Shown: in pieces, positions 1 to 64,000 of the stretch
Numbering within the stretch: the stretch's first letter is position 1
Layout: every line of letters begins with the position of its first letter
DNA from: Murinocardiopsis flavida
GTDB taxonomy: Bacteria; Actinomycetota; Actinomycetes; Streptosporangiales; Streptosporangiaceae
NCBI RefSeq assembly: GCF_003014485.1
Contig: NZ_PYGA01000011.1
Location: forward strand, 62,001 to 126,000
DNA: 64,000 nucleotides
Reading direction: 5' to 3'
Program-made: the position numbers and the translations under genes
The notes under the pieces: generated by a model
What the model saw: only the letters and a program-made list of their open reading frames with translations
Told to the model about the DNA's origin: nothing
Databases searched by the model: none

Positions 1-1223
1 CCACCTACTGGTACGACGCCAAGGCCGGCCGGACCGCCTACTCCACCGAGCTGCTGTCAGGGCAGAAGGACCTCGCCGCCCTGAACAAGCTGGTCAAGAA
101 GGAGCTCAAGGGCGAGGACGCGGTCGACTCCGCGTCGATCGTGCCGATCCTGCGGGTGTACGACTCGATCGGGTTCAACCCCGACGGCGACCTCGTCGTG
201 GAGTTCGACGAGGGCCAGGTCGCCCCGGTCAAGAGCGGGCGGGTGAAGGCGATCGTGCCCAAGAAGAAGGCCGAGCCGCTGCTCTCGAAGTTCGGTGCGC
301 GCGCCCAGGACGCCGCCACCGTGGTCACCCCGAAGTTCCGCATCACGAAGGAGGCGTCGGCCGCGCCCTCGCCCGAGGCGCCCGCGGCGGCGAAGGTCCC
401 CGGTGTGCTCCCGACCCGCGACGGCGACCTCGACTGCTCGCTGAAGAAGTCCAAGTGCGTCGCGCTGACCTTCGACGACGGTCCCGGCGGGCGCACCGGC
501 GACCTCCTCGACATGCTCGCGAAGCACGACGCGAAGGCGACCTTCTTCCTCACGGGTGAGCCCGTCCGCGAGTTCGCGCCGCTCGTGCGGCGCGAGTACG
601 CCGAGGGGCACGAGGTCGCCAACCACACGGTGACGCACCCCGACCTGACCACGGTCAGCGCCTCGTCGGCCGAAGGCGAACTGGCGACCGTGAACGCGCT
701 CATCCGGCGCGAGACCGGCTTCCAGCCCTCCCTCATGCGCCCGCCCTACGGGGCGACCGACAAGTCCGTCGCCAAGGCCTCGGCCGACAACGGGCTCGCG
801 GAGATCATCTGGAGCAGCGACACCAACGACTGGCGGGACCGCGACTCCTCCGTGGTCGCCAAGCGCGCGGTGGCCGACGCCAAGCCGGGCGCCATCATCC
901 TGATGCACGACATCCACCCGTCGACCGTCGACGCCGTGCCCGAGATCCTCAAGAAGCTCACCGACGACGGCTACAACCTGGTGACCGTGACGCAGATGCT
1001 CGGCGACACCAAGCCGGGCAAGTCCTACAAGGAAGGCGAGATCGCGAAGGAGAAGGAGGAGCCGTCGGCCTCCGCGTCGCCGTCCGCGTCGGAATCGGGT
1101 TCGCCGTCCCCCTCCGGCACCGCGACGAGCGGCAAGCCCGAGGAGTCGGACAAGGAGAGCGGGCAGCCCGAAAAGGACGACAAGGACGCCCAGAAGGACG
1201 AGAAGGACGGCGAGAAGGAGTAG
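1..1223 (+). CDS. Polysaccharide deacetylase with DUF3298-like N-terminal region (5' end missing)
   Basis: The reading frame is already open at base 3, so the gene begins upstream of the window; the first 407 codons' worth of protein are visible and end at a TAG. The N-terminal part (through about position 300) has the look of a DUF3298 domain, as in PdaC-type deacetylases. The catalytic NodB homology domain starts near 455: the motif LTFDDGP carries the catalytic aspartate (466-486), HEVANHTVTH supplies the metal-binding HxxxH pair (610-640), and RPPYG follows at about 738-752. The last 60 residues are a Ser/Pro/Glu/Lys-rich tail with no fold signal. By family this removes acetyl groups from cell-wall glycans outside the membrane; the signal peptide or anchor would lie in the missing part. 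A strong hairpin follows the stop codon. Confidence 0.9.
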   Translation, partial: TYWYDAKAGRTAYSTELLSGQKDLAALNKLVKKELKGEDAVDSASIVPILRVYDSIGFNPDGDLVVEFDEGQVAPVKSGRVKAIVPKKKAEPLLSKFGARAQDAATVVTPKFRITKEASAAPSPEAPAAAKVPGVLPTRDGDLDCSLKKSKCVALTFDDGPGGRTGDLLDMLAKHDAKATFFLTGEPVREFAPLVRREYAEGHEVANHTVTHPDLTTVSASSAEGELATVNALIRRETGFQPSLMRPPYGATDKSVAKASADNGLAEIIWSSDTNDWRDRDSSVVAKRAVADAKPGAIILMHDIHPSTVDAVPEILKKLTDDGYNLVTVTQMLGDTKPGKSYKEGEIAKEKEEPSASASPSASESGSPSPSGTATSGKPEESDKESGQPEKDDKDAQKDEKDGEKE

Positions 1224-1228
1224 CACGG

Positions 1229-1266
1229 GGTACGGGGGCCGTCCGGATCCGGCCGGTCCCCGTACC
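1229..1266 (+). terminator. Hairpin terminator after deacetylase gene
   Basis: The arms GGTACGGGG (1229-1237) and CCCCGTACC (1258-1266) are perfect complements, with further GGCC pairing inside. It starts six bases after the TAG of the deacetylase gene. No T-tract follows, as is usual in high-GC actinomycetes. Confidence 0.7.
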
Positions 1267-1544
1267 GCGCGGCGCGCCCGCGGGGACTGTGGCATAGCCG
1301 ACCTTCCGGGCGTGCTGCCCCCGACCGCACCCGTGTGCGGACCGGCGTATGGTGGGACGCCGTGGGCACGAGGGCCCTCCCTCCAGGATCGCCGCTCGTC
1401 CACTCCCGGCCACCGCCGCACGGGGATGTCCCGTCCCGGCCCGGTTATCGCGCGCCGCAGCGGGAACCCGCTGAAGGAACGGCAGCGTCGGAGTGGACAA
1501 CGAAGCCCACCACACACCCCATGCTTTGTCGAAGGGACGGGCTG

Positions 1545-2162
1545 ATGTCCGTTGCGCGTGCCCGCGACTACGCCTGGCTCCAGGAGAGCCAGCCGGACCT
1601 CGCGGAGGCGTTCTGTCTCTCCTACGTCCGCGGTCTCACCAAGACCGAGGCGCTGCGCCGCCTCGGCGCGGCCGAGCGCAGCCTGCGTTCGCTGCCGATC
1701 GCCGAGGCGGTCGAAGCGGGCCTGTGCTGCGAGGGAACCCCGCCGCTCACCGCGCACGCCCTGTGCGTGGAGGGCTGGGCGGTCATCATCGAGCCCACCG
1801 GGTGCCGCGCCACCCGCCCGGAGATGTACAGGGCGCTGTCGGCCGAGACCGAACTGGTGTCGGTGCGGGTCGTCATGGACCACCGCTACGAGTTCCGGTG
1901 GATCGTCGACGGCGTGCTCCAGGTGTTCTTCGACGCCCGCACCCCCGACATCAGGCGCGGCGTCCGCCCCGACAGCCTCTCGCCCGAGATGGCGTCCGTG
2001 GGCCTCATGGGCGAACTCGACCCCGACGAGGTCGACCCCGGCGCGGCGATCCTCGCGCTCGCCGACCGGGTCACCGGCGTCCGCGTCCGCCCCACCCACC
2101 TCAACGGCCCCCTGCTCGGCGCCGAACTCGACTGCCCCCTGCCGCTGGCCGCCCCGCTCTGA
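1545..2162 (+). CDS. DUF6461-like protein
   Basis: A 205-residue protein. The ATG at 1545 is preceded by AAGGGACGGG, a good ribosome site, so I use it rather than the upstream in-frame ATG at 1335, whose extension is low-complexity. The N-terminal half (YAWL..., then RGLTKTEALRRLGA) and the central segment (IEPTGC, RALSAETELVSV, FRWIVDGVLQVFF) match what I recall of the DUF6461 family of actinobacteria, which often occurs as many paralogues per genome. No signal peptide, membrane segment or catalytic motif is visible. The molecular function is unknown; some family members sit near antiphage or nucleoid-associated loci, but nothing here supports that. It is convergent with the nitroreductase gene. 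Confidence 0.75.
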   Translation: MSVARARDYAWLQESQPDLAEAFCLSYVRGLTKTEALRRLGAAERSLRSLPIAEAVEAGLCCEGTPPLTAHALCVEGWAVIIEPTGCRATRPEMYRALSAETELVSVRVVMDHRYEFRWIVDGVLQVFFDARTPDIRRGVRPDSLSPEMASVGLMGELDPDEVDPGAAILALADRVTGVRVRPTHLNGPLLGAELDCPLPLAAPL

Positions 2163-2287
2163 CCCCGGCCGCCACCGCCCACGGCCGCCGGCAGCGCCGC
2201 TCGTGCCGCCGGCAGCTCCGCTCATGACCCTGCCCGAGGACGGACCGGGGGCTCCCCGGCCACGGCACCGCCGTGCGGTGGGGGCGG

Positions 2288-2836
2288 CTACGGGGTCGGG
2301 CGCGGCGGGCCGGCGAACTCATCGGCGGCGCGGCGGCCGGTCGGCACGGCGGTGACGCGCGGGGGCCGCGGCGCCGGGCGGCCCAGCGCGATGGCGTGCT
2401 CGACGCGCCAGGGCGGGCCGACGCCGAGCAGGTCGGCCGCCGCGCGGACGTTGTCCTCCGGGAAGATCGTCGCGGGGCAGCTCCCGAGGCCGAGCGCGTG
2501 GGCGGCCAGCACGATGGTCTGGCACAGCCGCCCCTCGTCGAAGGAGGCGTCCGCGCCGCCGAGGTCGCGGTCGACCGCGAGCGCGACGACAACGGGCGCC
2601 GCGGCGAGGTGCCCCGCGTAGGCTCCCAGGCCGCCCAGACGGGCCCGCACCGCCGCGTCGGTGGCGATGAGCAGCCGCCACGGCTGCCGGTTGCGGGCCG
2701 AACCGGTCCACCGCGCGGCCTCGACGATGGCGGCGATCTCCGCCTCGGTCACCGCGTCGTCGGTGAACCAGCGCGTGGCCCGCACGGAGCGCAGCAGCGC
2801 GAGCAGGTCGGGTTGCGGTTCGGGCGGCGGGGTCAT
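2288..2836 (-). CDS. Nitroreductase family protein
   Basis: A 182-residue protein of the FMN-dependent nitroreductase fold, the usual length for small single-domain members. The N-terminal RATRWF, the motif SARNRQPWRLLI around residues 46-57 and GLGSCPATIFPED in the C-terminal half are the family's FMN-contacting segments. The ATG has a good upstream GGAGG (CGGAGGTTCCCCG). Such enzymes reduce quinones, nitroaromatics or unknown small molecules with NAD(P)H in the cytoplasm; the substrate cannot be told from sequence. It lies downstream of pyrD on the same strand with a gap of about 90 bases, so co-transcription is possible. Confidence 0.88.
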   Translation of the reverse strand: MTPPPEPQPDLLALLRSVRATRWFTDDAVTEAEIAAIVEAARWTGSARNRQPWRLLIATDAAVRARLGGLGAYAGHLAAAPVVVALAVDRDLGGADASFDEGRLCQTIVLAAHALGLGSCPATIFPEDNVRAAADLLGVGPPWRVEHAIALGRPAPRPPRVTAVPTGRRAADEFAGPPRPTP

Positions 2837-2927
2837 CGGGGAACCTCCGTTCGGGCGGCACCGGCCGGTGGGCGACCGGCGGCGGACGCCGTCGGCGGTG
2901 GCGCGGGCGCGGCCGGCGGGGACGGGC

Positions 2928-4064
<1,137 letters not shown>

Positions 4065-4135
4065 CGGCTGGATCTTCCTTGTTCGTCGTCGGCGGGCCCG
4101 CAGGGACCCGGCCCGCACGGGCCCGCCCGTCCCTG

Positions 4136-4157
4136 CGCGGCCCCGGGCGGGGCCGCG
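4136..4157 (-). terminator. Hairpin downstream of PAC2 gene
   Basis: CGCGGCCCC and GGGGCCGCG form a perfect 9-bp stem with a four-base loop immediately after the PAC2 stop codon. A second stem, GCAGGGAC (4100-4107) with GTCCCTGC (4129-4136), lies next to it. Confidence 0.6.
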
Positions 4158-4160
4158 GGT

Positions 4161-5081
4161 TCAGCGCTCGCCGTTGTCCTGCTCGGCGAGGTAGCGCTCC
4201 AGTTCGGCACCGAGCTCCTCGGCGGTGGGCAGCGCGGACTCGTCCTCGGCGAGCAGCGGACCGGACTCGGCCGTGCGCTCGCGCGCCGCGACGGAGGAGT
4301 CGTACTGCTCTTCGAGGCCGCGGACCACGCGCTGCACTTCGTCGGACGCCTCGACCTGCTGCTCGATCTCGGCGTCGGTCTCGACCGCCGCCTCCTCCAG
4401 CGCGCCGGCGGGCAGGGCCAGGCCCGTCGCGCCGGCGACGTACTCCAGTGCGGCGATCGCCGCGCGCGGGTACTCGGCCTGGGCGAGGTAGCTGGGGACG
4501 TGCACGGCGTAGCCGATGAAGTCGGCCCCCGCCTCGCCGAACCGGTACTCCAAGAGCGACGACGCGCTGCCGGGCACCTGGACCCGGCCGAGCCACGGCG
4601 TGTGCTCGGCGACGAGGTCGCGCCGCGTGGCGTGGGCCGTGACCGTTGCCGGGCGGGTGTGCGGGACCGCCATGGGCATGCCGTGGAAGCCCACGGTCAG
4701 GCCGACCGAGAACCGCTCGGCGAGCTGGCGCACGGCCGCGGTGAACGCCTCCCATTCGCGGTCGGGCTCGAGGCCGTGCAGCAGCAGGTACGGGGTGCCC
4801 TCGGCGTCGGCCATCAGGTAGAGGGCGAGCTTGGGGTCGGCGTAGGAGGTCCAGGTGCTCTCGTCGAACATCATGGCCGGCCGGCGCGACCGGTAGTCGA
4901 GCAGCCGGTCGATGTCGAACGTGGCGATCTCCCGCGCGTCGGACTGGGCGAACAGGGTCTCAACGGCCTGGCGGGCCGCGCCCCCGGCGTCCACGAAACC
5001 GTCCAGGGCTACCAGCAGGACGGGGCGGGCGAGCTCTGGGGGGTCGGGCCGAAGCTCATAGAGATCAGCGGGATCGCGCAC
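4161..5081 (-). CDS. PAC2 family protein
   Basis: A 306-residue PAC2 (proteasome assembly chaperone 2-like) protein. Family features are RPVLLVALDGFVDAGGAA at residues 19-36, FDIDRLLDYRSRRP with the FDES segment, and LLLHGLEPDREW. The C-terminal 70 residues are acidic and predicted helical (EIEQQVEASDEVQRVVRGLEEQ is the kind of segment seen, shortened here to its start). Actinobacteria that have a 20S proteasome carry such proteins, but their role is not settled; no proteasome gene is in the window. The ATG at 5081 follows a gene-poor stretch and the gene lies between pyrD and the ABC-class ATPase on the same strand. Confidence 0.85.
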   Translation of the reverse strand: MRDPADLYELRPDPPELARPVLLVALDGFVDAGGAARQAVETLFAQSDAREIATFDIDRLLDYRSRRPAMMFDESTWTSYADPKLALYLMADAEGTPYLLLHGLEPDREWEAFTAAVRQLAERFSVGLTVGFHGMPMAVPHTRPATVTAHATRRDLVAEHTPWLGRVQVPGSASSLLEYRFGEAGADFIGYAVHVPSYLAQAEYPRAAIAALEYVAGATGLALPAGALEEAAVETDAEIEQQVEASDEVQRVVRGLEEQYDSSVAARERTAESGPLLAEDESALPTAEELGAELERYLAEQDNGER

Positions 5082-5235
5082 CTGGACGGGTCTCCATTCT
5101 CATGCCGCGCGTGGGGTCGTCGCCGAGGGCAGGCCGGGGTCGTGCGGCCGGTACGGCTTTGTCCCAAGGATAGCGAGGCCCGATGACCGGGCCGTGAAGC
5201 ACCAGGGGATCGGGCCGGCGGCCCCGGCGGGCGCC

Positions 5236-7035
5236 TCAGCGCTGCGCGCTGACACGCAGGGTCCGCAAGCGGTTCAGCGCCGCCGCGATCTCCAGCCGCC
5301 GCGGCAGCGCGTAGTCGCCAGAGTAGCCGCCGGCGAGAACGGCGAGACCGTCGTCGGCGATGCGGGCGTCCAGCGCGTCCAGCGCCTCGGCGAGGGTGGC
5401 CCGCCCGTCGAGCAGGCCCTTCTCGGCCAGCGCGCGCATGGCCAGCCCGAGCCCGATGACCTGGCTGGGGTCGACCACCTGGGTGAGACCGCGCACATCG
5501 ATGTCGGTCGCCCCGAAGGTGAGGACGTCCATGTCGCGGCGCTTCAGCCGGGCGCGCCCCTTGGCGGTGGCGTCGACGGAGCGCGGGTCGATCACCCGGT
5601 GCGCCGGGGCGGGGAACGGTGCGTCGGCGCGGTCGGCGGCGAGCGCCCGCGCCTGGGCGGTGACGTCGCGGGGGCGGTAGGCGTCGAGCATGACGACCTG
5701 GTCGGCGACGTCGAAGTAGTCGCCGCTGCCGCCCATGACCAGCACCGTCGACACCCCGTGGGTGCGGTGCAGCGGGCGGACGAGGTCCACGAACGGGATC
5801 AGCGGCTCGCGGTCGCCGTGGACCAGGGCCTGCATCCTGGCGTCGCGGATCATCAGGTTGGTCGCGGTGGTGTCCTCGTCCACGAGCAGGGTCCCGGCCC
5901 CCGCTTCGAGCGCCTCGGCGATGTTGGCGGCCTGCGAGGTCGACCCGGAGGCGTTGTCGGTGCGGAAGTCGGCGGTGCCCGCACCGGTGGGCAGCGTGCG
6001 GACGAACGCGCTGATGTCGGTGCGCTCGACCCGGCGCCCCTCCTCCGCCCTGATCTTCACGGCGTCGCCGCGGGTGGCGACCAGTTCGCGCCCGTCGCCG
6101 GGCACGTGGTCGTACACGCCGCGTTCCAGGGCTTGGAGCAGGGTGGACTTGCCGTGGAAGCCGCCGCCGACGATCAGCGTGATGCCTTCGGGGACGCCCA
6201 TGCCGGTGATCTCGCCGGCGTGCGGCAGCTTCACGGCGACCCGCAGGCTGTCCGGTGCGGAGAACTCCACCGCGGAGTCCGCGCCGCCCGCCATGGGCAG
6301 GTCGCTGATGCCGCTGCGGCGGGGGAGCACGGCGCCGTCGGCGACGAACGCGACGAGTCCGCGCGCGGGGAGCTGCTCGCGCAGCGCCGCGGTGTCCTCG
6401 ACCGTGTCGGCGAACGCGACCGCCTCGGCGGTGTCGAGCGCGTCCCAGCGGATCGCGTCGACCATGGCGGGCAGTCGGTCGCACAGTTCGCGCTGCGCGG
6501 CGCGGCCGTCGATCCGGCGGCCGTTGCCGGGCAGTTCGACACCGAGTTTCAGGTGCAGGGCGCCGCCGTCGATCCGGCAGGCGGAGCGGGCCAGCACCTC
6601 CTGGCCGCCGGCGTCGATGCGCAGCCGTGCGCCCTTGAGCGCGCGGTGCGCCTGCCGGGCCAGGTGGTCGGCCGTGGCCCGGCTCCGCACCGGGGCGCGC
6701 CAGGCGGACTCCGGCAGGGCGGCGACGGCGGCGGGCACGTGCACCGCGACGCGGGACGGCGGTGCGAACGGGTCGGCCTGCACGCGTTCGACGGCCAGCG
6801 TGAAGTCGCCGAAGTCCCATTCGCCCGCCAGCGACTTGTACCGGCCGTAGGAGGAGCCGTCCATGCGGCCCAGTTCGGCGCGCAGGCGGTCGGCGTCGCG
6901 GACACCCCTGATCTCCTCGCCCCCGCCGCTGCCCCCGCCGCGGCCGCCGTATCCGCCGGGCCCGCCGTGTCCGCCTCTGCCACCGTGTCCGGGGCGCCCT
7001 CCGCGGCGCCGCTCCCTGGCGTCGTCTGCCGGCAT
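5236..7035 (-). CDS. ABC-class predicted ATPase (COG3044-type)
   Basis: A 599-residue protein. The ATG at 7035 has GAGGAGG about ten bases upstream; the longer frame to 7164 is arginine/proline-rich and unlikely to be translated. The first 40 residues are Gly/Arg-rich. A Walker A motif GGGFHGKST lies near residue 290 and a Walker B-like LLVDEDTTATN near residue 385; SSYGRYKSLAGEW near the start and GGSGDYFDVAD are hallmarks of the family of cytoplasmic 'ATPase of the ABC class'. There are no membrane segments or paired permease, so this is not a transporter. The biological role of the family is unknown; some members have been linked to RNA or isopentenyl contexts by annotation only. Confidence 0.82.
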   Translation of the reverse strand: MPADDARERRRGGRPGHGGRGGHGGPGGYGGRGGGSGGGEEIRGVRDADRLRAELGRMDGSSYGRYKSLAGEWDFGDFTLAVERVQADPFAPPSRVAVHVPAAVAALPESAWRAPVRSRATADHLARQAHRALKGARLRIDAGGQEVLARSACRIDGGALHLKLGVELPGNGRRIDGRAAQRELCDRLPAMVDAIRWDALDTAEAVAFADTVEDTAALREQLPARGLVAFVADGAVLPRRSGISDLPMAGGADSAVEFSAPDSLRVAVKLPHAGEITGMGVPEGITLIVGGGFHGKSTLLQALERGVYDHVPGDGRELVATRGDAVKIRAEEGRRVERTDISAFVRTLPTGAGTADFRTDNASGSTSQAANIAEALEAGAGTLLVDEDTTATNLMIRDARMQALVHGDREPLIPFVDLVRPLHRTHGVSTVLVMGGSGDYFDVADQVVMLDAYRPRDVTAQARALAADRADAPFPAPAHRVIDPRSVDATAKGRARLKRRDMDVLTFGATDIDVRGLTQVVDPSQVIGLGLAMRALAEKGLLDGRATLAEALDALDARIADDGLAVLAGGYSGDYALPRRLEIAAALNRLRTLRVSAQR

Positions 7036-7297
7036 GTGCCTGCGTCCTCCTCGGTCCTCGTGTGCTGGTGGGGGCGGTCGCGGCGGCCCTCGCCCGCGCC
7101 TGCCCCGCCCTGCGGATGCTATGCGTGCCACACGGGCGGCGCCGCCGCCCGTGTGGCGCGGCACGCACCCGAGTCGCTACATTCGGGGGGATTGGCGGTG
7201 TTCCGCCCGCTGTTCCGCCCGCTGTTCCGCGCGCCCGGCGGCCGTCTCCGGACCCGGTCCGCCGCAACCCGATCCCCCGACCCCCGAGATCGAGTCG

Positions 7298-7915
7298 ATG
7301 AGTTCCGCACACACCGTCCAACGGACCGCCGGACCGCGCCGCCGCACCGCGGTCGCACTCACGGGCCTCGCACTGGCCACGGTCACCCTGACCGGCGCCT
7401 GCGCACTGCCCGGATCGGCGCCCGCCGCCGATGGGGCGCAGCCCGACCCCGGCGGCGACCCCGGGGTCAGCCCGACCGCCGAGCTTCCCGACGACGCGGG
7501 GGTGCACTCCAAGGACCCCGGTGAGCGCGCCGTCGCCGGCGGCACCTCCGACGTCGCCGAGTCGGAGCGGCCCACGCCCAGCCCCAGCCCCAGTCGCACG
7601 AAGAAGGGGACCCCTGGCGGCGGCGGGTTCCCGGCCGCCTACGCGGGGACCTGGAGCAGCCAGTGGTTCCGGCTGGAGCTGGAGAAGGGCGGCCGGAGCG
7701 CGGTGCTGCACCCGGCGAGCGGTGTCTGCACCTGGTCGCTGAGCCTCACCGGCGGCAGCGGCAGCGCGCGCAGCGCCACCGTCGACGGCTCGGGCGCGTG
7801 CGGGAAGCACGATCGCGCGGATCTCGCCCTCGACGGGTCCGACGCCCTCACAGTGACCCTCAAGGGCGGCACGGGCGACGACGCCGTCAAGGAGATCCCG
7901 CTGACCCGCGGCTGA
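7298..7915 (+). CDS. Putative secreted lipoprotein
   Basis: A 205-residue protein that I do not recognise. The start ATG at 7298 gives a typical export signal: RRRTA, a hydrophobic stretch VALTGLALATVTLTGAC, and a cysteine at residue 36 in a weak lipobox (TGAC). A Pro/Ser/Asp-rich linker (residues 40-110, including PSPSPSRTKK) leads to a small C-terminal domain of about 90 residues beginning PAAYAGTWSSQWFRLEL, with two cysteines that could pair. The layout is that of an anchored extracytoplasmic beta-rich domain on a flexible linker. It is transcribed divergently from the ABC-class ATPase gene with a 262-base gap. Confidence 0.7.
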   Translation: MSSAHTVQRTAGPRRRTAVALTGLALATVTLTGACALPGSAPAADGAQPDPGGDPGVSPTAELPDDAGVHSKDPGERAVAGGTSDVAESERPTPSPSPSRTKKGTPGGGGFPAAYAGTWSSQWFRLELEKGGRSAVLHPASGVCTWSLSLTGGSGSARSATVDGSGACGKHDRADLALDGSDALTVTLKGGTGDDAVKEIPLTRG

Positions 7916-8333
7916 CCGCAGCGTCGCCGCCACCGGCCCGGACCTGCGGGGCGATGCCGGGCTACGCGGTGTTCCCGCGGCGGTGTTCTCCGGTCCGCAA
8001 CGCGCCACCCTCGATTGCGGTGATCGGTAGTGGCCCATCGAAAAAGGATCATGACGCGGATCCTTCGCACCTTTCTTTCCGTTTCGGCGCGAAAGCTCCG
8101 CGAAACCGGTAGCTTAGCCGCATGGCCGGTTCCGATGCGGTTCCCCCCTCCTCGGATCCGGCCTAGGCGGAGGAACGCGTCCCCACTCGTTGGCGCGATG
8201 GGCGCCTGTACCCGCCGCGGCCGGCCCTGGAACGACCCACTCGCCCAGGGCCGGCCGCCACACCACCGTGCGCCGGGGCCGGTCGGCCGGGTCCCCGGTA
8301 CCGCCGCGCCTCCCCTGCCTCCTCCACCTCCTA
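7916..8333. other. Intergenic stretch between convergent genes
   Basis: About 420 bases between the lipoprotein gene and the FBP gene. It holds a strong hairpin (8218-8257) and a patch of lower GC at 8020-8125. The short open frame starting at 8051 has no ribosome site and arginine-rich composition; I see no supported gene. Confidence 0.6.
8218..8257 (-). terminator. Hairpin terminator for FBP gene
   Basis: CGGCCGGCCCTGG (8218-8230) and CCAGGGCCGGCCG (8245-8257) are perfect 13-bp complements with a 14-base loop. It lies about 75 bases beyond the FBP stop and between convergent genes, so it may act in both directions. Confidence 0.65.
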
Positions 8334-8843
8334 CTACGCGGGCCCGCCGTCGAGGACGGTGTCCAGGAAGCGGCCGAGGTTGGCGAGCGCGCGGTCGAGC
8401 TTCTCCTCGACCGTGAGCGACTCCTCGTAGCGGCCGAGCCGCGTGGGTGTCCGCAGCCCCCGGACGTACAGCGGGCACGCGAGGTCGTCGCACATGTAGA
8501 CCCCGACCGAGTTGCCGTCCCGCCCCGCCGCACCCGCGCGGGATGCCGTGAGCAGCGACACCCCGGAGCCGGAGTGCCCGGTGAGGCAGATCGAGCAGAC
8601 GGTGGTCCTGGTGAGGCCGCCGCGGACGGGGGGCGGCACCCGCAGCGCGACGCCGACGAGCCCGCCGCCGTGCTCGGCGACGATGTGGCCGCGCTCCGGC
8701 GCGCCGGGGTCGCGCCAGCCCAGGAAGTCGAGGTCGGGCCAGGGGAGATCCGCGAAGTGCCGCGGCAGGCCGAGCCGGTTCGCCGCGCCCTTCGAGCAGT
8801 TCACGAAGGACGCGCGGATCTCTTTCTCACTGATGGGGTTCAC
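8334..8843 (-). CDS. FBP domain protein (FusB-like EF-G-binding zinc finger)
   Basis: A 169-residue protein starting at GTG 8843 with NPISEKEIRASFVNCSKGA, the conserved opening of the FBP (fibronectin-binding/FusB C-terminal-like) family. A treble-clef zinc site is visible: TVCSIC (C83, C86) and YMCDDLACP (C118, C123). DLDFLGWRDPG in the middle is also typical. FusB of staphylococci binds elongation factor G and frees it from fusidic acid; actinobacterial homologues are widespread and their role has not, to my knowledge, been settled. No clear ribosome site precedes the GTG; the upstream in-frame extension to 9212 is low-complexity and rejected. Confidence 0.85.
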   Translation of the reverse strand: MNPISEKEIRASFVNCSKGAANRLGLPRHFADLPWPDLDFLGWRDPGAPERGHIVAEHGGGLVGVALRVPPPVRGGLTRTTVCSICLTGHSGSGVSLLTASRAGAAGRDGNSVGVYMCDDLACPLYVRGLRTPTRLGRYEESLTVEEKLDRALANLGRFLDTVLDGGPA

Positions 8844-9085
8844 GGGGGGCGAAGCTAGCAAAGCCGGAACGGCGTGTCGTGTGGTTTTTCCGCTGGTCTG
8901 CCGCTGGTCTGCCGCTGGTCTGTCCCGCCCCGCCCCAGGTCGCGCCGCGGACGGGCGGGCGCCCGCGGGGGCGGCAACGGGCACGGCCCGCCCCCGCGCG
9001 GTCCGCTCCGGGCCGCGAGGGCCCTCGCCGGCAGCGGCCGGGCGTTCCCGGGAGGGCGGCCCCGGCGCCCGTTCCCGACCGCTCG

Positions 9086-9514
9086 TCAGACGTCCACCAC
9101 TCCGGTGTTCTGACCGGCCACGATGAGCCATCGACCGGCCTCCTTCGCCAGGACGAGCAGCGGGGTGCTCTCGAACTCGTCCTCGACCAGCGCACCGCCG
9201 ACCGTCGACCACCGGCGCTGGCGCACCTTGACCGCAGCGACGTCCGGCCGGACGAACGTCACGTGGATCACCTCCAACGTGGTCTTCGCACCCTGCATCG
9301 CCCCGGGGAGCACCTTGTGCGTGAACGCCGAGATCTCGTCGCGGCCGAAGAGGCGCCGTCCGCCGCCCGTCGTCCAGGCCGCGTCCCGGCGGAACAGTGC
9401 GACGAACTCGTCGGGGAGCTCGTTCATCTGGGAGTGCTCGATCGCCGCGGCCACACCCTTCATGGCCTCGATGTCGGCCGCGCGGGCCCGCTCGTCACTG
9501 CTCATGGTCGTCAT
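9086..9514 (-). CDS. SgcJ/EcaC-like (NTF2-fold) protein
   Basis: A 142-residue single-domain protein with the SnoaL-like/DUF4440 cone fold pattern: an N-terminal helix (EAMKGVAAAIEHSQMNELPDEFVALF), DAAWTTGGGRRLFGRDEI, VTFVRPDVAAVKV, and a C-terminal strand RWLIVAGQNTGVV. This is the arrangement of the SgcJ/EcaC family, annotated as oxidoreductases in enediyne contexts but of unknown activity in most genomes. Two start codons three codons apart (9514 and 9505) are possible. It is a stand-alone gene downstream of the Lrp regulator on the same strand. Confidence 0.8.
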   Translation of the reverse strand: MTTMSSDERARAADIEAMKGVAAAIEHSQMNELPDEFVALFRRDAAWTTGGGRRLFGRDEISAFTHKVLPGAMQGAKTTLEVIHVTFVRPDVAAVKVRQRRWSTVGGALVEDEFESTPLLVLAKEAGRWLIVAGQNTGVVDV

Positions 9515-9588
9515 GGCGGTGAACCTAGATCCTCCAGCGCGCTTGAGGTCAACCCGCGGCGCCGCCGCCGACGCTCCCGCCGGTGGCG

Positions 9589-10056
9589 CTACTCCGGTCT
9601 CGGGGACGCGGCGTCGGGGCGGATGTCCGGTTCGTCGAGGATGAACATGGTCTGGGTGCTGCGGACCTCGGGGATGCGCTGGAGGCGCTCCAGCACGAAG
9701 GTGCGCAGTGCGGCGGCGTCGGCGACCCGGACGAGCAGCAGCAGGTCGACGTCGCCCGACACCAGCGCCGCGTGGTCGACCTCGGGGATGTGGCGCAGGT
9801 ACTCGCGGAAGACCTCCCACGAGTGCTGCTCGATGCGCACCGACACGTAGGCCGACAGCCCGCGCCCGCACTTCTCCGGGTCGACGATCGCGGCGAACCC
9901 GCGGATGACCCCTTCGGAGCGCAACCGGTCGAGGCGGGAGTAGGCGTTGGCGCGCGAGATGTGCGACCGCTCGGCGACCGTGCGTATCGACATGCGGCCG
10001 TCGGCGCGGAGCAGGGCGAGGATCTGATGATCGACTTCGTCAAGCGCTACAGCCAT
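9589..10056 (-). CDS. Lrp/AsnC family regulator of the 2-oxoacid dehydrogenase operon
   Basis: A 155-residue protein. The N-terminal helix-turn-helix (residues 7-55) reads VDHQILALLRADGRMS followed by TVAERSHISRANAYSRLDRL; the C-terminal RAM ligand-binding domain follows (AYVSVRIEQHSW, VSGDVDLLLLVRV, VRSTQTMFIL). It is divergent from the E1alpha gene with a 133-base shared promoter region, the usual position of a BkdR-like regulator that senses branched-chain amino acids or oxoacids. Start at 10056 is the first residue of the family alignment (MAVALDEVD). The 27-residue upstream extension is rejected as low-complexity. Confidence 0.88.
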   Translation of the reverse strand: MAVALDEVDHQILALLRADGRMSIRTVAERSHISRANAYSRLDRLRSEGVIRGFAAIVDPEKCGRGLSAYVSVRIEQHSWEVFREYLRHIPEVDHAALVSGDVDLLLLVRVADAAALRTFVLERLQRIPEVRSTQTMFILDEPDIRPDAASPRPE

Positions 10057-10189
10057 GCGTCTTGCCTCACAACGCTGTGACCGGGCCCATTGTGGACGAT
10101 CGGCCCGGATCGATCGCGGATCCGGCCATCTGACCACGATTACCGGCCCAGTATGGACACTATGACCCTCATCACCTGATATTCAAGAC
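10057..10189. promoter_or_regulatory. Shared promoter region of Lrp regulator and BCDH operon
   Basis: A divergent control region of lower GC than its neighbours. Two related elements, TTGTGGACGAT near 10091 and TATGGACACTATG near 10152, are candidate Lrp sites. The E1alpha ATG has no ribosome site and a GATATT hexamer lies a few bases upstream, so a leaderless transcript is possible. Confidence 0.4.
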
Positions 10190-11371
10190 ATGGAGCGCAT
10201 AGACGACCGGCCCGAGGCACGGCTCGCACTTCCATCGGCCGAACCGATACGGCTCGTGGACCGTTCCGGCGGCCGCGTCCCGGGCGCACCGGTCCCGGCC
10301 CCCGATCCGCAGACCCTGGCGCGCCTGCTGCGGGCCATGGTCGTCGGCCGCCGCTTCGACCGCCAGGCCGGCGCGCTCGCCCGGCAGGGGCGCCTCGCCG
10401 TCTACCCCTCCTCCTTCGGCCAGGAGGCCTGCCAGGTGGGCGGCGCGCTGGCGCTCGCGCCCGCCGACTGGCTGTTCCCCACCTACCGCGACTGCGTCTC
10501 GCTGGTCGCCCGCGGTGTCGACCCCGTCGAGGTCCTCACCCTCCTGCGCGGTGACTGGCACAGCGGGTACGACCCCGAACGCCACCGCTGCGCGACCCAG
10601 TGCACGCCCCTGGCGACCAACGCCTCGCACGCCGTCGGCCTCACCTACGCCGCCCGCCGCAAGGGCGAGGACGTCGCGGCGCTCGTCCTCATGGGCGACG
10701 GTGCCACCAGCGAGGGCGACGCGCACGAGGCGTACAACTTCGCCGCGCTGTGGAACGCGCCCGTCGTCTTTTTGATCCAGAACAACCAGTGGGCCATCAG
10801 CGTCCCGGTGCGCAAGCAGTCCGCCGCGCCGACGCTCGCGCACAAGGCCATCGGCTACGGCATGCCGGGCGTTCGGGTCGACGGCAACGACGCCGCCGCC
10901 GTCCACGCCGTGGTCGACCAGGCCCTCGCCGAGGCCCGTTGCGGGCACGGGCCCACCATCATCGAGGCGATGACCTACCGGCTCGACCCGCACACCAACT
11001 CCGACGCGCCGCAGCGCTACCGGGACGACGACGAGTCCGAGCCGTGGCGCGAGCGCGACCCGATCGACCGCCTGACCGCGCTGCTGCGCGCCGAAGGGAT
11101 GGTCGACGACGCCGCGCTCGCCGCGATGGCCGAGGAGGGCGAGCGGCTGGCGGCGCAGGTCCGCGACCGGCTCGCCGAGGACGAGGCGCCCGACCCCGAG
11201 TCGCTGTTCGCGCACGTGTACGCGACCGTGCCGCACGCGCTCGCACGCCAGCGCGCGACCCTGCGCGATGAGCTGCGCGGCGAACCGGACGAGGGGCCGC
11301 TCGGGGAACCGGGCGCAGGACTGCCCGCCGAGCTGCGCGGCGGGGCGCACGACGAACTGAAAGAGGTCTAG
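10190..11371 (+). CDS. bkdA: Branched-chain 2-oxoacid dehydrogenase E1 alpha subunit
   Basis: The thiamine diphosphate-binding alpha subunit of E1, which with E1beta decarboxylates 2-oxoacids (of Val, Leu, Ile, or possibly pyruvate) and transfers the acyl group to the E2 lipoyl arm. Length 393 residues. The TPP/Mg motif GDGATSEGD (169-177) ends with NN at 198-199 in the expected spacing; FGQEACQVG and the phosphorylation-loop-like segment YRLDPHTNSDAP are present. The E1alpha/E1beta split and the Lrp partner favour a branched-chain (Bkd) complex over pyruvate. The last residues ELKEV overlap the first copy of a tandem repeat that carries the next ribosome site. The gene heads an operon with E1beta and E2; no E3 gene is present here. 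Confidence 0.9.
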   Translation: MERIDDRPEARLALPSAEPIRLVDRSGGRVPGAPVPAPDPQTLARLLRAMVVGRRFDRQAGALARQGRLAVYPSSFGQEACQVGGALALAPADWLFPTYRDCVSLVARGVDPVEVLTLLRGDWHSGYDPERHRCATQCTPLATNASHAVGLTYAARRKGEDVAALVLMGDGATSEGDAHEAYNFAALWNAPVVFLIQNNQWAISVPVRKQSAAPTLAHKAIGYGMPGVRVDGNDAAAVHAVVDQALAEARCGHGPTIIEAMTYRLDPHTNSDAPQRYRDDDESEPWRERDPIDRLTALLRAEGMVDDAALAAMAEEGERLAAQVRDRLAEDEAPDPESLFAHVYATVPHALARQRATLRDELRGEPDEGPLGEPGAGLPAELRGGAHDELKEV

Positions 11372-11505
11372 GCGCGTGGAACGGACTGCTTCTCGGTCAG
11401 CGCGGGCGGGCGCCCGCGGGAAAGGGGTCTAGCGCGTGGAACGGTCCGGTTCTCACCCAGCGCGGGCGGGCGCCCGCGGGAAAGAGGTCTAGGCGCGTGG
11501 AACTG
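11359..11505 (+). repeat. Triplicated 60/61-bp translation-initiation segment with two 18-codon mini-ORFs
   Basis: Three copies of a unit beginning GAAAGAGGTCTAGGCGCGTG (11359, 11420, 11480), each holding a Shine-Dalgarno, a TAG, and a GTG start. Copies one and two share CGCGGGCGGGCGCCCGCGGG; the third runs into E1beta. Between E1alpha and E1beta this makes two frames of 18 codons (11376-11432 and 11436-11492), each starting V-E-R and ending G-K-(G/E)-V. Gaps from stop to next GTG are 4, 3 and 4 bases, so all four frames could be translationally coupled. Confidence 0.8.
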
Positions 11506-12546
11506 TCTCTGGCCCAGGCGCTCAACCGGGCGCTGCGCGACGCACTGCGCGAGGATCCCGACGTGGTGGTCTACGGCGAGGACGTCGGACCGCTCGGCGG
11601 CGTCTTCCGGGTGACCGACGGCCTCACCGCCGAGTTCGGGGAGGAGCGCTGCTTCGACGCCCCGATCGCCGAGTCGGGGATCGTCGGGACCGCCATCGGC
11701 ATGGCGATGAACGGCCTGCGCCCGGTGGTCGAGATGCAGTTCGACGCATTCGGCTATCCCGCGTTCCAGCAGGTCGTGTCGCATCTCGCGAAGATGCGCA
11801 ACCGGACCATGGGCCGGCTCGGGCTGCCGGTCGTCGTCCGCGTGCCCTACGGCGGCGGCATCGGCGGCGTCGAGCACCACAGCGACTCCTCGGAGGCGTA
11901 CTACGCGCACACACCGGGGCTGACCGTGGTCACCCCGGCGGGCCCCGCCGACGGCTACTCGATGCTGCGCGACGCCATCGCGCTCCCCGACCCCGTCATC
12001 TTCCTGGAGCCCAAGCGGCTGTACTGGTCCAAGGCCGAGGTCGGCGCCCCGGCGCGCACCGAGGCGCTCGACCGCGCCGTCGTCCGGCGCGCCGGATCCG
12101 ATGTCACACTGCTCGCCTACGGCCCCACGGTCCCCACCGCGCTGGAGGCCGCCGAGGCCGCGCACGCCGACGGCTGCGCCGTGGAGGTCGTCGACCTGCG
12201 CAGCCTGGCGCCGTTCGACGACGCCACCGTCACCGCGTCGGTGCGCCGCACGGGGCGCGCCGTGGTGGTGCACGAGGCGTCGACGTTCGGCGGGTACGGC
12301 GCGGAGGTCGCCGCCCGCGTCACCGAGCAGTGCTTCCACTACCTGGAGGCGCCGGTGCTGCGCGTGGGCGGCTTCGACATCCCCTATCCCCCGCCCAAGC
12401 TCGAACACCTCCACCTGCCCGGTGTCGACCGGATCCTGGACGCGATCGCGCGCTTGCAGTGGGAGTCCGGCTGGACCCCCGGCGCGGCGCCGGGCGGGCC
12501 CGCGGGCGCGGGCCCGGCGCTGCCCGCGGCGAGGAGCACGTCGTGA
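11497..12546 (+). CDS. bkdB: Branched-chain 2-oxoacid dehydrogenase E1 beta subunit
   Basis: The 349-residue beta subunit that completes the E1 active site. It starts at GTG 11497 behind AAAGAGG, and the first residues (ELSLAQALNRAL) match family starts. Motifs include EDVGPLGGVFRVTDGL, FDAPIAESGIVGTAIGMA, VRVPYGGGIGGVEHHSDS (with the HH pair of BCKDH E1beta) and EPKRLYW. The Pro-rich last 20 residues extend past the usual end. Its stop overlaps the E2 GTG start (GTGA), indicating translational coupling. The start region is the third copy of the tandem repeat described at 11359-11505. Confidence 0.92.
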   Translation: MELSLAQALNRALRDALREDPDVVVYGEDVGPLGGVFRVTDGLTAEFGEERCFDAPIAESGIVGTAIGMAMNGLRPVVEMQFDAFGYPAFQQVVSHLAKMRNRTMGRLGLPVVVRVPYGGGIGGVEHHSDSSEAYYAHTPGLTVVTPAGPADGYSMLRDAIALPDPVIFLEPKRLYWSKAEVGAPARTEALDRAVVRRAGSDVTLLAYGPTVPTALEAAEAAHADGCAVEVVDLRSLAPFDDATVTASVRRTGRAVVVHEASTFGGYGAEVAARVTEQCFHYLEAPVLRVGGFDIPYPPPKLEHLHLPGVDRILDAIARLQWESGWTPGAAPGGPAGAGPALPAARSTS

Positions 12547-13889
12547 GCGGCCGCGACTTCCTGCTGCCGGATCTCGGCGAGGGCCTGGCCTCGGCCGAGA
12601 TCGTCACCTGGCTGGTGGCCGAGGGCGACACGGTCGGCATCGACCAGCCGGTCGCCGAGGTAGAGACGGCCAAGGCCGTGGTGGAGGTGCCGTGCCCGTT
12701 CGCCGGGCGTGTCAGCAGGCTCCACGGCGCGCCCGGTGACACCGTCGCCGTCGGCGCCCCGCTCATCAGCATCACGGCCACGGCGCCGGAGCCCGCCGCA
12801 GGACTGGGCGAGCCCGGCGTCGTCGTGCCCCGGTCCCGGGGGCCCGCGGAGAACGGCCGCGGCGGCAATGGCGCCGCCGCGGGGGAACCCGGCTCCGGAG
12901 CGGTCCTCGTGGGCTACGGCACGGGCGCGGGGACGCCGCGCCGCAGGCGCGGCCGGCAGGTCCCCGGCATGGACGGGTCCCGGACAACGGAGTCCCGGGG
13001 CCCGTCCGACCGCGCGGCGGGACACGAGCGGATCGCGGTGGTGTCCCCGCTGGTGCGCCGGATCGCCCGCGAGAACGGCATCGACATCGCGTCGGTGCCC
13101 GGCACGGGCGAGCGCGGCCTGATCCTGCGCCGCGACGTCATGGACGCCGTTGCGCGGGCGGGCACGCCCGCACCCGCCGGACCGGCGCGCACCGGGCCGG
13201 TGCGGCGGGTTCCGCTGCGCGGGGCGCGGGGCGCCATGGCGGAGAAGCTGAGCCGGTCGCGCCGGGAGATCCCCGAGGCGACCGTGTGGGTGGACGTCGA
13301 CGCCTCCGGCCTGCTCGACCTGCGCCGGGCGCTGAACGAGGCCGATCCCGGCCGGCCGGTGGGCCTGCTGGCCCTGGTGGCGCGGTTCTGCCTGCTGGGC
13401 CTGGCCCGCTATCCGGCGCTGAACTCCCGCGTCGACACCGAGCGCGCCGAGGTGCTGCACTACGCCGATGTCAACCTGGGGTTCGCCGCGCAGACGCCGC
13501 GCGGGCTGCTGGTCCCGGTGGTGCACGGCGCCCAGGCGATGTCCACCAGGGAGCTGGCGGCGGCGTTGGGCGCGGCGACCGAGTCGGCGCGCGCCGGGCG
13601 GCTGCGCCCGGCGCAGCTCACCGGCGGCACGTTCACCGTCAACAACTACGGCGTCTTCGGTGTGGACGGCTCGGCCGCGATCATCAACCACCCGGAGGCG
13701 GCGATCCTCGGCATGGGCCGCATCGCGAAGCGTCCGTGGGTGGTGGGCGACGACCTGGCCGTGCGGCCCGTCACCGAGCTGACGCTCGCGTTCGACCACC
13801 GGGTCTGCGACGGCGAGCAGGCGGGCGGGTTCCTGCGGTTCGTCGCCGACTGCGTGGAGCGGCCGGCGATCGCCCTGGGCGAGGTGTGA
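12543..13889 (+). CDS. bkdC: Dihydrolipoamide acyltransferase E2 component
   Basis: A 448-residue E2 core protein that accepts the acyl group from E1 and passes it to CoA. One N-terminal lipoyl domain (residues 5-80) carries the lipoylated lysine K44 in VETAKAVVEVP. After an Ala/Gly/Arg-rich linker comes the peripheral subunit-binding domain (about 166-203, VVSPLVRRIARENGI then GTGERGLILRRDV). The catalytic domain ends with DHRVCDG (418-424), the His/Asp acyltransferase motif. The single lipoyl domain and operon position fit a branched-chain complex. Start is the GTG overlapping the E1beta stop by four bases. It converges on the coiled-coil protein gene with a 37-base gap and no obvious terminator. 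Confidence 0.92.
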   Translation: MSGRDFLLPDLGEGLASAEIVTWLVAEGDTVGIDQPVAEVETAKAVVEVPCPFAGRVSRLHGAPGDTVAVGAPLISITATAPEPAAGLGEPGVVVPRSRGPAENGRGGNGAAAGEPGSGAVLVGYGTGAGTPRRRRGRQVPGMDGSRTTESRGPSDRAAGHERIAVVSPLVRRIARENGIDIASVPGTGERGLILRRDVMDAVARAGTPAPAGPARTGPVRRVPLRGARGAMAEKLSRSRREIPEATVWVDVDASGLLDLRRALNEADPGRPVGLLALVARFCLLGLARYPALNSRVDTERAEVLHYADVNLGFAAQTPRGLLVPVVHGAQAMSTRELAAALGAATESARAGRLRPAQLTGGTFTVNNYGVFGVDGSAAIINHPEAAILGMGRIAKRPWVVGDDLAVRPVTELTLAFDHRVCDGEQAGGFLRFVADCVERPAIALGEV

Positions 13890-13926
13890 CCCCGGGACAC
13901 GGGGGTCCACACGCCGCCGTCGGCCG

Positions 13927-14868
13927 CTACGCGGTCTCCGCCTCGCTGCGGGATCCGAACCGGGTGAACAGGTTCGGGCGGCGGTGCCGGCCCGAGAACC
14001 GCTCGGCGATGTTGCGCCGGTTGGCCAGGTAGGCGGCTCCCGCGAGAGCGGCGACGAGGAGCATGGTCAGGCCGCCCGCTGCGACGGGCAGGTCCTCGGA
14101 GACGTTCGCGACCTCGTGCACGGAGCCGGACTGCGTCCCACCGGAGCCGCCGGACCCGTTGGAGCCCGCCGGCGCGGCAGCGGCGTCGAGGTGATCGTCC
14201 ATCGCCTCGGTCCGGCTGGCGGCGGCCCCGTCCTTGAGATCCTGCTGGTTCTCCTGGATCTGCTTCTTGGCGGCCGCCTCCTGCTCCTTCTTCTCTTCCT
14301 TCTTCTCCGCCTTCTGCTGCTCCTGCTCCTTCTTCTGCTGCTGCTCCTTCTTCTGCTCCTCGGTGGGTTCGTCGGAGACAGCGTCGGTGCAGGGGCTGTC
14401 GGGGGCGCCCATGGGGTGCGGTGCACCCTCCTTGCCGGCGCCGTCGCCCCACTCGGTGATGTGGTACTCGACGTCTTCGAGGTGGCCCTCGCCGCCGCTG
14501 ACGGTGAGGCTTTCGGAGTCGAAGGACTGGCCGGTCAGTTCGGCGAAGGTCTCGCCGTCCATGTCGAGGAGGACACCGCAGTCGGCCGCCGGGTCGCCGG
14601 GGCCGCGGTCGCCGATGAAGAAGTCGGCCTTCTTGCCCTTGTACTCGACATAGCCCTCGGTGCCGAGGGGCCAGCTGGGGCTCGCGAAGAGGCCCTTCTG
14701 CATCGGCTCGCCGGACGCGGGAGCGCCGGTGTCGCCGTTGATGCCGGAACCGTCGTCCCAGAAGTAGGACGATTTGACTTCGCCGTGCTGAATAGAGCTC
14801 ATGAGTGAGAAACCAGGGTTGGGAGCGGGGTGTCGACCTGGTACATAAGGCGCATTTCGGTCATCCAT
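13927..14868 (-). CDS. RlpA-like (DPBB) domain protein with coiled coil and C-terminal membrane anchor
   Basis: A 313-residue protein of unknown role. Residues 30-140 resemble a double-psi beta-barrel: GAPASGEPM, then SPSWPLGT and FFIGDRGPGDP, the last including the conserved aspartate of RlpA/expansin-type domains. Residues 169-212 are a Lys/Glu/Gln-rich likely coiled coil, followed by a Gly/Ser linker and one membrane segment (LTMLLVAALAGAAYLA, about 266-283) with a basic tail. What is odd is the absence of any N-terminal signal peptide: the frame upstream of ATG 14868 and the alternative start at 14802 give none, although a DPBB domain usually acts outside the cell. A C-terminal (tail) anchor or a lost leader are possibilities. 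There is no clear ribosome site. Confidence 0.6.
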   Translation of the reverse strand: MDDRNAPYVPGRHPAPNPGFSLMSSIQHGEVKSSYFWDDGSGINGDTGAPASGEPMQKGLFASPSWPLGTEGYVEYKGKKADFFIGDRGPGDPAADCGVLLDMDGETFAELTGQSFDSESLTVSGGEGHLEDVEYHITEWGDGAGKEGAPHPMGAPDSPCTDAVSDEPTEEQKKEQQQKKEQEQQKAEKKEEKKEQEAAAKKQIQENQQDLKDGAAASRTEAMDDHLDAAAAPAGSNGSGGSGGTQSGSVHEVANVSEDLPVAAGGLTMLLVAALAGAAYLANRRNIAERFSGRHRRPNLFTRFGSRSEAETA

Positions 14869-15265
14869 GGCCGTGCTGAAGACACCGGCCGACCGGATGG
14901 CACGCGAACGAGTGCCGCGTGCGATAGGTGGTGGACCACCGCTGGGGTGGGTGACCCGACGAGTCGTGACTCGTCCCCTGAACGGGATGGGGGCTCATGC
15001 GCCCTGGAGAACCGAATGGCCTGCCAGGATCGACATCAGTTCGCGAACAGCCGGATACCGACTAGGTCACGAACCGATCACGAAGGACTCTAGCCCACGG
15101 TCAAGCAAAGCGTGCCCCTCCGAACATAAAACTACAGAGCGTGCACAATCGGGCACAGGTCAAGTGTCGCCCAGCAGAAACCAAATGTTCGCCATAGCAG
15201 GCTTTTCGACCCATTGCCACGTGCGCCACACGCGACACAGCACACATCAATGAGTGACCCAGGTC
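14869..15265. other. AT-richer intergenic region
   Basis: Nearly 400 bases of relatively low GC between the coiled-coil protein gene and the small zinc-ribbon gene. I find no supported coding frame on either strand. It contains an 18-bp palindrome (14958-14975) and several TTGAC- and TAGAGT-like elements, so it probably holds the promoter of the minus-strand gene at 14868. Confidence 0.55.
14958..14975. promoter_or_regulatory. 18-bp palindrome, candidate operator
   Basis: GACGAGTC-GT-GACTCGTC is a perfect inverted repeat with a two-base centre, about 90 bases upstream of the ATG at 14868. It is too short and too compact for a good terminator and is placed like an operator. Confidence 0.45.
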
Positions 15266-15472
15266 TCAGTTCCTGCTCGACGGTTCGGGGTACCCGCCGG
15301 GCCCGCCCGCAGAGGGCCCCGCCGAATCCACCCTCCTGCGCCCGCATGGGCAGCGCAGGTAGCGCACGATCCCCTGCGTCGTGTAGTGGGAGGACTCCAC
15401 CACGGCCGCGTCGGCGGGGCCGCCGCACGCCCCGCACACCCTGATCGCGAACCCGACGAACTCCTGATCCAT
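15266..15472 (-). CDS. Small zinc-ribbon-like protein
   Basis: A 68-residue protein starting at ATG 15472 (MDQEFVGFAIRVCGACGG). Two CxxC/CxC-type knuckles are visible: CGAC at about residues 13-16 and CPCG near 44-47, enough for one zinc ribbon. The rest, DAAVVESSHYTTQGIVRYLR, fits a compact beta-rich fold, and the C-terminus is Gly/Pro-rich. It is divergent from the CGNR regulator gene with a 103-base gap and may be regulated with it. I do not recognise a named family; similar short actinobacterial proteins are annotated as hypothetical. Confidence 0.6.
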   Translation of the reverse strand: MDQEFVGFAIRVCGACGGPADAAVVESSHYTTQGIVRYLRCPCGRRRVDSAGPSAGGPGGYPEPSSRN

Positions 15473-15565
15473 GCCCGCCCCACCGCTCCCCTGCGGCCAC
15501 CGGACGCTGCCGTGGCGGCAGCGGCGCGCGAGGCTCGCGCCGGGCCGCGTCCGACCAGCGTGCTG

Positions 15566-15571
15566 TAATGT
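15566..15571 (+). promoter_or_regulatory. -10 element for a leaderless transcript of the CGNR gene
   Basis: TAATGT fits the actinobacterial TANNNT -10 consensus and ends four bases before the GTG at 15576. No Shine-Dalgarno precedes that GTG, so the message probably begins at or next to the start codon. Confidence 0.5.
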
Positions 15572-15575
15572 CCTT

Positions 15576-16097
15576 GTGCATTTCAACACTTACGGAGGGA
15601 CCGGCGCCTCCGTCGCCGTCGACCTGCTCAACGCCGCCGACCGCAGCGCCGCCGCGCTCGTGCCCGTGCTCCGCGCGAACGAGATCGTCCGGCCCGACAT
15701 CGACGCCGACCAGGCACGGCGGCTGATGGCGTGGATCGAGCGCCTCCGCCCGTTGTTCGGCGAACCCGACCGGGACGCCCAGATCGCCCTCATCAACCAG
15801 CTGCTGCGCGAATCGGCCACCTGCGTGCAGGTCTCCACCCACGACGGCGCGGCGCCCCACCTGCACTACGTCAGCCAGGTCCACGACACCGCGGAACGGC
15901 TCCGGGGGACCACGGCCGGCGGGCTGGCCGTCGCCATCTGCGGGGCGGGCGGCGACCGCCTCGGCTGCTGCGCGCGCGACGGCTGCCCGACCGTGTTCAT
16001 CGACACATCCCGCAACGGGCGCCGCCGGTTCTGCTCGGTGACCTGCGCAAACCGGGTCAACGTCGCGGCACACCGCGCCCGTTCGGCGGTCACGTGA
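15576..16097 (+). CDS. CGNR zinc-finger (ABATE-type) putative regulator
   Basis: A 173-residue protein. The opening HFNTYGGTGASVAVDLLNAAD matches the N-terminal ABATE domain start of CGNR proteins, which fixes GTG 15576 as the start (shown here as two parts: HFNTYGG and VAVDLLNAAD). The C-terminal 45 residues form the zinc finger: LGCCARDGCPTVF, then RRRFCSVTCANRVNVAAHR, where CANR replaces the canonical CGNR. The family is thought to consist of stress-related transcription regulators, mostly from domain architecture rather than experiment. The last codons and stop (GTCACGTGA) form the edge of the 57-bp repeat array that follows. Confidence 0.82.
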   Translation: MHFNTYGGTGASVAVDLLNAADRSAAALVPVLRANEIVRPDIDADQARRLMAWIERLRPLFGEPDRDAQIALINQLLRESATCVQVSTHDGAAPHLHYVSQVHDTAERLRGTTAGGLAVAICGAGGDRLGCCARDGCPTVFIDTSRNGRRRFCSVTCANRVNVAAHRARSAVT

Positions 16098-16440
16098 CCC
16101 GGGCGGCCCGCACGATGCTCAGGTGGCCCGGGCCCGCCGGTGCTCCGCTGACCCGCCCGAACTTGGTGCCCAAATGACCCGGCTCACCCGGTGTTCCGGT
16201 GACCTGGGCCCGCCCGAACTTGGTACTCAAGTGACCTGGCCCACCCGGTGTTCCGGTGACCTGGGCCCGCCCGAACTTGGTACTCAAGTGACCTGGCCCA
16301 CCCGGTGTTCCGGTGACCTGGGCCCGCCCGAACTTGGTACTCAAGTGACCTGGCCCACCCGGTGTTCCGGTGACCTGGGCCCGCCCGAACTTGGTGCTCA
16401 GGTGACCTGGCCCACCCGGTGTTCAGGTGACCTGGGCCCG
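16094..16440. repeat. 57-bp tandem repeat array between convergent genes
   Basis: Four full 57-bp copies start at 16199, 16256, 16313 and 16370, preceded by a 51-bp variant (16148) and a degenerate 54-bp copy (16094); a truncated copy at 16427 runs into kynU. The unit begins GTGACCTGGGCCCGCCCGAA and ends CACCCGGTGTTCCG. The middle copies are almost identical, the outer ones diverged, as in expanding minisatellites. 57 is 19 codons, so long spurious frames cross the array on both strands. Stop codons of both flanking genes sit in the repeat sequence. Confidence 0.9.
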
Positions 16441-17664
16441 CTCGGCGAACGCCGGGTCGCGCCACTCCCCCGACTCCACCACCGCAACCAGGGCGCTCGC
16501 CGCGTCGAAGACGTCGACGTAGCGCAGGTACAGCGGGGTAAAACCGAACCGCAGCACATCGGGGTCGCGGAAGTCGCCCACGACCCCCCGGGCCGCCAGC
16601 GCCCGCACCATCGCGTACCCGTCGGGGTGGCGCAGCGCCACCTGGCTGCCGCGCCGCTCGTGCTCACGCGGAGTGAGCAGGCCCAGCCCGGCGCGTTCGG
16701 TGACGGCGATGAACAGGTCGCCGAGTTCCAGGCTCTTGGCGCGCAGCAGCGCCATGTCGACCCCCGCGAACACGTCCAGGCCCGCCTCCAGCGCCGCGTC
16801 GGCCACCAGCGGCTGCGAGCCGCTGAGGAACCGGCTGACGCCCTCGGCCGGTGCGTACTCGGCGGTGAAGTCGAACGGGCGGGCGTGGCCGTGCCACCCG
16901 GTCAGCGGCTGCCGCGCCGCGGCGTGGTGCCGCTCGGCGGCGAAGGTGAAGGCCGGGGCCCCGGGGCCGCCGTTGAGGTACTTGTAGGTGCAGCCCACCG
17001 CGAAGTCGACGCCGCACGCGTTCAGCTCAACGGGCAGCGCACCCACGCTGTGGCACAGGTCCCAGACGACGAGCGCGCCGTGCTCGTGCGCGAGGCGGGT
17101 GATCCCGGCCATGTCGCGCAGCTCCCCTGTGCGGTAGTCGACGTGGCTCAGCAGCAGCACAGCGGCGTCGCCCGGTTCCAGCGCCGCCCTGATCGCCGCG
17201 GCGTCGGCGCGGTCGACCCGGCGCTCGCGCGCGCCGCACAGCTCCGCCGCGCCCTGCGTCATGTAGAGGTCCGTAGGGAAGTTGCCCGCCTCCCCCACCA
17301 CGACGTCGCGGCCCGGGTTCAGGCGCAGCGCCGCGACGAGCGTCTTGAACAGGTTCACCGAGGTCCCGTCGCCGACGACGACCTCGTCCGGCCAGGCCCC
17401 CACGAGCGGGGCGATCTTCGCGCCGAGCGCGCGCGGCTTGTCCCACCACCCCGCGTCGTTCCAGCTCGCGATGAGGTGGTGCCCCCACTGGCGCTCCACG
17501 AGGTCGGCCACCCGCCCCGGAGCGGCTTTGGGAAGGGCGCCCAGCGAGTTGCCGTCGAGGTAGACGATCCCCTCGGGCAGGGTGAACTCGGCGCGCAGCC
17601 CCGCCAGCGGGTCGGCCGCGTCGCGCTGCTCGCACCAGGCTCGGGTGGCCGGGATGCTCGCCAT
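16423..17664 (-). CDS. kynU: Kynureninase
   Basis: A PLP enzyme that cleaves kynurenine to anthranilate and alanine (or 3-hydroxykynurenine to 3-hydroxyanthranilate) in tryptophan breakdown. Length 413 residues, normal for bacteria. Motifs: GIVYLDGNSLGALP near the start, GDGTSVNLFK, SHVDYRTGELRDM, VWDLCHSVGALPV, and the PLP lysine in GCTYKYLNGGPG. The ATG at 17664 has GAAGGAG eight bases upstream. The C-terminal AERAQVT and stop lie within a copy of the 57-bp repeat, so the array may have altered the C-terminus. kynA lies upstream with a 209-base repeat-rich gap. Confidence 0.95.
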   Translation of the reverse strand: MASIPATRAWCEQRDAADPLAGLRAEFTLPEGIVYLDGNSLGALPKAAPGRVADLVERQWGHHLIASWNDAGWWDKPRALGAKIAPLVGAWPDEVVVGDGTSVNLFKTLVAALRLNPGRDVVVGEAGNFPTDLYMTQGAAELCGARERRVDRADAAAIRAALEPGDAAVLLLSHVDYRTGELRDMAGITRLAHEHGALVVWDLCHSVGALPVELNACGVDFAVGCTYKYLNGGPGAPAFTFAAERHHAAARQPLTGWHGHARPFDFTAEYAPAEGVSRFLSGSQPLVADAALEAGLDVFAGVDMALLRAKSLELGDLFIAVTERAGLGLLTPREHERRGSQVALRHPDGYAMVRALAARGVVGDFRDPDVLRFGFTPLYLRYVDVFDAASALVAVVESGEWRDPAFAERAQVT

Positions 17665-17717
17665 CGTGTGCTCCTTCGGGTCTGCCGCGGAACCGGCGGC
17701 GGGCGGGAACGGCGCTG

Positions 17718-17871
17718 CCAGTGTGTTGCCAGTGCTGCCTGTGCTGCCTGTGCTGCCAGGACTGCCAGGACTGCCAGGGCCCTCAGGACTGTCAGGGCAC
17801 TCAGTGCCACCAGAGTCGCCGGTGCCGTCAGGGCTGTCGGGACAGTCAGGGCTGTCAGGACCGTCGGACGG
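17718..17871. repeat. Degenerate 9-bp repeats between kynA and kynU
   Basis: A run of degenerate nonamers such as CTGCCTGTG, CTGCCAGGA and CTGTCAGGG fills most of the gap between the kynA stop and the kynU start. The period of nine keeps the kynU frame open upstream and yields a collagen-like Gly-Ser-Pro/Gly-Ser-Thr run if translated, which I treat as an artefact. Confidence 0.75.
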
Positions 17872-17873
17872 GG

Positions 17874-18752
17874 TCAGATCCGCGTCCGCAACGACCATAG
17901 TTCGGGGAACACGTCCACCGCCGCATTGCGGGCCAGCCACGCCATTCCGCTCGACCCGCCGGTGCCGCGCTTGGCGCCCATGGCCCGCTTCACCGCCATC
18001 AGGTGCCGGTGCCGCCACCGCGTGACCCGCTCCGCCGTGTCGAGCAGGGTCTCGGCGAGGAGGAGCAGGTCGTTGTCCGACCGCTCGTCGGCGTAGACCG
18101 CCGCCCACACCCGCTCCACGGCGGGGTCGGGTTCGGCGGGCCGGGTGAAGTCGCGGTCGACCCGCCCCGCCGGGACCGGCAGCCCGCGGCGGTGCAGCAG
18201 GCGCAGCGCGGCGTCGTGGAGGCCGGGGGCGCGCAGTGTGCGCTCCAGGTCGGCCCGCACCCCGGGGTCGGCCCGGTGCGGGCGGACCATGGCCTCGGCC
18301 TTGTTGCCGATCAGGAACTCCAGGTGCCGGTAGCCGTAGGACTGGAACCCCGACGCCTCGCCGAGCCGGTCGCGGAAACGGGTGAACTCGTTGGGGGTCA
18401 TCGCGCCCAGCAGGTCCCACGAGGCGATCAAAACGTCCTGGGCGCTCGCGCCGCGCCGCAGCGCGGCGACGGCCACCGGCACGTCGTCGGCCTCCAGCGC
18501 GTCGCGTGCGATCTCCCACTCGTGCCGGATCAGGGCGAACAGCAACTCCATGACCTGGGTCGAGACCAGGAACGTGGTCTCGGCCGGCTCATCGGTGCGG
18601 GTGCGCTGAAGGGACAGCAGGGTGGTGATCGCGCCGTACTCGGCGTAGGGAGTGCCGGCGTCGAAGGCGAGCGAAGGCCGCCCGTCTCCATCGGAACCGG
18701 CCCGCCGGGAATCGGCGCCCTTACCGGACGCGTGTCGGACGGAGACCATCAT
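17874..18752 (-). CDS. kynA: Tryptophan 2,3-dioxygenase
   Basis: The haem enzyme that opens the indole ring of tryptophan to N-formylkynurenine. Length 292 residues. AFDAGTPYAEYGAI at the start, STQVMELLFALIRHEW, GFQSYGYRHLEFLIGNK, and WRHRHLMAVKRAMG near the end (with the haem-ligand histidine) are family motifs, as is the C-terminal GTGGSSGMAWL. Two adjacent ATG codons (18752, 18749) follow GGAAAGGGGAG. The first 25 residues are variable. It is the first gene of the kyn unit and divergent from an Lrp-type regulator. N-formylkynurenine needs a formamidase, and none is encoded in this cluster. Confidence 0.95.
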   Translation of the reverse strand: MMVSVRHASGKGADSRRAGSDGDGRPSLAFDAGTPYAEYGAITTLLSLQRTRTDEPAETTFLVSTQVMELLFALIRHEWEIARDALEADDVPVAVAALRRGASAQDVLIASWDLLGAMTPNEFTRFRDRLGEASGFQSYGYRHLEFLIGNKAEAMVRPHRADPGVRADLERTLRAPGLHDAALRLLHRRGLPVPAGRVDRDFTRPAEPDPAVERVWAAVYADERSDNDLLLLAETLLDTAERVTRWRHRHLMAVKRAMGAKRGTGGSSGMAWLARNAAVDVFPELWSLRTRI

Positions 18753-18987
18753 CGCTCCCCTTTCCTTCGCCGCTGGGCGCCGCCTGTCCGCCCCGGCTCG
18801 CGGAACGGAGCGGCGCGGCGGATGCGGCCGCGGGACCCGCCGGTCCGGCCTGGTGCGCGGACCTGCCCCGCGGGCTCCGCTGCGGCGCCCTTTCAGGATG
18901 AACCCATTCACTCCGGGACAGAAGGGGCGATGCCCGTCGATACGGCGACACGACCTTGCGTTCGGAACCGATCGGACACTGCTGCCT

Positions 18988-18993
18988 TATGAT
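18988..18993 (+). promoter_or_regulatory. -10 element of the leaderless kyn regulator gene
   Basis: TATGAT ends eight bases before the ATG at 19002, which lacks a ribosome site. A leaderless transcript is the simplest reading. The same intergenic region must hold the divergent kynA promoter and the regulator's sites. Confidence 0.5.
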
Positions 18994-19001
18994 CGGCAGT
19001 C

Positions 19002-19442
19002 ATGGTGGATCACGTCGACTGGCGCATCCTCGCCGAACTCCAGGGCGATGCGCGGCTGTCCTACAACGAGGTGTCGCGGCGGGTCAGGCTGTCCGCGCCC
19101 GCGGTCGCCGAGCGCATCCGCCGTCTGGAGGAGAGCGGGGTCATCACCGGTTACCACGCCCACGTCGACCCCGCCGCCGCCGGGAACCCGGTCACCGCGC
19201 TGGTCCACATGCAGTGCTACGGGCCGCTGTGCCTACTGCGGGACGAGGCGGCCCTGCGCGCCCCCGAGATCCTGCGGCTGCACCGGGTCACCGGCGACAC
19301 CTGCTGCGTGCTGCTCATCGGCGTCCGATCCATGGCCCACTTCGAGCAGGTCATCGACCGGCTCGCCGACCACGGGCGGCCGTCGTCCACCATGGTGCTG
19401 TCCACACCCGTGCCGTGGCGCGCAGTCGACGGCCCCGCCTGA
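19002..19442 (+). CDS. Lrp/AsnC family regulator, probable kyn regulator
   Basis: A 146-residue regulator. The helix-turn-helix lies in the first 50 residues (VDWRILAELQGDARLSYNEV, shortened) with RVRLSAPAVAERIRRLEE as recognition part; the C-terminal RAM domain includes GYHAHVDPAAAGNP, RLHRVTGDTCCVLLIGV and FEQVIDRLADHGRPSST. Position opposite kynA suggests control of tryptophan breakdown, as for KynR in proteobacteria; a cluster-specific ligand such as kynurenine is inferred. It is unusually cysteine-rich for the family (CYGPLC, TCC). Confidence 0.85.
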   Translation: MVDHVDWRILAELQGDARLSYNEVSRRVRLSAPAVAERIRRLEESGVITGYHAHVDPAAAGNPVTALVHMQCYGPLCLLRDEAALRAPEILRLHRVTGDTCCVLLIGVRSMAHFEQVIDRLADHGRPSSTMVLSTPVPWRAVDGPA

Positions 19443-19540
19443 GCCCCCGATCCCCCGATCCCTCCGAGATCACTGGGCCCTCTGAGACCCCTGGGCCGGG
19501 CCGGACCCGCGCGGTGCGCCGGTTCGCCTACCGTCGAGGG

Positions 19541-19819
19541 GTGAGCATCCTCATCGACCCGCCCGTGTGGCCCGGCCCCCGTGGCCTGCTGTGGTCGCAC
19601 CTGGTCAGCGACTCCTCCTTCGCGGAACTGCACGCCTTCGCGCGGCGCCTGGGGATTCCGGAGCGCGGTTTCCACCGCGACCACTACGACGTCCCCGAGG
19701 ACCGGTACGACCACGCCGTGCGCCTGGGCGCCGAGGCGGTTCCCGCCAGGGTGGTCGTGGCCCGGCTGCACGCGGCCGGGCTGCGCCGCCGCAAGCACGG
19801 CAGGGCGCTCGCCCCGTAG
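19541..19819 (+). CDS. DUF4031 protein
   Basis: A 92-residue protein beginning at GTG 19541 behind GAGGG. SILIDPPVWPGPRGLLWSHL, HAFARRLGIPERGFHRDHYD and the closing ARVVVARLHAAGLRRRK match the compact DUF4031 family. Family members are short, cytoplasmic, widespread in actinobacteria and of unknown function. There is no sign of an operon; the next gene on the right is on the other strand. Confidence 0.82.
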   Translation: MSILIDPPVWPGPRGLLWSHLVSDSSFAELHAFARRLGIPERGFHRDHYDVPEDRYDHAVRLGAEAVPARVVVARLHAAGLRRRKHGRALAP

Positions 19820-19900
19820 CACCGCGCGGGCCAGCGGGCGTGCGGGCACCGCGCGGGACGGCGGGCGCCGCCCCGGCCGCGCGGCGGCGCCCGCGCCGGG

Positions 19901-20557
19901 TCAGGTGGTGGCCGACTCCAGCAGGGCGATCTCGGCGGCGACGTTGGCGCGGGCGCGCCGCTCCCAGCGTTCGCGCCCGTGCTCGGTGCCGAACAGCGCC
20001 GGGCGGTCCAGCAGCGACCGGAGGACGGCGGCGCGGCCGACCCGGAAGTCGGCGTCGGCCACGTGCGCGTACTCCGCCCGGACCGCCGCCGCGTACTCGG
20101 CGTACTCCGCTCCGGTGCCCGCGAGCACGGCGAGGTCGGCGTCGAACAGCACGGCGGCGTCGCGGTCGGCCGGGTCGGCGGCGTGTCGCGCGGTGGCCCG
20201 GACCAGGCGGGCCACCGCCGCCGTGCGCGCGGCGCCGATGCCGCACCGCGGCAGCAGCCGCTCGGCGAGCAGCGCGCTGGCCTCCTCGTCGGCGCCGGGC
20301 TCGCCCTGGTACACGGCGTCGTGGAACCAGGCGGCGAAGCGCACGGTGTCGGGGTCGGCGGCGGACCCGCTGAGCAGGTCCACCGCGGCGAGCACCGCCC
20401 GGAGGTGGTCCTGCCCGTGGTAGCGGCGGTGCGGCTCGGCCCACCGGGCGAGCAGCTCGGCGCCCACGTGCGCCGCGGCGGGGCCCGCGAGCCGCCGCCA
20501 CGCCGCGCTCAGGTCGGCGGTGCCGCCGGTCGGCTCTTGCCCCGTGGTGTGTCCCAT
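19901..20557 (-). CDS. HD-domain metal-dependent hydrolase (COG4339-type)
   Basis: A 218-residue predicted phosphohydrolase. The HD signature is spread as HRRYHGQDHLRAVL (residues 43-56), AAWFHDAVYQG (about 75-85) and a later aspartate in FDADLAVLAG. DEEASALLAERLLP is the typical acidic segment after the HD pair. The family is cytoplasmic and probably acts on a nucleotide or small phosphate ester, but no substrate is known. Start ATG at 20557; the gene stands alone between DUF4031 and the ABC exporter. Confidence 0.85.
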   Translation of the reverse strand: MGHTTGQEPTGGTADLSAAWRRLAGPAAAHVGAELLARWAEPHRRYHGQDHLRAVLAAVDLLSGSAADPDTVRFAAWFHDAVYQGEPGADEEASALLAERLLPRCGIGAARTAAVARLVRATARHAADPADRDAAVLFDADLAVLAGTGAEYAEYAAAVRAEYAHVADADFRVGRAAVLRSLLDRPALFGTEHGRERWERRARANVAAEIALLESATT

Positions 20558-20603
20558 GGCCCCGATTGTCGCCGACGCCGCGCCCGGGGGCGAGGCGGCG
20601 GCG

Positions 20604-21359
20604 TCACGCGCTGATGCGCCGCATCGAGCGGGCGCCCACGAAGAGCGCCGCCGCCGTCAGCGCGAGCGCCACGAGCCAGCCGGCCAGGACCGCGACGTCG
20701 CCGAGCTCGCCGCCGAACAGGGCGCGCTCCGCGTCGACCACGTAGGCCACCGGGTTCGCCCGCGACAGCGCGTACAGCCACGGCGGGGCCAGCTCCATGG
20801 GCAGCAGCACCCCGGACAGCAGCATCAGCGGCATGATCACCGTTTGCAGCGCCCCGGCGAACAGGTACGACTGCTTGAGGACCATCGCCGTCAGGTAGGA
20901 CAGCGTGCCCAGTCCCACGCCGAGGAGGGCTGCCAGTGCCAGTCCCGCCACCACACCGGCCGGTGAGGGTGCGAAGCCGAGCGGGACGACCAGCAGCACG
21001 ATGATGACGGCCTGCACGAGCAGCACCACCACGTCGCGCATGACGCGCCCGAGGAGCAGGGAGACCCTGCTCATGGGCGTCGCCAGCAGCCGCTCGTGCG
21101 CGCCGGAGGTGAGCTCCGGCAGCAGGCCGAACCCGGCGAACGCCGTCGTGAACAGGGTGAGCATGACCAGCAGGCCGGGGATGAACTGCTGCCAGGACGC
21201 CCCCGCTCCGGCGCCGGGCAGCCCCGACAGCAGGGGCGCGAACAGCACCAGGTAGAGCATGGGCTGGAGCATCCCGAAGACGAAGATCGCCACCGGTTGG
21301 CGCATCGTGGGGCGCATCTGCCGAACGAAGATGATCCAGGTGTCGCGAAAGATCTGCAT
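20604..21359 (-). CDS. ABC-2 type exporter permease (DrrB-like)
   Basis: A 251-residue membrane protein with six predicted segments, of the daunorubicin-resistance DrrB type. RDTWIIFVRQMRPTMRQP, FGMLQPMLYLVLFAPLL, FGLLPELTSGAHERLLATPM and the closing NPVAYVVDAERALF are typical. The ATG at 21359 follows GGAAGG. Upstream in the same frame, EPTSWKALMQIF looks like coding sequence, which raises the possibility that the true N-terminus is longer and has been cut off by a frameshift (see 21359-21550). Its ATPase partner is upstream and a PadR regulator follows on the same strand beyond it. Confidence 0.88.
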   Translation of the reverse strand: MQIFRDTWIIFVRQMRPTMRQPVAIFVFGMLQPMLYLVLFAPLLSGLPGAGAGASWQQFIPGLLVMLTLFTTAFAGFGLLPELTSGAHERLLATPMSRVSLLLGRVMRDVVVLLVQAVIIVLLVVPLGFAPSPAGVVAGLALAALLGVGLGTLSYLTAMVLKQSYLFAGALQTVIMPLMLLSGVLLPMELAPPWLYALSRANPVAYVVDAERALFGGELGDVAVLAGWLVALALTAAALFVGARSMRRISA

Positions 21360-21550
21360 CAGGGCCTTCCAAGAGGTGGGTTCGGCCGCGCGGCCCCGGC
21401 GCCCGCCGGGGGCAGGGAGCGGGCCGCGCCGGCGGGCGTTGCGGGAGTCGGCACCGGCCGCACGCGCGGGGTGCCGGAGGCGGCGGACGGCGCGGGGCCG
21501 CCGCAGAGGGCCGGGGCCGGGGTGGCGCCGTGCCGGGGACGGCCGCTCAT
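21359..21550 (-). other. 63-codon Ala/Pro-rich frame bridging ATPase and permease
   Basis: This frame starts at an ATG overlapping the ATPase stop (ATGA) and its TGA overlaps the permease ATG (TGATG). The product is Pro/Ala/Gly-rich with no motif. Either it is a coupled small protein, or it is the original N-terminus of the permease separated from it by a frameshift near 21370-21395. Confidence 0.35.
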
Positions 21551-22518
21551 CCGTCCCCCTCGCGCAGGCTGCGGCCGGTGAGGGAGAGGAAGACGTCGTC
21601 GAGCGTCGGCCGCTGCACCCGGACCGTGCGCAGGTCGACTCCTGCGGCATCCAGCGAGCGGAGGAGCTCGGGCAGCACCGCGTCGCCGCGCTCGACCCGC
21701 AGGCGCACCTCCGGGTCGCCGCTGACCGGCACCTCGACCGACACCGAGTTCGCCGAGGGGACGCGCTCGGCGACCTCGGCGCCGGTGCGGGCCTGCGCCT
21801 CGTCCGCCGCGGCGAAGGTGATCAGGTCGCCCGAAACCTTGCCCTTCAGCTCGTCACCGGTGCCGTCGGCGATGACCCGGCCGTGGTCGATCACGAGGAT
21901 CCGCTCGGCGACCCCGTCGGCCTCGTCCAGGTAGTGCGTCGTCAGCACGATCGTGGTGCCCGACTCGGCGCGCAGCCGTTCGATGTGCTCCCACAGGTTC
22001 GCGCGGCTGTGCGGGTCGAGGCCGGTCGAGGGCTCGTCCAGGAACAGCAGCTCAGGGCGGTGGATCAGGCCCATCGCGATGTCGAGGCGGCGGCGCTGGC
22101 CGCCCGAGAGCTTGGTGACGATCCGGTCGGCGGCGGCGTCGAGCTCCAGCATCTCCAGCAGCTCGCCGGTGCGGCTGCGCGCATCCGCCTTGCCGAGCCC
22201 GTAGCAGAGGCCCTGCGTGTACAGCTCGTCGCGGGCGCGCTGGTCCTCCCCGGCGCCGTGGCCCTGGCCGACGAAGCCGATCCTGCGGCGCACCTCGTTG
22301 GGCGCCGTGGCGATGTCGTGCCCCGCCACGGCGGCGGAGCCCGATGTCGGCGCGAGCAGGGTGGTGAGCATCCGCAGGGTCGTCGATTTGCCCGCGCCGT
22401 TGGGGCCGAGGAGGGCGACGAGTTCGCCCTTTCCCACGTCGATGTCGACGCCGCGCACCGCCTCGACGGTCGCCTTCTTCACGCGGAAGTGCCGCGTGAG
22501 CCCTCTCGTGTGGATCAT
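21547..22518 (-). CDS. ABC exporter ATP-binding protein (DrrA-like)
   Basis: A 323-residue ATPase that pairs with the permease at 20604. Walker A is GPNGAGKST (about 37-45), the signature LSGGQRRRLDIA near 137, Walker B LLFLDEPSTGLDP, and the switch histidine TTHYLDEAD. The DrrA-type C-terminal domain ends with VQRPTLDDVFLSLTGRSL. By family it exports a drug or lipid-like compound, giving self-resistance or drug resistance. Start ATG 22518 lies just downstream of a palindromic site (22532-22545) that is nearly identical to one in front of the PadR gene, so I infer PadR repression. Confidence 0.92.
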   Translation of the reverse strand: MIHTRGLTRHFRVKKATVEAVRGVDIDVGKGELVALLGPNGAGKSTTLRMLTTLLAPTSGSAAVAGHDIATAPNEVRRRIGFVGQGHGAGEDQRARDELYTQGLCYGLGKADARSRTGELLEMLELDAAADRIVTKLSGGQRRRLDIAMGLIHRPELLFLDEPSTGLDPHSRANLWEHIERLRAESGTTIVLTTHYLDEADGVAERILVIDHGRVIADGTGDELKGKVSGDLITFAAADEAQARTGAEVAERVPSANSVSVEVPVSGDPEVRLRVERGDAVLPELLRSLDAAGVDLRTVRVQRPTLDDVFLSLTGRSLREGDG

Positions 22519-22531
22519 CCATGCCTCCCGT

Positions 22532-22545
22532 ATTCAAACTTGAAT
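22532..22545. promoter_or_regulatory. PadR-type operator 1 (exporter promoter)
   Basis: ATTCAAACTTGAAT is an inverted repeat differing from the PadR-gene site ACTCAAGTTTGAGT at only the outer positions when read on the other strand. It lies 14 bases upstream of the DrrA-like start. Confidence 0.7.
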
Positions 22546-22578
22546 GATGAGGCGAGTATGACGGATCCACGCGAAGGC

Positions 22579-22592
22579 ATGCAAACTTTAAT
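22579..22592. promoter_or_regulatory. PadR-type operator 2 (degenerate)
   Basis: ATGCAAACTTTAAT matches operator 1 at 12 of 14 positions and lies 47 bases further upstream, so the exporter promoter may have two sites. Confidence 0.5.
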
Positions 22593-22797
22593 ATCGGGTG
22601 GTGCGATGCGCGACAGGTTTTCGGCGCGTCAGCGCGGCGCACCCCGCCGCCGCTCGGCACCGGGCGCGGCAGCGCGGGCCGCGCTCCGGATCCCGCTGGT
22701 CACACGGCCGGATCGGGGCCCGCCTGCACCGGGGGCGGCACCGGGTGCGGCGCGCGCCGGGTCCCGCCGACCAGAAGACCGACCAGGGATCGGACGG

Positions 22798-23388
22798 TCA
22801 GGCGGTCCGCTCGGGGAGGCCGAACGCGCCGGGGCCGTCGTCGGCCATGACATAGCGCCCGGATTCGAGCGCGGCGATGAGGGAGCGCGTCCATGCGGCC
22901 CCCGCCTCGACCGTGCCCAGCCACAGACCGAACAGCTCCCGCACATGCTCGGGCTTGCCCCACTCCTCGGTCTGGCCGGTGTGACCGGTCAGCTCGGCGC
23001 GGGTCTGCTCCAGCGCTGCCAGCCGCTCCTTCAGCAGCCCGACCACCTCGGCGCGCGGCAGGGAGCACATCAGGGTGACACCCGCGCACAGCAGCCCGTG
23101 GTCGTCGCCCGCGTGGCGCAGCGCACCACGCAGCAGCGCGTGCAGTTCGGCGTCGCCCGCTGCGGTCAGCTCATAGGAGGTGCGGTCGACCACCTCGTCG
23201 CCCTCGACGACGAGCGTCCGCAGCCTGCCCTCCTTGGTGAGCTGGCGCAGCGCGTGATAGATGGAGCCCCACTTGACGTTGGCCCACTGCTCGGTCCCCC
23301 AGGACAGGAGTTCGCGGCCGATCCGGTAGCCGTGCGTGCGCCCCTGCATCCGCACCACGCCCAGAACCAGCAGTCGCGTCGCCGACAT
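22798..23388 (-). CDS. PadR family transcriptional regulator
   Basis: A 196-residue PadR protein of the type with a C-terminal dimerisation helix domain. The N-terminal winged helix covers residues 1-90: MSATRLLVLGVVRMQGRTHG, WGSIYHALRQLTKEG, then VDRTSYELTAAGDAEL. I choose ATG 23388 over GTG 23400 because MSATRLLVL is the family start. It lies upstream of the DrrAB-like genes on the same strand. A perfect 14-bp palindrome overlaps its own promoter and matches sites at the exporter promoter, so it probably represses both itself and the exporter until a drug or ligand binds. Confidence 0.9.
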   Translation of the reverse strand: MSATRLLVLGVVRMQGRTHGYRIGRELLSWGTEQWANVKWGSIYHALRQLTKEGRLRTLVVEGDEVVDRTSYELTAAGDAELHALLRGALRHAGDDHGLLCAGVTLMCSLPRAEVVGLLKERLAALEQTRAELTGHTGQTEEWGKPEHVRELFGLWLGTVEAGAAWTRSLIAALESGRYVMADDGPGAFGLPERTA

Positions 23389-23398
23389 CGCCGCTCCC

Positions 23399-23412
23399 AC
23401 TCAAGTTTGAGT
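23399..23412. promoter_or_regulatory. PadR-type operator 3 (autoregulation)
   Basis: ACTCAAGTTTGAGT is a perfect palindrome, 11 bases upstream of the PadR ATG. It differs from the classical ATGT-N8-ACAT PadR box. Confidence 0.7.
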
Positions 23413-23673
23413 CCATGCCAGGGGACCAGATTATTCGACGCTCCCGCTCCCCGCGTCCTTGCCCGCGCCAGTGCCAGTGCCAGTGAGGGCGTCAGTGCCC
23501 GCGTCGTGGCCCGCGGCTCCTACCAATGGCCCGATCGACCCCCTACCTGGGGCCGTTCGCCACCCCACCCTCCCCTACGAAAGTGGGGGAACGCCGGTAC
23601 CGAACGCGTGATGCGCCGATGACCTGCACCTTTCTAGGTTTGTTGGTACAACGACGCGAAGGAGCCAGGACAC

Positions 23674-24651
23674 ATGATCAACCTTCGGGGCCTGACCAAG
23701 CGCTACGGGGACAAGGTCGCGGTCGACGCGCTCACCCTCGACATCGCACCCGGGTCCGTCACCGGCTTCCTCGGGCCCAACGGCGCCGGGAAGTCCACCA
23801 CAATGCGGATGATCCTGGGGCTGGACCGGCCCACTGCCGGGCAGGCGCTCATCAAGGGCCGCCCCTACGCCGAACTGAAGCACCCCATGCGCGAGATCGG
23901 CGCCCTGCTGGACGCCAAGGCCGTGCATCCCGGCCACACCGCACGTACTCACCTCACGGCGATGGCGCGCAGCAACGGGATCCCCGTGTCCCGGGTGGAC
24001 GAGGTGATCGAGACCGTCGGCCTCACCGAGGTCGCCGGAAAACGCGCGGGCACGTTCTCGCTGGGGATGGGCCAGCGGCTCGGCATCGCAGGGGCCCTGC
24101 TGGGCGACCCCGAGATCGTCATGTTCGACGAACCCGTCAACGGCCTCGACCCCGACGGCGTCCGATGGGTCCGCGACCTGATGCGCGCCCTCTCCGCCGA
24201 AGGGCGGACCGTGTTCGTCTCCAGCCACCTGATGAGCGAGATGCAGCACACCGCCGACCAGCTCGTGGTGATCGGACGCGGCAAGGTCATCGCCGACGCG
24301 CCGATCGCCGAGGTCATCGCCACCAGCTCCGTCAACGCGGTCAAGGTCCGCACGCCGCGCGCCCACGAGCTCGCCCAGCAGCTCGCCGTGACCGGCGCCC
24401 GGATCGACCGCACCGCCGAGAACGAACTCATCGTCACCGGCTCGACCATCGAGCGGGTCGGCGAGATCGCGCACCAGATCGGCGCCCTCCTGCTGGAACT
24501 GAGCCCGCGCTCCGCCTCCCTTGAGCAGGCGTACATGGAACTGACGGCCGCCAGCGTCGAATACGGCGCCCCGGCACCCCCGGGCGCCGCCGACCGGGCC
24601 GACTGGTCCGACCACAACGGGGCCGACCAGCGCCAGAAAGAGCAGGTGTGA
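23674..24651 (+). CDS. ABC transporter ATP-binding protein
   Basis: A 325-residue ATPase of the bacitracin/lantibiotic-type family. Walker A GPNGAGKST (37-45), Walker B IVMFDEPVNGLDPDG, and the signature FSLGMGQRLGIA, in which LGMGQ replaces LSGGQ as usual in this subgroup. GAAGGAG upstream marks ATG 23674. The C-terminal 110 residues are a variable domain ending in a Glu/Lys-rich tail. It is coupled to the permease that follows (overlapping GTGA), and the pair is followed by a two-component system on the opposite strand, a common arrangement for antimicrobial-peptide resistance. Confidence 0.9.
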   Translation: MINLRGLTKRYGDKVAVDALTLDIAPGSVTGFLGPNGAGKSTTMRMILGLDRPTAGQALIKGRPYAELKHPMREIGALLDAKAVHPGHTARTHLTAMARSNGIPVSRVDEVIETVGLTEVAGKRAGTFSLGMGQRLGIAGALLGDPEIVMFDEPVNGLDPDGVRWVRDLMRALSAEGRTVFVSSHLMSEMQHTADQLVVIGRGKVIADAPIAEVIATSSVNAVKVRTPRAHELAQQLAVTGARIDRTAENELIVTGSTIERVGEIAHQIGALLLELSPRSASLEQAYMELTAASVEYGAPAPPGAADRADWSDHNGADQRQKEQV

Positions 24652-25448
24652 CCACCATGGCAGCAACGACCGCGCCCACCACCGCCCGTACCCGGCCGGT
24701 CCCCGCCCAGGGCGGCGGGTTCGGCGGCGCCCTCGCCGCCGAGTGGATCAAACTGCGGGGGCTCCGATCCACCTGGACCTGCATCGGCCTGACCCTCGCC
24801 ATGGCGGCCGGGATCGCGCTGCTCGGCACCTACACCATGGTGCAGAACGGCATGACCGGGATGGACGCGAACGCGCTGACACCGACGGTGATCATGATCC
24901 CGCAGTTCGCCCTCATCACCCTCGCCGCGCTGCTGATCACCGGCGAGTACGCGACCGGCTCGATTCGCACCACGCTCACGACCGTGCCGCGCCGCGGGTC
25001 GGCCCTCGCGGCGAAGGGCGTCATCCTCTCCCTCGTCGCACTCACGACCGGCGCGCTCGTCGGCCTGCTGAGCGCCCTGATCACCATCGGTGTGGCCGGG
25101 TCTGACGGGATCACCACCGCGGGCCTGACGCACGGGATCGGGGGGACGGCGGCCTACTCCGTCGCCGTCTCGCTGTTCGTCCTGGGGCTGGGGGCCGCGC
25201 TGCGCAGCACCGCGGGGACGGTCGCGACCACCATCGCCGTGGTCATGGGGATCCCGATGATCGCCACGCTCGTCGGCAACGAGGTCCTGAACACCGTCAG
25301 CGAATACTCCCCCACGAGCGCAGGCATGGTGCTGATCGGCGGCGGCGCCGATCCCTACGGCTGGCCCGTGGCGCTCATGGTCCTGGTCGCGTGGGCCTGC
25401 GCGGCGGTCGCGGCGGGGTACGCGCTGCTGCGCGGCCGCGACGCCTGA
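24648..25448 (+). CDS. ABC transporter permease
   Basis: A 266-residue protein with about six membrane segments, beginning at GTG 24648 inside the ATPase stop (an ATG at 24657 is an alternative). GGALAAEWIKLRGLRSTWT and LLITGEYATGSIRTTLTTVP (shortened to 20 residues here) are typical of ABC-2 permeases paired with LGMGQ-type ATPases. The substrate is not visible. A very strong hairpin follows the gene. Confidence 0.88.
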   Translation: MTTMAATTAPTTARTRPVPAQGGGFGGALAAEWIKLRGLRSTWTCIGLTLAMAAGIALLGTYTMVQNGMTGMDANALTPTVIMIPQFALITLAALLITGEYATGSIRTTLTTVPRRGSALAAKGVILSLVALTTGALVGLLSALITIGVAGSDGITTAGLTHGIGGTAAYSVAVSLFVLGLGAALRSTAGTVATTIAVVMGIPMIATLVGNEVLNTVSEYSPTSAGMVLIGGGADPYGWPVALMVLVAWACAAVAAGYALLRGRDA

Positions 25449-25467
25449 CATCCCATAGCCCTGGCAT

Positions 25468-25517
25468 CCCATAGCGGAGCCGGGGACGGGTGCGCCCGTC
25501 CCCGGCTCCGCTATGGG
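25468..25517. terminator. Perfect 23-bp hairpin between convergent genes
   Basis: Arms at 25468-25490 and 25495-25517 are perfectly complementary over 23 bases around a TGCG loop (left arm starts CCCATAGCGGAG). It lies between the permease gene and the response regulator gene and can serve both. A partial extra copy of the arm start, CCCATAG, is found at 25453. Confidence 0.9.
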
Positions 25518-25711
25518 GGCGGGCCGCTCCGCGGGAAGGGCGGCCATACCGTCCGTTCCGGCCATGCCGACCGGCGCCGCCCTACCGTCCGCGCCGCGGT
25601 CGCCCACCCGTGCGCCTGCCTGCTGCGGGCGCCCGTACGCCTACCCGCTCCGCGCCCGTGCACCAGCCTCCTGCGCAAGCCCGTGCGCCTGCCCGCTGCG
25701 CCCGGCCGGAC

Positions 25712-26377
25712 TCACCCCGCCTCGCGGCCGCGCACCAATCCCGCCTCGTAGGCCACGATCGCCGCCTGGACCCTGTTCTTCACGTCCAGGCGGTTCAGGA
25801 TGGCACTCACGTAGCTCTTCACCGTGCCCTCCACGACGTAGAGGCGGTTCGCGATCTCGGCGTTCGACAGGCCCTCACCGAGCAGCGCGAGCACCTCCTG
25901 CTCGCGCGCCGTCAGCGCCTCGACCTGGCGGCGCGCCTGCGTGCCGCGCGTCATCAGCCCGCCGCTCAGCTCGCTGATGACGCGGTGCGCGACCCGCGGG
26001 GAGAGGTAGGCCGCGCCGTCCGCCGCCGCGCGCACACCGGCCAGCAGCTCCTTGGGGTCGCCCGCCTTGAGCAGGAAACCCGACGCGCCCTCGCCCAAGG
26101 CGGTGGCGATGTACTCGTCCTCGCCGAACGTGGTCAGGATGAGCACTGCGGTGTCGGGGACGGAACGGCGCAGTTCCGCGGTCGCGGCGAGCCCGTCGAG
26201 CCGCGGCATGCGGATGTCCAGCAGGACGACGTCCGGCCGGTGCCTCGCGGCGAGCTGCACCGCCTCGCGCCCGTCCGCGGCCTCGGCCACCACGTCGATC
26301 TCCGGGTCCGATCCGAGGATGGCCCGGACACCGGCCCGGATCATCGCCTCGTCGTCTGCAATCAGGACACTGATCAC
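25712..26377 (-). CDS. NarL/LuxR-type response regulator
   Basis: A 221-residue regulator. Residues 1-120 form the receiver domain with DDE (8-10), the phosphoacceptor D54 in VLLDIRMP and K104 region FLLKAGDP. The C-terminal LuxR helix-turn-helix starts LTAREQEVLALLGEGLSN and includes EGTVKSYVSAIL. Start GTG 26377 follows GAGGAC. The histidine kinase at 26734 is the natural partner on the same strand, but 356 bases, a hairpin and a set of 14-bp repeats separate them, so this gene likely has its own promoter. Confidence 0.92.
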   Translation of the reverse strand: MISVLIADDEAMIRAGVRAILGSDPEIDVVAEAADGREAVQLAARHRPDVVLLDIRMPRLDGLAATAELRRSVPDTAVLILTTFGEDEYIATALGEGASGFLLKAGDPKELLAGVRAAADGAAYLSPRVAHRVISELSGGLMTRGTQARRQVEALTAREQEVLALLGEGLSNAEIANRLYVVEGTVKSYVSAILNRLDVKNRVQAAIVAYEAGLVRGREAG

Positions 26378-26391
26378 TCGGTTCCGTCCTC

Positions 26392-26475
26392 AGGTCGTGT
26401 CTCGCGGGTCACGTCTATTGGGTCACGTCTCTTGGGTGATGTCTTTTGGGTGGTGTCTCGCGGGTCGTGCGCGGA
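26392..26475. repeat. Six tandem 14-bp iterons upstream of the response regulator
   Basis: Consecutive 14-mers from 26392: AGGTCGTGTCTCGC, GGGTCACGTCTATT, GGGTCACGTCTCTT, GGGTGATGTCTTTT, GGGTGGTGTCTCGC, and a partial sixth beginning GGGTCGTG. They begin 15 bases upstream of the GTG at 26377. Spacing is regular, with change concentrated in positions 5-7 and 12-14. Confidence 0.75.
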
Positions 26476-26497
26476 TCCGCGCCCCCGCACGGCCCCG

Positions 26498-26519
26498 CCG
26501 CGCCGCCCGGGCGGCGCGG
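26498..26519 (-). terminator. Compact hairpin downstream of histidine kinase
   Basis: CCGCGCCGCCC followed directly by GGGCGGCGCGG gives an 11-bp perfect inverted repeat without spacer; the tip must open to form a loop. It lies beyond the kinase stop codon and before the iterons. Confidence 0.4.
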
Positions 26520-26733
26520 ATCGGACACCGGCCGGGCCCGAACGCCCGACCAGGAGCACCCTCCCAGACCAGCGCCAGTCCGGGGCGCACCCAGGTGGCA
26601 CTTCGTCACGCCCGCTGCGCGGCCTTGCCGCAGGGCGAGCTGCCGGTGGACGCCGAAAGCAGCACCAGACGCGGCGGGTGGGCCGGTCTGCGCGCTCCGT
26701 CCCGATGTCCGATGCATCCCTGGACCGCGCCGG

Positions 26734-28491
26734 TCACCGGGTGCCGGTGGGGCGGCCGCGCGGGCTGGGTTCGACGGTGCTCTCGGTCTCCGCGGTTGCC
26801 TCCGACGCCGGGTCCTCCCTCGCCGAGCGCGGGTCGTACGCGTCCTTCGCCCGCAGCCGGCCGTCCTCGAAGCACAACCGGTACACCTCGTAGGGAGGTT
26901 CGTCGTTGGTGAACAGCACGCCGTTGGACCGGTAGTACGAGCAGCGCGCCCCCTCGGGCCGCTGCGGTTCCCGCACGGTGAACCGGGCGTCGTACTCGGT
27001 CTCGGGGAGCACCTCGACCACCCGCTCCTCCGGTTCGCCGACGCGCAGCGCCGCGAAGTCCTCCGGCGGCAGGGTCGACTCGGCGTCCTGGAAGATCGCG
27101 AGGCCGAGGGCCGTGGCGACGCCGACGATGCCGACCACCACCGGCAGGGCGATCATCGCGATCAGCCCCTTGCGCATCCGCTGCTGGGCGATCCGCAGGT
27201 CGCGGTAGGTGTCGTCCTCGGGTCCCGGCTCGGGGTCGGCGGCTGCCAGGGTCTGGTCGGGCAGCGGGAACAGGGCTGCGACCTCGAACCCCCCGTCGCC
27301 GGTCGGCCCCGAGTGCAGTGTCCCGCCGGCCAGCCGGACGCGTTCGGCGAGGCCGATGAGCCCGCGGCCGCCCCCGGGGCCGAACGGGAGCGGGCCGGCG
27401 GGCGGCGCGGCGTTGCGCACCGCCACCCGCACCCCTTGGTCCCCGCCGCGCACCCGCACCTGGACGGCTGCGCCGGGAGCGTGCTTGGTGGCGTTGGTCA
27501 GCCCCTCCTGGACCACCCTGTACGCGGCGCGGTCGGCCATCGGCCCGAGGTCGACCTCGTCGCCCTCGCGGGCGAGCCGCACGTCGACCCCTGACGCGTG
27601 GGCGCGCTCCACCATCGCGGCGATGCCCTCGTCAGCGGGCTCCCGGGGGACGGGGTCGGACTCGTCGCGCAGCACCCCGATGATCTCGCGCAGCCGGTCG
27701 GTCGCCGTGACCGCGCCGGCGCGCAGTTCGCCCGCAGACTCGCGGTGGCGCTCGTCGAGGTCCTTGGCGAGCTCCAGCGCCCCCGCGCGCAGCGCGATGA
27801 GGCTGAGCTCGTGCCCGAGGGAGTCGTGCATGTCCTGCGCGATCCGGGCGCGTTCGCGCAGCCGCGCGTCGTCGGCGTGCATCCGGCCCTCGCGCTCCGC
27901 CTGCTTCGCCCGCTGCCACCCGGCGAACATCAGCTCCTGGCGCTGGCGCCGGTAGTTGCCCATCAGCCATGGCAGCACCACCCCGCACAGCACCAGGGCG
28001 ACGGCCGACGGGACGGAGTCCAGCGGCTCCGCCTCGAACGCCAGCGTGACCGCACCGGCCAGCAGCGCCAGCAGGAACCACACGACGGAGGTCCAGGTGC
28101 GCACGGTGCGCCGGCCCGCCAGGTAGCACATCACCAGCACGGCCATCAGGAACGTCGGCAACACGAGGGTGCACAGGAAGGACGCCGCGGCCGACACCTG
28201 CGGGCGGGAGCGGTTGACGGCGACGATCGCGGCGAGGACGCCGAGCCAGGCGCCGACGTAGCCGACGGCGGCCGACCACCGGATCTCGGGGACCGCCGCG
28301 TCGAACCCGACATCGCCGATTCCGGTCACGATCAGGTTCGGCAGGACCGTCACCGCAAGCACGGCGAACAGCAGCAGGTCGAGCAGGACCGTGCGCCGGG
28401 TGCGGTGCACGTCGAGCGGCCGGAGCAACTCGCGTACCGGCCCCCACTGGGGGGATCCGTCCGCACCGCCCCCCGCCGGTGTGGTCGTCAT
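26734..28491 (-). CDS. Sensor histidine kinase with extra C-terminal membrane and extracytoplasmic domain
   Basis: A 585-residue kinase of the HisKA_3/NarX class. The N-terminal half has about five membrane segments (37-180). The phosphoacceptor H222 lies in RIAQDMHDSLGHELS, and the ATPase domain has EGLTNATKHAP and GGGRGLIGLAERV (373-385). Where such kinases normally end (about 415), this one continues: an acidic linker, a membrane segment (about 443-466), then roughly 115 residues outside, with LRVGEPEERVVEVLPETEY resembling an SmpA/OmlA start and two cysteines (C517, C540). The start ATG 28491 lacks a clear ribosome site. It presumably phosphorylates the regulator at 25712; the second sensor domain is unusual. 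Confidence 0.88.
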   Translation of the reverse strand: MTTTPAGGGADGSPQWGPVRELLRPLDVHRTRRTVLLDLLLFAVLAVTVLPNLIVTGIGDVGFDAAVPEIRWSAAVGYVGAWLGVLAAIVAVNRSRPQVSAAASFLCTLVLPTFLMAVLVMCYLAGRRTVRTWTSVVWFLLALLAGAVTLAFEAEPLDSVPSAVALVLCGVVLPWLMGNYRRQRQELMFAGWQRAKQAEREGRMHADDARLRERARIAQDMHDSLGHELSLIALRAGALELAKDLDERHRESAGELRAGAVTATDRLREIIGVLRDESDPVPREPADEGIAAMVERAHASGVDVRLAREGDEVDLGPMADRAAYRVVQEGLTNATKHAPGAAVQVRVRGGDQGVRVAVRNAAPPAGPLPFGPGGGRGLIGLAERVRLAGGTLHSGPTGDGGFEVAALFPLPDQTLAAADPEPGPEDDTYRDLRIAQQRMRKGLIAMIALPVVVGIVGVATALGLAIFQDAESTLPPEDFAALRVGEPEERVVEVLPETEYDARFTVREPQRPEGARCSYYRSNGVLFTNDEPPYEVYRLCFEDGRLRAKDAYDPRSAREDPASEATAETESTVEPSPRGRPTGTR

Positions 28492-28573
28492 GGGGACGAC
28501 GCTACATCGGAGTCGGACGGCGGCGGCACCGACGAAGGTCGACACCGGGGGGCGACCTTCGTCGCCCCCGGCC

Positions 28574-29260
28574 TCAGCCGACCGGGTAGTCGCGTGTCTC
28601 CAGGTAGGCCACCCTGCCGCCGATGTCGACGGTGCCGCCCGGGCCTGGCACGGCGTCGATGCGCGAGCCGACGCCCTGGCGGATGACGAGGGGGCGGCCG
28701 AGCTGCGCGCACAGGCGCATGGCGGCGGATCCGGTGGCTTCGTCCTCGACGACGCCGAGGTCGTGCGCGAACAACCGGACGCGGACCCGCCCCGCGGCCT
28801 CGTCCTCCCAGGCCCAGGCGTGCAGGCCGGCCGCACCGCCGTCGTCGGCGGTCAGCGCGTCGACGTCCGCGGGCGCGTCGAACTGGCGGGTGGCGAACTC
28901 GGGGGCCCAGTCGGGGTCGGCGCGGAACCAGGTGCGGCCGGCCTCGGACCAGGTGGTGACCTCGCCCGCAGGCGGGCGCAGCGTGGACACGCGGTGCCCT
29001 TCGCGGTCGAGCAGCCAGGCGGTGCCGACGAGCGGGTGCCCCGCCAGCGGCAGCTCGTTCGCGGGGGTGTGGATGGTCAGCTCCGCGGTCGCGGGGTCGG
29101 CGACGAAGACGGTCTCGGAGAAACCGAGGTCGGCGGCGATCCGCTGGCGCTGCTCGGCGGGCGGCCGCCCGGCGTAGAGGAAGACGCCGAGCGGGTTGCC
29201 GCCCTGGTCGTCGTCGCCGAGGAAGACCGTCACAACGTGGAGGGTGGTTCGCGCAGGCAT
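28574..29260 (-). CDS. PhzF family protein
   Basis: A 228-residue protein of the PhzF/diaminopimelate epimerase-like fold. GNPLGVFLYAG, then LGFSETVFV, ELPLAGHPLVGTAWLL and DEATGSAAMRLCAQLGRP (each a family motif) are present. It is somewhat shorter than the usual 260-280 residues, with the middle part reduced. PhzF itself isomerises a phenazine precursor; most homologues have unknown substrates and no phenazine genes are seen here. Start ATG 29260. Confidence 0.85.
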   Translation of the reverse strand: MPARTTLHVVTVFLGDDDQGGNPLGVFLYAGRPPAEQRQRIAADLGFSETVFVADPATAELTIHTPANELPLAGHPLVGTAWLLDREGHRVSTLRPPAGEVTTWSEAGRTWFRADPDWAPEFATRQFDAPADVDALTADDGGAAGLHAWAWEDEAAGRVRVRLFAHDLGVVEDEATGSAAMRLCAQLGRPLVIRQGVGSRIDAVPGPGGTVDIGGRVAYLETRDYPVG

Positions 29261-29424
29261 GCGGCTCACTATGCCAGTCGCGGCCGCGCTGCGCGGTGCG
29301 GGCACCCCGCGGGAGGCGCTGGGCCCGGCGGGGGTGTGCCGGTGGGTCGGCGGCTTGGTCGGTACTGGTGAGGCGGTCGGTGGAGTGGTCGGTGCCGGGC
29401 GGCCGGTGAATCGGTCGGCGGTGT

Positions 29425-29745
29425 TCAGTCGGTCGTGTTCAGCGGTTCCTGGACGCCCGCTGCGATGTCGCGGAGCGCCTGGACGTGGCGGTCGAAGGCG
29501 GACCGCCCCTCGGGGGTCAGCGCCAGGTAGGTGCGGGGACGGCGGCCGACGAAGGTCTTGCGGACCTTGACGTACCCGGCGGATTCGAGGGTCGACACCT
29601 GCTTGGACAGCGCGGAGTCGGAGACCTCGACGGTGTCGCGGACGAACTTGAAATCGGCCTGGTCGGCGGCTGCGAGCGCGGCGACGATCGAGAACCGGAC
29701 GGGCGCGTGGATGACGTCGTCGAGCTTGGCGCGCGGGTGCCTCAT
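29425..29745 (-). CDS. Winged-helix (MarR/HTH_27-type) regulator
   Basis: A 106-residue regulator: DDVIHAPVRFSIVAALAAAD opens the winged helix, VSDSALSKQVSTLESAGYV is the recognition part, and RRPRTYLALTPEGRSAFDRH the wing. The ATG at 29745 overlaps the stop of the membrane protein gene upstream (ATGA), so the two are translationally coupled. Small regulators of this type often control a co-transcribed membrane protein or exporter; a palindrome upstream of the pair (30300-30313) is a candidate operator. Confidence 0.88.
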   Translation of the reverse strand: MRHPRAKLDDVIHAPVRFSIVAALAAADQADFKFVRDTVEVSDSALSKQVSTLESAGYVKVRKTFVGRRPRTYLALTPEGRSAFDRHVQALRDIAAGVQEPLNTTD

Positions 29746-30200
29746 GCCTGGGGCTCCGCCGCGATCGCGTGGGCGTAGGCGGCGGCGATGAACGGCGGTA
29801 TCGCGCAGAGCGCCGCACCGGTCCCCCACCACCACGCTTCCCCGGGGAAGAACGCGGCGCCCACGACGACGGTGCCGGTGTAGAGCACCGACCAGCACCC
29901 GATCATGGCGAGGTGCAGCCGGCCGAACCGCAGCGGCGACACCGGCTGCCGGTAGGCGTACACCGAGAGCCCGCAGACGGCGACGACCCACAGCGGTGTG
30001 ACGACGCCGACGGTGATCGGCGTGGGGAACAGGCCCACCCCGAGGGTGAACACGAACGTGAGCACGCCGTAGACCGCGGCGTAGCCGGCGTACCAGCGCC
30101 CGTGCCGGCGCACACGGGAGTTGACGTCCTGCGCCGCCACCAGGGCTTCGAGTGCTTCCTCGCGCTGCATTGGGGCTCCGATCGGCCGTGCGGCCATCAT
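29742..30200 (-). CDS. Small integral membrane protein
   Basis: A 152-residue protein with four likely membrane segments: YAAVYGVLTFVFTLGVGLF, ITVGVVTPLWVVAVCGLSVY, LAMIGCWSVLYTGTVVVGAA and ALCAIPPFIAAAYAHAI. A short cytoplasmic N-terminus (REEALEALVAAQDV) precedes them. The double ATG at 30200/30197 follows AGAGAG. No family is recognised; proteins of this kind are commonly found before HTH_27 regulators in actinobacteria. It is divergent from the MFS exporter gene. Confidence 0.75.
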   Translation of the reverse strand: MMAARPIGAPMQREEALEALVAAQDVNSRVRRHGRWYAGYAAVYGVLTFVFTLGVGLFPTPITVGVVTPLWVVAVCGLSVYAYRQPVSPLRFGRLHLAMIGCWSVLYTGTVVVGAAFFPGEAWWWGTGAALCAIPPFIAAAYAHAIAAEPQA

Positions 30201-30299
30201 CGTCTCTCTGCGGTCGGCCCTCGCGGCGTCCCTGCTGTCTCCAGGTCGCCGGTCTCCAGGCCCCTTACTGTTGCCAGGATCGCACATACTTTCCAATTT

Positions 30300-30313
30300 G
30301 GCAAGTACTTGCC
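30300..30313. promoter_or_regulatory. 14-bp palindrome in divergent promoter region
   Basis: GGCAAGTACTTGCC is a perfect palindrome about 100 bases upstream of the membrane protein start and 184 upstream of the MFS start. It is the best candidate operator for the regulator at 29425. A nearby ATTTGG/CCAAT-like run lowers the local GC. Confidence 0.5.
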
Positions 30314-30496
30314 ACATCCGCCAACGGTCCCGATTCCGCCGGAACCCGGGGTACCGCGGGCAATCGCCCTGTGGTGGGATGTGCGAGGAACCCCCGTCCG
30401 ACCACCGCCGCACAGCACGGCCCGGTCGGAACGCGGCGGATCGCGACGCCGAGTCGCCGGATACCAGGATCGGGCGTCGCGCTGAAAGGGAGTCTC

Positions 30497-31750
30497 ATGT
30501 CCCCCCTCGCCACGCTGCGACGTATGCACGCGATCGCGGGCGCGCCACTGCTGATCGCCTCGTTCCTGGCACGCCTGCCCGTATCCATGGCCCTGATCGG
30601 CACCCTCACGCTGGTGACCGTCGAGACCGGCAGCGTCGCCATGGGCGGCCTCGTCTCCGGGGCCTTCGCCCTGGGCGAGACCATCGGCGGTCCGGTCATC
30701 GCCCGCTTCGCCGACCGGCGCGGCCAGCGGCCCGTGGTGCTGCTGTGCTCGCTGCTCGACGCCGCGCTGATCGGCGCGCTCGTCGTCGCCGTCTTCGCCG
30801 ACATCCCCGCCCCCGGCCTCATCGCGCTCGCCGCACTGGGCGGCCTGCTGATGCCGCAGATCGGCCCGCTTGCGCGGTCCCGGTGGATCGCCATCGCCAC
30901 GCGCCGCGCCGCCGGCGAGGCCCCCGGGGAGCGCGAGCGGTCCGTCTCCGCCGCCATGTCCGTCGACGGCGTGCTGGACGAGTCGGGGTTCGTCATCGGC
31001 CCCGCCCTCGTCGGCGTGCTCGCTGTCGCGGTGAACCCGGCGGCGAGTGTCGTGGGCGCCGCGGTGCTCATGGGCGTGTTCGGCGCGCTGTTCGCCGTGC
31101 ATCCCACCGCCCTGCCCGGAGCGCCGTCCGCGCCCGGCGGCGCCCACCGGCTCACCCGCCTCCCGCTGCTGGTCCTCACCCTGCCGATGTTCTGCCAGGG
31201 ACTGTTCTTCGGCGGCACGTCCACCGGGGTGACCGCGTTCAGCCAGGAGATCGGCCACGCCGACCTCTCCGGCCTGATGTACGCGGTGATGGGGGTGAGC
31301 AGCGCGGTCGCGGGGCTCCTGATGGCGTCCGTTCCGCCCCGCGTCACGCTGACGACCCGGCTGCGGCTCGCGGCGCTCACCCTGAGCGCGTGTTCGCTGC
31401 TGCTGCTCGCCGCGCCGGGCCCCGGCACCCTGGTCGCCGCGATGCTGCTCCTCGGCTGCGGGATCGGCCCCCACGTCGTCACCCTGTTCTCGCTGTGCGA
31501 GCGCGCCGCCCCCGCGCCCCGGCTGGCGCAGGCCATGACCATCATGCTGAGCAGCCTCATCCTCGGGCAGTCGCTCGGTTCGGCCGTCGCCGGGCGCCTC
31601 GCCGAGGACGTCGGCCACCAGGGCGCCTTCGCGCTCACCGCCGGGGCGGCGACCGCAGCGCTGCTGGCAGCGGTGGCGGCGGTGCGCACCCGCTGGTACA
31701 CCAGCCCCGCCGGCCGCGACCACGAGGCGCACGCACCCGCCCGCCCCTGA
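30497..31750 (+). CDS. MFS transporter
   Basis: A 417-residue protein with about 12 membrane segments. The loop between segments two and three reads ARFADRRGQRPV, a variant of the MFS signature GxLaDrxGrkxxl. RVTLTTRLRLAALTL and the symmetrical second half are also typical. ATG 30497 follows GAAAGGGAG. The substrate is unknown; membership in the drug-exporter-like group is likely, from overall pattern only. The C-terminal 15 residues are hydrophilic. Co-regulation with the divergent membrane protein/regulator pair is possible. Confidence 0.88.
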   Translation: MSPLATLRRMHAIAGAPLLIASFLARLPVSMALIGTLTLVTVETGSVAMGGLVSGAFALGETIGGPVIARFADRRGQRPVVLLCSLLDAALIGALVVAVFADIPAPGLIALAALGGLLMPQIGPLARSRWIAIATRRAAGEAPGERERSVSAAMSVDGVLDESGFVIGPALVGVLAVAVNPAASVVGAAVLMGVFGALFAVHPTALPGAPSAPGGAHRLTRLPLLVLTLPMFCQGLFFGGTSTGVTAFSQEIGHADLSGLMYAVMGVSSAVAGLLMASVPPRVTLTTRLRLAALTLSACSLLLLAAPGPGTLVAAMLLLGCGIGPHVVTLFSLCERAAPAPRLAQAMTIMLSSLILGQSLGSAVAGRLAEDVGHQGAFALTAGAATAALLAAVAAVRTRWYTSPAGRDHEAHAPARP

Positions 31751-31817
31751 TCCCGCCGACCCCTGATCCCGACCACCCCGGTCGGCCTCTCCGGTCAGTC
31801 TTGGCCGGTCGGCGCGC

Positions 31818-32300
31818 CTAGGAGCCGCCGGGCGCGGCCCCGAGGGCGACCGCGGGCTCGCGGGGGCCGGCGCGGAGCGCGCGGACCCCTTCCTCGGCGC
31901 CCTCTGCCGGGACACCGCCGATCAGGCCGCGGTGCCAGAGCCGGCGGCCCGCCACCTCGCGCAGCAGCGCCGCGTAGGCGCTGAGCACCTCGGCGTCCAG
32001 CGGGGCGACCGGGCGGTCCGGGTCGGCGTCGAAGCGGTCCGGAGCGGTGTCGAAGCGCTCCAGGTGGCGGGCGAGCACGAAGGAGACGACCGCGAGGCGC
32101 GCGCCGACCGGCCCGCGGGCCAGGTACGCCAGGATCCGGCGGCGGACCTTGGCCGCGTGCGCCGCGGTCCACGCACCCTTGCCGCGGGTGGCCCTCGCGA
32201 TGCGCCTTGCGGCCCTGCGCTCCGAACGCCGAACCGGCCAGCGCCCGGTGGTGCGGTCCGCCCCGGCCACGCGGATCACTTCGGCGGTGGGTGTCGTCAT
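31818..32300 (-). CDS. Hypothetical basic protein
   Basis: A 160-residue protein I do not recognise. Start ATG 32300; an upstream in-frame start at 32345 adds 15 arginine-rich residues. The first 60 residues are strongly basic (RRSERRAARRIARATRGKG), then come likely helices (VSFVLARHLERFDTAP, SAYAALLREVAGRRLWHR). There is no membrane segment or signal peptide. Codon bias is as in neighbouring genes, so I think it is real. It is convergent with the MFS gene. Confidence 0.5.
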   Translation of the reverse strand: MTTPTAEVIRVAGADRTTGRWPVRRSERRAARRIARATRGKGAWTAAHAAKVRRRILAYLARGPVGARLAVVSFVLARHLERFDTAPDRFDADPDRPVAPLDAEVLSAYAALLREVAGRRLWHRGLIGGVPAEGAEEGVRALRAGPREPAVALGAAPGGS

Positions 32301-32430
32301 GCGTCTGATCCTGCGACGGCCCGGGCCGGAGGGCGCGTCCGACACGCCGTCCGCGCCGGTAGGCCGCCCGCCGTCCGGTCGCGAAGCGCAACCGCGGCAC
32401 TACTTCGTTCGATTTTCGGCAAAAGGGGTA

Positions 32431-32460
32431 TTGACCGACGGCAAAAGTGGCCGTTAGCTT
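32431..32460 (+). promoter_or_regulatory. Promoter of the ROK regulator gene
   Basis: TTGACC (32431-32436) and TAGCTT (32455-32460) are separated by 18 bases in a low-GC patch. Transcription would begin near 32467, which excludes the in-frame GTG at 32447 as a translation start. Confidence 0.6.
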
Positions 32461-32527
32461 TGTGTCCCAGGTCACTGGCAGCAAGGACGCAGGACGACCG
32501 GACGCAGAACTGGAGACTCCGGAGACC

Positions 32528-33730
32528 GTGGTGAACTCACCGGGAGACGTGCTCGACCTCATCAACCGGGGCGACGCCGGCACACGGGCCGAACTGGCCC
32601 GGCGCACCGGCATGGCGCGATCGACCATCGCCCAGCGGGTCGACGCGCTCATCGAGTACGGCCTCGTGGAGGAGAGCGAATCCGGCGAGTCCACCGGCGG
32701 CCGCCCGCCCCGCGTCCTGCGGCTCAACACCGAGCGCAACTGCGTCATCGGCGCCGACCTCGGCGCCACCCACTGCCGCGTCGCCCTCCTCGACATCGGC
32801 GGGACGCTGCTGGCGAGCAGGGAGGACCCCCTGCTCATCACCGAAGGCCCGCTCCCGGTCATGGAGCACATCGACGCCCGGATGCACGAACTCCTCGCCG
32901 AGACCGGCCGCCCGATCGAGGCGGTCAAGGCCATCGGCATCGGGGTCCCCGGGCCCGTCGAGTTCGCGACGGGCCGGCCGGTCAACCCGCCGATCATGCC
33001 CGGCTGGCACGAGTACCCCATCCCCGAGTACTTCCGCGACCGCTACGACGTCGAGGTCCTCGTCGACAACGACGTCAACGTGCTCGCGCTCGGCGAGCAC
33101 CGGTTCGCGCACACCGACGCCGACCACCTGCTGTTCGTCAAGGTCGGCACCGGCATCGGCTGCGGGATCATCGCCGACGGGCGGCTGCACCGGGGCGCGC
33201 AGGGCAGCGCCGGCGACATCGGGCACATCCGGGTGCCCGGCTCCGGCGACGTGCTGTGCCGCTGCGGCAACACCGGCTGCCTCGAAGCGGTCGCCGGCGG
33301 CGCCGCGCTCGCCGCCCGCCTCACCGCCGCCGGCATCCCCGCCGCCGACGGGCGCGCCGTGGTCGAGCTTGTGAACAGCGGGAACGCCGAGGCCGGCCGG
33401 ATGGTCCGCGACGTCGGGCGCATCATCGGCGACGTCCTCGCCGGGATCGTCAACTTCTACAACCCCGGGGCCATCGTCGTCGGCGGTGTCATGGCCCAAG
33501 TCCACGAACCGCTGCTGGCAGGCGTGCGGGAGGTCATCTACCAGCGGTCGCTGCCGCTGGCGACCCACCTCCTCACCGTCGTTCCCAGCGGTGCCGGCGA
33601 GGAGGGCGGCGCGCTGGGCGCCGGCCGGCTCGCCATCGACCACATCCTCGCCCCCGACCAGATCAACCGCGCCCTCGCCAAGGGCCCGGGCGTTCCCTCG
33701 TCGGCCAAACCACCCGCGGCGACCCGGTAG
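32528..33730 (+). CDS. ROK family transcriptional regulator
   Basis: A 400-residue ROK repressor: an N-terminal winged helix (GDVLDLINRGDAGTRAELAR, RSTIAQRVDALIEYGLV) followed by a sugar-kinase-like domain with VIGADLGATHCRVALLDI, GIGVPGPV, and the zinc motif CRCGNTGCLEAVAGG. Two adjacent GTG codons (32528, 32531) follow CCGGAG; either may be used. It precedes the ABC importer genes on the same strand and probably regulates them in response to the imported sugar or its phosphate. The C-terminal 20 residues are Pro/Ala-rich. Confidence 0.92.
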   Translation: MVNSPGDVLDLINRGDAGTRAELARRTGMARSTIAQRVDALIEYGLVEESESGESTGGRPPRVLRLNTERNCVIGADLGATHCRVALLDIGGTLLASREDPLLITEGPLPVMEHIDARMHELLAETGRPIEAVKAIGIGVPGPVEFATGRPVNPPIMPGWHEYPIPEYFRDRYDVEVLVDNDVNVLALGEHRFAHTDADHLLFVKVGTGIGCGIIADGRLHRGAQGSAGDIGHIRVPGSGDVLCRCGNTGCLEAVAGGAALAARLTAAGIPAADGRAVVELVNSGNAEAGRMVRDVGRIIGDVLAGIVNFYNPGAIVVGGVMAQVHEPLLAGVREVIYQRSLPLATHLLTVVPSGAGEEGGALGAGRLAIDHILAPDQINRALAKGPGVPSSAKPPAATR

Positions 33731-33890
33731 CGACACGCTCCCCGCCGACCCTGCTCCCCCCGCCGATACCGCACCCTCCCGCCGACACCACCCCTCCCGC
33801 CGACATCCCCTCGCCACTACCGCTCCCCCCTGTCGACCCGCACCCCCGCTCTCTCCGCACTCCCCTTGACCCACCCCTTGGAGGCCCACA
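33731..33890 (+). promoter_or_regulatory. Pyrimidine-rich leader before the ABC importer operon
   Basis: 160 bases between the ROK stop and the binding-protein ATG, extremely rich in C and T on this strand with repeated CCGCCGAC-like elements. The ribosome site CTTGGAGG lies just before the ATG at 33891. I cannot define a -10/-35 pair. Confidence 0.35.
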
Positions 33891-34982
33891 ATGGGTTCGA
33901 TTCCGCAACGGCGTTCCCGCAACTGGCGCTCGCTCGCCGCACTCGCCGCGGGCGGTGTGCTCATCACCGCGACCGCGTGCAGCACACCCGAAGCCGGCGG
34001 CGGCGGCGAGGACGGCGGCAAGGAGGGCCCGTTCACCATCGGCGTGAGCAACGGGTTCATCGGCAGCGAGTGGCGCGAGCAGATGCTCGCCACCCTCCAG
34101 AAGGACTTCGACGAGTACAAGTCCGACGGCGTCGTCGACGAACTCGTCGTCGAGAGCGCCGATGTCGACGTCAACGGCCAGATCAAGCAGATCCGCAACC
34201 TGATCAAGTCCGATGTGGACGCGATCATCGTCAACCCCAACTCCCCCACCGCGCTCGACAAGGTGTTCGGCGAGGCCGCCGACCAGGGCATCAAGATCGT
34301 CGCCATCGACCAGGCCGTGGAGTCGAAGGACGTCACCAACGTCGTCATCGACCAGGGCGAGTGGGCGAGCATCTCCGCGGAGTGGCTGGCGGAGGAGGTC
34401 GGCGACGGCGGCGAGATCATCGCCGTCAACGGCATCGACGGCCACCCCGCCAACGAGGCCCGCTGGGAGGGCGCCAAGAAGGTCTTCGACGACGCCGGCG
34501 TGAAGGTCGCCGCCAACGACTACGGCAACTGGGACCAGGCCACCGGCCAGCAGGTCACCAAGGACCTGCTCGCCAGCCACCCCGACGTCGACGGCATCTT
34601 CGTGCAGGACGGCATGGCGCTGGGCGCGTTCCAGGCGCTGGAGTCGGAGAAGAAGGTCGGCGACATCGCCATCACCGGTGAGGCCCGCGTGGGCTTCATG
34701 AAGCGCTGGCAGGAGCAGCGCGAGGGCGACGGCGACTTCACCAGCATCGGCGTGCCCAACCCGCCCTCCGTCTCCGTCTCGGCGCTGCACGTGGTCGTGC
34801 GGATGCTCGAGGGCAAGAAGTTCGGCGACTCCCTCGAAGGCAACTCGGTGTACCTGCCGATCCCCGAGACGGTCACCGACGAGAACTTCGACGAGCAGTT
34901 CGACGCCGTCAAGGACGAGCCCGACACCTACGCGGTCGACCACAGCGTGACCGCGAAAGAGGCCGACGACTACTTCCAGTAG
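33891..34982 (+). CDS. Sugar ABC transporter substrate-binding lipoprotein
   Basis: A 363-residue periplasmic-binding protein of the RbsB/type 1 class, anchored outside the membrane. The signal reads RRSRNWRSLAALAAGGVLI with lipobox ATAC (cysteine 29), then a Gly/Glu linker. FTIGVSNGFIGSEWREQM, VDAIIVNPNSPTALDKV, VVIDQGEWASISAEWLAEE and GIDGHPANEARWEGAKKVF are family patterns. It is highly acidic. TTGGAGG precedes the ATG. It delivers a monosaccharide, pentose or polyol to the permeases encoded downstream; the ligand cannot be told from sequence. Confidence 0.93.
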   Translation: MGSIPQRRSRNWRSLAALAAGGVLITATACSTPEAGGGGEDGGKEGPFTIGVSNGFIGSEWREQMLATLQKDFDEYKSDGVVDELVVESADVDVNGQIKQIRNLIKSDVDAIIVNPNSPTALDKVFGEAADQGIKIVAIDQAVESKDVTNVVIDQGEWASISAEWLAEEVGDGGEIIAVNGIDGHPANEARWEGAKKVFDDAGVKVAANDYGNWDQATGQQVTKDLLASHPDVDGIFVQDGMALGAFQALESEKKVGDIAITGEARVGFMKRWQEQREGDGDFTSIGVPNPPSVSVSALHVVVRMLEGKKFGDSLEGNSVYLPIPETVTDENFDEQFDAVKDEPDTYAVDHSVTAKEADDYFQ

Positions 34983-35027
34983 CCGGAGCCGATGCCGAGA
35001 AGAGCCCGTTGGGACCGAGGAGAAGCC

Positions 35028-36653
35028 GTGGACGCACCACCCTTCCTGCGCATGAGCGGTGTACACAAGCGCTACGGCGGCGTCACCGCGCTCGCCGGAG
35101 CCGATTTCGCCGCCAATGCCGGGACCGTCCACGCCGTCCTCGGCCCCAACGGCTCCGGGAAGAGCACCCTGCTGAAGGTGCTCACCGGCGTGGTCGCGCC
35201 GGACGCCGGCGACGTGCTGCTCGACGGGCGGCCGCTGCGCCCCAAGAGCCCGCGCGACACGCTCGCCGCCGGTGTGAGCGCCGTCTACCAGGAGCTGTCG
35301 CTCATCGAGGACTTCACCGTCGTGGACAACCTGGTCCTCGGCGTCGAACCCGGCCGGTTCGGGCTGCGCGACGCGCGGGCGGCCCGCGCCCGCGCGCTGC
35401 CGTGGCTGGAGCGGTTCGCGCCGGCGTTCGGCGGCCGGGTCCCCGTTGACGAGCGGGTCGCCGACCTCGACCCAGGGGAACGCCAGGTGGTCGAGATCTG
35501 CAAGGCGCTGGTGCGCGACCCGCGGGTGCTCGTGCTGGACGAGGCCACCGCGTCGCTGCGCCGCCGCCAGGTGGAGGTGCTCTTCGACGTCGTCGGCGAG
35601 CTCCGCGACCAGGGCGTCCTCGTTCTGTTCATCACGCACCGGCTCGCCGAGATCACCGCGCTGTGCGACCGCGCCACCATCATGCGCGGCGGGACCGACG
35701 TCGCGACGGTCACCGTGGGCGAGGTCCCGGAGCGCGAGCTCGTCGAACTGATGTCGGGAACCCCCGCGGGCGCCCCCGGCGCGGCCCCCGCAGCGGAACG
35801 CGCCGCCCCCGAGGAAGGGGCGGCGGCACCCGCCGTCCTGCTGGCGGTCACCGACCTGGCCGGCCCCGGCCTGAACGGGGTGTCCTTCACGATCCGCGCG
35901 GGCGAGGTGCTGGGGCTGGGCGGCTTGCAGGGCCAGGGCCAGTCGGAGCTGCTCGCGAGCCTGTTCGGCGCAGCGCGGCGCACCGGCGGCCGGGTGCTGC
36001 TCGACGGCGCACCGGTACACCCCCGCTCCCCCAAGCAGGCGGTGCGCGCCGGGCTCGCCTACGTGCCCGGCAACCGCGGCGGGCAGGGGCTGGCGCTGGG
36101 CCGCCCCATCCTGGAGAACCTCGCGCTGCCGTCCCTGGGGCGACGCGCCCTGCTCGGTGTCGGGCTGTCGCGCGCGACCGAGCAGGCGGCGGCCCGCGGC
36201 GTCGCCGCCCGCATCGGCACGACCTACGGCTCGCTGGACGACCCGGTGTCGACCCTGTCCGGCGGCAACCAGCAGAAGGTCGTGGTGGGCAAGTGGTTCC
36301 CCACCGAACCCGTCGTGGTGCTCATGGACGACCCCGCCAAGGGCATCGACGTCGGCGCGAAGGCGGAGATGTTCGCGGTGGTCCGCGAACTGGCGGAGTC
36401 CGGGGCGGCGGTCATCGTCGGCTCCAGCGACGACCGGGAGCTCGTGGAGGTGTGCGACAGGGTGCTGGTGCTGTTCGAGGGCCGCGTCGTGGACGAGGTG
36501 CAGGGCGACCGGCTGACCGAGGACACCCTCATCGCGAGCGCCATGCATATCACCCAGGCCGACGTCGCCGCCGCGCGGACCGACGACGCGGCGTCGCACC
36601 TGCCCGACATCGACCACGACCCCGTCGCGGCCGAGCAGGAGCAGGGCACGTGA
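35028..36653 (+). CDS. Sugar ABC transporter ATP-binding protein (RbsA-like, two NBDs)
   Basis: A 541-residue protein with two fused ATPase domains, as in RbsA/MglA. NBD1 has Walker A GPNGSGKST (39-47) and VLVLDEATASL, but its signature is LDPGERQ. NBD2 has the usual degenerate Walker A (GLQGQGQSE), the intact signature LSGGNQQKVVVGKW near 411 and MDDPAKGIDVG. I take GTG 35028, behind GAGGAGAAG, rather than ATG 34992. It energises import with the two permeases that follow. There is a 100-base gap to the first permease. Confidence 0.93.
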   Translation: MDAPPFLRMSGVHKRYGGVTALAGADFAANAGTVHAVLGPNGSGKSTLLKVLTGVVAPDAGDVLLDGRPLRPKSPRDTLAAGVSAVYQELSLIEDFTVVDNLVLGVEPGRFGLRDARAARARALPWLERFAPAFGGRVPVDERVADLDPGERQVVEICKALVRDPRVLVLDEATASLRRRQVEVLFDVVGELRDQGVLVLFITHRLAEITALCDRATIMRGGTDVATVTVGEVPERELVELMSGTPAGAPGAAPAAERAAPEEGAAAPAVLLAVTDLAGPGLNGVSFTIRAGEVLGLGGLQGQGQSELLASLFGAARRTGGRVLLDGAPVHPRSPKQAVRAGLAYVPGNRGGQGLALGRPILENLALPSLGRRALLGVGLSRATEQAAARGVAARIGTTYGSLDDPVSTLSGGNQQKVVVGKWFPTEPVVVLMDDPAKGIDVGAKAEMFAVVRELAESGAAVIVGSSDDRELVEVCDRVLVLFEGRVVDEVQGDRLTEDTLIASAMHITQADVAAARTDDAASHLPDIDHDPVAAEQEQGT

Positions 36654-36753
36654 TCGCGGCCCCGATCCCCCTGGCCGCCCGCACGCCCGCGCTCCCCCGC
36701 GGCCGCCCGTACTCCCACCGCCGCCCCTACTACGACCACCGAGTAGGTACACG

Positions 36754-37782
36754 ATGAGCCCACCCACCGCGGCGCCACCCGCGCCGCAGCCGGACACCCC
36801 GTCCCCGCTCGCGCGGGCGGGGAGCAGAGTTGCGAGTGCCCGCATGCCGACCTACGCCATCACCGGGCTCCTCGTGGTCACGGTCGCGGCGACCGCCATG
36901 CTCCAGTCGGGCTTCTTCACCGCCTACGGCCTCAGCTCCACGTTCGCGACGATCCTGCCCCTCGCCACCATCGCGGTGGCGCAGACCATCATCGTGCTCA
37001 GCGGCGGCATCGACCTGTCCATCGGCACGATCGTCACCCTCTCCTCCGCGGTGACCGTGGTCCTCATGGAGGGCGACAACGCGCGGCTCCCGCTCGCCAT
37101 CGCCGCCGGGGTCGCAGCGGGCGCGGCGTGCGGGCTCGTCAACGGCCTCATCGTGGCCGTGCTGCGCTTGCAGCCGATCGTGGCGACCTTCGCGACCAGC
37201 TTCATGTTCGGCGGCGCGGCGCTGCTCGTGCTGCCCTCGCCCGGCGGCAGCGCCTCACCGGTCCTCACCGAGACCTACCGGATGGTGCTCGCCCTGATCA
37301 TCCCCGTACCGGCGCTGCTGCTGCTGATCCTGTGGCTGGTGTGGCGGATCCTGCGCGCGCACCGGGTGGGCCAGTACCTGTACGCGGTCGGCGGCAGCGC
37401 AGCGGCGTCCTACACATCGGCGGTCCCGGTGACCCGGGTGCGGGTCCTCGCCTACACCCTCGGCGGGACGGTCGCGGCCCTGGCCGGGGTGGCGCTGCTC
37501 GCCGACTCCGGGTCGGGCGACCCGTTCATCGGCAACGAGCTGACACTCGGCTCGATCGCGGCACTGGTCATCGGCGGCACCCGGCTGCGGGGCGGGGCCG
37601 GCGGCGCCGGCGGGGCGATCCTCGGCGCCATCGTGCTCTCCCTCATCCAGGGCCTGGTGTTCTTCGCCGGGATTCCGACGGACGCCAGGGAGCTGGTGTA
37701 CGGCGGCATCATGATCGCCGCCATCGCGCTGGCGGGCCTGCTCACGGCGGGCGGCCCGCGGCAACCAGGGAGGACGGCATGA
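36754..37782 (+). CDS. Sugar ABC transporter permease 1
   Basis: A 342-residue BPD_transp_2 permease with about ten membrane segments. The family motif GGIDLSIGTIV (near residue 87) is intact, and VGQYLYAVGGSAAASYTSAV, then SIAALVIGGTRLRGGAGGA are typical. Its stop overlaps the start of permease 2 (ATGA). Two different permeases form the heteromeric channel of the importer. Confidence 0.92.
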   Translation: MSPPTAAPPAPQPDTPSPLARAGSRVASARMPTYAITGLLVVTVAATAMLQSGFFTAYGLSSTFATILPLATIAVAQTIIVLSGGIDLSIGTIVTLSSAVTVVLMEGDNARLPLAIAAGVAAGAACGLVNGLIVAVLRLQPIVATFATSFMFGGAALLVLPSPGGSASPVLTETYRMVLALIIPVPALLLLILWLVWRILRAHRVGQYLYAVGGSAAASYTSAVPVTRVRVLAYTLGGTVAALAGVALLADSGSGDPFIGNELTLGSIAALVIGGTRLRGGAGGAGGAILGAIVLSLIQGLVFFAGIPTDARELVYGGIMIAAIALAGLLTAGGPRQPGRTA

Positions 37783-38804
37783 GCGCACCTGTCACCGGCG
37801 GACCCACTCCGGTCGCCGAGCGGCCCGACCGCGGTACCCGGGCGCGCGCCCTGCTGCGCGACCCCGTCCTCGTGTCCGGCGCGCTGGCGGTCCTGCTGTG
37901 GGCGACGGCGGCGCTGATCTCGCCGTCGTTCGCCTCGTGGGGCCAGGTCGTCACGCTGCTGACGCTCGCGTCGTTCCTCGGTGTGATCGCCATCGGCCAG
38001 ACGCTGGTGATCATCGCGGGCGGCGAGGGCATCGACCTGTCCGTGGGGGCGACGGCGACGCTGGCCGCGATCGTCGCGTCCCGGTACATGGACGGCGCCA
38101 ACGACAACCTGCCGCTGTCCGTCCTGCTGGCGCTGGCCGCCGCGGCGGTGGTCGGCGTGATCAACGCGTGCGGCGTCCTGTTCTTCCGGGTGCCGCCCCT
38201 GGTCATGACCCTCGGCATGATCGCAGTGGTCTACGGCTTCATCCGGCTCTACACCGGCGGGCAGCCGGCCGGGTCCGCGGCGCCGCTGCTGCGCACGCTC
38301 ATCAACGGCGACACCGTGTTCGGCATCCCCGGCGTGCTCTGGCTCTGGCTGGCGCTCTCGGTCCTCGTCATCTGGATCCTGCGGCGGACCTCCTTCGGCT
38401 GGCGGCTGTACGCCGTCGGCGGCAACGCCACCACCGCCTACCTGTCCGGTGTGAACCCCGTGGCGGTGAAGTTCAGCGCGTACGTCCTGTCGTCGCTGTT
38501 CGCCGGGATCGGCGGGCTGCTGCTGCTCGGCTACAGCGAGAACGTCTTCCTGCGGCTCGCCGACCCCTACATGCTGCCCAGCGTGGCCGCCACCGTCATC
38601 GGCGGCACCGCGCTCATCGGCGGGGTCGGCGGGTACCTCGGCACGATCATCGGCGCGATCCTGCTCACCGTCCTCGACTCGTTCCTGCGGATCGTGCAGA
38701 TCGGCGGGGGCGAATGGGGCGACGCCCCCCGCCAGATCATCTACGGCGCGGTCCTGGTGGTCGTGCTGTCCGCGTACGGAAGGCAGAAACGGCTGCGGCA
38801 GTGA
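37779..38804 (+). CDS. Sugar ABC transporter permease 2
   Basis: A 341-residue paralogue of permease 1. GGEGIDLSVGATATLAA, WRLYAVGGNATTAYLSGVN and SVAATVIGGTALIGGVGGYLG are diagnostic. Start ATG 37779 overlaps the previous stop by four bases and has AGGGAGGAC upstream. It is followed by an oxidoreductase gene after 71 bases. Confidence 0.92.
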   Translation: MSAPVTGGPTPVAERPDRGTRARALLRDPVLVSGALAVLLWATAALISPSFASWGQVVTLLTLASFLGVIAIGQTLVIIAGGEGIDLSVGATATLAAIVASRYMDGANDNLPLSVLLALAAAAVVGVINACGVLFFRVPPLVMTLGMIAVVYGFIRLYTGGQPAGSAAPLLRTLINGDTVFGIPGVLWLWLALSVLVIWILRRTSFGWRLYAVGGNATTAYLSGVNPVAVKFSAYVLSSLFAGIGGLLLLGYSENVFLRLADPYMLPSVAATVIGGTALIGGVGGYLGTIIGAILLTVLDSFLRIVQIGGGEWGDAPRQIIYGAVLVVVLSAYGRQKRLRQ

Positions 38805-38875
38805 CCGACCGCAGCGCGCACCCGCGATCGAGGCCGGTCCCCACCGGCTCCCCCGAAGATATTGGAGACTCAGAC

Positions 38876-40138
38876 GTGACAGCACAGGTGAGCGGCGGGC
38901 TCGGTGTCGGCATCGTCGGCAGCGGCTTCATCGCCGACTTCCACACCCGCTCCTTCCGCGGTGTGCGCGACGCCGACATCGTCGCCGTCAGCGGGCGCAC
39001 CCCCTCCTCGGTCCAGCGCGTCTGCGACCTCGCCAGGGATCTCCGGGTCGGCGATCCCACCGGCTACTCCGACGTCCGCGACCTCGTCCGGGACCCCGCC
39101 GTGGACGCCGTGTGGATCACCACGCCCAACCACGTCCGGGTCGAGACCGTGCGCGCCATCGTCGAGGAGGTGCGCTCCGGCAACGCCACGCTGCGCGGCA
39201 TCGCCATCGAGAAGCCGCTGGGGCGCACCGCTGCCGAGGCCCAGGAGGTGCTGAAGCTCGTGGAGGGCGCCGGGCTGCTGCACGGCTACCTGGAGAACCA
39301 GGTGTTCGCGCCGGGGGTGACCCGGGCGCACGAGCTGGTGTGGAGCCGCGGCGCGGCGGCGTCGGGGACGCCCTACCTGGCGCGCTGCGCCGAGGAGCAC
39401 AGCGGCCCGCACAGCGCCTGGTTCTGGCAGGGCGTCAAGCAGGGCGGCGGCGTCCTCAACGACATGATGTGCCACAGCGTCGAGGCGGCCCGGTTCCTGC
39501 TCACCCCGCCCGGCACACCGGCGTCGGAGTGGCTGACCCCCGTGAGCGTCGACGCCACGATCGCGTCGCTGAAATGGTCGCGGCCCTCCTACGCCGACGA
39601 ACTCGTGCGCCGCTACGGCGCCGAGGTGGACTACCGGCGCGCGCCGTCGGAGGACTACGCGCGCGCGACGATGATCTTCCGCAACGGCGACGGCGACGAG
39701 GTGGTCGCCGAGGGCACCACGTCGTGGAGCTACGTCGGCGCGGGCCTGCGGCTCAGCTTCGAGCTGCTCGGCCCGGAGTACGCCATGTCGGTCAACAGCC
39801 TGGACACCGAGGCGAAGGTGTTCCTCAGCAGGGAGATCGCCGGCAAGCCCGGCGAGGACCTGGTGGAGAAGCAGAACGCCGAGGGCGGGCTCATGCCGGT
39901 GCTGCCCGACGAGGCGGGCGCCTACGGCTACACCGAGGAGAACCGGCACATGGTCCAGCGGTTCCTCGACGGCACGGCCCCCGCCGAGAGCCTGCACGAC
40001 GGGCTGGCGGTGACCCGGCTGCTGATGGCCGCCTACCTGTCCGCCCAGGAGGGCCGCAGGGTCGACCTGAGCGACACCTCGGCGCTCGACGCGTTCGTCC
40101 CCGACGTTGCGCTCGGCACCTGGAACCCGCGCGCCTGA
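38876..40138 (+). CDS. Gfo/Idh/MocA family oxidoreductase
   Basis: A 420-residue NAD(P)-dependent dehydrogenase. The N-terminal Rossmann motif is GVGIVGSGFIADFH; AVWITTPNHVRVE and the catalytic EKPLGRTAAEAQ follow, with the C-terminal domain containing GGGVLNDMMCHSVEAARFLL. The last has the histidine used for catalysis in inositol and sugar dehydrogenases. GTG 38876 has GGAG eight bases upstream. Position in the importer operon suggests it oxidises the imported sugar or polyol (for example an inositol); this is inference. A hairpin follows the gene. Confidence 0.9.
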   Translation: MTAQVSGGLGVGIVGSGFIADFHTRSFRGVRDADIVAVSGRTPSSVQRVCDLARDLRVGDPTGYSDVRDLVRDPAVDAVWITTPNHVRVETVRAIVEEVRSGNATLRGIAIEKPLGRTAAEAQEVLKLVEGAGLLHGYLENQVFAPGVTRAHELVWSRGAAASGTPYLARCAEEHSGPHSAWFWQGVKQGGGVLNDMMCHSVEAARFLLTPPGTPASEWLTPVSVDATIASLKWSRPSYADELVRRYGAEVDYRRAPSEDYARATMIFRNGDGDEVVAEGTTSWSYVGAGLRLSFELLGPEYAMSVNSLDTEAKVFLSREIAGKPGEDLVEKQNAEGGLMPVLPDEAGAYGYTEENRHMVQRFLDGTAPAESLHDGLAVTRLLMAAYLSAQEGRRVDLSDTSALDAFVPDVALGTWNPRA

Positions 40139-40147
40139 CCGTCCCGG

Positions 40148-40174
40148 CGGCCCCTCGCGTGCGGCGAGGGGCCG
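40148..40174 (+). terminator. Terminator of the importer operon
   Basis: CGGCCCCTCGC and GCGAGGGGCCG form a perfect 11-bp stem with a five-base loop, starting ten bases after the oxidoreductase stop. Confidence 0.8.
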
Positions 40175-40406
40175 TCGGCGGGCAGGGTGCGGGGGCTGGG
40201 ACGGATCACCGCGCAGAACCTCCGCACGCGGCCTCCGGCGGCCGGACCCGGCGACCCGATCCGGCGGTGGATCCCAGCGGTCGGATCCGGTCGGATCCGG
40301 CGGCCGAATCCGGCGTGCCGAGCGGTGAATCCCCTGCTCACACGGTGGATTGCGCACGTTCGAGGATGGTGCCCCCGCGGCGTCGGCACCAATTCTTCAC
40401 AGGGGC

Positions 40407-40434
40407 TTGCGCCGCTCCGGGCCGCGCGTAAGCT
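40407..40434 (+). promoter_or_regulatory. Promoter of the VOC gene
   Basis: TTGCGC and TAAGCT are separated by 16 bases. They lie about 70 bases upstream of the VOC start. Confidence 0.45.
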
Positions 40435-40502
40435 GTGCCATCGTGCTCACGCTCTTCCCGACCCGACGCCGTCGGTCCACGCACCACCGGAGAGAGGCAG
40501 CC

Positions 40503-40913
40503 GTGCCCGGATTGACCGGCCTCGCGCACATCACCCTTTCGGTGCGCGACCGCGACACCAGTGTCGACTTCTACCGCACGGTACTCGGCTTCCGCGAGGT
40601 CTCCCATCGCGACGACTCCCGGTGGCGGCGCACCACCTGCGTCCACCCCTGCGGTGTCGTCCTGTGCTTCACCCAGCACACCGACCACTTCAACGCGCTG
40701 TTCGACCACCGCCACGCCGGTGTCGACCATGTGGCCTTCGAGGTGGGCGGCCTGGGCGAGTTGGAGACGTGGGAGGAGCGCCTCACCGACCTCGACATCG
40801 ACCACTCGCCCATCGTGCACGCCGACAGCGGGTCGGTGCTCAGCTTCTTCGACCCCGACGGCTTCCAGCTCGAGCTGTTCAGCGCCCCGGAGCCCGACAC
40901 CGGCGAGGACTGA
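40503..40913 (+). CDS. VOC family (glyoxalase/bleomycin resistance-like) protein
   Basis: A 136-residue VOC protein with two beta-alpha-beta-beta-beta modules: LAHITLSVRDRDTSVDFYRT, then GVDHVAFEVGGLGELE and SVLSFFDPDGFQLELF. The likely metal ligands are H in LAHITL, H in GVDHVAF and E in QLELF. GTG 40503 follows GAGAGAGGC. The family includes glyoxalases, dioxygenases and antibiotic-binding proteins; no specific substrate can be assigned. It precedes the DeoR gene on the other strand (convergent). Confidence 0.85.
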   Translation: MPGLTGLAHITLSVRDRDTSVDFYRTVLGFREVSHRDDSRWRRTTCVHPCGVVLCFTQHTDHFNALFDHRHAGVDHVAFEVGGLGELETWEERLTDLDIDHSPIVHADSGSVLSFFDPDGFQLELFSAPEPDTGED

Positions 40914-41021
40914 CTGGAGCCGACCGCGGGCCGACCGCGGGCCGACCGCGGGACTGCCCCCGGAACCGAGCCCGGAACCGGTCGCGGGACCGGCCGCCGA
41001 CCGCGGGGCACCGCGCGGCGG

Positions 41022-41795
41022 TCAGCGTTCGGTGGCGACCAGTTCCAGCCGGACGTCCTGTTCGCGGATCTCCTCGACCGCGGCCTTGTTCAGCCGGTCG
41101 TCGCTGATGATGAGGTCGAACTGCTGCAAGCGCGCCACCCGGAACGTGCCGAACTTGCCGTACTTGGTGCTGTCGACCGTGAGGACCGTCTTCGACGCGA
41201 TGCGCATGAGCTGCTGCTTCGCGACCACCTTCGGCTCCGACGGCGTGGTTGCGCCGCGGTTGATGTCCCAGGAGCTGCCCGCCATGAACGCGATGTCGAC
41301 GTTCACCTTGCTGAGGAAGTCCGCGGTGAACTGGCCGACGGAGGAGTGGTCGGCGTGCGAGATGACCCCGCCGGTGTGGATGAGCTCGATGTTGGGGTAC
41401 TCCATGAGGTGCCCCACGACGTTGAAGTCGTTGGTCACCACGGTGAGCCCCACCTTGTCGGTGAGCAGCGGCACCATCTGGAGGGTGGACGTCCCGGCGT
41501 CGAGGAAGATCGTGAAGTTCTCCCGCACCAGCCGGGCCGCCGCCTTGGCGATGGCGCGCTTCGCCGGTACTTCGAGTTGCGCCTTGGCGAGGTAGGACGG
41601 TTCGCTCTTGAGGCGGGCGGCGAGCCGCACCCCGCCCGTCACGCTCAGGACCTTGCCCTCGTTCTCCAGCGCCTGGATGTCGCGCCGCACCGTCATGTGC
41701 GACACGGACAGCATCGACGTCAGTTCGTTGATGCTGAGGACGTGGCGCTCCTGAAGCAGCTTGAGGATGTGTTCGCGACGCTGGTCCGGGATCAT
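41022..41795 (-). CDS. DeoR family transcriptional regulator
   Basis: A 257-residue DeoR repressor. The N-terminal helix-turn-helix (3-57) reads DQRREHILKLLQERHVLSIN, SHMTVRRDIQALENEGKV; the C-terminal sugar-phosphate-sensing domain has IFLDAGTSTLQMVPLL, VVTNDFNVVGHL and DSTKYGKFG. Start ATG 41795 follows GAAGG. It is divergent from the GDPD-like gene and a 7+4+7 palindrome lies between them (42048-42065). It may also influence the sugar importer upstream, but no matching site was seen there. Confidence 0.92.
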   Translation of the reverse strand: MIPDQRREHILKLLQERHVLSINELTSMLSVSHMTVRRDIQALENEGKVLSVTGGVRLAARLKSEPSYLAKAQLEVPAKRAIAKAAARLVRENFTIFLDAGTSTLQMVPLLTDKVGLTVVTNDFNVVGHLMEYPNIELIHTGGVISHADHSSVGQFTADFLSKVNVDIAFMAGSSWDINRGATTPSEPKVVAKQQLMRIASKTVLTVDSTKYGKFGTFRVARLQQFDLIISDDRLNKAAVEEIREQDVRLELVATER

Positions 41796-42047
41796 CTCTT
41801 GGCCTTCGTGGTCGTCTGCTCGGTGGCGGTGCGCGGCGGTGATGCCGGCGGTGGTGCGGCGGCGCCGCGGTACCGGGAGCAGGACGCCCCCCTCCAGTTT
41901 CCCAGTTCGCGGCGCGCACCGCGTTCGGGCCCTGCTGTGACACCCCTCGCACGGGCCGCCCCCGCACCCAAGGGCGGCGATACACAGCGTCGACACGCGG
42001 TATCATTGCGCGATTTTCCCGGTCCGGCATACGCCGGTGCGAGGTGT

Positions 42048-42065
42048 TTGGCACTCTTGTGCCAA
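42048..42065. promoter_or_regulatory. Candidate DeoR operator
   Basis: TTGGCAC-TCTT-GTGCCAA is a perfect 7-bp inverted repeat 84 bases upstream of the GDPD-like start. A lone TTGGCAC half also occurs at 43099 before the TetR-like gene. Confidence 0.55.
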
Positions 42066-42119
42066 CTCCCCCGCGCTGCGGGGTCGACCTTGACCTCGGA
42101 GTCCACACCAACCGGAGAC

Positions 42120-42137
42120 ATGACGACCCAGGTGTAA
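42120..42137 (+). other. Five-codon upstream ORF (M-T-T-Q-V)
   Basis: ATGACGACCCAGGTGTAA lies just upstream of the GDPD-like gene and has its own CCGGAG ribosome site. Its stop is followed by the GGAG of the main gene, so the two starts could be coupled. Confidence 0.3.
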
Positions 42138-42148
42138 CGGAGCCCTCG

Positions 42149-42877
42149 ATGACACTGGCGATCGCGCACCGCGGAGACCCCGTCCAGTTCCGGGAGAACA
42201 CCCTGCCCGCCCTCCGCTCCGCGGCAGCGGCGGGCGCCGACCTCATCCAGGTCAACGCGAACCTGACCTCCGACGGCCACGTGGTCCTGCTGCACACCGA
42301 CGCCTTCGAGCGGCACTGGAACCTCACCCGGCCGCTGTCGGGCACCACCCTGGCCGAGCTCGCCGCGCGGGGCGGCGGGGCCGACCTGCGGGCGCCCACG
42401 CTCATGGAGGCGCTCGCCGAGTTCGGCCGCACCGGCACCGCGGGGCTGCTGATCGACGTCTGCTCGGCGCCCGCGGCGCTGGCAGCCGACGAGCTCGTCG
42501 CCGAGCACAAGACCGCCGACCACGTCCTGTACACCGGTTCGATCGACGCGATGCGCGCCCTGCGCGCGCGGCGCCCCGACGCCCCGCTCTGCCTCGAATG
42601 GGACCAGCCGGGGTACCCGCCGGCGGAGCTGTGGCAGGAGCTGCGGCCCCGCTTCTACACCACACGCTGGGACCTCCTCACCAGGGAACTGGTGGCCGAG
42701 GTCCACCGGCACGGTTTCGGCGTCTGCGCCCGGGGTGTGAACGACCTTCCGGAAATGGTGCGACTCGCCGGGACGGGTGTCGACGCCATTAGCACCGATT
42801 ACCCTGCTGACCTGGTGAAACTCGTCAAGGATCCGGCCAGGGGCCGGCAGGAGCCCTACGGTCAGTCGATTCGGTGA
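42149..42877 (+). CDS. Glycerophosphodiester phosphodiesterase-like protein with altered active site
   Basis: A 242-residue TIM-barrel GDPD homologue. IAHRGDPVQFRENTLPAL keeps the H-R-G and E-N-T elements, and the end ISTDYPADLVKLV is typical. However, the E-x-D metal ligands that normally follow GAD read QVN (GADLIQVNANLTSDG), HD reads HT (LLHTDAF), and the iEiK motif reads LIDVCS. These are mostly conservative swaps that remove charge, so catalysis in the usual way is doubtful. GGAG precedes ATG 42149. It might bind a glycerophosphodiester or sugar phosphate as a sensor or carry a different activity; this is speculation. Confidence 0.82.
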   Translation: MTLAIAHRGDPVQFRENTLPALRSAAAAGADLIQVNANLTSDGHVVLLHTDAFERHWNLTRPLSGTTLAELAARGGGADLRAPTLMEALAEFGRTGTAGLLIDVCSAPAALAADELVAEHKTADHVLYTGSIDAMRALRARRPDAPLCLEWDQPGYPPAELWQELRPRFYTTRWDLLTRELVAEVHRHGFGVCARGVNDLPEMVRLAGTGVDAISTDYPADLVKLVKDPARGRQEPYGQSIR

Positions 42878-43114
42878 TTATCCTTTCGCTGCGTACCGGT
42901 CCCGGCGGGACCATTCGCGTTCGCCCGTAACACGGCTATCACGGCGCCGCCGTTCGGCGCCTCCCCCGGATTCTCCGGATTTCAGCCGCGGACCTGAACG
43001 TTCTCCGCGAATCCGGGGATGCGCGACGCTATCCTCGAAAAAGATTCGTAACGGGATCCTCCAACAGCCACCCCTCAATCGTGCCTTCCCCTCATTACTT
43101 GGCACAGGCTAGAG

Positions 43115-43756
43115 ATGATCATGACGGCAGACCTCTCACCGCTCGACTTCCCTTTCGACTCCGACCTCACCGAGCGCGCGCTCGACATCGCCGTGCAGCA
43201 GTTCGCCGACCACGGGCCGAACAGCACCGACATGGCGCGTGTCGCCGCGGCCGTCGAGCGGGGCACCGGCGCGCGCCCGGTGGATTTCCGGCGCGCCTAT
43301 CCCACACGATTGGATCTTGTATACGCCATCACATTGCGCACCACGCGCCGCTTCGTCCTACGCCAGATCGACGGCTTCGATGCCGATTCGCCGCCCATCG
43401 ACCGCATTTCGCGGCTCATTCGCGCACATATCGAATTCCGCTGGGAGCACCGCGTCGAAGAGGAGCTGCGGCGTGCCGCAGCCCCCGCACTGAGATCGAT
43501 CAGCTCGGCCCGGTACCGGGAGCTGTCGGGCCTCATGCGCGACTACCGCGACCATGTGCGGCGCCTCATCGAAGCCGCCCAGTCGACCGGGGCGGTCACG
43601 GCGAACGACGCCGCCGGCGCCGCCGCCAACCTCATCGCCACGCTCGACGGCATCCTGAACTGGTACGAGCCCAGCGGCGGGCTGTCGCTGTCGGAACTCG
43701 GCGACGTCTACGTCGACCTCATCATCCACCATCACCTCGGCGCGCCCCGCGAGTGA
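43115..43756 (+). CDS. TetR-like regulator with divergent HTH
   Basis: A 213-residue all-helical protein. The N-terminal part resembles a TetR DNA-binding domain (LTERALDIAVQQFADHGPNS, DMARVAAAVERGTGARPV, FRRAYPTRLDLVYAIT), but the usual GVSxGTLYxHF is replaced by ERGTGARPVDFRRAY, so DNA recognition may be atypical. The C-terminal domain includes RISRLIRAHIEFRWEHRVEE and LMRDYRDHVRRLIEAAQ. Two ATG codons (43115, 43121) are possible; a TAGAGAT -10-like element overlaps the start, hinting at a leaderless or short-leader transcript. No direct target gene is obvious. Confidence 0.75.
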   Translation: MIMTADLSPLDFPFDSDLTERALDIAVQQFADHGPNSTDMARVAAAVERGTGARPVDFRRAYPTRLDLVYAITLRTTRRFVLRQIDGFDADSPPIDRISRLIRAHIEFRWEHRVEEELRRAAAPALRSISSARYRELSGLMRDYRDHVRRLIEAAQSTGAVTANDAAGAAANLIATLDGILNWYEPSGGLSLSELGDVYVDLIIHHHLGAPRE

Positions 43757-43769
43757 GCGGCGCCGGTGA

Positions 43770-44087
43770 TCACGCCTCCAGGTAGCGGAGGCCCGCCACC
43801 CCGATGAGGATCAGCGCGAGGAACACGATCCTGAGGGGGTCGGCGTCCTCGCCGAGGAGCAGCACCCCGGCGACCGCCACGCCGAACGCCCCCAGCCCCA
43901 CCCACACCGCATAGGCCGTGCCCACCGGCAGGTGGCGCAGTGCCAGCGTGAGCATGACGAAGCTGGTCGCGGCGAACACCACGCCGATGACGCTCGGCCA
44001 GAGGCGGGTGAACCCCTCCGACTGCTTGAGCGCGAGCGCCCAGACGATCTCCAGCAGGGCCGCGGCGACGAGCGCCAGCCAGGCCAC
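43770..44087 (-). CDS. Small multidrug resistance protein, SugE/Gdx-type
   Basis: A 105-residue four-helix SMR transporter. The first helix WLALVAAALLEIVWALALKQ carries the essential glutamate, and GFTRLWPS, HLPVGTAYAVWVGLGAFG and LGEDADPLRI are the SugE/Gdx-type pattern, so guanidinium export is more likely than broad drug export. Of two GTG starts, 44087 has GGAGG at eight bases and is preferred over 44093. No guanidine riboswitch was seen. It lies 28 bases after the SDR gene on the same strand, so the two are probably one operon. Confidence 0.88.
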   Translation of the reverse strand: MAWLALVAAALLEIVWALALKQSEGFTRLWPSVIGVVFAATSFVMLTLALRHLPVGTAYAVWVGLGAFGVAVAGVLLLGEDADPLRIVFLALILIGVAGLRYLEA

Positions 44088-44115
44088 GGTCACCGCCTCC
44101 GCGTTCCGGCCGGGT

Positions 44116-44874
44116 TCACGCGTTCGCCCCGGCGTCGACCAGGAGGGAGGCCCCGGTGATGCTGCGCCCGCCGGGACCGGCCAGGTGCGCCACCGACGCC
44201 GCGATGTCCTCGGGGTCGCAGTAGCGGCCGAGGGCGGTGAGGGCCCGCTCCGCATCGGCCTCGGCGGACACCGCCGGGTTCATCTCCGTGTCGGTGGAGC
44301 CCGGCTGCACCAGGTTGGCGGTGATCCCGCGCGGACCGAGGTCGCGTGCGAGCCCGCGGGTGAGCCCCAGCAGCGACGCCTTGCTCATGGCGTAGAGCGT
44401 CATCCCGGCGGCGGGCACGCGCTCGCCGAGGTTGCTGCCGATGGTGATGATCCGGCCGCCGGCGCCCATGTGCGGCGCCGCCGCCTGCGCGGCGAGGAAC
44501 GCCGCGCGCCCGTGGACGGCCGTCACCCGGTCGTACTCCTCGACCGTGACCTCGTCCATCGGGCCGAACGGTGCTACCCCGGCGTTGTTGACCAGGATGT
44601 CGAGCCGCCCGAAGTGCTCGGCGGCGCGCTCGACGGCCGCGCGGACCGCGGCGGGGTCGCCCGCGTCGGCGGCGATGGCGAGCCCCCGGACGCCGGCGGC
44701 CTCGGCGCCGCGCACCACCTCGGCGGCGCGGTCGGCCGCGCTCAGGTAGGTGAGCGCGACATCCGCCCCGTCGGCCGCGAGGCGCAGGGCGACGGCGGCG
44801 CCGATGCCGCGGCTGCCCCCGGTCACCAGTGCGGCCCGACCGGCGAGGGGGCGCGGTACTGCGGAGTTGGGCAT
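44116..44874 (-). CDS. SDR family oxidoreductase
   Basis: A 252-residue short-chain dehydrogenase. The NAD(P) motif TGGSRGIG (about 18-25), NNAG, the catalytic serine in IGSNLG, YAMSK and the closing GRSITGASLLVDAG are intact. ATG 44874 follows ACAGGAGAAA. The family reduces ketones or oxidises alcohols; no substrate is evident. It shares a divergent promoter region with a TetR regulator whose likely operator is at 44952-44971. Confidence 0.92.
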   Translation of the reverse strand: MPNSAVPRPLAGRAALVTGGSRGIGAAVALRLAADGADVALTYLSAADRAAEVVRGAEAAGVRGLAIAADAGDPAAVRAAVERAAEHFGRLDILVNNAGVAPFGPMDEVTVEEYDRVTAVHGRAAFLAAQAAAPHMGAGGRIITIGSNLGERVPAAGMTLYAMSKASLLGLTRGLARDLGPRGITANLVQPGSTDTEMNPAVSAEADAERALTALGRYCDPEDIAASVAHLAGPGGRSITGASLLVDAGANA

Positions 44875-44951
44875 GGGTTTTCTCCTGTACGTCGGCGAAT
44901 GGCGGCGCGGCCCGCGGTGCAGCGGTGTCCGGCCCGAACACCACAGAGCAT

Positions 44952-44971
44952 AAACGGAGAATCCTCCGTTT
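44952..44971. promoter_or_regulatory. TetR-type operator between SDR and TetR genes
   Basis: AAACGGAG-AATC-CTCCGTTT is a perfect 8-bp inverted repeat in an AT-richer patch. Overlapping it, ATCCTCC (44961) pairs with GGAGGAT (44977), giving a second, wider dyad. Confidence 0.65.
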
Positions 44972-45169
44972 TCAATGGAGGATGGTGGGGCCTCCGCTAA
45001 ACTCACGCCAGTGCGTGCGTGCCGGTCGCTTCCCGACCGGCGGGGCACGCACCGCCAACCGCACCGACGCACCGACGCACCGACGCACCGACCACACGAC
45101 GACCGGGGAAGGCCCGCCGGCACACAGGTGAGCAACCACGAATCCGGCCCGCCGCGGCGGCCGCTGCCC

Positions 45170-45778
45170 ATGGCGGACGACACCCGCCCCGAACGCGCCG
45201 ACGCCGCACGCAACCGCCGCGCGCTCCTCGCCGCGGCCGACGCGATCCTCGCCGAGCACGGCACCGAGGGCCTGACCATGGAGGCGGTGGGCGCGCGCGC
45301 CGGCGTGGGCATCGGCACCGTCTACCGGCGCTTCGGCGACCTCGGCGGGCTCGCGCACGCCATGCTCGACGCCCAGGAGCGCGCGCTCCAGGCCGGGTTC
45401 CTGTCGGGTCCGCCGCCGCTCGGCCCCGGCGCGCCACCGGTCGAGCGCATCCACGCGTTCGCCGCGGCGTTCGTCGACCGGCTCGAAGCGCAGGCCGAGC
45501 TGCTCGCCGTCGCCGAGACCGACACCGTCGAGGCCCGCTACCGCAGCGGGGCCTACGGCGCGCACCACGCCCACCTGTCGGCCCTGATCGCCGCGGCCCG
45601 CCCCGGCGCCGACGCCGGGTACCTCGCCGACGCCCTGCTGAGCCCCCTGGAGGCGGCCCTCTACCTGCACCAGCGCAGGGACAGGGCCATGGACCCCGAA
45701 CGCATCCGCGCCGGGCTGCGCGACGTCGTCGACCGCATCACCGCACCAGCCCCCGGGCCCGACCGCACCACCCATTGA
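45170..45778 (+). CDS. TetR family transcriptional regulator
   Basis: A 202-residue regulator from ATG 45170 (GTG 45128 would add 14 residues; neither has a good ribosome site). The DNA-binding domain reads ARNRRALLAAADAILAEHG, LTMEAVGARAGVGIGTVYRRF. The ligand domain is typical for TetR proteins that control SDR or exporter genes. It is divergent from the SDR/SMR pair and a perfect inverted repeat lies between them, so it probably represses the pair. Confidence 0.9.
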   Translation: MADDTRPERADAARNRRALLAAADAILAEHGTEGLTMEAVGARAGVGIGTVYRRFGDLGGLAHAMLDAQERALQAGFLSGPPPLGPGAPPVERIHAFAAAFVDRLEAQAELLAVAETDTVEARYRSGAYGAHHAHLSALIAAARPGADAGYLADALLSPLEAALYLHQRRDRAMDPERIRAGLRDVVDRITAPAPGPDRTTH

Positions 45779-45805
45779 CCTCGACCTAAGTCGAGCTCCT
45801 AGCCT
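45775..45805 (+). promoter_or_regulatory. MerR/SoxR-type promoter with 19-bp spacer
   Basis: TTGACC (45775-45780) and TAGCCT (45800-45805) are 19 bases apart. The spacer contains the dyad CTCGAC-CTAA-GTCGAG (45780-45795), the arrangement recognised by MerR-family activators. It overlaps the stop codon of the TetR gene and points to the VOC gene at 45887. Confidence 0.6.
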
Positions 45806-45886
45806 GGCGCGGTCGGCGCCCGCAGCACGCGAGCGCCACACGGGCGCTACACGAGCGCCGTGCGATCACGTGGAGGCCCGGGGACC

Positions 45887-46270
45887 ATGAAGGTGCACCA
45901 ACTCGGCTGGCTCGGCACCCGCACGCCCAACGCGGCGGCGATGGCCGACTTCCTCGAACACACCCTCGGCCTGGAGGGGCGGCAGGAGGCCGCCGGGTTC
46001 TGGGTGTTCACCCTGCCCAACGGCGCGAACGTCGAGGTCTTCGGGCCGGAGCACCCCGGCAAGGAGCACTTCGCCACCGGGCCCGTCGCCGGGTTCCACG
46101 TCGACGACGTCGACGCGGCGGCCGCCGAACTCCGCGCGGGCGGCTGCGAGATCGTGCACGGCCCGACCCGCCACAGCGCGCAATCGGCGTGGGTGCACTT
46201 CCGCGCGCCCGACGGGGCGGTCTACGAACTGGTGGAAGGGCCGATCCGGCGCACAGCACCCGAAGCGTGA
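45887..46270 (+). CDS. VOC family protein
   Basis: A 127-residue glyoxalase-fold protein. Two modules: LGWLGTRTPNAAAMADFLEH with LPNGANVEVFGPE, then VAGFHVDDVDAAAAELRAGG with VHFRAPDGAVYELVEG. ATG 45887 follows GGAGGCCCGGGG. It stands alone under a MerR/SoxR-type promoter, which suggests induction by an electrophile or redox compound (inference). A strong hairpin follows. Confidence 0.85.
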   Translation: MKVHQLGWLGTRTPNAAAMADFLEHTLGLEGRQEAAGFWVFTLPNGANVEVFGPEHPGKEHFATGPVAGFHVDDVDAAAAELRAGGCEIVHGPTRHSAQSAWVHFRAPDGAVYELVEGPIRRTAPEA

Positions 46271-46272
46271 AA

Positions 46273-46306
46273 CGGGCCCGCGCCCCGGTGCCGGGGCGCG
46301 GGCCCG
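46273..46306. terminator. Bidirectional hairpin between VOC and tex genes
   Basis: CGGGCCCGCGCCCCGG and CCGGGGCGCGGGCCCG are perfect 16-bp complements with a two-base gap. It lies four bases from each of the convergent stop codons. Confidence 0.85.
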
Positions 46307-46310
46307 GGTG

Positions 46311-48731
46311 CTATCCCAGCCCGGCCCGGCGCAGGGCGTCGGCGAGGGCGCCGCCCCCGGAGTCGGCCTGCTGCCCGCCGCCGCGCCGACCGTCCTTGCG
46401 CTCGCGGCCGCCGCCCTTGCGGTCGCCGCCCGAGCCCTCGCCGCCGCGCCGCCCGCCCTTGGGCCGGCCCTGCCGCCCGCCGCCGTCGGCGTCCCGCTCA
46501 GAACCCCTCTGAGTGCCCCCCTCAGAGCCCTTCTCGGAGCCCTTCTCACCGGCCTCGTCGTCCAACCGCAGGGTCAGGGAGATGCGCTTGCGCCGGATGT
46601 CGACCTCCAGCACCTTGACGCGCACCACGTCGCCGGGCTTGACGATCTCGCGGGGGTCGCTGACGAAGTTCTTCGACATCGCGGAGATGTGCACCAGGCC
46701 GTCCTGGTGGACACCGACGTCGACAAAGGCGCCGAACGCCGCCACGTTGGTGACCACGCCCTCCAGCACCATGCCGCGTTCGAGGTCGCCGAGCTTGTCG
46801 ACGCCCTCCTTGAACACGGCCGTGGTGAACGCCGGCCGGGGGTCGCGGCCCGGCTTCTCCAGCTCCTTGAGGATGTCGGTGACGGTCGGCAGGCCGAACT
46901 TCTCGTCGACGAACTCCTTCGCCTTGAGCCCTCGCAGCGACGCCCCGTTGCCGATGAGCCCGGCGACGTCGCCGCCCGTGGTGCCGAGGATGCGCCGCAC
47001 GACGGGGTACGCCTCGGGGTGCACGCTGGACGCGTCGAGCGGGTCGTCGCCGCCGCGGATCCGCAGGAACCCGGCGCACTGCTCGAACGCCTTCGGGCCG
47101 AGGCGCGCGACGTCGCCGAGCCCGGTGCGGGTGCGGAACGACCCGTGGGCGTCGCGGTGCGCCACGATGTTCTCGGCGAGGGTCGCGCTGATTCCCGAGA
47201 CGCGGGTGAGCAGCGGAGCGGACGCCGTGTTGACGTCGACCCCGACCCCGTTCACGCAGTCCTCCACCACGGCGTCGAGCGAGCGCGACAGCTTCACCTC
47301 CGACAGGTCGTGCTGGTACTGGCCGACCCCGATGGACTTGGGGTCGATCTTGACCAGTTCCGCCAGCGGGTCCTGCAAGCGCCGCGCGATGGACACCGCC
47401 CCGCGCAGGGACACGTCCATGCCGGGGAGCTCCTGGGAGGCGAACGCCGACGCGGAGTACACCGACGCGCCGGCCTCCGACACCATGGCCTTGGTGAGGT
47501 TCAGGTCGGGGTGCCTGGCGATGAGGTCGGCCGCGAGCTTGTCGGTCTCGCGCGACGCCGTGCCGTTGCCGATGGCGATGAGCTCCACGCCGTGCGCGCG
47601 GGCGGTCTTCGCGAGGGTCTCGACGGCCTGGTCCCAGCGGTTCTGCGGCTGGTGCGGGTAGACCGTCTCGGTGCCGAGGACCTTGCCGGTGGTGTCGACC
47701 ACGGCGACCTTCACCCCGGTGCGGAACCCGGGGTCGAGGCCCATGGTGGCGCGGGTCCCGGCCGGCGCGGCGAGCAGCAGGTCGCGCAGGTTCGCCGCGA
47801 ACACGTTCACCGCCTCCTCCTCGGCGGCCTGCCACAGCCGCATGCGGAGGTCGATGTCGAGACGCACCAGGACGCGGGTGCGCCACGCCCAGCGGACGGT
47901 CTCGGCCAGCCACCGGTCGGCGGGCCTGCCCTGGTCGGCGATCCCGAAGTGCTCGGCGATGCGCTCCTCGAAGCCGCTGGGGCCGACGGGCGCGTTCTCC
48001 GGCAGCTCCTCCGGCTCCAGGGTGAGGGAGAGGACCTCCTCCTTCTCCCCCCGGAACAGCGCGAGCAGGCGGTGCGAGGGGAGCTTGGCGAACGGTTCGG
48101 CGAAGTCGAAGTAGTCGGCGAACTTCGCGCCCTCCTGCTCCTTGCCGTCGCGGACCGCGGAGACGACGCGGCCGCGCGCCCACATGCGCTCGCGCAGCTC
48201 CCCGATGAGGTCCGGGTCCTCGGTGAACCGCTCGACCAGGACGGCGCGGGCGCCGTCGAGGGCCGCCTTGGTGTCGGCGACGCCCTTCTCCGCGTCGACG
48301 TAGCCGGCCGCGGCGGTCTCCGGGACGGTGCCGGGCTCGGTGAGCAGCAGGTCGGCGAGCGGTTCGAGGCCGGCTTCGCGGGCGATCTGGGCCTTGGTGC
48401 GGCGCTTGGGCTTGTACGGGAGGTAGACGTCCTCCAGGCGGGCCTTGGTGTCGGCCGCCATGATGCGGGCTTCGAGCGCGTCGTCGAGCTTGCCCTGCTC
48501 GCGGACCGACTCCAGGACGGCGGACCGGCGCTCTTCCAGCTCACGCAGGTAGCGGAGGCGCTCTTCGAGGGTGCGCAGCTGGGTGTCATCGAGGGTTCCG
48601 GTGACCTCCTTGCGGTAGCGCGCGATGAACGGCACGGTCGCGCCGTCGTCGAGCAGCCCCACGGCGGCGTCGACCTGCCGTCCGGCAACTCCGAGCTCTT
48701 CGGCGATCCGCTGGTGAATCGAGGTCGTCAC
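46311..48731 (-). CDS. tex: Tex family RNA-binding transcription accessory protein
   Basis: An 806-residue Tex protein: N-terminal helical domain ([16 protein letters not shown]), YqgF-like domain ([34 protein letters not shown]), helix-hairpin-helix ([18 protein letters not shown]), and an S1 domain near 650-715 ([20 protein letters not shown]). Start is GTG 48731 ([15 protein letters not shown]). The S1 domain is followed by about 80 residues of Glu/Gly/Arg/Lys-rich low complexity ending [13 protein letters not shown], which adds to RNA binding or is disordered. Tex proteins act on transcription and RNA in the cytoplasm. Confidence 0.95.
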
Positions 48732-48906
48732 GATGCTGATCCGTCTCCTGATCACGAGGTCCGGGACCGTGCGGCCCCGGTTGTGCAATCCCCGATGCAT
48801 TGTGCCGCTGTCGGGCCGCGTTGTCGCATCGCACAGGGGTCCGCGACCGGCCCCGACCGACGCGGGGACACCCGGGCGCGCCCGGCCCCGGCCGGCGCGG
48901 GGGCGC

Positions 48907-49545
48907 TCAGCCGCCCTCGGCCCCGGCCCTGGCCACCGCGATGGCGCCGACCGGGACGGGGTAGCCGACGCGGGCCCGCCACGGCCCGCCGTCGAAGCGC
49001 TCGAACGACAGCAGGCCGCCCTCGGCGCTGCGGAAGTCGGCGTAGTCCATGACGCCGTTGGCGGGCAGGCCGGTGTCGCCGGTGCTCTCGTAGGAGAACC
49101 CGCCGCGGCCGGCGCGCTCGTAGCGGCCGCCGTAGGCGTCCATGGCCTCGGTCTCGGGGTCGTGCGCCGGGATGGCGTCGCCCGTGCTGAGGTCGATGCT
49201 GGGCGCGGGCGACCACAGCACCGTGCGGGTCTGCCCGGTGGCGCCGCCCTCCACGGACAGCCACCGGTGGCCTTCGGGGGTGTACAGGGCGTGCTGCACC
49301 CAGTGCCGGTCGGCGACGTACATGTGCAGGGTCCCCGTGACGGTGGCCCGCTCGAACCCGAAGTCGATCGTGCCGCCCGGCCGGATGGCGGCGAGCTGCT
49401 CTTCGGCCGAGGCGACGGGGAACAGCGGACGGCCGTCCGCGGGCGGGGCCTCCTGGTCGCCCTTGCGGTTTCCGGCGAGCGAGAACCCGAAGACGAAGAG
49501 GACGAACACCGCCAACGCGCCCGCACCGATGAGCACCAAATCCAC
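48907..49545 (-). CDS. DUF4178-like membrane-anchored protein
   Basis: A 212-residue protein with one N-terminal membrane segment ([20 protein letters not shown]) and a soluble domain. [30 protein letters not shown] and [20 protein letters not shown] match the DUF4178 pattern. The family is often near phage-shock or spermidine-synthase-like genes, but here it is between tex and a GNAT gene. The domain would sit on the cytoplasmic side if the segment is an N-out anchor; this is not certain. Start ATG 49545. Confidence 0.75.
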
Positions 49546-49837
49546 TGCCGTCCTCGCAATCGCCCGTGCTGCGCCGGAAAAGCCGCCCTTAAGCGGAACA
49601 GGACGCTTTGGGGTCGGACGCTACCGCGATCGGCCGGGTTCCGGGGGATAACGGCCGGATGCGGTCCGTGACAGACCCTCCGGCGGTGCGCCCGGCGCGG
49701 TGGGCGGGGCGGGCGATCCGCCGGTTCCGGCGCCGCACGCGGGCCCGGGCGCATCCGGATTCGAGCGCATCCGGATCCGGGCCCGACACGCGGATCCGGG
49801 CCGCCCCCGCCGGCCCGGCCCTCGTACCCCTACCCCC

Positions 49838-50323
49838 TCACACGCGGTCGGTGCCGTACCACTCGGACGCCTGGGTGAGCCCCGAGCGCCACAGGAACGC
49901 CCGCATCCGGGCGTCGGGGCCGTCGTTGATCACCACGAGGCGGCGCACGCCGAGCGCCCGCAGGCGGACGCGGGCCGACTCCAGCAGCGAGGCCCCGCAG
50001 TCCCACCAGTCGCCGGGGTCGGAGACCGCGAAGTCCTCGATGTAGCTGAAGAGGGTGCCTGCGGCCTCGCTCTGCCGCGACTCGACGAGGGAGGCGAACA
50101 GGTACCCGCTCAGGTACCCGGCCCGGGTACCCACCAGTGACAGCACGCGGGGCTCGCCGATGGACTGCTGGAGGTGGATGCGCTGCCGGTGCAGGTCGTC
50201 GGCTGTGATCGGGGCCGAGTGGGGGTCGCGGTTGGCCATGCGGTGGCGGTAGGCGAGTTCGGAGATCGCGTCGATGTCGAATGCGAGTGCGTCGCGGACG
50301 TCGAGTCGGGTGTCCACGGTCAT
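49838..50323 (-). CDS. GNAT family acetyltransferase
   Basis: A 161-residue protein with the GNAT pattern: VRDALAFDIDAISELAYRHR, a strand-turn at RVLSLVGTRAGYLSGYLFAS, the acetyl-CoA region SYIEDFAVSDPGDWWDCGAS (in place of the usual Q/RxxGxG/A, here WWDCGA), then RRLVVINDGPDARMRAFLWR and the closing EWYGTDRV. The target cannot be told. Start ATG 50323. It is divergent from the acyl-CoA oxidase-like gene with a repeat-rich gap. Confidence 0.82.
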   Translation of the reverse strand: MTVDTRLDVRDALAFDIDAISELAYRHRMANRDPHSAPITADDLHRQRIHLQQSIGEPRVLSLVGTRAGYLSGYLFASLVESRQSEAAGTLFSYIEDFAVSDPGDWWDCGASLLESARVRLRALGVRRLVVINDGPDARMRAFLWRSGLTQASEWYGTDRV

Positions 50324-50687
50324 TTCCGCCTGCCTTCTCTCGGTCTACCGCCATTGTGCCGCGATGACTGGAACCTTCCCTTTTCGTCGGCTTCGCATAG
50401 CCGTCCGCCACCGCGAAATGTCCCATGCGTCCCGTTGGGGACGGCGCGCCGCGGTGAACGCGGTGAACGCGGGGAGCGCGTCCCCGGCGACCGCGGCCAC
50501 GGCGCACACCGCCCCTGCGCACGCGATCCCGGCGACCGCTTACACGGCGCGCGCCACCCCTGCGCACGCGATCCCGGCGACCGCTTACACGGCACGCGCC
50601 ACCCCTGGACACCGCCCCTGCGCACCACGCAAGCTACCGACTAGTAACATGAGGGGGCAGAGGCACGACGAGCGTTCGGGGGACACG
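50324..50687. other. Repeat-containing gap between GNAT and acyl-CoA oxidase-like genes
   Basis: 364 bases. The first part (to 50410) is less GC-rich and probably holds the GNAT promoter; the middle consists of the 45-bp repeats at 50467-50620; a CTAGTAAC element near 50640 may be the -10 of the next gene. No coding frame is supported. Confidence 0.55.
50467..50620. repeat. 45-bp tandem repeats
   Basis: Copies begin at 50512 and 50557 with CCCCTGCGCACGCGATCCCG; a partial copy follows at 50602 and a degenerate one precedes at about 50467. The period is 15 codons, so spurious frames stay open in both directions. Confidence 0.8.
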
Positions 50688-52658
50688 ATGGGCAGCACCG
50701 GCACACCGGAGAAGTTCGATGTCGACGCGATGCGGACACTCCTCGACGGCCGCTGGGCGCACGTCCGCGAACAGGCCAGAGAGGTCCTCACCGGCGACCT
50801 CTTCGCCCCCGTCCACGGGCTCGGCATGGCGGAGCACCGGGCGCGCGTGCTGGAGCAGGTCAAGGCCCTCGCCAAGACCGGGATCCCCGGCTACGGGTTC
50901 TCCACCGCGCACGGCGGCGCCGGGGACGTCGGCGCCTCGGCCGTCGCCTTCGAGATGCTCGTCTGCGACCTGTCCCTCATGGTCAAGATGGGCGTGCAAT
51001 GGGGCCTCTTCGGCGGCGCCGTCCAGGCGCTCGGCACCGAGGCCCACCACGCCGAGTACCTGCCCCGCATCATCTCGCTGGAACTGCCCGGCTGCTTCGC
51101 GATGACCGAGACCGGGCACGGCTCCGACGTCCAGGCGCTGCGCACCACCGCCGGCTACGACCCGGCCACCGAAGAGTTCGTGGTGCACACCCCCGACGAC
51201 GCGGCACGCAAGGACTACATCGGCAACGCCGCCCGCGACGGCCGCGTCGCCGCCGTGTTCGCCCAGCTCGTCAGCGGCGGCGAGAACCACGGCGTGCACT
51301 GCCTCCTGGTCCCCATCCGCGACGCCGACGGCACCCCCCTGCCCGGCGTGCGCATCGAGGACTGCGGCCCCAAGGCCGGTCTCAACGGTGTCGACAACGG
51401 GCGCCTGTGGTTCGACTCCGTCCGGGTGCCCCGCACCGCGCTCCTCGACCGCTACGGCGCCGTCGCACCCGACGGCACCTACTCCAGCCCCATCGCCAAC
51501 CCCAACCGGCGCTTCTTCACCATGCTCGGCACCCTCGTACGCGGCCGCATCAGCGTCGGCGGCGGCGCGGGCAGCGCCACCAAGGCCGCGCTCGCCATCG
51601 CCGTGCGCTACGCCGAGGCCCGCACCCAGTTCGACCGGCCCGGCACCGGCCACGAGGTCACCCTGCTCGACTACCTCGCCCACCAGCGCCGCCTGATCCC
51701 GGCCCTCGCCCGCAGCTACGCGCTCCACTTCGCCCAAGAGGAGCTCGTCTCCGCCCTGCACGACGGCGCCGCGCTCCCCGACGGCCTGAACGAGCACGAC
51801 CAGCGCGAACTGGAGGCCCGGGCCGCCGGCCTCAAAGCCGTCGCCACGTGGCACGCGACCCGCACCATCCAGACCTGCCGCGAGGCGTGCGGCGGCGCCG
51901 GATACCTCGCGGAGAACCGGATCCCGCAGCTCAAGGCCGACACCGACGTGTTCACCACCTTTGAAGGCGACAACACGGTGCTGATGCAGCTCGTCGCCAA
52001 GGGCCTGCTCACCAACTACCAGCAGGAGTTCGGCAGCCTGGACCAGCTCGGCATGGTGCGGTTCGTCGCCGGGCAGGTCCTCGACACCGTCGTGGAACGC
52101 ACCGCCGCGCGCGGGCTCATCGACCGCCTCGTCCAGGCCGCGCCGGGCCGCGACGAGGACGCCGACCTGTACAGCCGCGGCTGGCAGTGCAAGCTGCTGG
52201 AGGACCGCGAGAAGCACATCGTCGAAGGGCTCGCGCGGCGGCTGCGCCGCGCCGGGTCCAGCGGCGCCGACGCGTTCGAGGTGTTCAACAACGCCCAGGA
52301 CCACGTGCTCAACGCCGCCCGGGCGCACATCGACCGGGTGGTACTGGAGGCGTTCGTCGCCGGGATCGAGCGCTGCGCCGACGACGGCGCCAAGGCCGTC
52401 CTGGAACGCCTGTGCGACCTGTTCGTCCTGTCGACCCTCGAGGAGGACCGCGCCTGGTTCCTGGAGCACGGGCGCCTCACCCCGGCCCGCGCCAAGGCCG
52501 TCACCGAGGCCGTCAACACCCTGTGCCGCACGCTGCGCCCGCACGCCCGCGACCTCGTCGACTCCTTCGGGCTGAACGACGAATGGCTGGCCGCGCCCAT
52601 CGCGCTGGGCGCCGAGGAGCGCCGCCGGAAAGTGCAGGAGGACGCCCTGCGGGGGTGA
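50688..52658 (+). CDS. Acyl-CoA oxidase/dehydrogenase family protein (long form)
   Basis: A 656-residue flavoprotein, longer than classical acyl-CoA dehydrogenases (about 385) and of acyl-CoA oxidase length. CFAMTETGHGSDVQALRTTA is the FAD/substrate segment, with KDYIGNAARDG, RRFFTMLGTLVRGRISVGGG, and CREACGGAGYLAENRIPQLK, then VFTTFEGDNTVLMQLVAKGL (all family motifs). The catalytic glutamate is expected in TFEGDN. The C-terminal 220 residues correspond to the oxidase extension. ATG 50688 follows GGGGG; ATG 50649 is possible. It would oxidise acyl-CoA to enoyl-CoA, with oxygen or an electron carrier as acceptor. Confidence 0.9.
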   Translation: MGSTGTPEKFDVDAMRTLLDGRWAHVREQAREVLTGDLFAPVHGLGMAEHRARVLEQVKALAKTGIPGYGFSTAHGGAGDVGASAVAFEMLVCDLSLMVKMGVQWGLFGGAVQALGTEAHHAEYLPRIISLELPGCFAMTETGHGSDVQALRTTAGYDPATEEFVVHTPDDAARKDYIGNAARDGRVAAVFAQLVSGGENHGVHCLLVPIRDADGTPLPGVRIEDCGPKAGLNGVDNGRLWFDSVRVPRTALLDRYGAVAPDGTYSSPIANPNRRFFTMLGTLVRGRISVGGGAGSATKAALAIAVRYAEARTQFDRPGTGHEVTLLDYLAHQRRLIPALARSYALHFAQEELVSALHDGAALPDGLNEHDQRELEARAAGLKAVATWHATRTIQTCREACGGAGYLAENRIPQLKADTDVFTTFEGDNTVLMQLVAKGLLTNYQQEFGSLDQLGMVRFVAGQVLDTVVERTAARGLIDRLVQAAPGRDEDADLYSRGWQCKLLEDREKHIVEGLARRLRRAGSSGADAFEVFNNAQDHVLNAARAHIDRVVLEAFVAGIERCADDGAKAVLERLCDLFVLSTLEEDRAWFLEHGRLTPARAKAVTEAVNTLCRTLRPHARDLVDSFGLNDEWLAAPIALGAEERRRKVQEDALRG

Positions 52659-52744
52659 GGCCGGGCGCCGCCCCGGAATCGGTGCGACCCGCCGTGACGG
52701 TCAGTCACATGCGGTCTGCTATAGGGGGTACGTTGGCGGGCATC

Positions 52745-53350
52745 ATGAATACCAGCACCGGAGAGAACGCCCGCAAGGAAGACGTGCCGCCCGTGAAGGA
52801 ACCGGTTCAGGCAGACCCGGTGACGGACGGCGACACCGCTCTCCCGGAGAACGGCGACGGCCCCAGCTCCAACGGCAGCGCGCAGGTCGGCGGCGCGCAC
52901 CCGCTCGACCCCGAGGGCCCGCACGAGGACGACCACCTGGATTCCGCCGACCAGGAGTACGCCGACCAGGAGTACGCGGACGCCGCCGCGCCGGCACCCA
53001 AGCCCGGCGGGACCTTCTCGGCGGAGACCTTCGCCGTCGCCGCGATCCTGCTCACCGGCCTGGCCATGATCGGCACCCGGATGGGCCAGCTCCTGGCGAG
53101 CATCACGGCCGACCCCGCCGACCAGGTGTCCAGCATCGCCAACGTGATCCTCGGCGACGCCGGGACCGCACTGCTCGGTGTGCTGCTCGGCGGTGTCTCA
53201 CTGATCCTGTCCAACAGCGCGACCCACCGGTGGGCGAAGTGGGTCGCCACCGCCGCCATCATCGTCGGGGTCGTCGCGGTCGCGGCCGGCGGCGCGGCGT
53301 TCCTGCTGCTGCCCGAGCCCCAACCCATGCAGATGCAGCCCGGCATGTAG
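52745..53350 (+). CDS. Membrane protein with acidic N-terminus
   Basis: A 201-residue protein of unknown role. The first 90 residues are acidic and low-complexity (with the duplicated ADQEYADQEYAD), followed by three membrane segments: FAVAAILLTGLAMIGTRMGQ, NVILGDAGTALLGVLLGGVS and WVATAAIIVGVVAVAAGGAA. The short tail contains QPMQMQPGM. I choose ATG 52745; an in-frame ATG at 52709 is possible, and a TATAGG element lies between, favouring the downstream start. A hairpin follows. Confidence 0.7.
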   Translation: MNTSTGENARKEDVPPVKEPVQADPVTDGDTALPENGDGPSSNGSAQVGGAHPLDPEGPHEDDHLDSADQEYADQEYADAAAPAPKPGGTFSAETFAVAAILLTGLAMIGTRMGQLLASITADPADQVSSIANVILGDAGTALLGVLLGGVSLILSNSATHRWAKWVATAAIIVGVVAVAAGGAAFLLLPEPQPMQMQPGM

Positions 53351-53373
53351 GCACGCACGCACGACGTCCACCC

Positions 53374-53400
53374 GGCCGGCCAGGCGACGCCTGGCCGGCC
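53374..53400. terminator. Hairpin between convergent genes
   Basis: GGCCGGCCAGGC and GCCTGGCCGGCC are perfect 12-bp complements with a three-base loop, 24 bases after the membrane protein stop and 23 before the methyltransferase stop. Confidence 0.8.
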
Positions 53401-53422
53401 TCGTCATGCCGCACCCGCGCAC

Positions 53423-54031
53423 TCACCGGCGGAGCCGGCCGACATCGGGCACGAACCGCCCGGTCCGCGCCGCGTACGCCCGGTACGCCGCCCCGTGCAC
53501 CCGCAACAGGTGCGGCTCCTCCACCAAGCGGATGAGCGCCTGGTTGGCGGCGAGCACCGCGGCGAACGCGACGGCGCCGACCACGTTCGCGGTCATGAGC
53601 GCGAGACCGGCGCAGAAGACGAAGACCCCGGTGATGACGGGGTTGCGCACGATCGTGAACAGCCCCGACGTGACGAGTTCGGTGCGCTCCGCCGGGTCGA
53701 CACCAGCCCGCCACGACGCGCCCATCGCCGACTGGGCGGCGAAGGTCCCTGCGATCCCGATGACCGCGACGGCGAGTCCGCACGCCTGGACGAGCGGGCG
53801 GTAGGCGAACCCGGGCGCGTCCAGGCCCGTCGCCGCGGCCACTGGTGCGACCACACCGACGCCGAGGGCGCCCACCGCCGCCACAGCGTCGATCCGCCGC
53901 TGCACCGGGTTCTGCCGGGCGGCGGCGCGCCGATCCCCGTGGTCGCCGGTCCGCCGTGCCTGGATCCAGCCGCGGACCAGCCCTGACAGCAGCAGGAACA
54001 CAACGAACAGGACAAGCGCCGCGATCGCCAT
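53423..54031 (-). CDS. Isoprenylcysteine carboxyl methyltransferase-like membrane protein
   Basis: A 202-residue protein with about five membrane segments and the ICMT/PEMT C-terminal pattern: LVTSGLFTIVRNPVITGVFV, with RNP, and EEPHLLRVHGAAYRAYAART near the end, which together form the S-adenosylmethionine site. Bacterial homologues methylate unknown lipids or small molecules. Start ATG 54031. It stands alone between convergent and divergent neighbours. Confidence 0.82.
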   Translation of the reverse strand: MAIAALVLFVVFLLLSGLVRGWIQARRTGDHGDRRAAARQNPVQRRIDAVAAVGALGVGVVAPVAAATGLDAPGFAYRPLVQACGLAVAVIGIAGTFAAQSAMGASWRAGVDPAERTELVTSGLFTIVRNPVITGVFVFCAGLALMTANVVGAVAFAAVLAANQALIRLVEEPHLLRVHGAAYRAYAARTGRFVPDVGRLRR

Positions 54032-54294
54032 GGGACGCGCCTCCCTCGCCGGGCCGATGGGCCGGAGCCGTGCGTCTCCCCAGTATCGCCGCAGCACCCG
54101 TCCCGTCCCCTCCCTCGCCGCCCCGTACCGGACCGCCGCATACCGGGCCGTCGTGGGCCGTCCCATCCGCCGGGCCCGTCCGGTTTTGGGCCGCGACAGG
54201 TGAATTCACCGGCACAATCAAGGACGAACAGTCCGAACATTGAGCGGGCCCTCCCCCTGCGTGCGGCGCGGGCCCGTGTGGAAAGAGGAAGACC

Positions 54295-54951
54295 ATGAGT
54301 CCCCTGAACCGGACCACCTCATTGCGTGCGGCGCTGACCCTCGTCGCCGTACTCCCCCTCGCCGCCTGCGGCGGCCCCGACCTCGACCGGCTTCGGTCGG
54401 GCGCCATCCCCGAGAAGACGCAGCAGATGCCGGAGTCCGACCTGCCCGAGGAACCGGGCAGGGACGCCCCGTTCGGGGAGAAGATCGAATGGCGGGTCCT
54501 CGCGGACACCAACCGGTTCGCACGCAGCTTCGACCCGGAGTCCACGGCCGAGTGCCCCGAGGTCGACCGCACCAGGAACTCGACGATCACCTGCACGGTG
54601 ACCTACATGGACACACCGGCCGAGTGGGACGTGGCCATCAAGGGGGGCAGGTTCGTCAGCTCCTACAAGCTGAAGCCGAAGGGGCGCCAAGTCGTCCGCG
54701 ACATCGTGGAGGACGAGCTCCGGCTGGAGGTGGACTCCGAGACCGTGCGCTGCGACATGGACCCTGTGCACGTGATCGACCCGGACGGCGATAAGCAGAC
54801 CACCTGCGAGTGGGGCCGCGCCGACGACAGCTGGAAGACCGACGAGCGCGAGGGCGTCGTCAGCATCGGCTCGTACTCCTACCTCAACGGGGTCAAGGGC
54901 GACGTGTTCACGTTCGCCGACGCCGACGAGGGATCGTCCGACGCGAAGTAG
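54295..54951 (+). CDS. DUF4333-like lipoprotein
   Basis: A 218-residue secreted lipoprotein: RTTSLRAALTLVAVLPLAAC has a strong lipobox LAAC with cysteine 25. The body shows two related halves, each with a pair of cysteines (ECPEVDRTRNSTITCTVTY and VRCDMDPVHV...TTCEWG), resembling tandem DUF4333-type domains, a fold frequent in actinobacterial lipoproteins. GGAAGACC precedes ATG 54295. The role is unknown. A hairpin terminator lies 130 bases downstream. Confidence 0.75.
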   Translation: MSPLNRTTSLRAALTLVAVLPLAACGGPDLDRLRSGAIPEKTQQMPESDLPEEPGRDAPFGEKIEWRVLADTNRFARSFDPESTAECPEVDRTRNSTITCTVTYMDTPAEWDVAIKGGRFVSSYKLKPKGRQVVRDIVEDELRLEVDSETVRCDMDPVHVIDPDGDKQTTCEWGRADDSWKTDEREGVVSIGSYSYLNGVKGDVFTFADADEGSSDAK

Positions 54952-55084
54952 TCACTCCCGGGCGCGGCGGGCGTCGGCCGATCAGGGCCGGTCCGCCCGC
55001 GGCCGCGGCACGTAGCCGGAGGGCCCACGCTCCTGCCGCAGGGGCCGGTCCGCGCAGCCGCGGCGGCACGCCGACGGCACAAAC

Positions 55085-55114
55085 GCGCCGCCCCCCACGT
55101 GTGGGGGGCGGCGC
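55085..55114. terminator. Hairpin between lipoprotein and YCII genes
   Basis: GCGCCGCCCCCCAC and GTGGGGGGCGGCGC are perfect 14-bp complements around GT. It can serve both convergent genes. Confidence 0.8.
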
Positions 55115-55182
55115 TCGGCGCACCCCTCGACAGGTCACCGAGTCCGCGGTTCACCGCCCGGCAGGTCGCCAGGTCCGCGGCG

Positions 55183-55527
55183 CTACCCCTCCCAGATCGG
55201 CCTGACCTCGATGGTCTCGCCCGTGGGCCACGACTCCGCCGCGCGGATCGCCTCGGCGCGGTCGGCGACCTCGACAAGGACGAACCCGCCGAGCGTCTCC
55301 TCCCCCGGGGCGAACGGCCCCTCAGTGACGGTCGTCCGGCCCGCCGCGTCCGAGCGGACCGTGACGGGCCCCACCGACTCCGTCTCGAACGCCTCCCCGC
55401 CGACCAGCGTCCCCGCCTCGGCCTGGTCGCGCATCCACCCCTCGATACGCTTGCGGTGGCGCTCCCTGTCCTCCCGGATACTCCTCCGAGACGCAGGGGA
55501 CTCCATGCTCACCAACGCGAACCGCAC
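55183..55527 (-). CDS. YCII-related domain protein
   Basis: A 114-residue protein beginning at GTG 55527 behind GGAGG. RFALVSMESPASRRSIRED, then TVTEGPFAPGEETLGGFVLV and DRAEAIRAAESWPTGETIEV match the YCII/DGPF family, with the EGPF form of the signature. Such proteins often partner ECF sigma factors or act as small enzymes of unknown substrate; no sigma factor is next to it here. Confidence 0.88.
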   Translation of the reverse strand: MRFALVSMESPASRRSIREDRERHRKRIEGWMRDQAEAGTLVGGEAFETESVGPVTVRSDAAGRTTVTEGPFAPGEETLGGFVLVEVADRAEAIRAAESWPTGETIEVRPIWEG

Positions 55528-55743
55528 GTCCGCACCTCCGATCGATCGCACATCCGACTTTCCGTACCAGAGTGGCGCCCACCGGCTCCGGTGTATTGAA
55601 GGAACACGACACCACCCCAGGGCCACGGCCCGGCCAAGTCCGCGACCCGCCCAGGTCCGGGGCGCCCGACCCGGTTGGGTAGCGTTCAGCAGCGAAGGGT
55701 GTCGCAGCACCGTTCTCCGATCCCCCGTGGAAGGGCCAAGCCG

Positions 55744-57444
55744 ATGAACGAAGCCGATCCCCTACACGACTCCGACCCGGCGGCGCTCGGCCGGTACACC
55801 GTCCTGGGCCGCCTGGGCGAGGGCGGCCAGGGCACGGTCTACATGGGCGAGGGCCCCGACGGCGACCGGGTGGCGATCAAGACCCTCAACGGCCAGGCCG
55901 TGGACTCCCCCGCCATGCGGCAGCGCTTCGTCCGCGAGGCCGACGCGGCACGCCAGGTGGCGTCGTTCTGCACGGCAGCGGTGCTGGCCGCCGACTTCGA
56001 CGCCCACCCGCCCTACATCGTCAGCGAGTTCGTCGAAGGCCCGTCGCTGAAGCAGCGGGTGGAGAGCGAAGGGCCCCTCGCCCCCGGCGACCTGAACCGG
56101 CTGGCGGTCGCCATCGCCAACGCGCTGGTGGCGATCCACGAGGCGGGGATCGTGCACCGCGACCTCAAGCCCGCGAACGTGCTGCTGGGCCCGGGCGGTG
56201 CCCGGGTCATCGACTTCGGGATCGCCCAGGACACCCGGGGTGTGGGCACCCTGACGAACTCCTCGATCGGCACACCGGCGTTCATGGCCCCCGAACAGAT
56301 CGAGGGCCGGTCGCTGTCCCCTGCGGCGGACGTGTTCGCGTGGGGCGCGGTGATGGCCTTCGCCGCCACCGGGGTCTCCCCGTTCCAGGGCCCGTCGATC
56401 CCCACGATCCTGCACCAGGTCCTCAGCGTCGAGCCCGATGTGAGCGGGGTACCGGAGCCGCTGCGCGGACCGGTCATCGCCGCCCTGGCCAAGGACCCCG
56501 CCGCGCGCCCGTCATCGGTCGACCTGCTCATGGGGCTGCTCGGCCGCAAGGAGCGCCCCGCCGGGCACGACGCGGTGACCGCCGTCCTGCGCGAATCCGC
56601 GGGGGCGGGAACGGCCGGGGCAGCGGCGGTCGCGGGAGCCACCGCGGCCGCGGGCACCACCGCGGGTACGGGGACCACCGCGGCCGCGAGTGCCGCCGAC
56701 GCGCCGACGGTCGCGGGCGCCTCGCCGCACGGGCCACCGGGTCCCGGCCCTGGCCCCGTTCCCGGCTCCGGCTCCGGCTCCGGCTCCAACACCGACCCCA
56801 CCCTGAACGCGACCGCGCTCACCGGTCAGCACGCGTCGGGTCCGAACGGCCCTGGAGCCAACGGCTCGGCGCCGCCCGGGGCGCCTGCCCCGCGCAAGCG
56901 CTCCGCCGCCCTGGTGGTCGGCGGGATCGCAGTCGTCCTCATCCTCATCCTGACCGGACTCGCTGCCTACGCCATCGGCCGGCAGGGCGGCCCCGGCGGC
57001 CCGGACGCCGACGCCTCTCCCACCCCGTCGAAATCGGCGCCCCCGACAGTCGACCGGCAGAAGGCCGCCGAGCACACCGGCGCCGCGGTCCCGAAATTCA
57101 CCGAGGACTTCTCCGGCGAGTGGGAGGGCGCCGTCGCCGGGCGGATCTACACGCTCGACGTCGACCAGGGCGAGCGCACCGCGGACCTCAGCGACGACGG
57201 CGACGACAGCTGCTCCTACGACTTCGAGATCCGCGAGGCAGTCGTCCAGCAGGGCGAACGCCGCTACTTCACCAGTGCCGAAGGCGACGAGGACGAGTGC
57301 CCCGGTTCGTCCGCTGTCATCTCCCTGAACAGGAAGAAGCAGATGAGCGTCGAGGTATACCGGACACCGTCGGCGAAGCAGGGCCAGCGCGGCGGGCAGC
57401 AGCCGGCCGTGAAGGTCCCCGCGTTGGACCCCGTGGAGGAGTGA
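55744..57444 (+). CDS. Transmembrane Ser/Thr protein kinase
   Basis: A 566-residue PknB-type kinase. The kinase domain (18-280) has the glycine loop LGRLGEGGQGTVY, K46, HRDLKPANV (138-146), DFG (157-159) and GTPAFMAPEQ, so it should be active. An Ala/Gly/Thr/Ser/Pro-rich linker (about 290-380) leads to one membrane segment (AALVVGGIAVVLILILTGLA) and an extracytoplasmic domain of about 130 residues, TEDFSGEWEGAVAGRIYTL with two cysteines (DDSCSYD, EDECPGS). The external part is not a PASTA repeat and its ligand is unknown. No gene is obviously linked. Confidence 0.92.
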   Translation: MNEADPLHDSDPAALGRYTVLGRLGEGGQGTVYMGEGPDGDRVAIKTLNGQAVDSPAMRQRFVREADAARQVASFCTAAVLAADFDAHPPYIVSEFVEGPSLKQRVESEGPLAPGDLNRLAVAIANALVAIHEAGIVHRDLKPANVLLGPGGARVIDFGIAQDTRGVGTLTNSSIGTPAFMAPEQIEGRSLSPAADVFAWGAVMAFAATGVSPFQGPSIPTILHQVLSVEPDVSGVPEPLRGPVIAALAKDPAARPSSVDLLMGLLGRKERPAGHDAVTAVLRESAGAGTAGAAAVAGATAAAGTTAGTGTTAAASAADAPTVAGASPHGPPGPGPGPVPGSGSGSGSNTDPTLNATALTGQHASGPNGPGANGSAPPGAPAPRKRSAALVVGGIAVVLILILTGLAAYAIGRQGGPGGPDADASPTPSKSAPPTVDRQKAAEHTGAAVPKFTEDFSGEWEGAVAGRIYTLDVDQGERTADLSDDGDDSCSYDFEIREAVVQQGERRYFTSAEGDEDECPGSSAVISLNRKKQMSVEVYRTPSAKQGQRGGQQPAVKVPALDPVEE

Positions 57445-57550
57445 CGGCTAAGGAGTGACGGTTGGCGCGCCGCGCCGCGCCGCCCGTCCGCCGATCCGGA
57501 AGAGCATGTTCACCGCCCCGGACGAGCCCGGCCGCCGACCCGGAGGAGCG

Positions 57551-57569
57551 TGTTCGCTCTCAGCGAACA
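57551..57569. terminator. Short hairpin overlapping the TetR stop codon
   Basis: TGTTCGCT-CTC-AGCGAACA is a perfect 8-bp inverted repeat covering the TetR stop, between convergent genes. Confidence 0.45.
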
Positions 57570-58171
57570 GGGGAGCGGGCGGCGCCGACCGCCGCGTCGA
57601 GCATCACGGCCCACTGGCGCACCACGCGCTCACGCCGGGGCCCATCATCGGTGAGCAGACCCGCAAGGCCCAGGCCGCGCGCCAAGTCCAGGCACGCTTG
57701 AACGGATTCGCGGACGCCGGGCGCGCCCTCGTCCACGCCCAGCAGTTCCACCGCCGCCCGGTGTGCCTGGCGGCCGACGTCCTCCTCCAGCGGGAGCACT
57801 TGCGCGCGCAGCGCCGGGGCGTTCGCCGCCGCGGCCCACAACTGGACACCGGCCGCGAACTCCGCGCCCGTGTAGGCGTCGACCAGCATGGCCACGACAG
57901 CCTCGGTACGTTCACGGCCCGTTGGCAGCCCTGCGGCGTGCCGCCGCATCTCACCGACCCTCGCGGCACCCGCGTGCCGTAGCGCGGCGACGAACAGGTC
58001 CTCCCTGGTGCGGAAGTGGTGCTGTGCCGCCCCCCGCGACACACCCGCCCGCGCGGCGACCAACGCCACTGTGCTGCCGGACCAGCCGACCTCCGCGAGG
58101 CACAGGATCGCGGCGTCGAGCAGCCGCCGCCGTGTGGCACGGCTACGCTCCTGGCGCGGTTCCATCGACAC
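57560..58171 (-). CDS. TetR family regulator of the acyl-CoA operon
   Basis: A 203-residue TetR protein from GTG 58171 (ATG 58165 is an alternative). The DNA-binding domain reads RSRATRRRLLDAAILCLAEV, VALVAARAGVSRGAAQHHFR. The C-terminal domain is of the usual helical kind. It lies 101 bases downstream of the acyl-CoA dehydrogenase gene on the same strand, the last gene of the AtuA/carboxylase operon; it probably represses that operon and responds to an acyl-CoA, by analogy with FadR/LiuR-like regulators of TetR type. Confidence 0.9.
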   Translation of the reverse strand: MSMEPRQERSRATRRRLLDAAILCLAEVGWSGSTVALVAARAGVSRGAAQHHFRTREDLFVAALRHAGAARVGEMRRHAAGLPTGRERTEAVVAMLVDAYTGAEFAAGVQLWAAAANAPALRAQVLPLEEDVGRQAHRAAVELLGVDEGAPGVRESVQACLDLARGLGLAGLLTDDGPRRERVVRQWAVMLDAAVGAARSPVR

Positions 58172-58272
58172 CCTCCCCGGCTCCTTTCCCCGGCCCGTTT
58201 CTGTCGGCTCCTTTGCATTGCTCCCCGTCCCCCAGGCCCGCGCCCCCGCGTCCCCGCGCCCCGCCCCGCCCG

Positions 58273-59451
58273 TCAGTAGGACTTCGGCAGGCCGAGTGAA
58301 TGCTGCGCGACGAAGTTCAGCACCATCTCCCGGCTGACGGGCGCGATACGGCCGAGGCGCGCGGTCACGATGGCCGCCCCCAGCCCGAACTCCGAAGCGA
58401 ACCCATTGCCGCCGAGCGTCTGGACGGCCTGGTCCACCGCCCGGACGTTCGCCTCCGCGGCCGCGTACTTCGCCATGTTCGCGGCTTCACCCGCGTCGAC
58501 CGACGCCGCCCGCACGGTCGCCGCGTCAGCGGAGTCGTACAGGAACGCCGCCTTCCCTGTCATCAGCCGGGCCAGTTCCACCTCGACCTTGATCTGCGCG
58601 AGCGGGTGCGCCAACCCCTGGTGGGCGCCGATCGGCACCCCCCACACCTCGCGCTGGCCCGCGTACTCGACGGCTCGATCGAGGGCGAACCGGGCCGATC
58701 CGGAGCTCAGCGCCGCGGCCATGATGCGCTCGGGGTTCAGCCCGGCGAACAGTTGCAGCATGCCCGACTCCGGTTCGCCGACGAGGCTGTCGGACGGCAG
58801 CCGCACGTCGTCGAAGAACAACCCGAACTGGTGGTCCGGGCTGACCAGGTCCATCGGGATCCGCTGCGCCTCGAACCCCGGGGTGCCGGTGGGGACGACG
58901 AACAGCGCGGGCCGCAGCCGTCCGCTGCCGGCGTCCTCGGTGCGCGCCACGACGAGCACGGCGTCAGCGACATCAACACCCGAGATGAAGGTCTTGCGCC
59001 CGCTGAGCACCCAGCCGTCGCCGTCGGGGCGCGCGGTGGTCGTGATGTTGTGCGCGTTGGAACCGGCGTCGGGCTCGGTGATGGCGAAGGCGAAGATCTG
59101 CCGTCCGGAGGCGATGCCCGGCAGCCAGCGGCGCTGCTGCTCAGGCGTCCCGAACCGGGAGAGCACCGTCCCGCAGATCGCCGGCGAGACCACCGCCATC
59201 AGCGTGGGGCAGCCGGCGGCGCTCAACTCCTCCAGGACGGCGGCGAGATCGCCGATCCCGCCGCCGCCACCGCCGTACTCCTCCGGCAGGTTCACCCCGA
59301 GGTACCCGAGCTCGCCCGCCTCGGTCCACAGCTCGCTCAGGTACTTGCCGGAGCGGGCCTTCTCCCGGTAATACGCGGGGCCGTATCGGGCCGCGAGGGA
59401 GCTGACGGCCGCGCGCAGCGCCTGCCGCTCGTCCGATTCGACGAAACTCAT
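58273..59451 (-). CDS. Acyl-CoA dehydrogenase
   Basis: A 392-residue classical acyl-CoA dehydrogenase. LGYLGVNLPEEYGGGGGG, FAITEPDAGSNAHNITTTAR, GRKTFISGVDVADAVLVVAR (20 residues at most shown) and VQTLGGNGFASEFGLG are family motifs. The usual catalytic glutamate region near the C-terminus is AIVTARLGRIAPVSREMVLN. Its ATG overlaps the biotin carboxylase stop (ATGA), so it is translationally coupled. In this operon it would act on a branched or terpenoid acyl-CoA ahead of the carboxylase, as in citronellyl-CoA or isovaleryl-CoA pathways (inference). Confidence 0.93.
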   Translation of the reverse strand: MSFVESDERQALRAAVSSLAARYGPAYYREKARSGKYLSELWTEAGELGYLGVNLPEEYGGGGGGIGDLAAVLEELSAAGCPTLMAVVSPAICGTVLSRFGTPEQQRRWLPGIASGRQIFAFAITEPDAGSNAHNITTTARPDGDGWVLSGRKTFISGVDVADAVLVVARTEDAGSGRLRPALFVVPTGTPGFEAQRIPMDLVSPDHQFGLFFDDVRLPSDSLVGEPESGMLQLFAGLNPERIMAAALSSGSARFALDRAVEYAGQREVWGVPIGAHQGLAHPLAQIKVEVELARLMTGKAAFLYDSADAATVRAASVDAGEAANMAKYAAAEANVRAVDQAVQTLGGNGFASEFGLGAAIVTARLGRIAPVSREMVLNFVAQHSLGLPKSY

Positions 59452-62000
59452 GTGGTCGTCCTCTCCGCAGGGGCGGCCGGTCGGTCCTGGGTCGGTGCTT
59501 TCGCGGCGTCCGAATCGAGGTCGGACCCGGGTGCGGAGACAGAATCGGGATCAGGGCCGGTATCCGCCCCGGCCGCCGTGTGCGCTCCCCCGCCGGTTCC
59601 GCCGACCGCATCGCCACGAGTCGCCGCTTCCGCGTCGGGGACCACTTCCGCATCGGGGACCACCTCCGCGAGGACGTCGCCCGTGCCGACCTGGTCGCCG
59701 GGGCGCACCCGGACGCCCGCCACGGTTCCGGCGAACGGTGCGGCCAGCTCGTGCTCCATCTTCATCGCCTCCACTGTGAGAAGCAGCTGTCCCGCGCCCA
59801 CGCGGTCGCCGTCGCTTGCCGCGACACGTCGGACCGTCCCCGGCAGCCGCGCGACCAGCCGCCCCGGGTCCGTCGCCGCGGTGGGTTCGGGGAACCTGCT
59901 GAGGGGGACCAGCGCCACCGCCCCGAGCGGCGAGTCGACGCAGACCAACCCGTCGTAGCGGGCCACGTCGAACACCCGGCGCACCCCGCCGACGTCCAGG
60001 GTCACCTGGTCGGGCGCGACGGCCACGACCGCGACTCCGTCGACCCCCACCGCAACGATCCCGGGGCGGCTGTGGCGGTACCCGACCTCGATCACGTCGC
60101 CGGGGTCGTGGTCGGGGCGCGTTGTCCTTGCGGCGTCGAGGTGGCGGCGCAGATGCGGCTGCGACGGGAGGTTGCGCCACCCCGCGGGCAGCGAACCCAG
60201 CACCTGCGCGGCCGACCGGTGGTGCGCCGCGTCGGCGAGGGCCGCGGCGAGCGCGGACAGCCGCCGCACCACGTCGTCGGCGCGGGGTTCCGCGAGGTCG
60301 GGATGCGCGGCGAGGAAGCCGGTGTGCACGGCTCCCCTGCCGAACTCGGGGTGGCGCAGCACGTTGACCACCAGGTCGCGGTCGGTGACCGGACCGTGGA
60401 TGCGGGCGCCGCTCAGCGCCGCTGCCAGCCTGCGGAGCGCGTCGGCGCGGTTCGGCGCCCACGCGACGACCTTGGCGAGCATGGCGTCGTAGCGCACACC
60501 GACCCGCGAACCGCCGACGACTCCGCTGTCCACCCGGATCCCGCCGCCGACCGGGGCCGCGAACTCCACGGCCCCGCCGACCTCGAACCGGTGGACCGTG
60601 CCCGGCTGCGGCTCCCACCCGCGGCGGGGGTCCTCGGCGTACACCCGCGCCTCGATCGCGTGCCCGCGCGGCTCCGGCGGCCCACCCACGAGCGGCTCAC
60701 CCTCGGCGATCCGGAGCTGCCACTCGACCAGGTCGAGACCTGTGACGCACTCGGTCACCGGATGCTCGACCTGGAGGCGCGTGTTCATCTCCAGGAAAGC
60801 GAACCGCCCCGTTGCGGATGATGCGCCCGTCCACAGGTAAGGGTCCTGTGGCGGCGGGGAAAGGTCGCGAGCGGCTTTGCTTAAAGCAAGGGGTCCCCCT
60901 GCGGGCCCACCGTCGTCATGCCCTGCCGCAGCTCCGGAAACCCTGGCGGCGCGCTCCCCTTCGGTCCCGCTGTCCGCGCGTCCCGCTCCCTCGCGTCCCT
61001 CGTCCGCGTGGCCCTCTACCTCGTGTCCGTCCCCGCCGACCCTCGCGCCCGCCTCAGTACCCGGCTCTGTCTCTGCCGCTGCCGCTGCACCTGCCTCTGA
61101 ATCTGCCGCTGCACCTGATCCTGCGCCCGTCCCCGAACTCGCCCTCACACCCGCACCCGCACCCGCACCCACACCCGCACCCGCACCCGCCGCGACGATG
61201 AACTCCACGGTCCCTGCGCCGACATAACCGCAGGCCCGTGCCGCGTCCACGGCGGCCCGCCGCAGGTCCGTGCGCAGGCCCGTGCCGATCCCCGGCGCGG
61301 GGGTCTCCTCGATGATCTTCTGGTGCCTCCGCTGGACGGAGCAGTCGCGTTCGCCCAGGGCCCACACCGTGCCGTGCGCGTCGGCGAGCACCTGCACCTC
61401 GATGTGCCGCGCGGGGTCGAGGTAGGGCTCGCAGAACACCTCCGGGTCGCCGAACGCCGCGGCGGCCTCGGTGCGCGCCGACGCCACCGCCTCGGGCAGT
61501 TCCGCCAGGTCGCGGACCACCCGCATACCGCGCCCGCCACCGCCCTTCGCCGCCTTGACGAGCACGGGCAGGTCGGCGGCCGTGACGGAGCCGGGATCGA
61601 CGCCACTCAGCACGGGCACCCCAGCGTCGCCCATCAGCCGCTTCGCCGCACCCTTGTCGCCCATGGCGGCGATCGCGTCGGGCGGCGGCCCGACCCAGGT
61701 CAGGCCCGCGGCGATCACGTCGGCCGCGAACCCGGGGTCTTCGGACAGGAACCCGTACCCGGGGTGGACGGCGTCGGCGCCGGATGCGCGCGCGGCGTCG
61801 ATGAGCGCCGCGGAGTCGAGGTAGGTCGAGTCGAGTGTGGTCCCGGGCAGGACGACGACGCTGTCGGCTGCCGCGGCATGCGGTTCACCGGTCTCCTCGG
61901 GCGTGCACACCGCGACGGTGGCGATGCCGAGCCTGCGGCAGGTCGCGAAGATCCGCCGGGCGATCTCGCCCCGGTTGGCGACCATCAGTGTGGAGATCAT
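59448..62000 (-). CDS. Acyl-CoA carboxylase biotin carboxylase/BCCP subunit with large low-complexity insertion
   Basis: An 850-residue alpha subunit. Biotin carboxylase domain: MVANRGEIARRIF, KAAKGGGGRGMR (155-160), ERDCSVQRRHQKIIEE (217-232), EMNTRLQVEHPVTE (404-417). The C-terminal biotinyl domain has VEAMKMEH with K747. Between GTVEFIVA (263-270) and GRFAFLEMN (398-406), where only a few residues are usual, lie about 126 residues of Ala/Gly/Glu/Asp-rich sequence (60813-61190). The insertion contains one TTA leucine codon (residue 373, 60882-60884), rare in this genome type. Normal homologues are 650-700 residues. GGAGG precedes ATG 62000. It carboxylates an acyl-CoA together with the beta subunit at 62238. 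Confidence 0.93.
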   Translation of the reverse strand: MISTLMVANRGEIARRIFATCRRLGIATVAVCTPEETGEPHAAAADSVVVLPGTTLDSTYLDSAALIDAARASGADAVHPGYGFLSEDPGFAADVIAAGLTWVGPPPDAIAAMGDKGAAKRLMGDAGVPVLSGVDPGSVTAADLPVLVKAAKGGGGRGMRVVRDLAELPEAVASARTEAAAAFGDPEVFCEPYLDPARHIEVQVLADAHGTVWALGERDCSVQRRHQKIIEETPAPGIGTGLRTDLRRAAVDAARACGYVGAGTVEFIVAAGAGAGVGAGAGAGVRASSGTGAGSGAAADSEAGAAAAAETEPGTEAGARVGGDGHEVEGHADEGREGAGRADSGTEGERAARVSGAAAGHDDGGPAGGPLALSKAARDLSPPPQDPYLWTGASSATGRFAFLEMNTRLQVEHPVTECVTGLDLVEWQLRIAEGEPLVGGPPEPRGHAIEARVYAEDPRRGWEPQPGTVHRFEVGGAVEFAAPVGGGIRVDSGVVGGSRVGVRYDAMLAKVVAWAPNRADALRRLAAALSGARIHGPVTDRDLVVNVLRHPEFGRGAVHTGFLAAHPDLAEPRADDVVRRLSALAAALADAAHHRSAAQVLGSLPAGWRNLPSQPHLRRHLDAARTTRPDHDPGDVIEVGYRHSRPGIVAVGVDGVAVVAVAPDQVTLDVGGVRRVFDVARYDGLVCVDSPLGAVALVPLSRFPEPTAATDPGRLVARLPGTVRRVAASDGDRVGAGQLLLTVEAMKMEHELAAPFAGTVAGVRVRPGDQVGTGDVLAEVVPDAEVVPDAEAATRGDAVGGTGGGAHTAAGADTGPDPDSVSAPGSDLDSDAAKAPTQDRPAAPAERTTT

Positions 62001-62237
62001 CGCGCCTGTGCCTCCGCCTCTCACGTCGCGACCCGCCAGTGCCGCCGGTGCAGCCGGTGCAGCAGGTCCCGGTGCGCCGACCCGAGCACGGAACCGTCCA
62101 CCGTGTCGACCACCGGCTCCGGCCCCGGCTCCCACCCCACTCCCGGTTCCACTGAGTCCAGACCCGCCACCGCCCTCACCACCAGCCGTCCGGTACCGCT
62201 GCCTCCGAACCCACCACCGCCCCCATCACGCTCCCCC

Positions 62238-63836
62238 TCACATCCGGAACACGCCGAAGCCGTCGGTGCCCCGCACCGGGGCGCTGTGCACGGCGGACAG
62301 GCACATCCCGAGGACGGTGCGGGTGTCGCGCGGGTCGATGACGCCGTCGTCGTAGACGCGCCCCGACAGGAACATCGGCATGGACTCCGCCTCGATCTGC
62401 TGCTCGACCATGGCGCGCATCGCCGCGTCCTGCTCTTCGCCGTACTCGCGCCCTTTCGCGGCGGCCGACTCCCTGGCGACGATGGACAGGACCCCTGCGA
62501 GCTGGGCCGGCCCCATGACGGCGGAGCGTGCGCTCGGCCACGCGAACAGGAACCGGGGGTCGTAGGCGCGCCCGCACATCCCGTAGTGCCCGGCGCCGTA
62601 GGAGGCGCCGATGAGCACGGACAGGTGGGGGACGGTGCTGTTGGACACCGCGTTGATCATCATCGCGCCGTGTTTGATGATGCCGCCCTGTTCGAATTCG
62701 CGGCCCACCATGTAGCCGGTCGTGTTGTGCAGGAACACCAGCGGTGTGTGCGAACTGTTGGCGAGCTGGATGAACTGGGCGGCCTTCTGCGACTCCGCGC
62801 TGAACAGGACCCCGTGGGCGTTGGCGAGGATCCCCACCGGGTAGCCGTGCAGGCGCGCCCACCCGGTGGTCAGCCCGGCGCCGTAGTCGGGTTTGAACTC
62901 GTCGAACTCGGACCCGTCTACGACCCGGGCGATGACTTCGCGCGGGTCGAAGGGGGTCTTGAGGTCGGCGGGGACGATGCCGAGCAGTTCACCGGGGTCG
63001 TGGAGCGGGTCTGCCGCCGGCGCCTGCGGGCCCGGCCCGGTCTTGGTGTGGTTGAGCCGCGCGACGATGCGGCGGCCGATCCGGACGGCGTCGTACTCGT
63101 CGGCGGCGAGGTGGTCGGCGAGGCCGGAGGTCCGGGCGTGCATTTCGGCGCCGCCGAGGGATTCGTCGTCGCTGGTCTCCCCGGTCGCCATCCGTACGAG
63201 CGGCGGCCCGCCGAGGAACACTTTGGAGCGTCCGCGCACCATGACCGCGTGGTCGCACATGCCGGGGACGTAGGCGCCGCCCGCAGTGGAGTTGCCGAAC
63301 ACCAGCGCGAGCGTGGGGATCCCGGCGGCGGAGAGCCGGGTGAGGTCGCGGAACAGGCGCCCGCCGGGGATGAAGATCTCGCTCTGGCTGGGCAGGTCGG
63401 CGCCGCCGGACTCGACGAGGTTGATCAGCGGCAGCCGGTTCTGCTCGGCGATCTCCATGGCGCGGAGGGTCTTCTTCGCGGTCCACGGGTTGGACGCGCC
63501 GCCGCGCACGGTGGGGTCGTTGGCGACGATCACGCATTCGACGCCTTCGACGGCGCCCACCCCGGTGACGACGCCGGCGCCCACGGGGTAGTCGGAGCCC
63601 CACGCGGCGAGCGGGGACAGTTCCAGGAACGGGGAGTCGGGGTCGAGGAGCAGTTCGATGCGTTCGCGTGCGAGGAGTTTGCCGCGCGCCCGGTGCCGAT
63701 CCACGTACGCGGGGCCGCCGCCCGCGAGGGCTTTGGCGTGCTCGGCGTCGATTCCGGCGAGGGCGTCGCGCATGGCGTCGGCGTTGGCGGTGAACGCCGC
63801 TGATCCGGTGTCGGCCGCTGTGGTGAGGACTGTCAC
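62238..63836 (-). CDS. Acyl-CoA carboxylase carboxyltransferase (beta) subunit
   Basis: A 532-residue carboxyltransferase of the propionyl/methylcrotonyl/geranyl-CoA carboxylase family. RGKLLARERIELLLDPDSPF, VIVANDPTVRGGASNPW (close to the family's V.aNDxTVkGG), GGRLFRDLTRLSAAGIPTLA, HNTTGYMVGREFEQGGIIKH and GASYGAGHYGMCGRAYDPRF are diagnostic. HNTTGYMVG resembles methylcrotonyl/geranyl-CoA carboxylases more than propionyl-CoA ones. GTG 63836 overlaps the stop of the upstream AtuA-like gene (GTGA). A 237-base gap separates it from the alpha subunit. Confidence 0.93.
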   Translation of the reverse strand: MTVLTTAADTGSAAFTANADAMRDALAGIDAEHAKALAGGGPAYVDRHRARGKLLARERIELLLDPDSPFLELSPLAAWGSDYPVGAGVVTGVGAVEGVECVIVANDPTVRGGASNPWTAKKTLRAMEIAEQNRLPLINLVESGGADLPSQSEIFIPGGRLFRDLTRLSAAGIPTLALVFGNSTAGGAYVPGMCDHAVMVRGRSKVFLGGPPLVRMATGETSDDESLGGAEMHARTSGLADHLAADEYDAVRIGRRIVARLNHTKTGPGPQAPAADPLHDPGELLGIVPADLKTPFDPREVIARVVDGSEFDEFKPDYGAGLTTGWARLHGYPVGILANAHGVLFSAESQKAAQFIQLANSSHTPLVFLHNTTGYMVGREFEQGGIIKHGAMMINAVSNSTVPHLSVLIGASYGAGHYGMCGRAYDPRFLFAWPSARSAVMGPAQLAGVLSIVARESAAAKGREYGEEQDAAMRAMVEQQIEAESMPMFLSGRVYDDGVIDPRDTRTVLGMCLSAVHSAPVRGTDGFGVFRM

Positions 63837-64000
63837 GGCAACAGCACCTCGGGGACGTCGATGTAGCGTCCGCGGAGCCATTCGGCGAGGCCCTTCGCTT
63901 GCGCGTCGGGGCGGTGGCCGGATGCGGCGCCGCCGCCCAGCAGCCCTTCGACGACGAAGTTCACGGCGCGCAGGTTGGGCAGCAGGTGCCGGGTGACGGG
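63833..64000 (-). CDS. AtuA-like (acyclic terpene utilisation) protein, C-terminal end
   Basis: The last 55 codons of a minus-strand gene that continues beyond the window. The visible part, with LLPNLRAVNFVVEGLLGG, DAQAKGLAEWLRGRYIDVP and a closing EVLLP, matches the C-terminal domain of AtuA-family proteins. Its stop overlaps the carboxyltransferase start. AtuA-like proteins accompany geranyl-CoA carboxylase-type operons, but their reaction is not established. Confidence 0.65.
   Translation of the reverse strand, partial: PVTRHLLPNLRAVNFVVEGLLGGGAASGHRPDAQAKGLAEWLRGRYIDVPEVLLP

Follow-up and report, generated by a model that had tools for sequence, protein, structure and literature searches.

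The sensor kinase AbsA1 of Streptomyces coelicolor has five membrane segments, and its C-terminal domain is extracellular (PMC3881020, PMC9739842), a topology for which eGFP fusions are named as the basis (PMC3881020). The protein is reported both to phosphorylate and to dephosphorylate AbsA2, and the signal to which it responds has been termed hitherto unidentified (PMC3881020). The absA1/A2 genes are placed in the CDA cluster, and hmaS, cdaPSI and a putative resistance gene (SCO3224) are named there in the available part of PMC6457490. A second sensor kinase of Streptomyces, CutS, also has two conserved extracellular cysteines, and changing both to serine locks CutRS on; its sensor domain, however, lies between its two transmembrane helices (available part of PMC12802291). 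The S. coelicolor kinase AbrB2, which has been termed partly similar to AbsA1/A2, works with a NarL-type partner but has three membrane segments with the extracellular input between them, and the accessible portion of its description mentions no C-terminal domain (PMC7581861).

We compared these systems with a histidine kinase of Murinocardiopsis flavida that is encoded in a 64,000-nucleotide stretch of DNA, hereafter called the window. The gene reads from 28491 to 26734 on the minus strand and encodes 585 aa. An earlier note on this DNA had placed here a histidine kinase with a membrane segment and an exported two-cysteine extension, a description with which the open reading frame, the Pfam matches and the hydropathy agree. 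The gene and its parts are as follows:

26734..28491, minus strand: sensor histidine kinase, AbsA1-type (open reading frame, Pfam, 42% identity over 477 aa to an absA-position kinase)
27958..28383, minus strand: N-terminal membrane region, residues 37-178, five hydrophobic segments with short loops (hydropathy scan)
27661..27855, minus strand: HisKA_3, residues 213-277 (Pfam PF07730, E 2.3e-14, above cut-off)
27259..27531, minus strand: HATPase_c, residues 321-411 (Pfam PF02518, E 7.7e-5, slightly below cut-off)
27172..27258, minus strand: linker, residues 412-440, acidic and then a basic juxtamembrane stretch (sequence)
27109..27165, minus strand: C-terminal membrane helix, residues 443-461, running from inside to outside (hydropathy 2.53)
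26821..27093, minus strand: exported C-terminal domain, residues 467-557, with a predicted BamE/BLIP-like fold (AF2 model, Foldseek, VIA)
26941..26943, minus strand: Cys517, invariant (alignments of tails)
26872..26874, minus strand: Cys540, invariant (alignments of tails)

The five N-terminal hydrophobic segments identified by the hydropathy scan (residues 37-55, 74-92, 106-124, 130-148 and 160-178) are joined by loops of no more than 18 residues, so the C-terminal domain is the sole sizeable outside domain of the protein and not, as first described, a second one. The phospho-acceptor of HisKA_3 is His222, in the motif DMHDSLGH, and the fold of the ATP-binding domain matches the ATP-binding domains of VraS and DesK (Z 14). 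The model helix at the C-terminal membrane segment spans residues 427-469. Beyond residue 461 the chain continues for 124 residues, in which the conserved domain occupies positions 467-557 and the last stretch (558-585) has pLDDT values below 50; C517 and C540 are the only cysteines past the helix. The first and last helices are preceded by basic residues, which also come after the fifth, and acidic residues come after the last, a pattern that fits a core inside and a tail outside. The proposed outside location is further favored by the positive-inside distribution of charges in 77/77 distinct tails (net charge higher before the helix than after it, with means of +4.9 and -0.6), by the homology to an AbsA1-type kinase and by the AbsA1 topology given in two reviews. 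GC3 was 0.96 in the ectodomain and 0.95 in the kinase core (0.93-1.0 along the whole gene), indicating that the tail is coding; this value and the presence of homologous tails in other genomes ruled out the tail as a chance or frame artefact.

The tail defines a family with few but strict sequence landmarks. Across 22 aligned tail rows, a G, an L-P pair, a C, a Y and a second C were invariant. In a larger set of 77 distinct tails, collected from fetched loci (85 ORFs, with three cut or split rows left out), the membrane helix was present in all 77 and so were exactly two outside cysteines, although these counts are biased upwards because the loci were the best matches of a profile that includes the cysteines. 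The linker between the ATPase domain and the helix was 22 aa at its shortest and 122 aa at its longest (median 37, n=71). Arginine pairs that relatives have ahead of the helix had made the Tat pathway a candidate for inserting the tail, but this was rejected, as the window protein has no RR just there; kinases of this kind are also not named as Tat substrates in the available part of PMC10924467.

Within the M. flavida genome, the tail is a rarity: HisKA_3 had 40 matches, and only two of these kinases, one in the window and one on contig 15, carry the tail. The earlier note's remark that most kinases of this class stop after the ATPase domain therefore holds for this genome. Searches of other genomes gave counts that are lower bounds, with the best first-look candidates being scored. 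The tail alone as query had matches in 14/60 genomes (own genome and relatives, own genome included). The 22-row profile A1 matched in 55/394 genomes of the class and 4/296 genomes of the phylum, both including the own genome, and tail matches occurred in 177/295 genomes of genus g56, which we take to be Streptomyces; the class and g56 counts take in a stand-alone form of the domain and a handful of weak matches (G424 and G764 among them), and those of g56 also a second kinase group. Named carriers include Amycolatopsis regifaucium and Nocardiopsis prasina, and plasmid-borne carriers annotated as 'histidine kinase' occur in Streptomyces europaeiscabiei and Streptomyces sp. NBC_01276. The architecture that had been singled out as unusual is already known from AbsA1, though rarely noted, and is in large measure a common one that recurs in several actinobacterial families.

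The genes next to the kinase also recur with it. The elements of the window that concern us are:

25712..26377, minus strand: NarL/LuxR-type response regulator, the likely partner (Pfam Response_reg and GerE)
23674..24651, plus strand: ABC transporter ATPase, a frequent neighbor (NCBIfam galliderm_ABC and drrA, both below cut-off)
24648..25448, plus strand: ABC-type permease that pairs with the ATPase, a frequent neighbor in tail loci (open reading frame)
26399..26466, no strand assigned: direct repeats of ~14 bases (GGGTCACGTCTATT) between kinase and regulator, in a gap of 356 bases (Tandem Repeats Finder)

In 20 of 21 tail loci, a NarL regulator lay no more than 1 kb from the kinase, and the exception was near a contig end. 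When scored against the window's regulator, the regulators reached 222-348 bits in those other tail loci in which the partner was the one scored, as against 101-192 bits for the regulators beside 19/20 control kinases. An ABC ATPase-permease pair was present within 5 kb in 11 of the 20 tail loci examined besides the window and in one of 20 control loci, a comparison that serves as a guide rather than a test, with tail loci drawn from many genomes and controls from the own genome alone. In all 12 loci having the pair, the window included, it was on the strand opposite to the kinase; in L136, it adjoins another kinase. For the repeats in the intergenic gap, Tandem Repeats Finder reported positions 26406-26451 with a period of 14, 3.3 copies and a score of 64, and the repeats at 26399-26466 are possible regulatory or binding sites or part of a regulator promoter. 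The wider segment of the window (22801-29323) comprises PadR-like, ABC ATPase, permease, regulator, tail kinase and PhzF-like genes, the PadR-like and PhzF-like profile matches both being below cut-off. The gene order looks alike in L133, from another genus of the family, where PadR and PhzF were judged from their first residues. A second ABC ATPase of the window (21550-22518, minus strand) scored above the NCBIfam cut-off for DrrA, the daunorubicin resistance type.

To relate the window kinase to AbsA1, we recognized absA loci by gene order and compared AbsA1 itself by its published description. The L128 locus holds an NRPS gene, a 4HPPD-family gene (hmaS-like), an FMN alpha-hydroxyacid dehydrogenase and a PLP aminotransferase (by profile or homology). 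It also has a NarL regulator, a kinase with the tail and a divergent ABC pair, and a prephenate dehydrogenase follows further on. The L127 locus has the same kinase, regulator and ABC pair as L128, a 4HPPD gene identified by profile and an ORF that begins much like the L128 NRPS. BLASTP aligned the window kinase with the absA-position kinase of L128 at 42% identity over 477 aa (E 7e-87), and because the alignment spans the tail, the window tail is homologous to the tails of absA-position kinases. By hydropathy scan, the absA-position kinases L106 and L108 (of loci L127 and L128) have four N-terminal segments and one C-terminal segment, which is the published AbsA1 topology (PMC3881020, PMC9739842). 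The same scan found three plus one in L083 (locus L126), a kinase near the AbsA1 branch. The positions that we presume for AbsA1 alleles (H202, L253, I360 and R365) fit L083 and L106 when counted from the ATG, and we treat this as a lead only.

A tree of kinase cores placed all 69 tail kinases and one tail-less paralogue (L059) on a single branch (100/98). It was built from these 69 and from 23 others of the own genome, so that 25 of its 40 kinases were included; a row was left out if it had no standard H-box or if its core match fell below 20 bits. Bootstrap values had not yet stabilized, and within the tail clade many inner forks lack resolution. The window kinase (L026) fell outside a 100/99 branch formed by L083, L106, L108 and L037. 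Sequence comparison thus places it in the AbsA1-type tail clade but off the AbsA1 branch. The likeness to AbsA1 (SCO3225) extends to the HisKA_3/HATPase core, the N-terminal membrane bundle, the C-terminal helix with an extracellular domain and the adjoining NarL-type regulator. Further, AbsA1 neighbors the putative resistance gene SCO3224, which we assume to encode an ABC ATPase, and the window kinase has an ABC pair nearby. The two kinases differ in their branch of the clade and in the number of N-terminal hydrophobic segments (five in the window kinase, four in AbsA1), and the window locus is unlike absA in the 356-base gap with repeats ahead of the regulator and, as far as noticed, in having no antibiotic cluster beside the kinase.

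The tail clade includes a kinase that has no outside domain. L059 (L184 5898-7631, minus strand; contig 1 of the own genome) ends at the C-terminal membrane segment. In none of 200 bootstrap trees did it separate from all tail kinases, which makes loss of the tail the simpler reading. From its sequence, L059 appears to be a natural truncation and indicates that the gene for a tail-clade kinase can persist lacking the outside domain. Its membrane segment, stop included, is repeated imperfectly directly downstream.

The converse form, an outside domain that stands alone behind one N-terminal membrane helix, was present in L166 (2902-3279, plus strand), L167 (2442-2837, minus strand), L171 (2547-2900, minus strand) and L173 (2448-2798, minus strand). 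In the 5-6 kb retrieved around each of these four, no frame showed a kinase core, and L166, L167 and L171 had no Pfam and no NCBIfam match. In addition, a second kinase group (L180-L183) carries a diverged form of the tail at its C-terminal parts, and many of the searched g56 genomes contain similar high-scoring matches in frames of ~570-640 aa. An alignment of twelve rows from the three kinds (AbsA1-type, second kinase group and stand-alone) has V-G, L-P, C, R.CF and L..K in common.

In successive sets of best matches, the tail was on a kinase in 57/59 ORFs, then in 85/88 and in 76/77 distinct tails. The rule that these numbers suggest, that the tail is always on a kinase, was rejected as partly an artefact of fetching best matches. 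Among 20 further stretches, which include the paralogue L059 and one weak match without a kinase, 18 had the tail and nine of these had no kinase core in any frame: the four stand-alone forms and five AbsA-like tails. One AbsA-like tail is cut by a contig end (L172) and another is a piece without the first cysteine (L169). The other three (L168, L175 and L178) have perhaps had their kinase parts lost or diverged, and L175 and L178 are near response-regulator matches. The kinase core is present in L170, L174, L176 and L177 but interrupted or spread over two frames, and L176 is without the cysteine-bearing end. L044 is also split over two frames.

The nature of the outside domain was approached by sequence and by structure. 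Neither Pfam nor NCBIfam yielded a credible family for the tail in the window protein or in the 22 family members scanned, and in these same proteins the SmpA/OmlA profile (BamE, PF04355) was absent among matches at E up to 1. A PDB sequence search with the tail gave no meaningful match. Membership of SmpA/OmlA or BLIP by sequence was rejected for want of any such match, by profile or in the PDB. The AF2 model of the tail, built from three sequences (pLDDT 73.5, pTM 0.68), has a helix-helix-three-strand arrangement, and rows 1-27 of the Foldseek search with it were all BamE or BLIP-family chains (best E 2.1e-3, none below 0.001). VIA aligned the tail with BLIP (Z 6.6, 77 residues aligned, rmsd 4.5), with BamE (5d0o_E; Z 6.2, 77 aligned, rmsd 3.7) and with OsmE (Z 5.2, 60 aligned, rmsd 2.5), values to be read with the tool's warning that a Z below 8 can reflect a common arrangement. 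Rows 1-25 were all BamE, BLIP-family or OsmE, and the first with other titles were 9uu1 (5.1), 9vnj (4.7) and 4h0a (4.0). The SmpA/OmlA-like opening that the earlier note had read in the sequence thus finds support at the level of the predicted fold, with moderate confidence, but from no sequence profile.

We conclude, also with moderate confidence, that the tail is predicted to adopt a BamE (SmpA/OmlA)/BLIP-like fold. It would share with these proteins the succession of two helices and three strands, and it differs from them in having no profile match, an anchoring membrane helix at the end of a kinase and a cysteine pair of its own. BLIP, an inhibitor of beta-lactamase, consists of two tandem units, whereas the modeled tail is one unit only. 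BamE is an outer-membrane lipoprotein, unlike the tail, which sits behind the membrane helix that ends a kinase. Both BamE and BLIP are protein-binding modules. The full-length model puts C517 and C540 on neighboring strands (516-521 and 536-542), where an antiparallel pairing of the two strands would bring the cysteines face to face. Our search of the open-licence literature found no description of the AbsA1 tail as BamE/BLIP-like or of its cysteines.

We consider it fairly likely that the window kinase is an AbsA1-type sensor whose C-terminal outside domain is the main input and tunes the balance of kinase and phosphatase activities towards the adjacent NarL-type regulator. The explanation is built on the observed architecture, homology, conservation and linkage, and we infer the disulfide, the sensing role, the route of coupling and the regulon. 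The N-terminal membrane bundle would anchor the protein, and the HisKA_3/HATPase core inside would probably phosphorylate and dephosphorylate the adjacent regulator, by analogy to AbsA1. The chain would then recross the membrane and end outside in the small BamE/BLIP-like domain, which a C517-C540 disulfide most likely holds together. If this domain bound an external ligand or partner, or if its disulfide were lost, the C-terminal helix could change its position or its dimer contacts, and the altered helix would in turn shift the kinase/phosphatase balance. The regulator probably controls the neighboring ABC exporter, among other genes.

Several observations shape this proposal. Since the outside loops of the N-terminal part are all short, the C-terminal domain is the best candidate for the input, and it can act only from behind the core, its membrane helix coming after the ATP-binding domain. 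A linker that varies from 22 to 122 aa speaks against a rigid lever or mechanical coupling; changed pairing of the helices or freedom of the ATP-binding domain fits this variation more easily. The dual activity of AbsA1 towards AbsA2 (PMC3881020) suggests that the input may set the balance between the two reactions. Sensing of a cell-envelope signal through the C-terminal domain, an early suggestion for this protein, is plausible. Against the AbsA1-type explanation stand the absence of an ABC pair within 5 kb in 9/20 tail loci, the position of the pair by another kinase in L136, the persistence of L059 without the outside domain, and the three plus one segments of L083.

What the domain would sense can be framed in more than one way. 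It could report the state of its disulfide (redox or secretion stress) as CutS may do, with an unformed C517-C540 bond switching the output, a reading that we regard as rather unlikely. The presence of exactly two cysteines in 77/77 distinct tails, the retention of the pair in the second kinase group and in the stand-alone form, and the placement of C517 and C540 in neighboring model strands, in register if antiparallel, are all as expected of such a switch, and the double cysteine-to-serine change that locks CutRS on offers a precedent (available part of PMC12802291). Yet conserved cysteine pairs of exported domains are often structural, and the VG, LP, CF and L..K positions are conserved to the same or nearly the same degree as the cysteines, pointing to a fold or a binding surface. 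The tail could also be a docking or dimer part, rather than a ligand sensor, for an envelope partner such as the ABC exporter, whose traffic would then be sensed. Bce-type systems, in which exporter traffic is sensed, provide the comparison. The ABC pair within 5 kb in 11/20 tail loci but 1/20 controls, the protein-binding nature of the nearest folds, BamE and BLIP, and the existence of a membrane-anchored stand-alone form of the domain speak for docking. The nine tail loci of 20 without a nearby pair speak against it, as does the opposite strand of the pair in the 12 loci that have one, and we give it, too, a low probability.

A third possibility takes sensing away from the tail altogether and makes it a passive membrane tether of the ATP-binding domain, with the N-terminal bundle as the sensor. 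L059, which keeps the C-terminal membrane segment but has no domain after it, and the variable length of the linker would both be compatible with a tether. A tether, however, needs no invariant folded domain on the outside, and we judge this reading very improbable.

With the architecture itself described for AbsA1, what is added here is the predicted fold of the tail, its invariant pair of cysteines, its occurrence as a stand-alone protein and the link to an exporter. As a broader and more tentative proposal, doubtful as a whole but worth stating, the C-terminal domain of AbsA1-type kinases may represent an unnamed family of BamE/BLIP-fold sensors, widespread in actinobacteria, that would read the envelope (through a disulfide or a partner) and control the kinase from behind its ATP-binding domain; the detached form may compete with it or assist it. 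If true, this reading would give a testable answer to the question of the input sensed by AbsA1, whose repression of antibiotic production has long been studied. In the window kinase and its relatives, the outside module proves to be conserved, with a fold that can be named (as predicted), an invariant cysteine pair, a presence in many actinobacterial genomes and, often, a position beside an exporter. With such a module in hand, the question of what AbsA1 senses becomes concretely testable.
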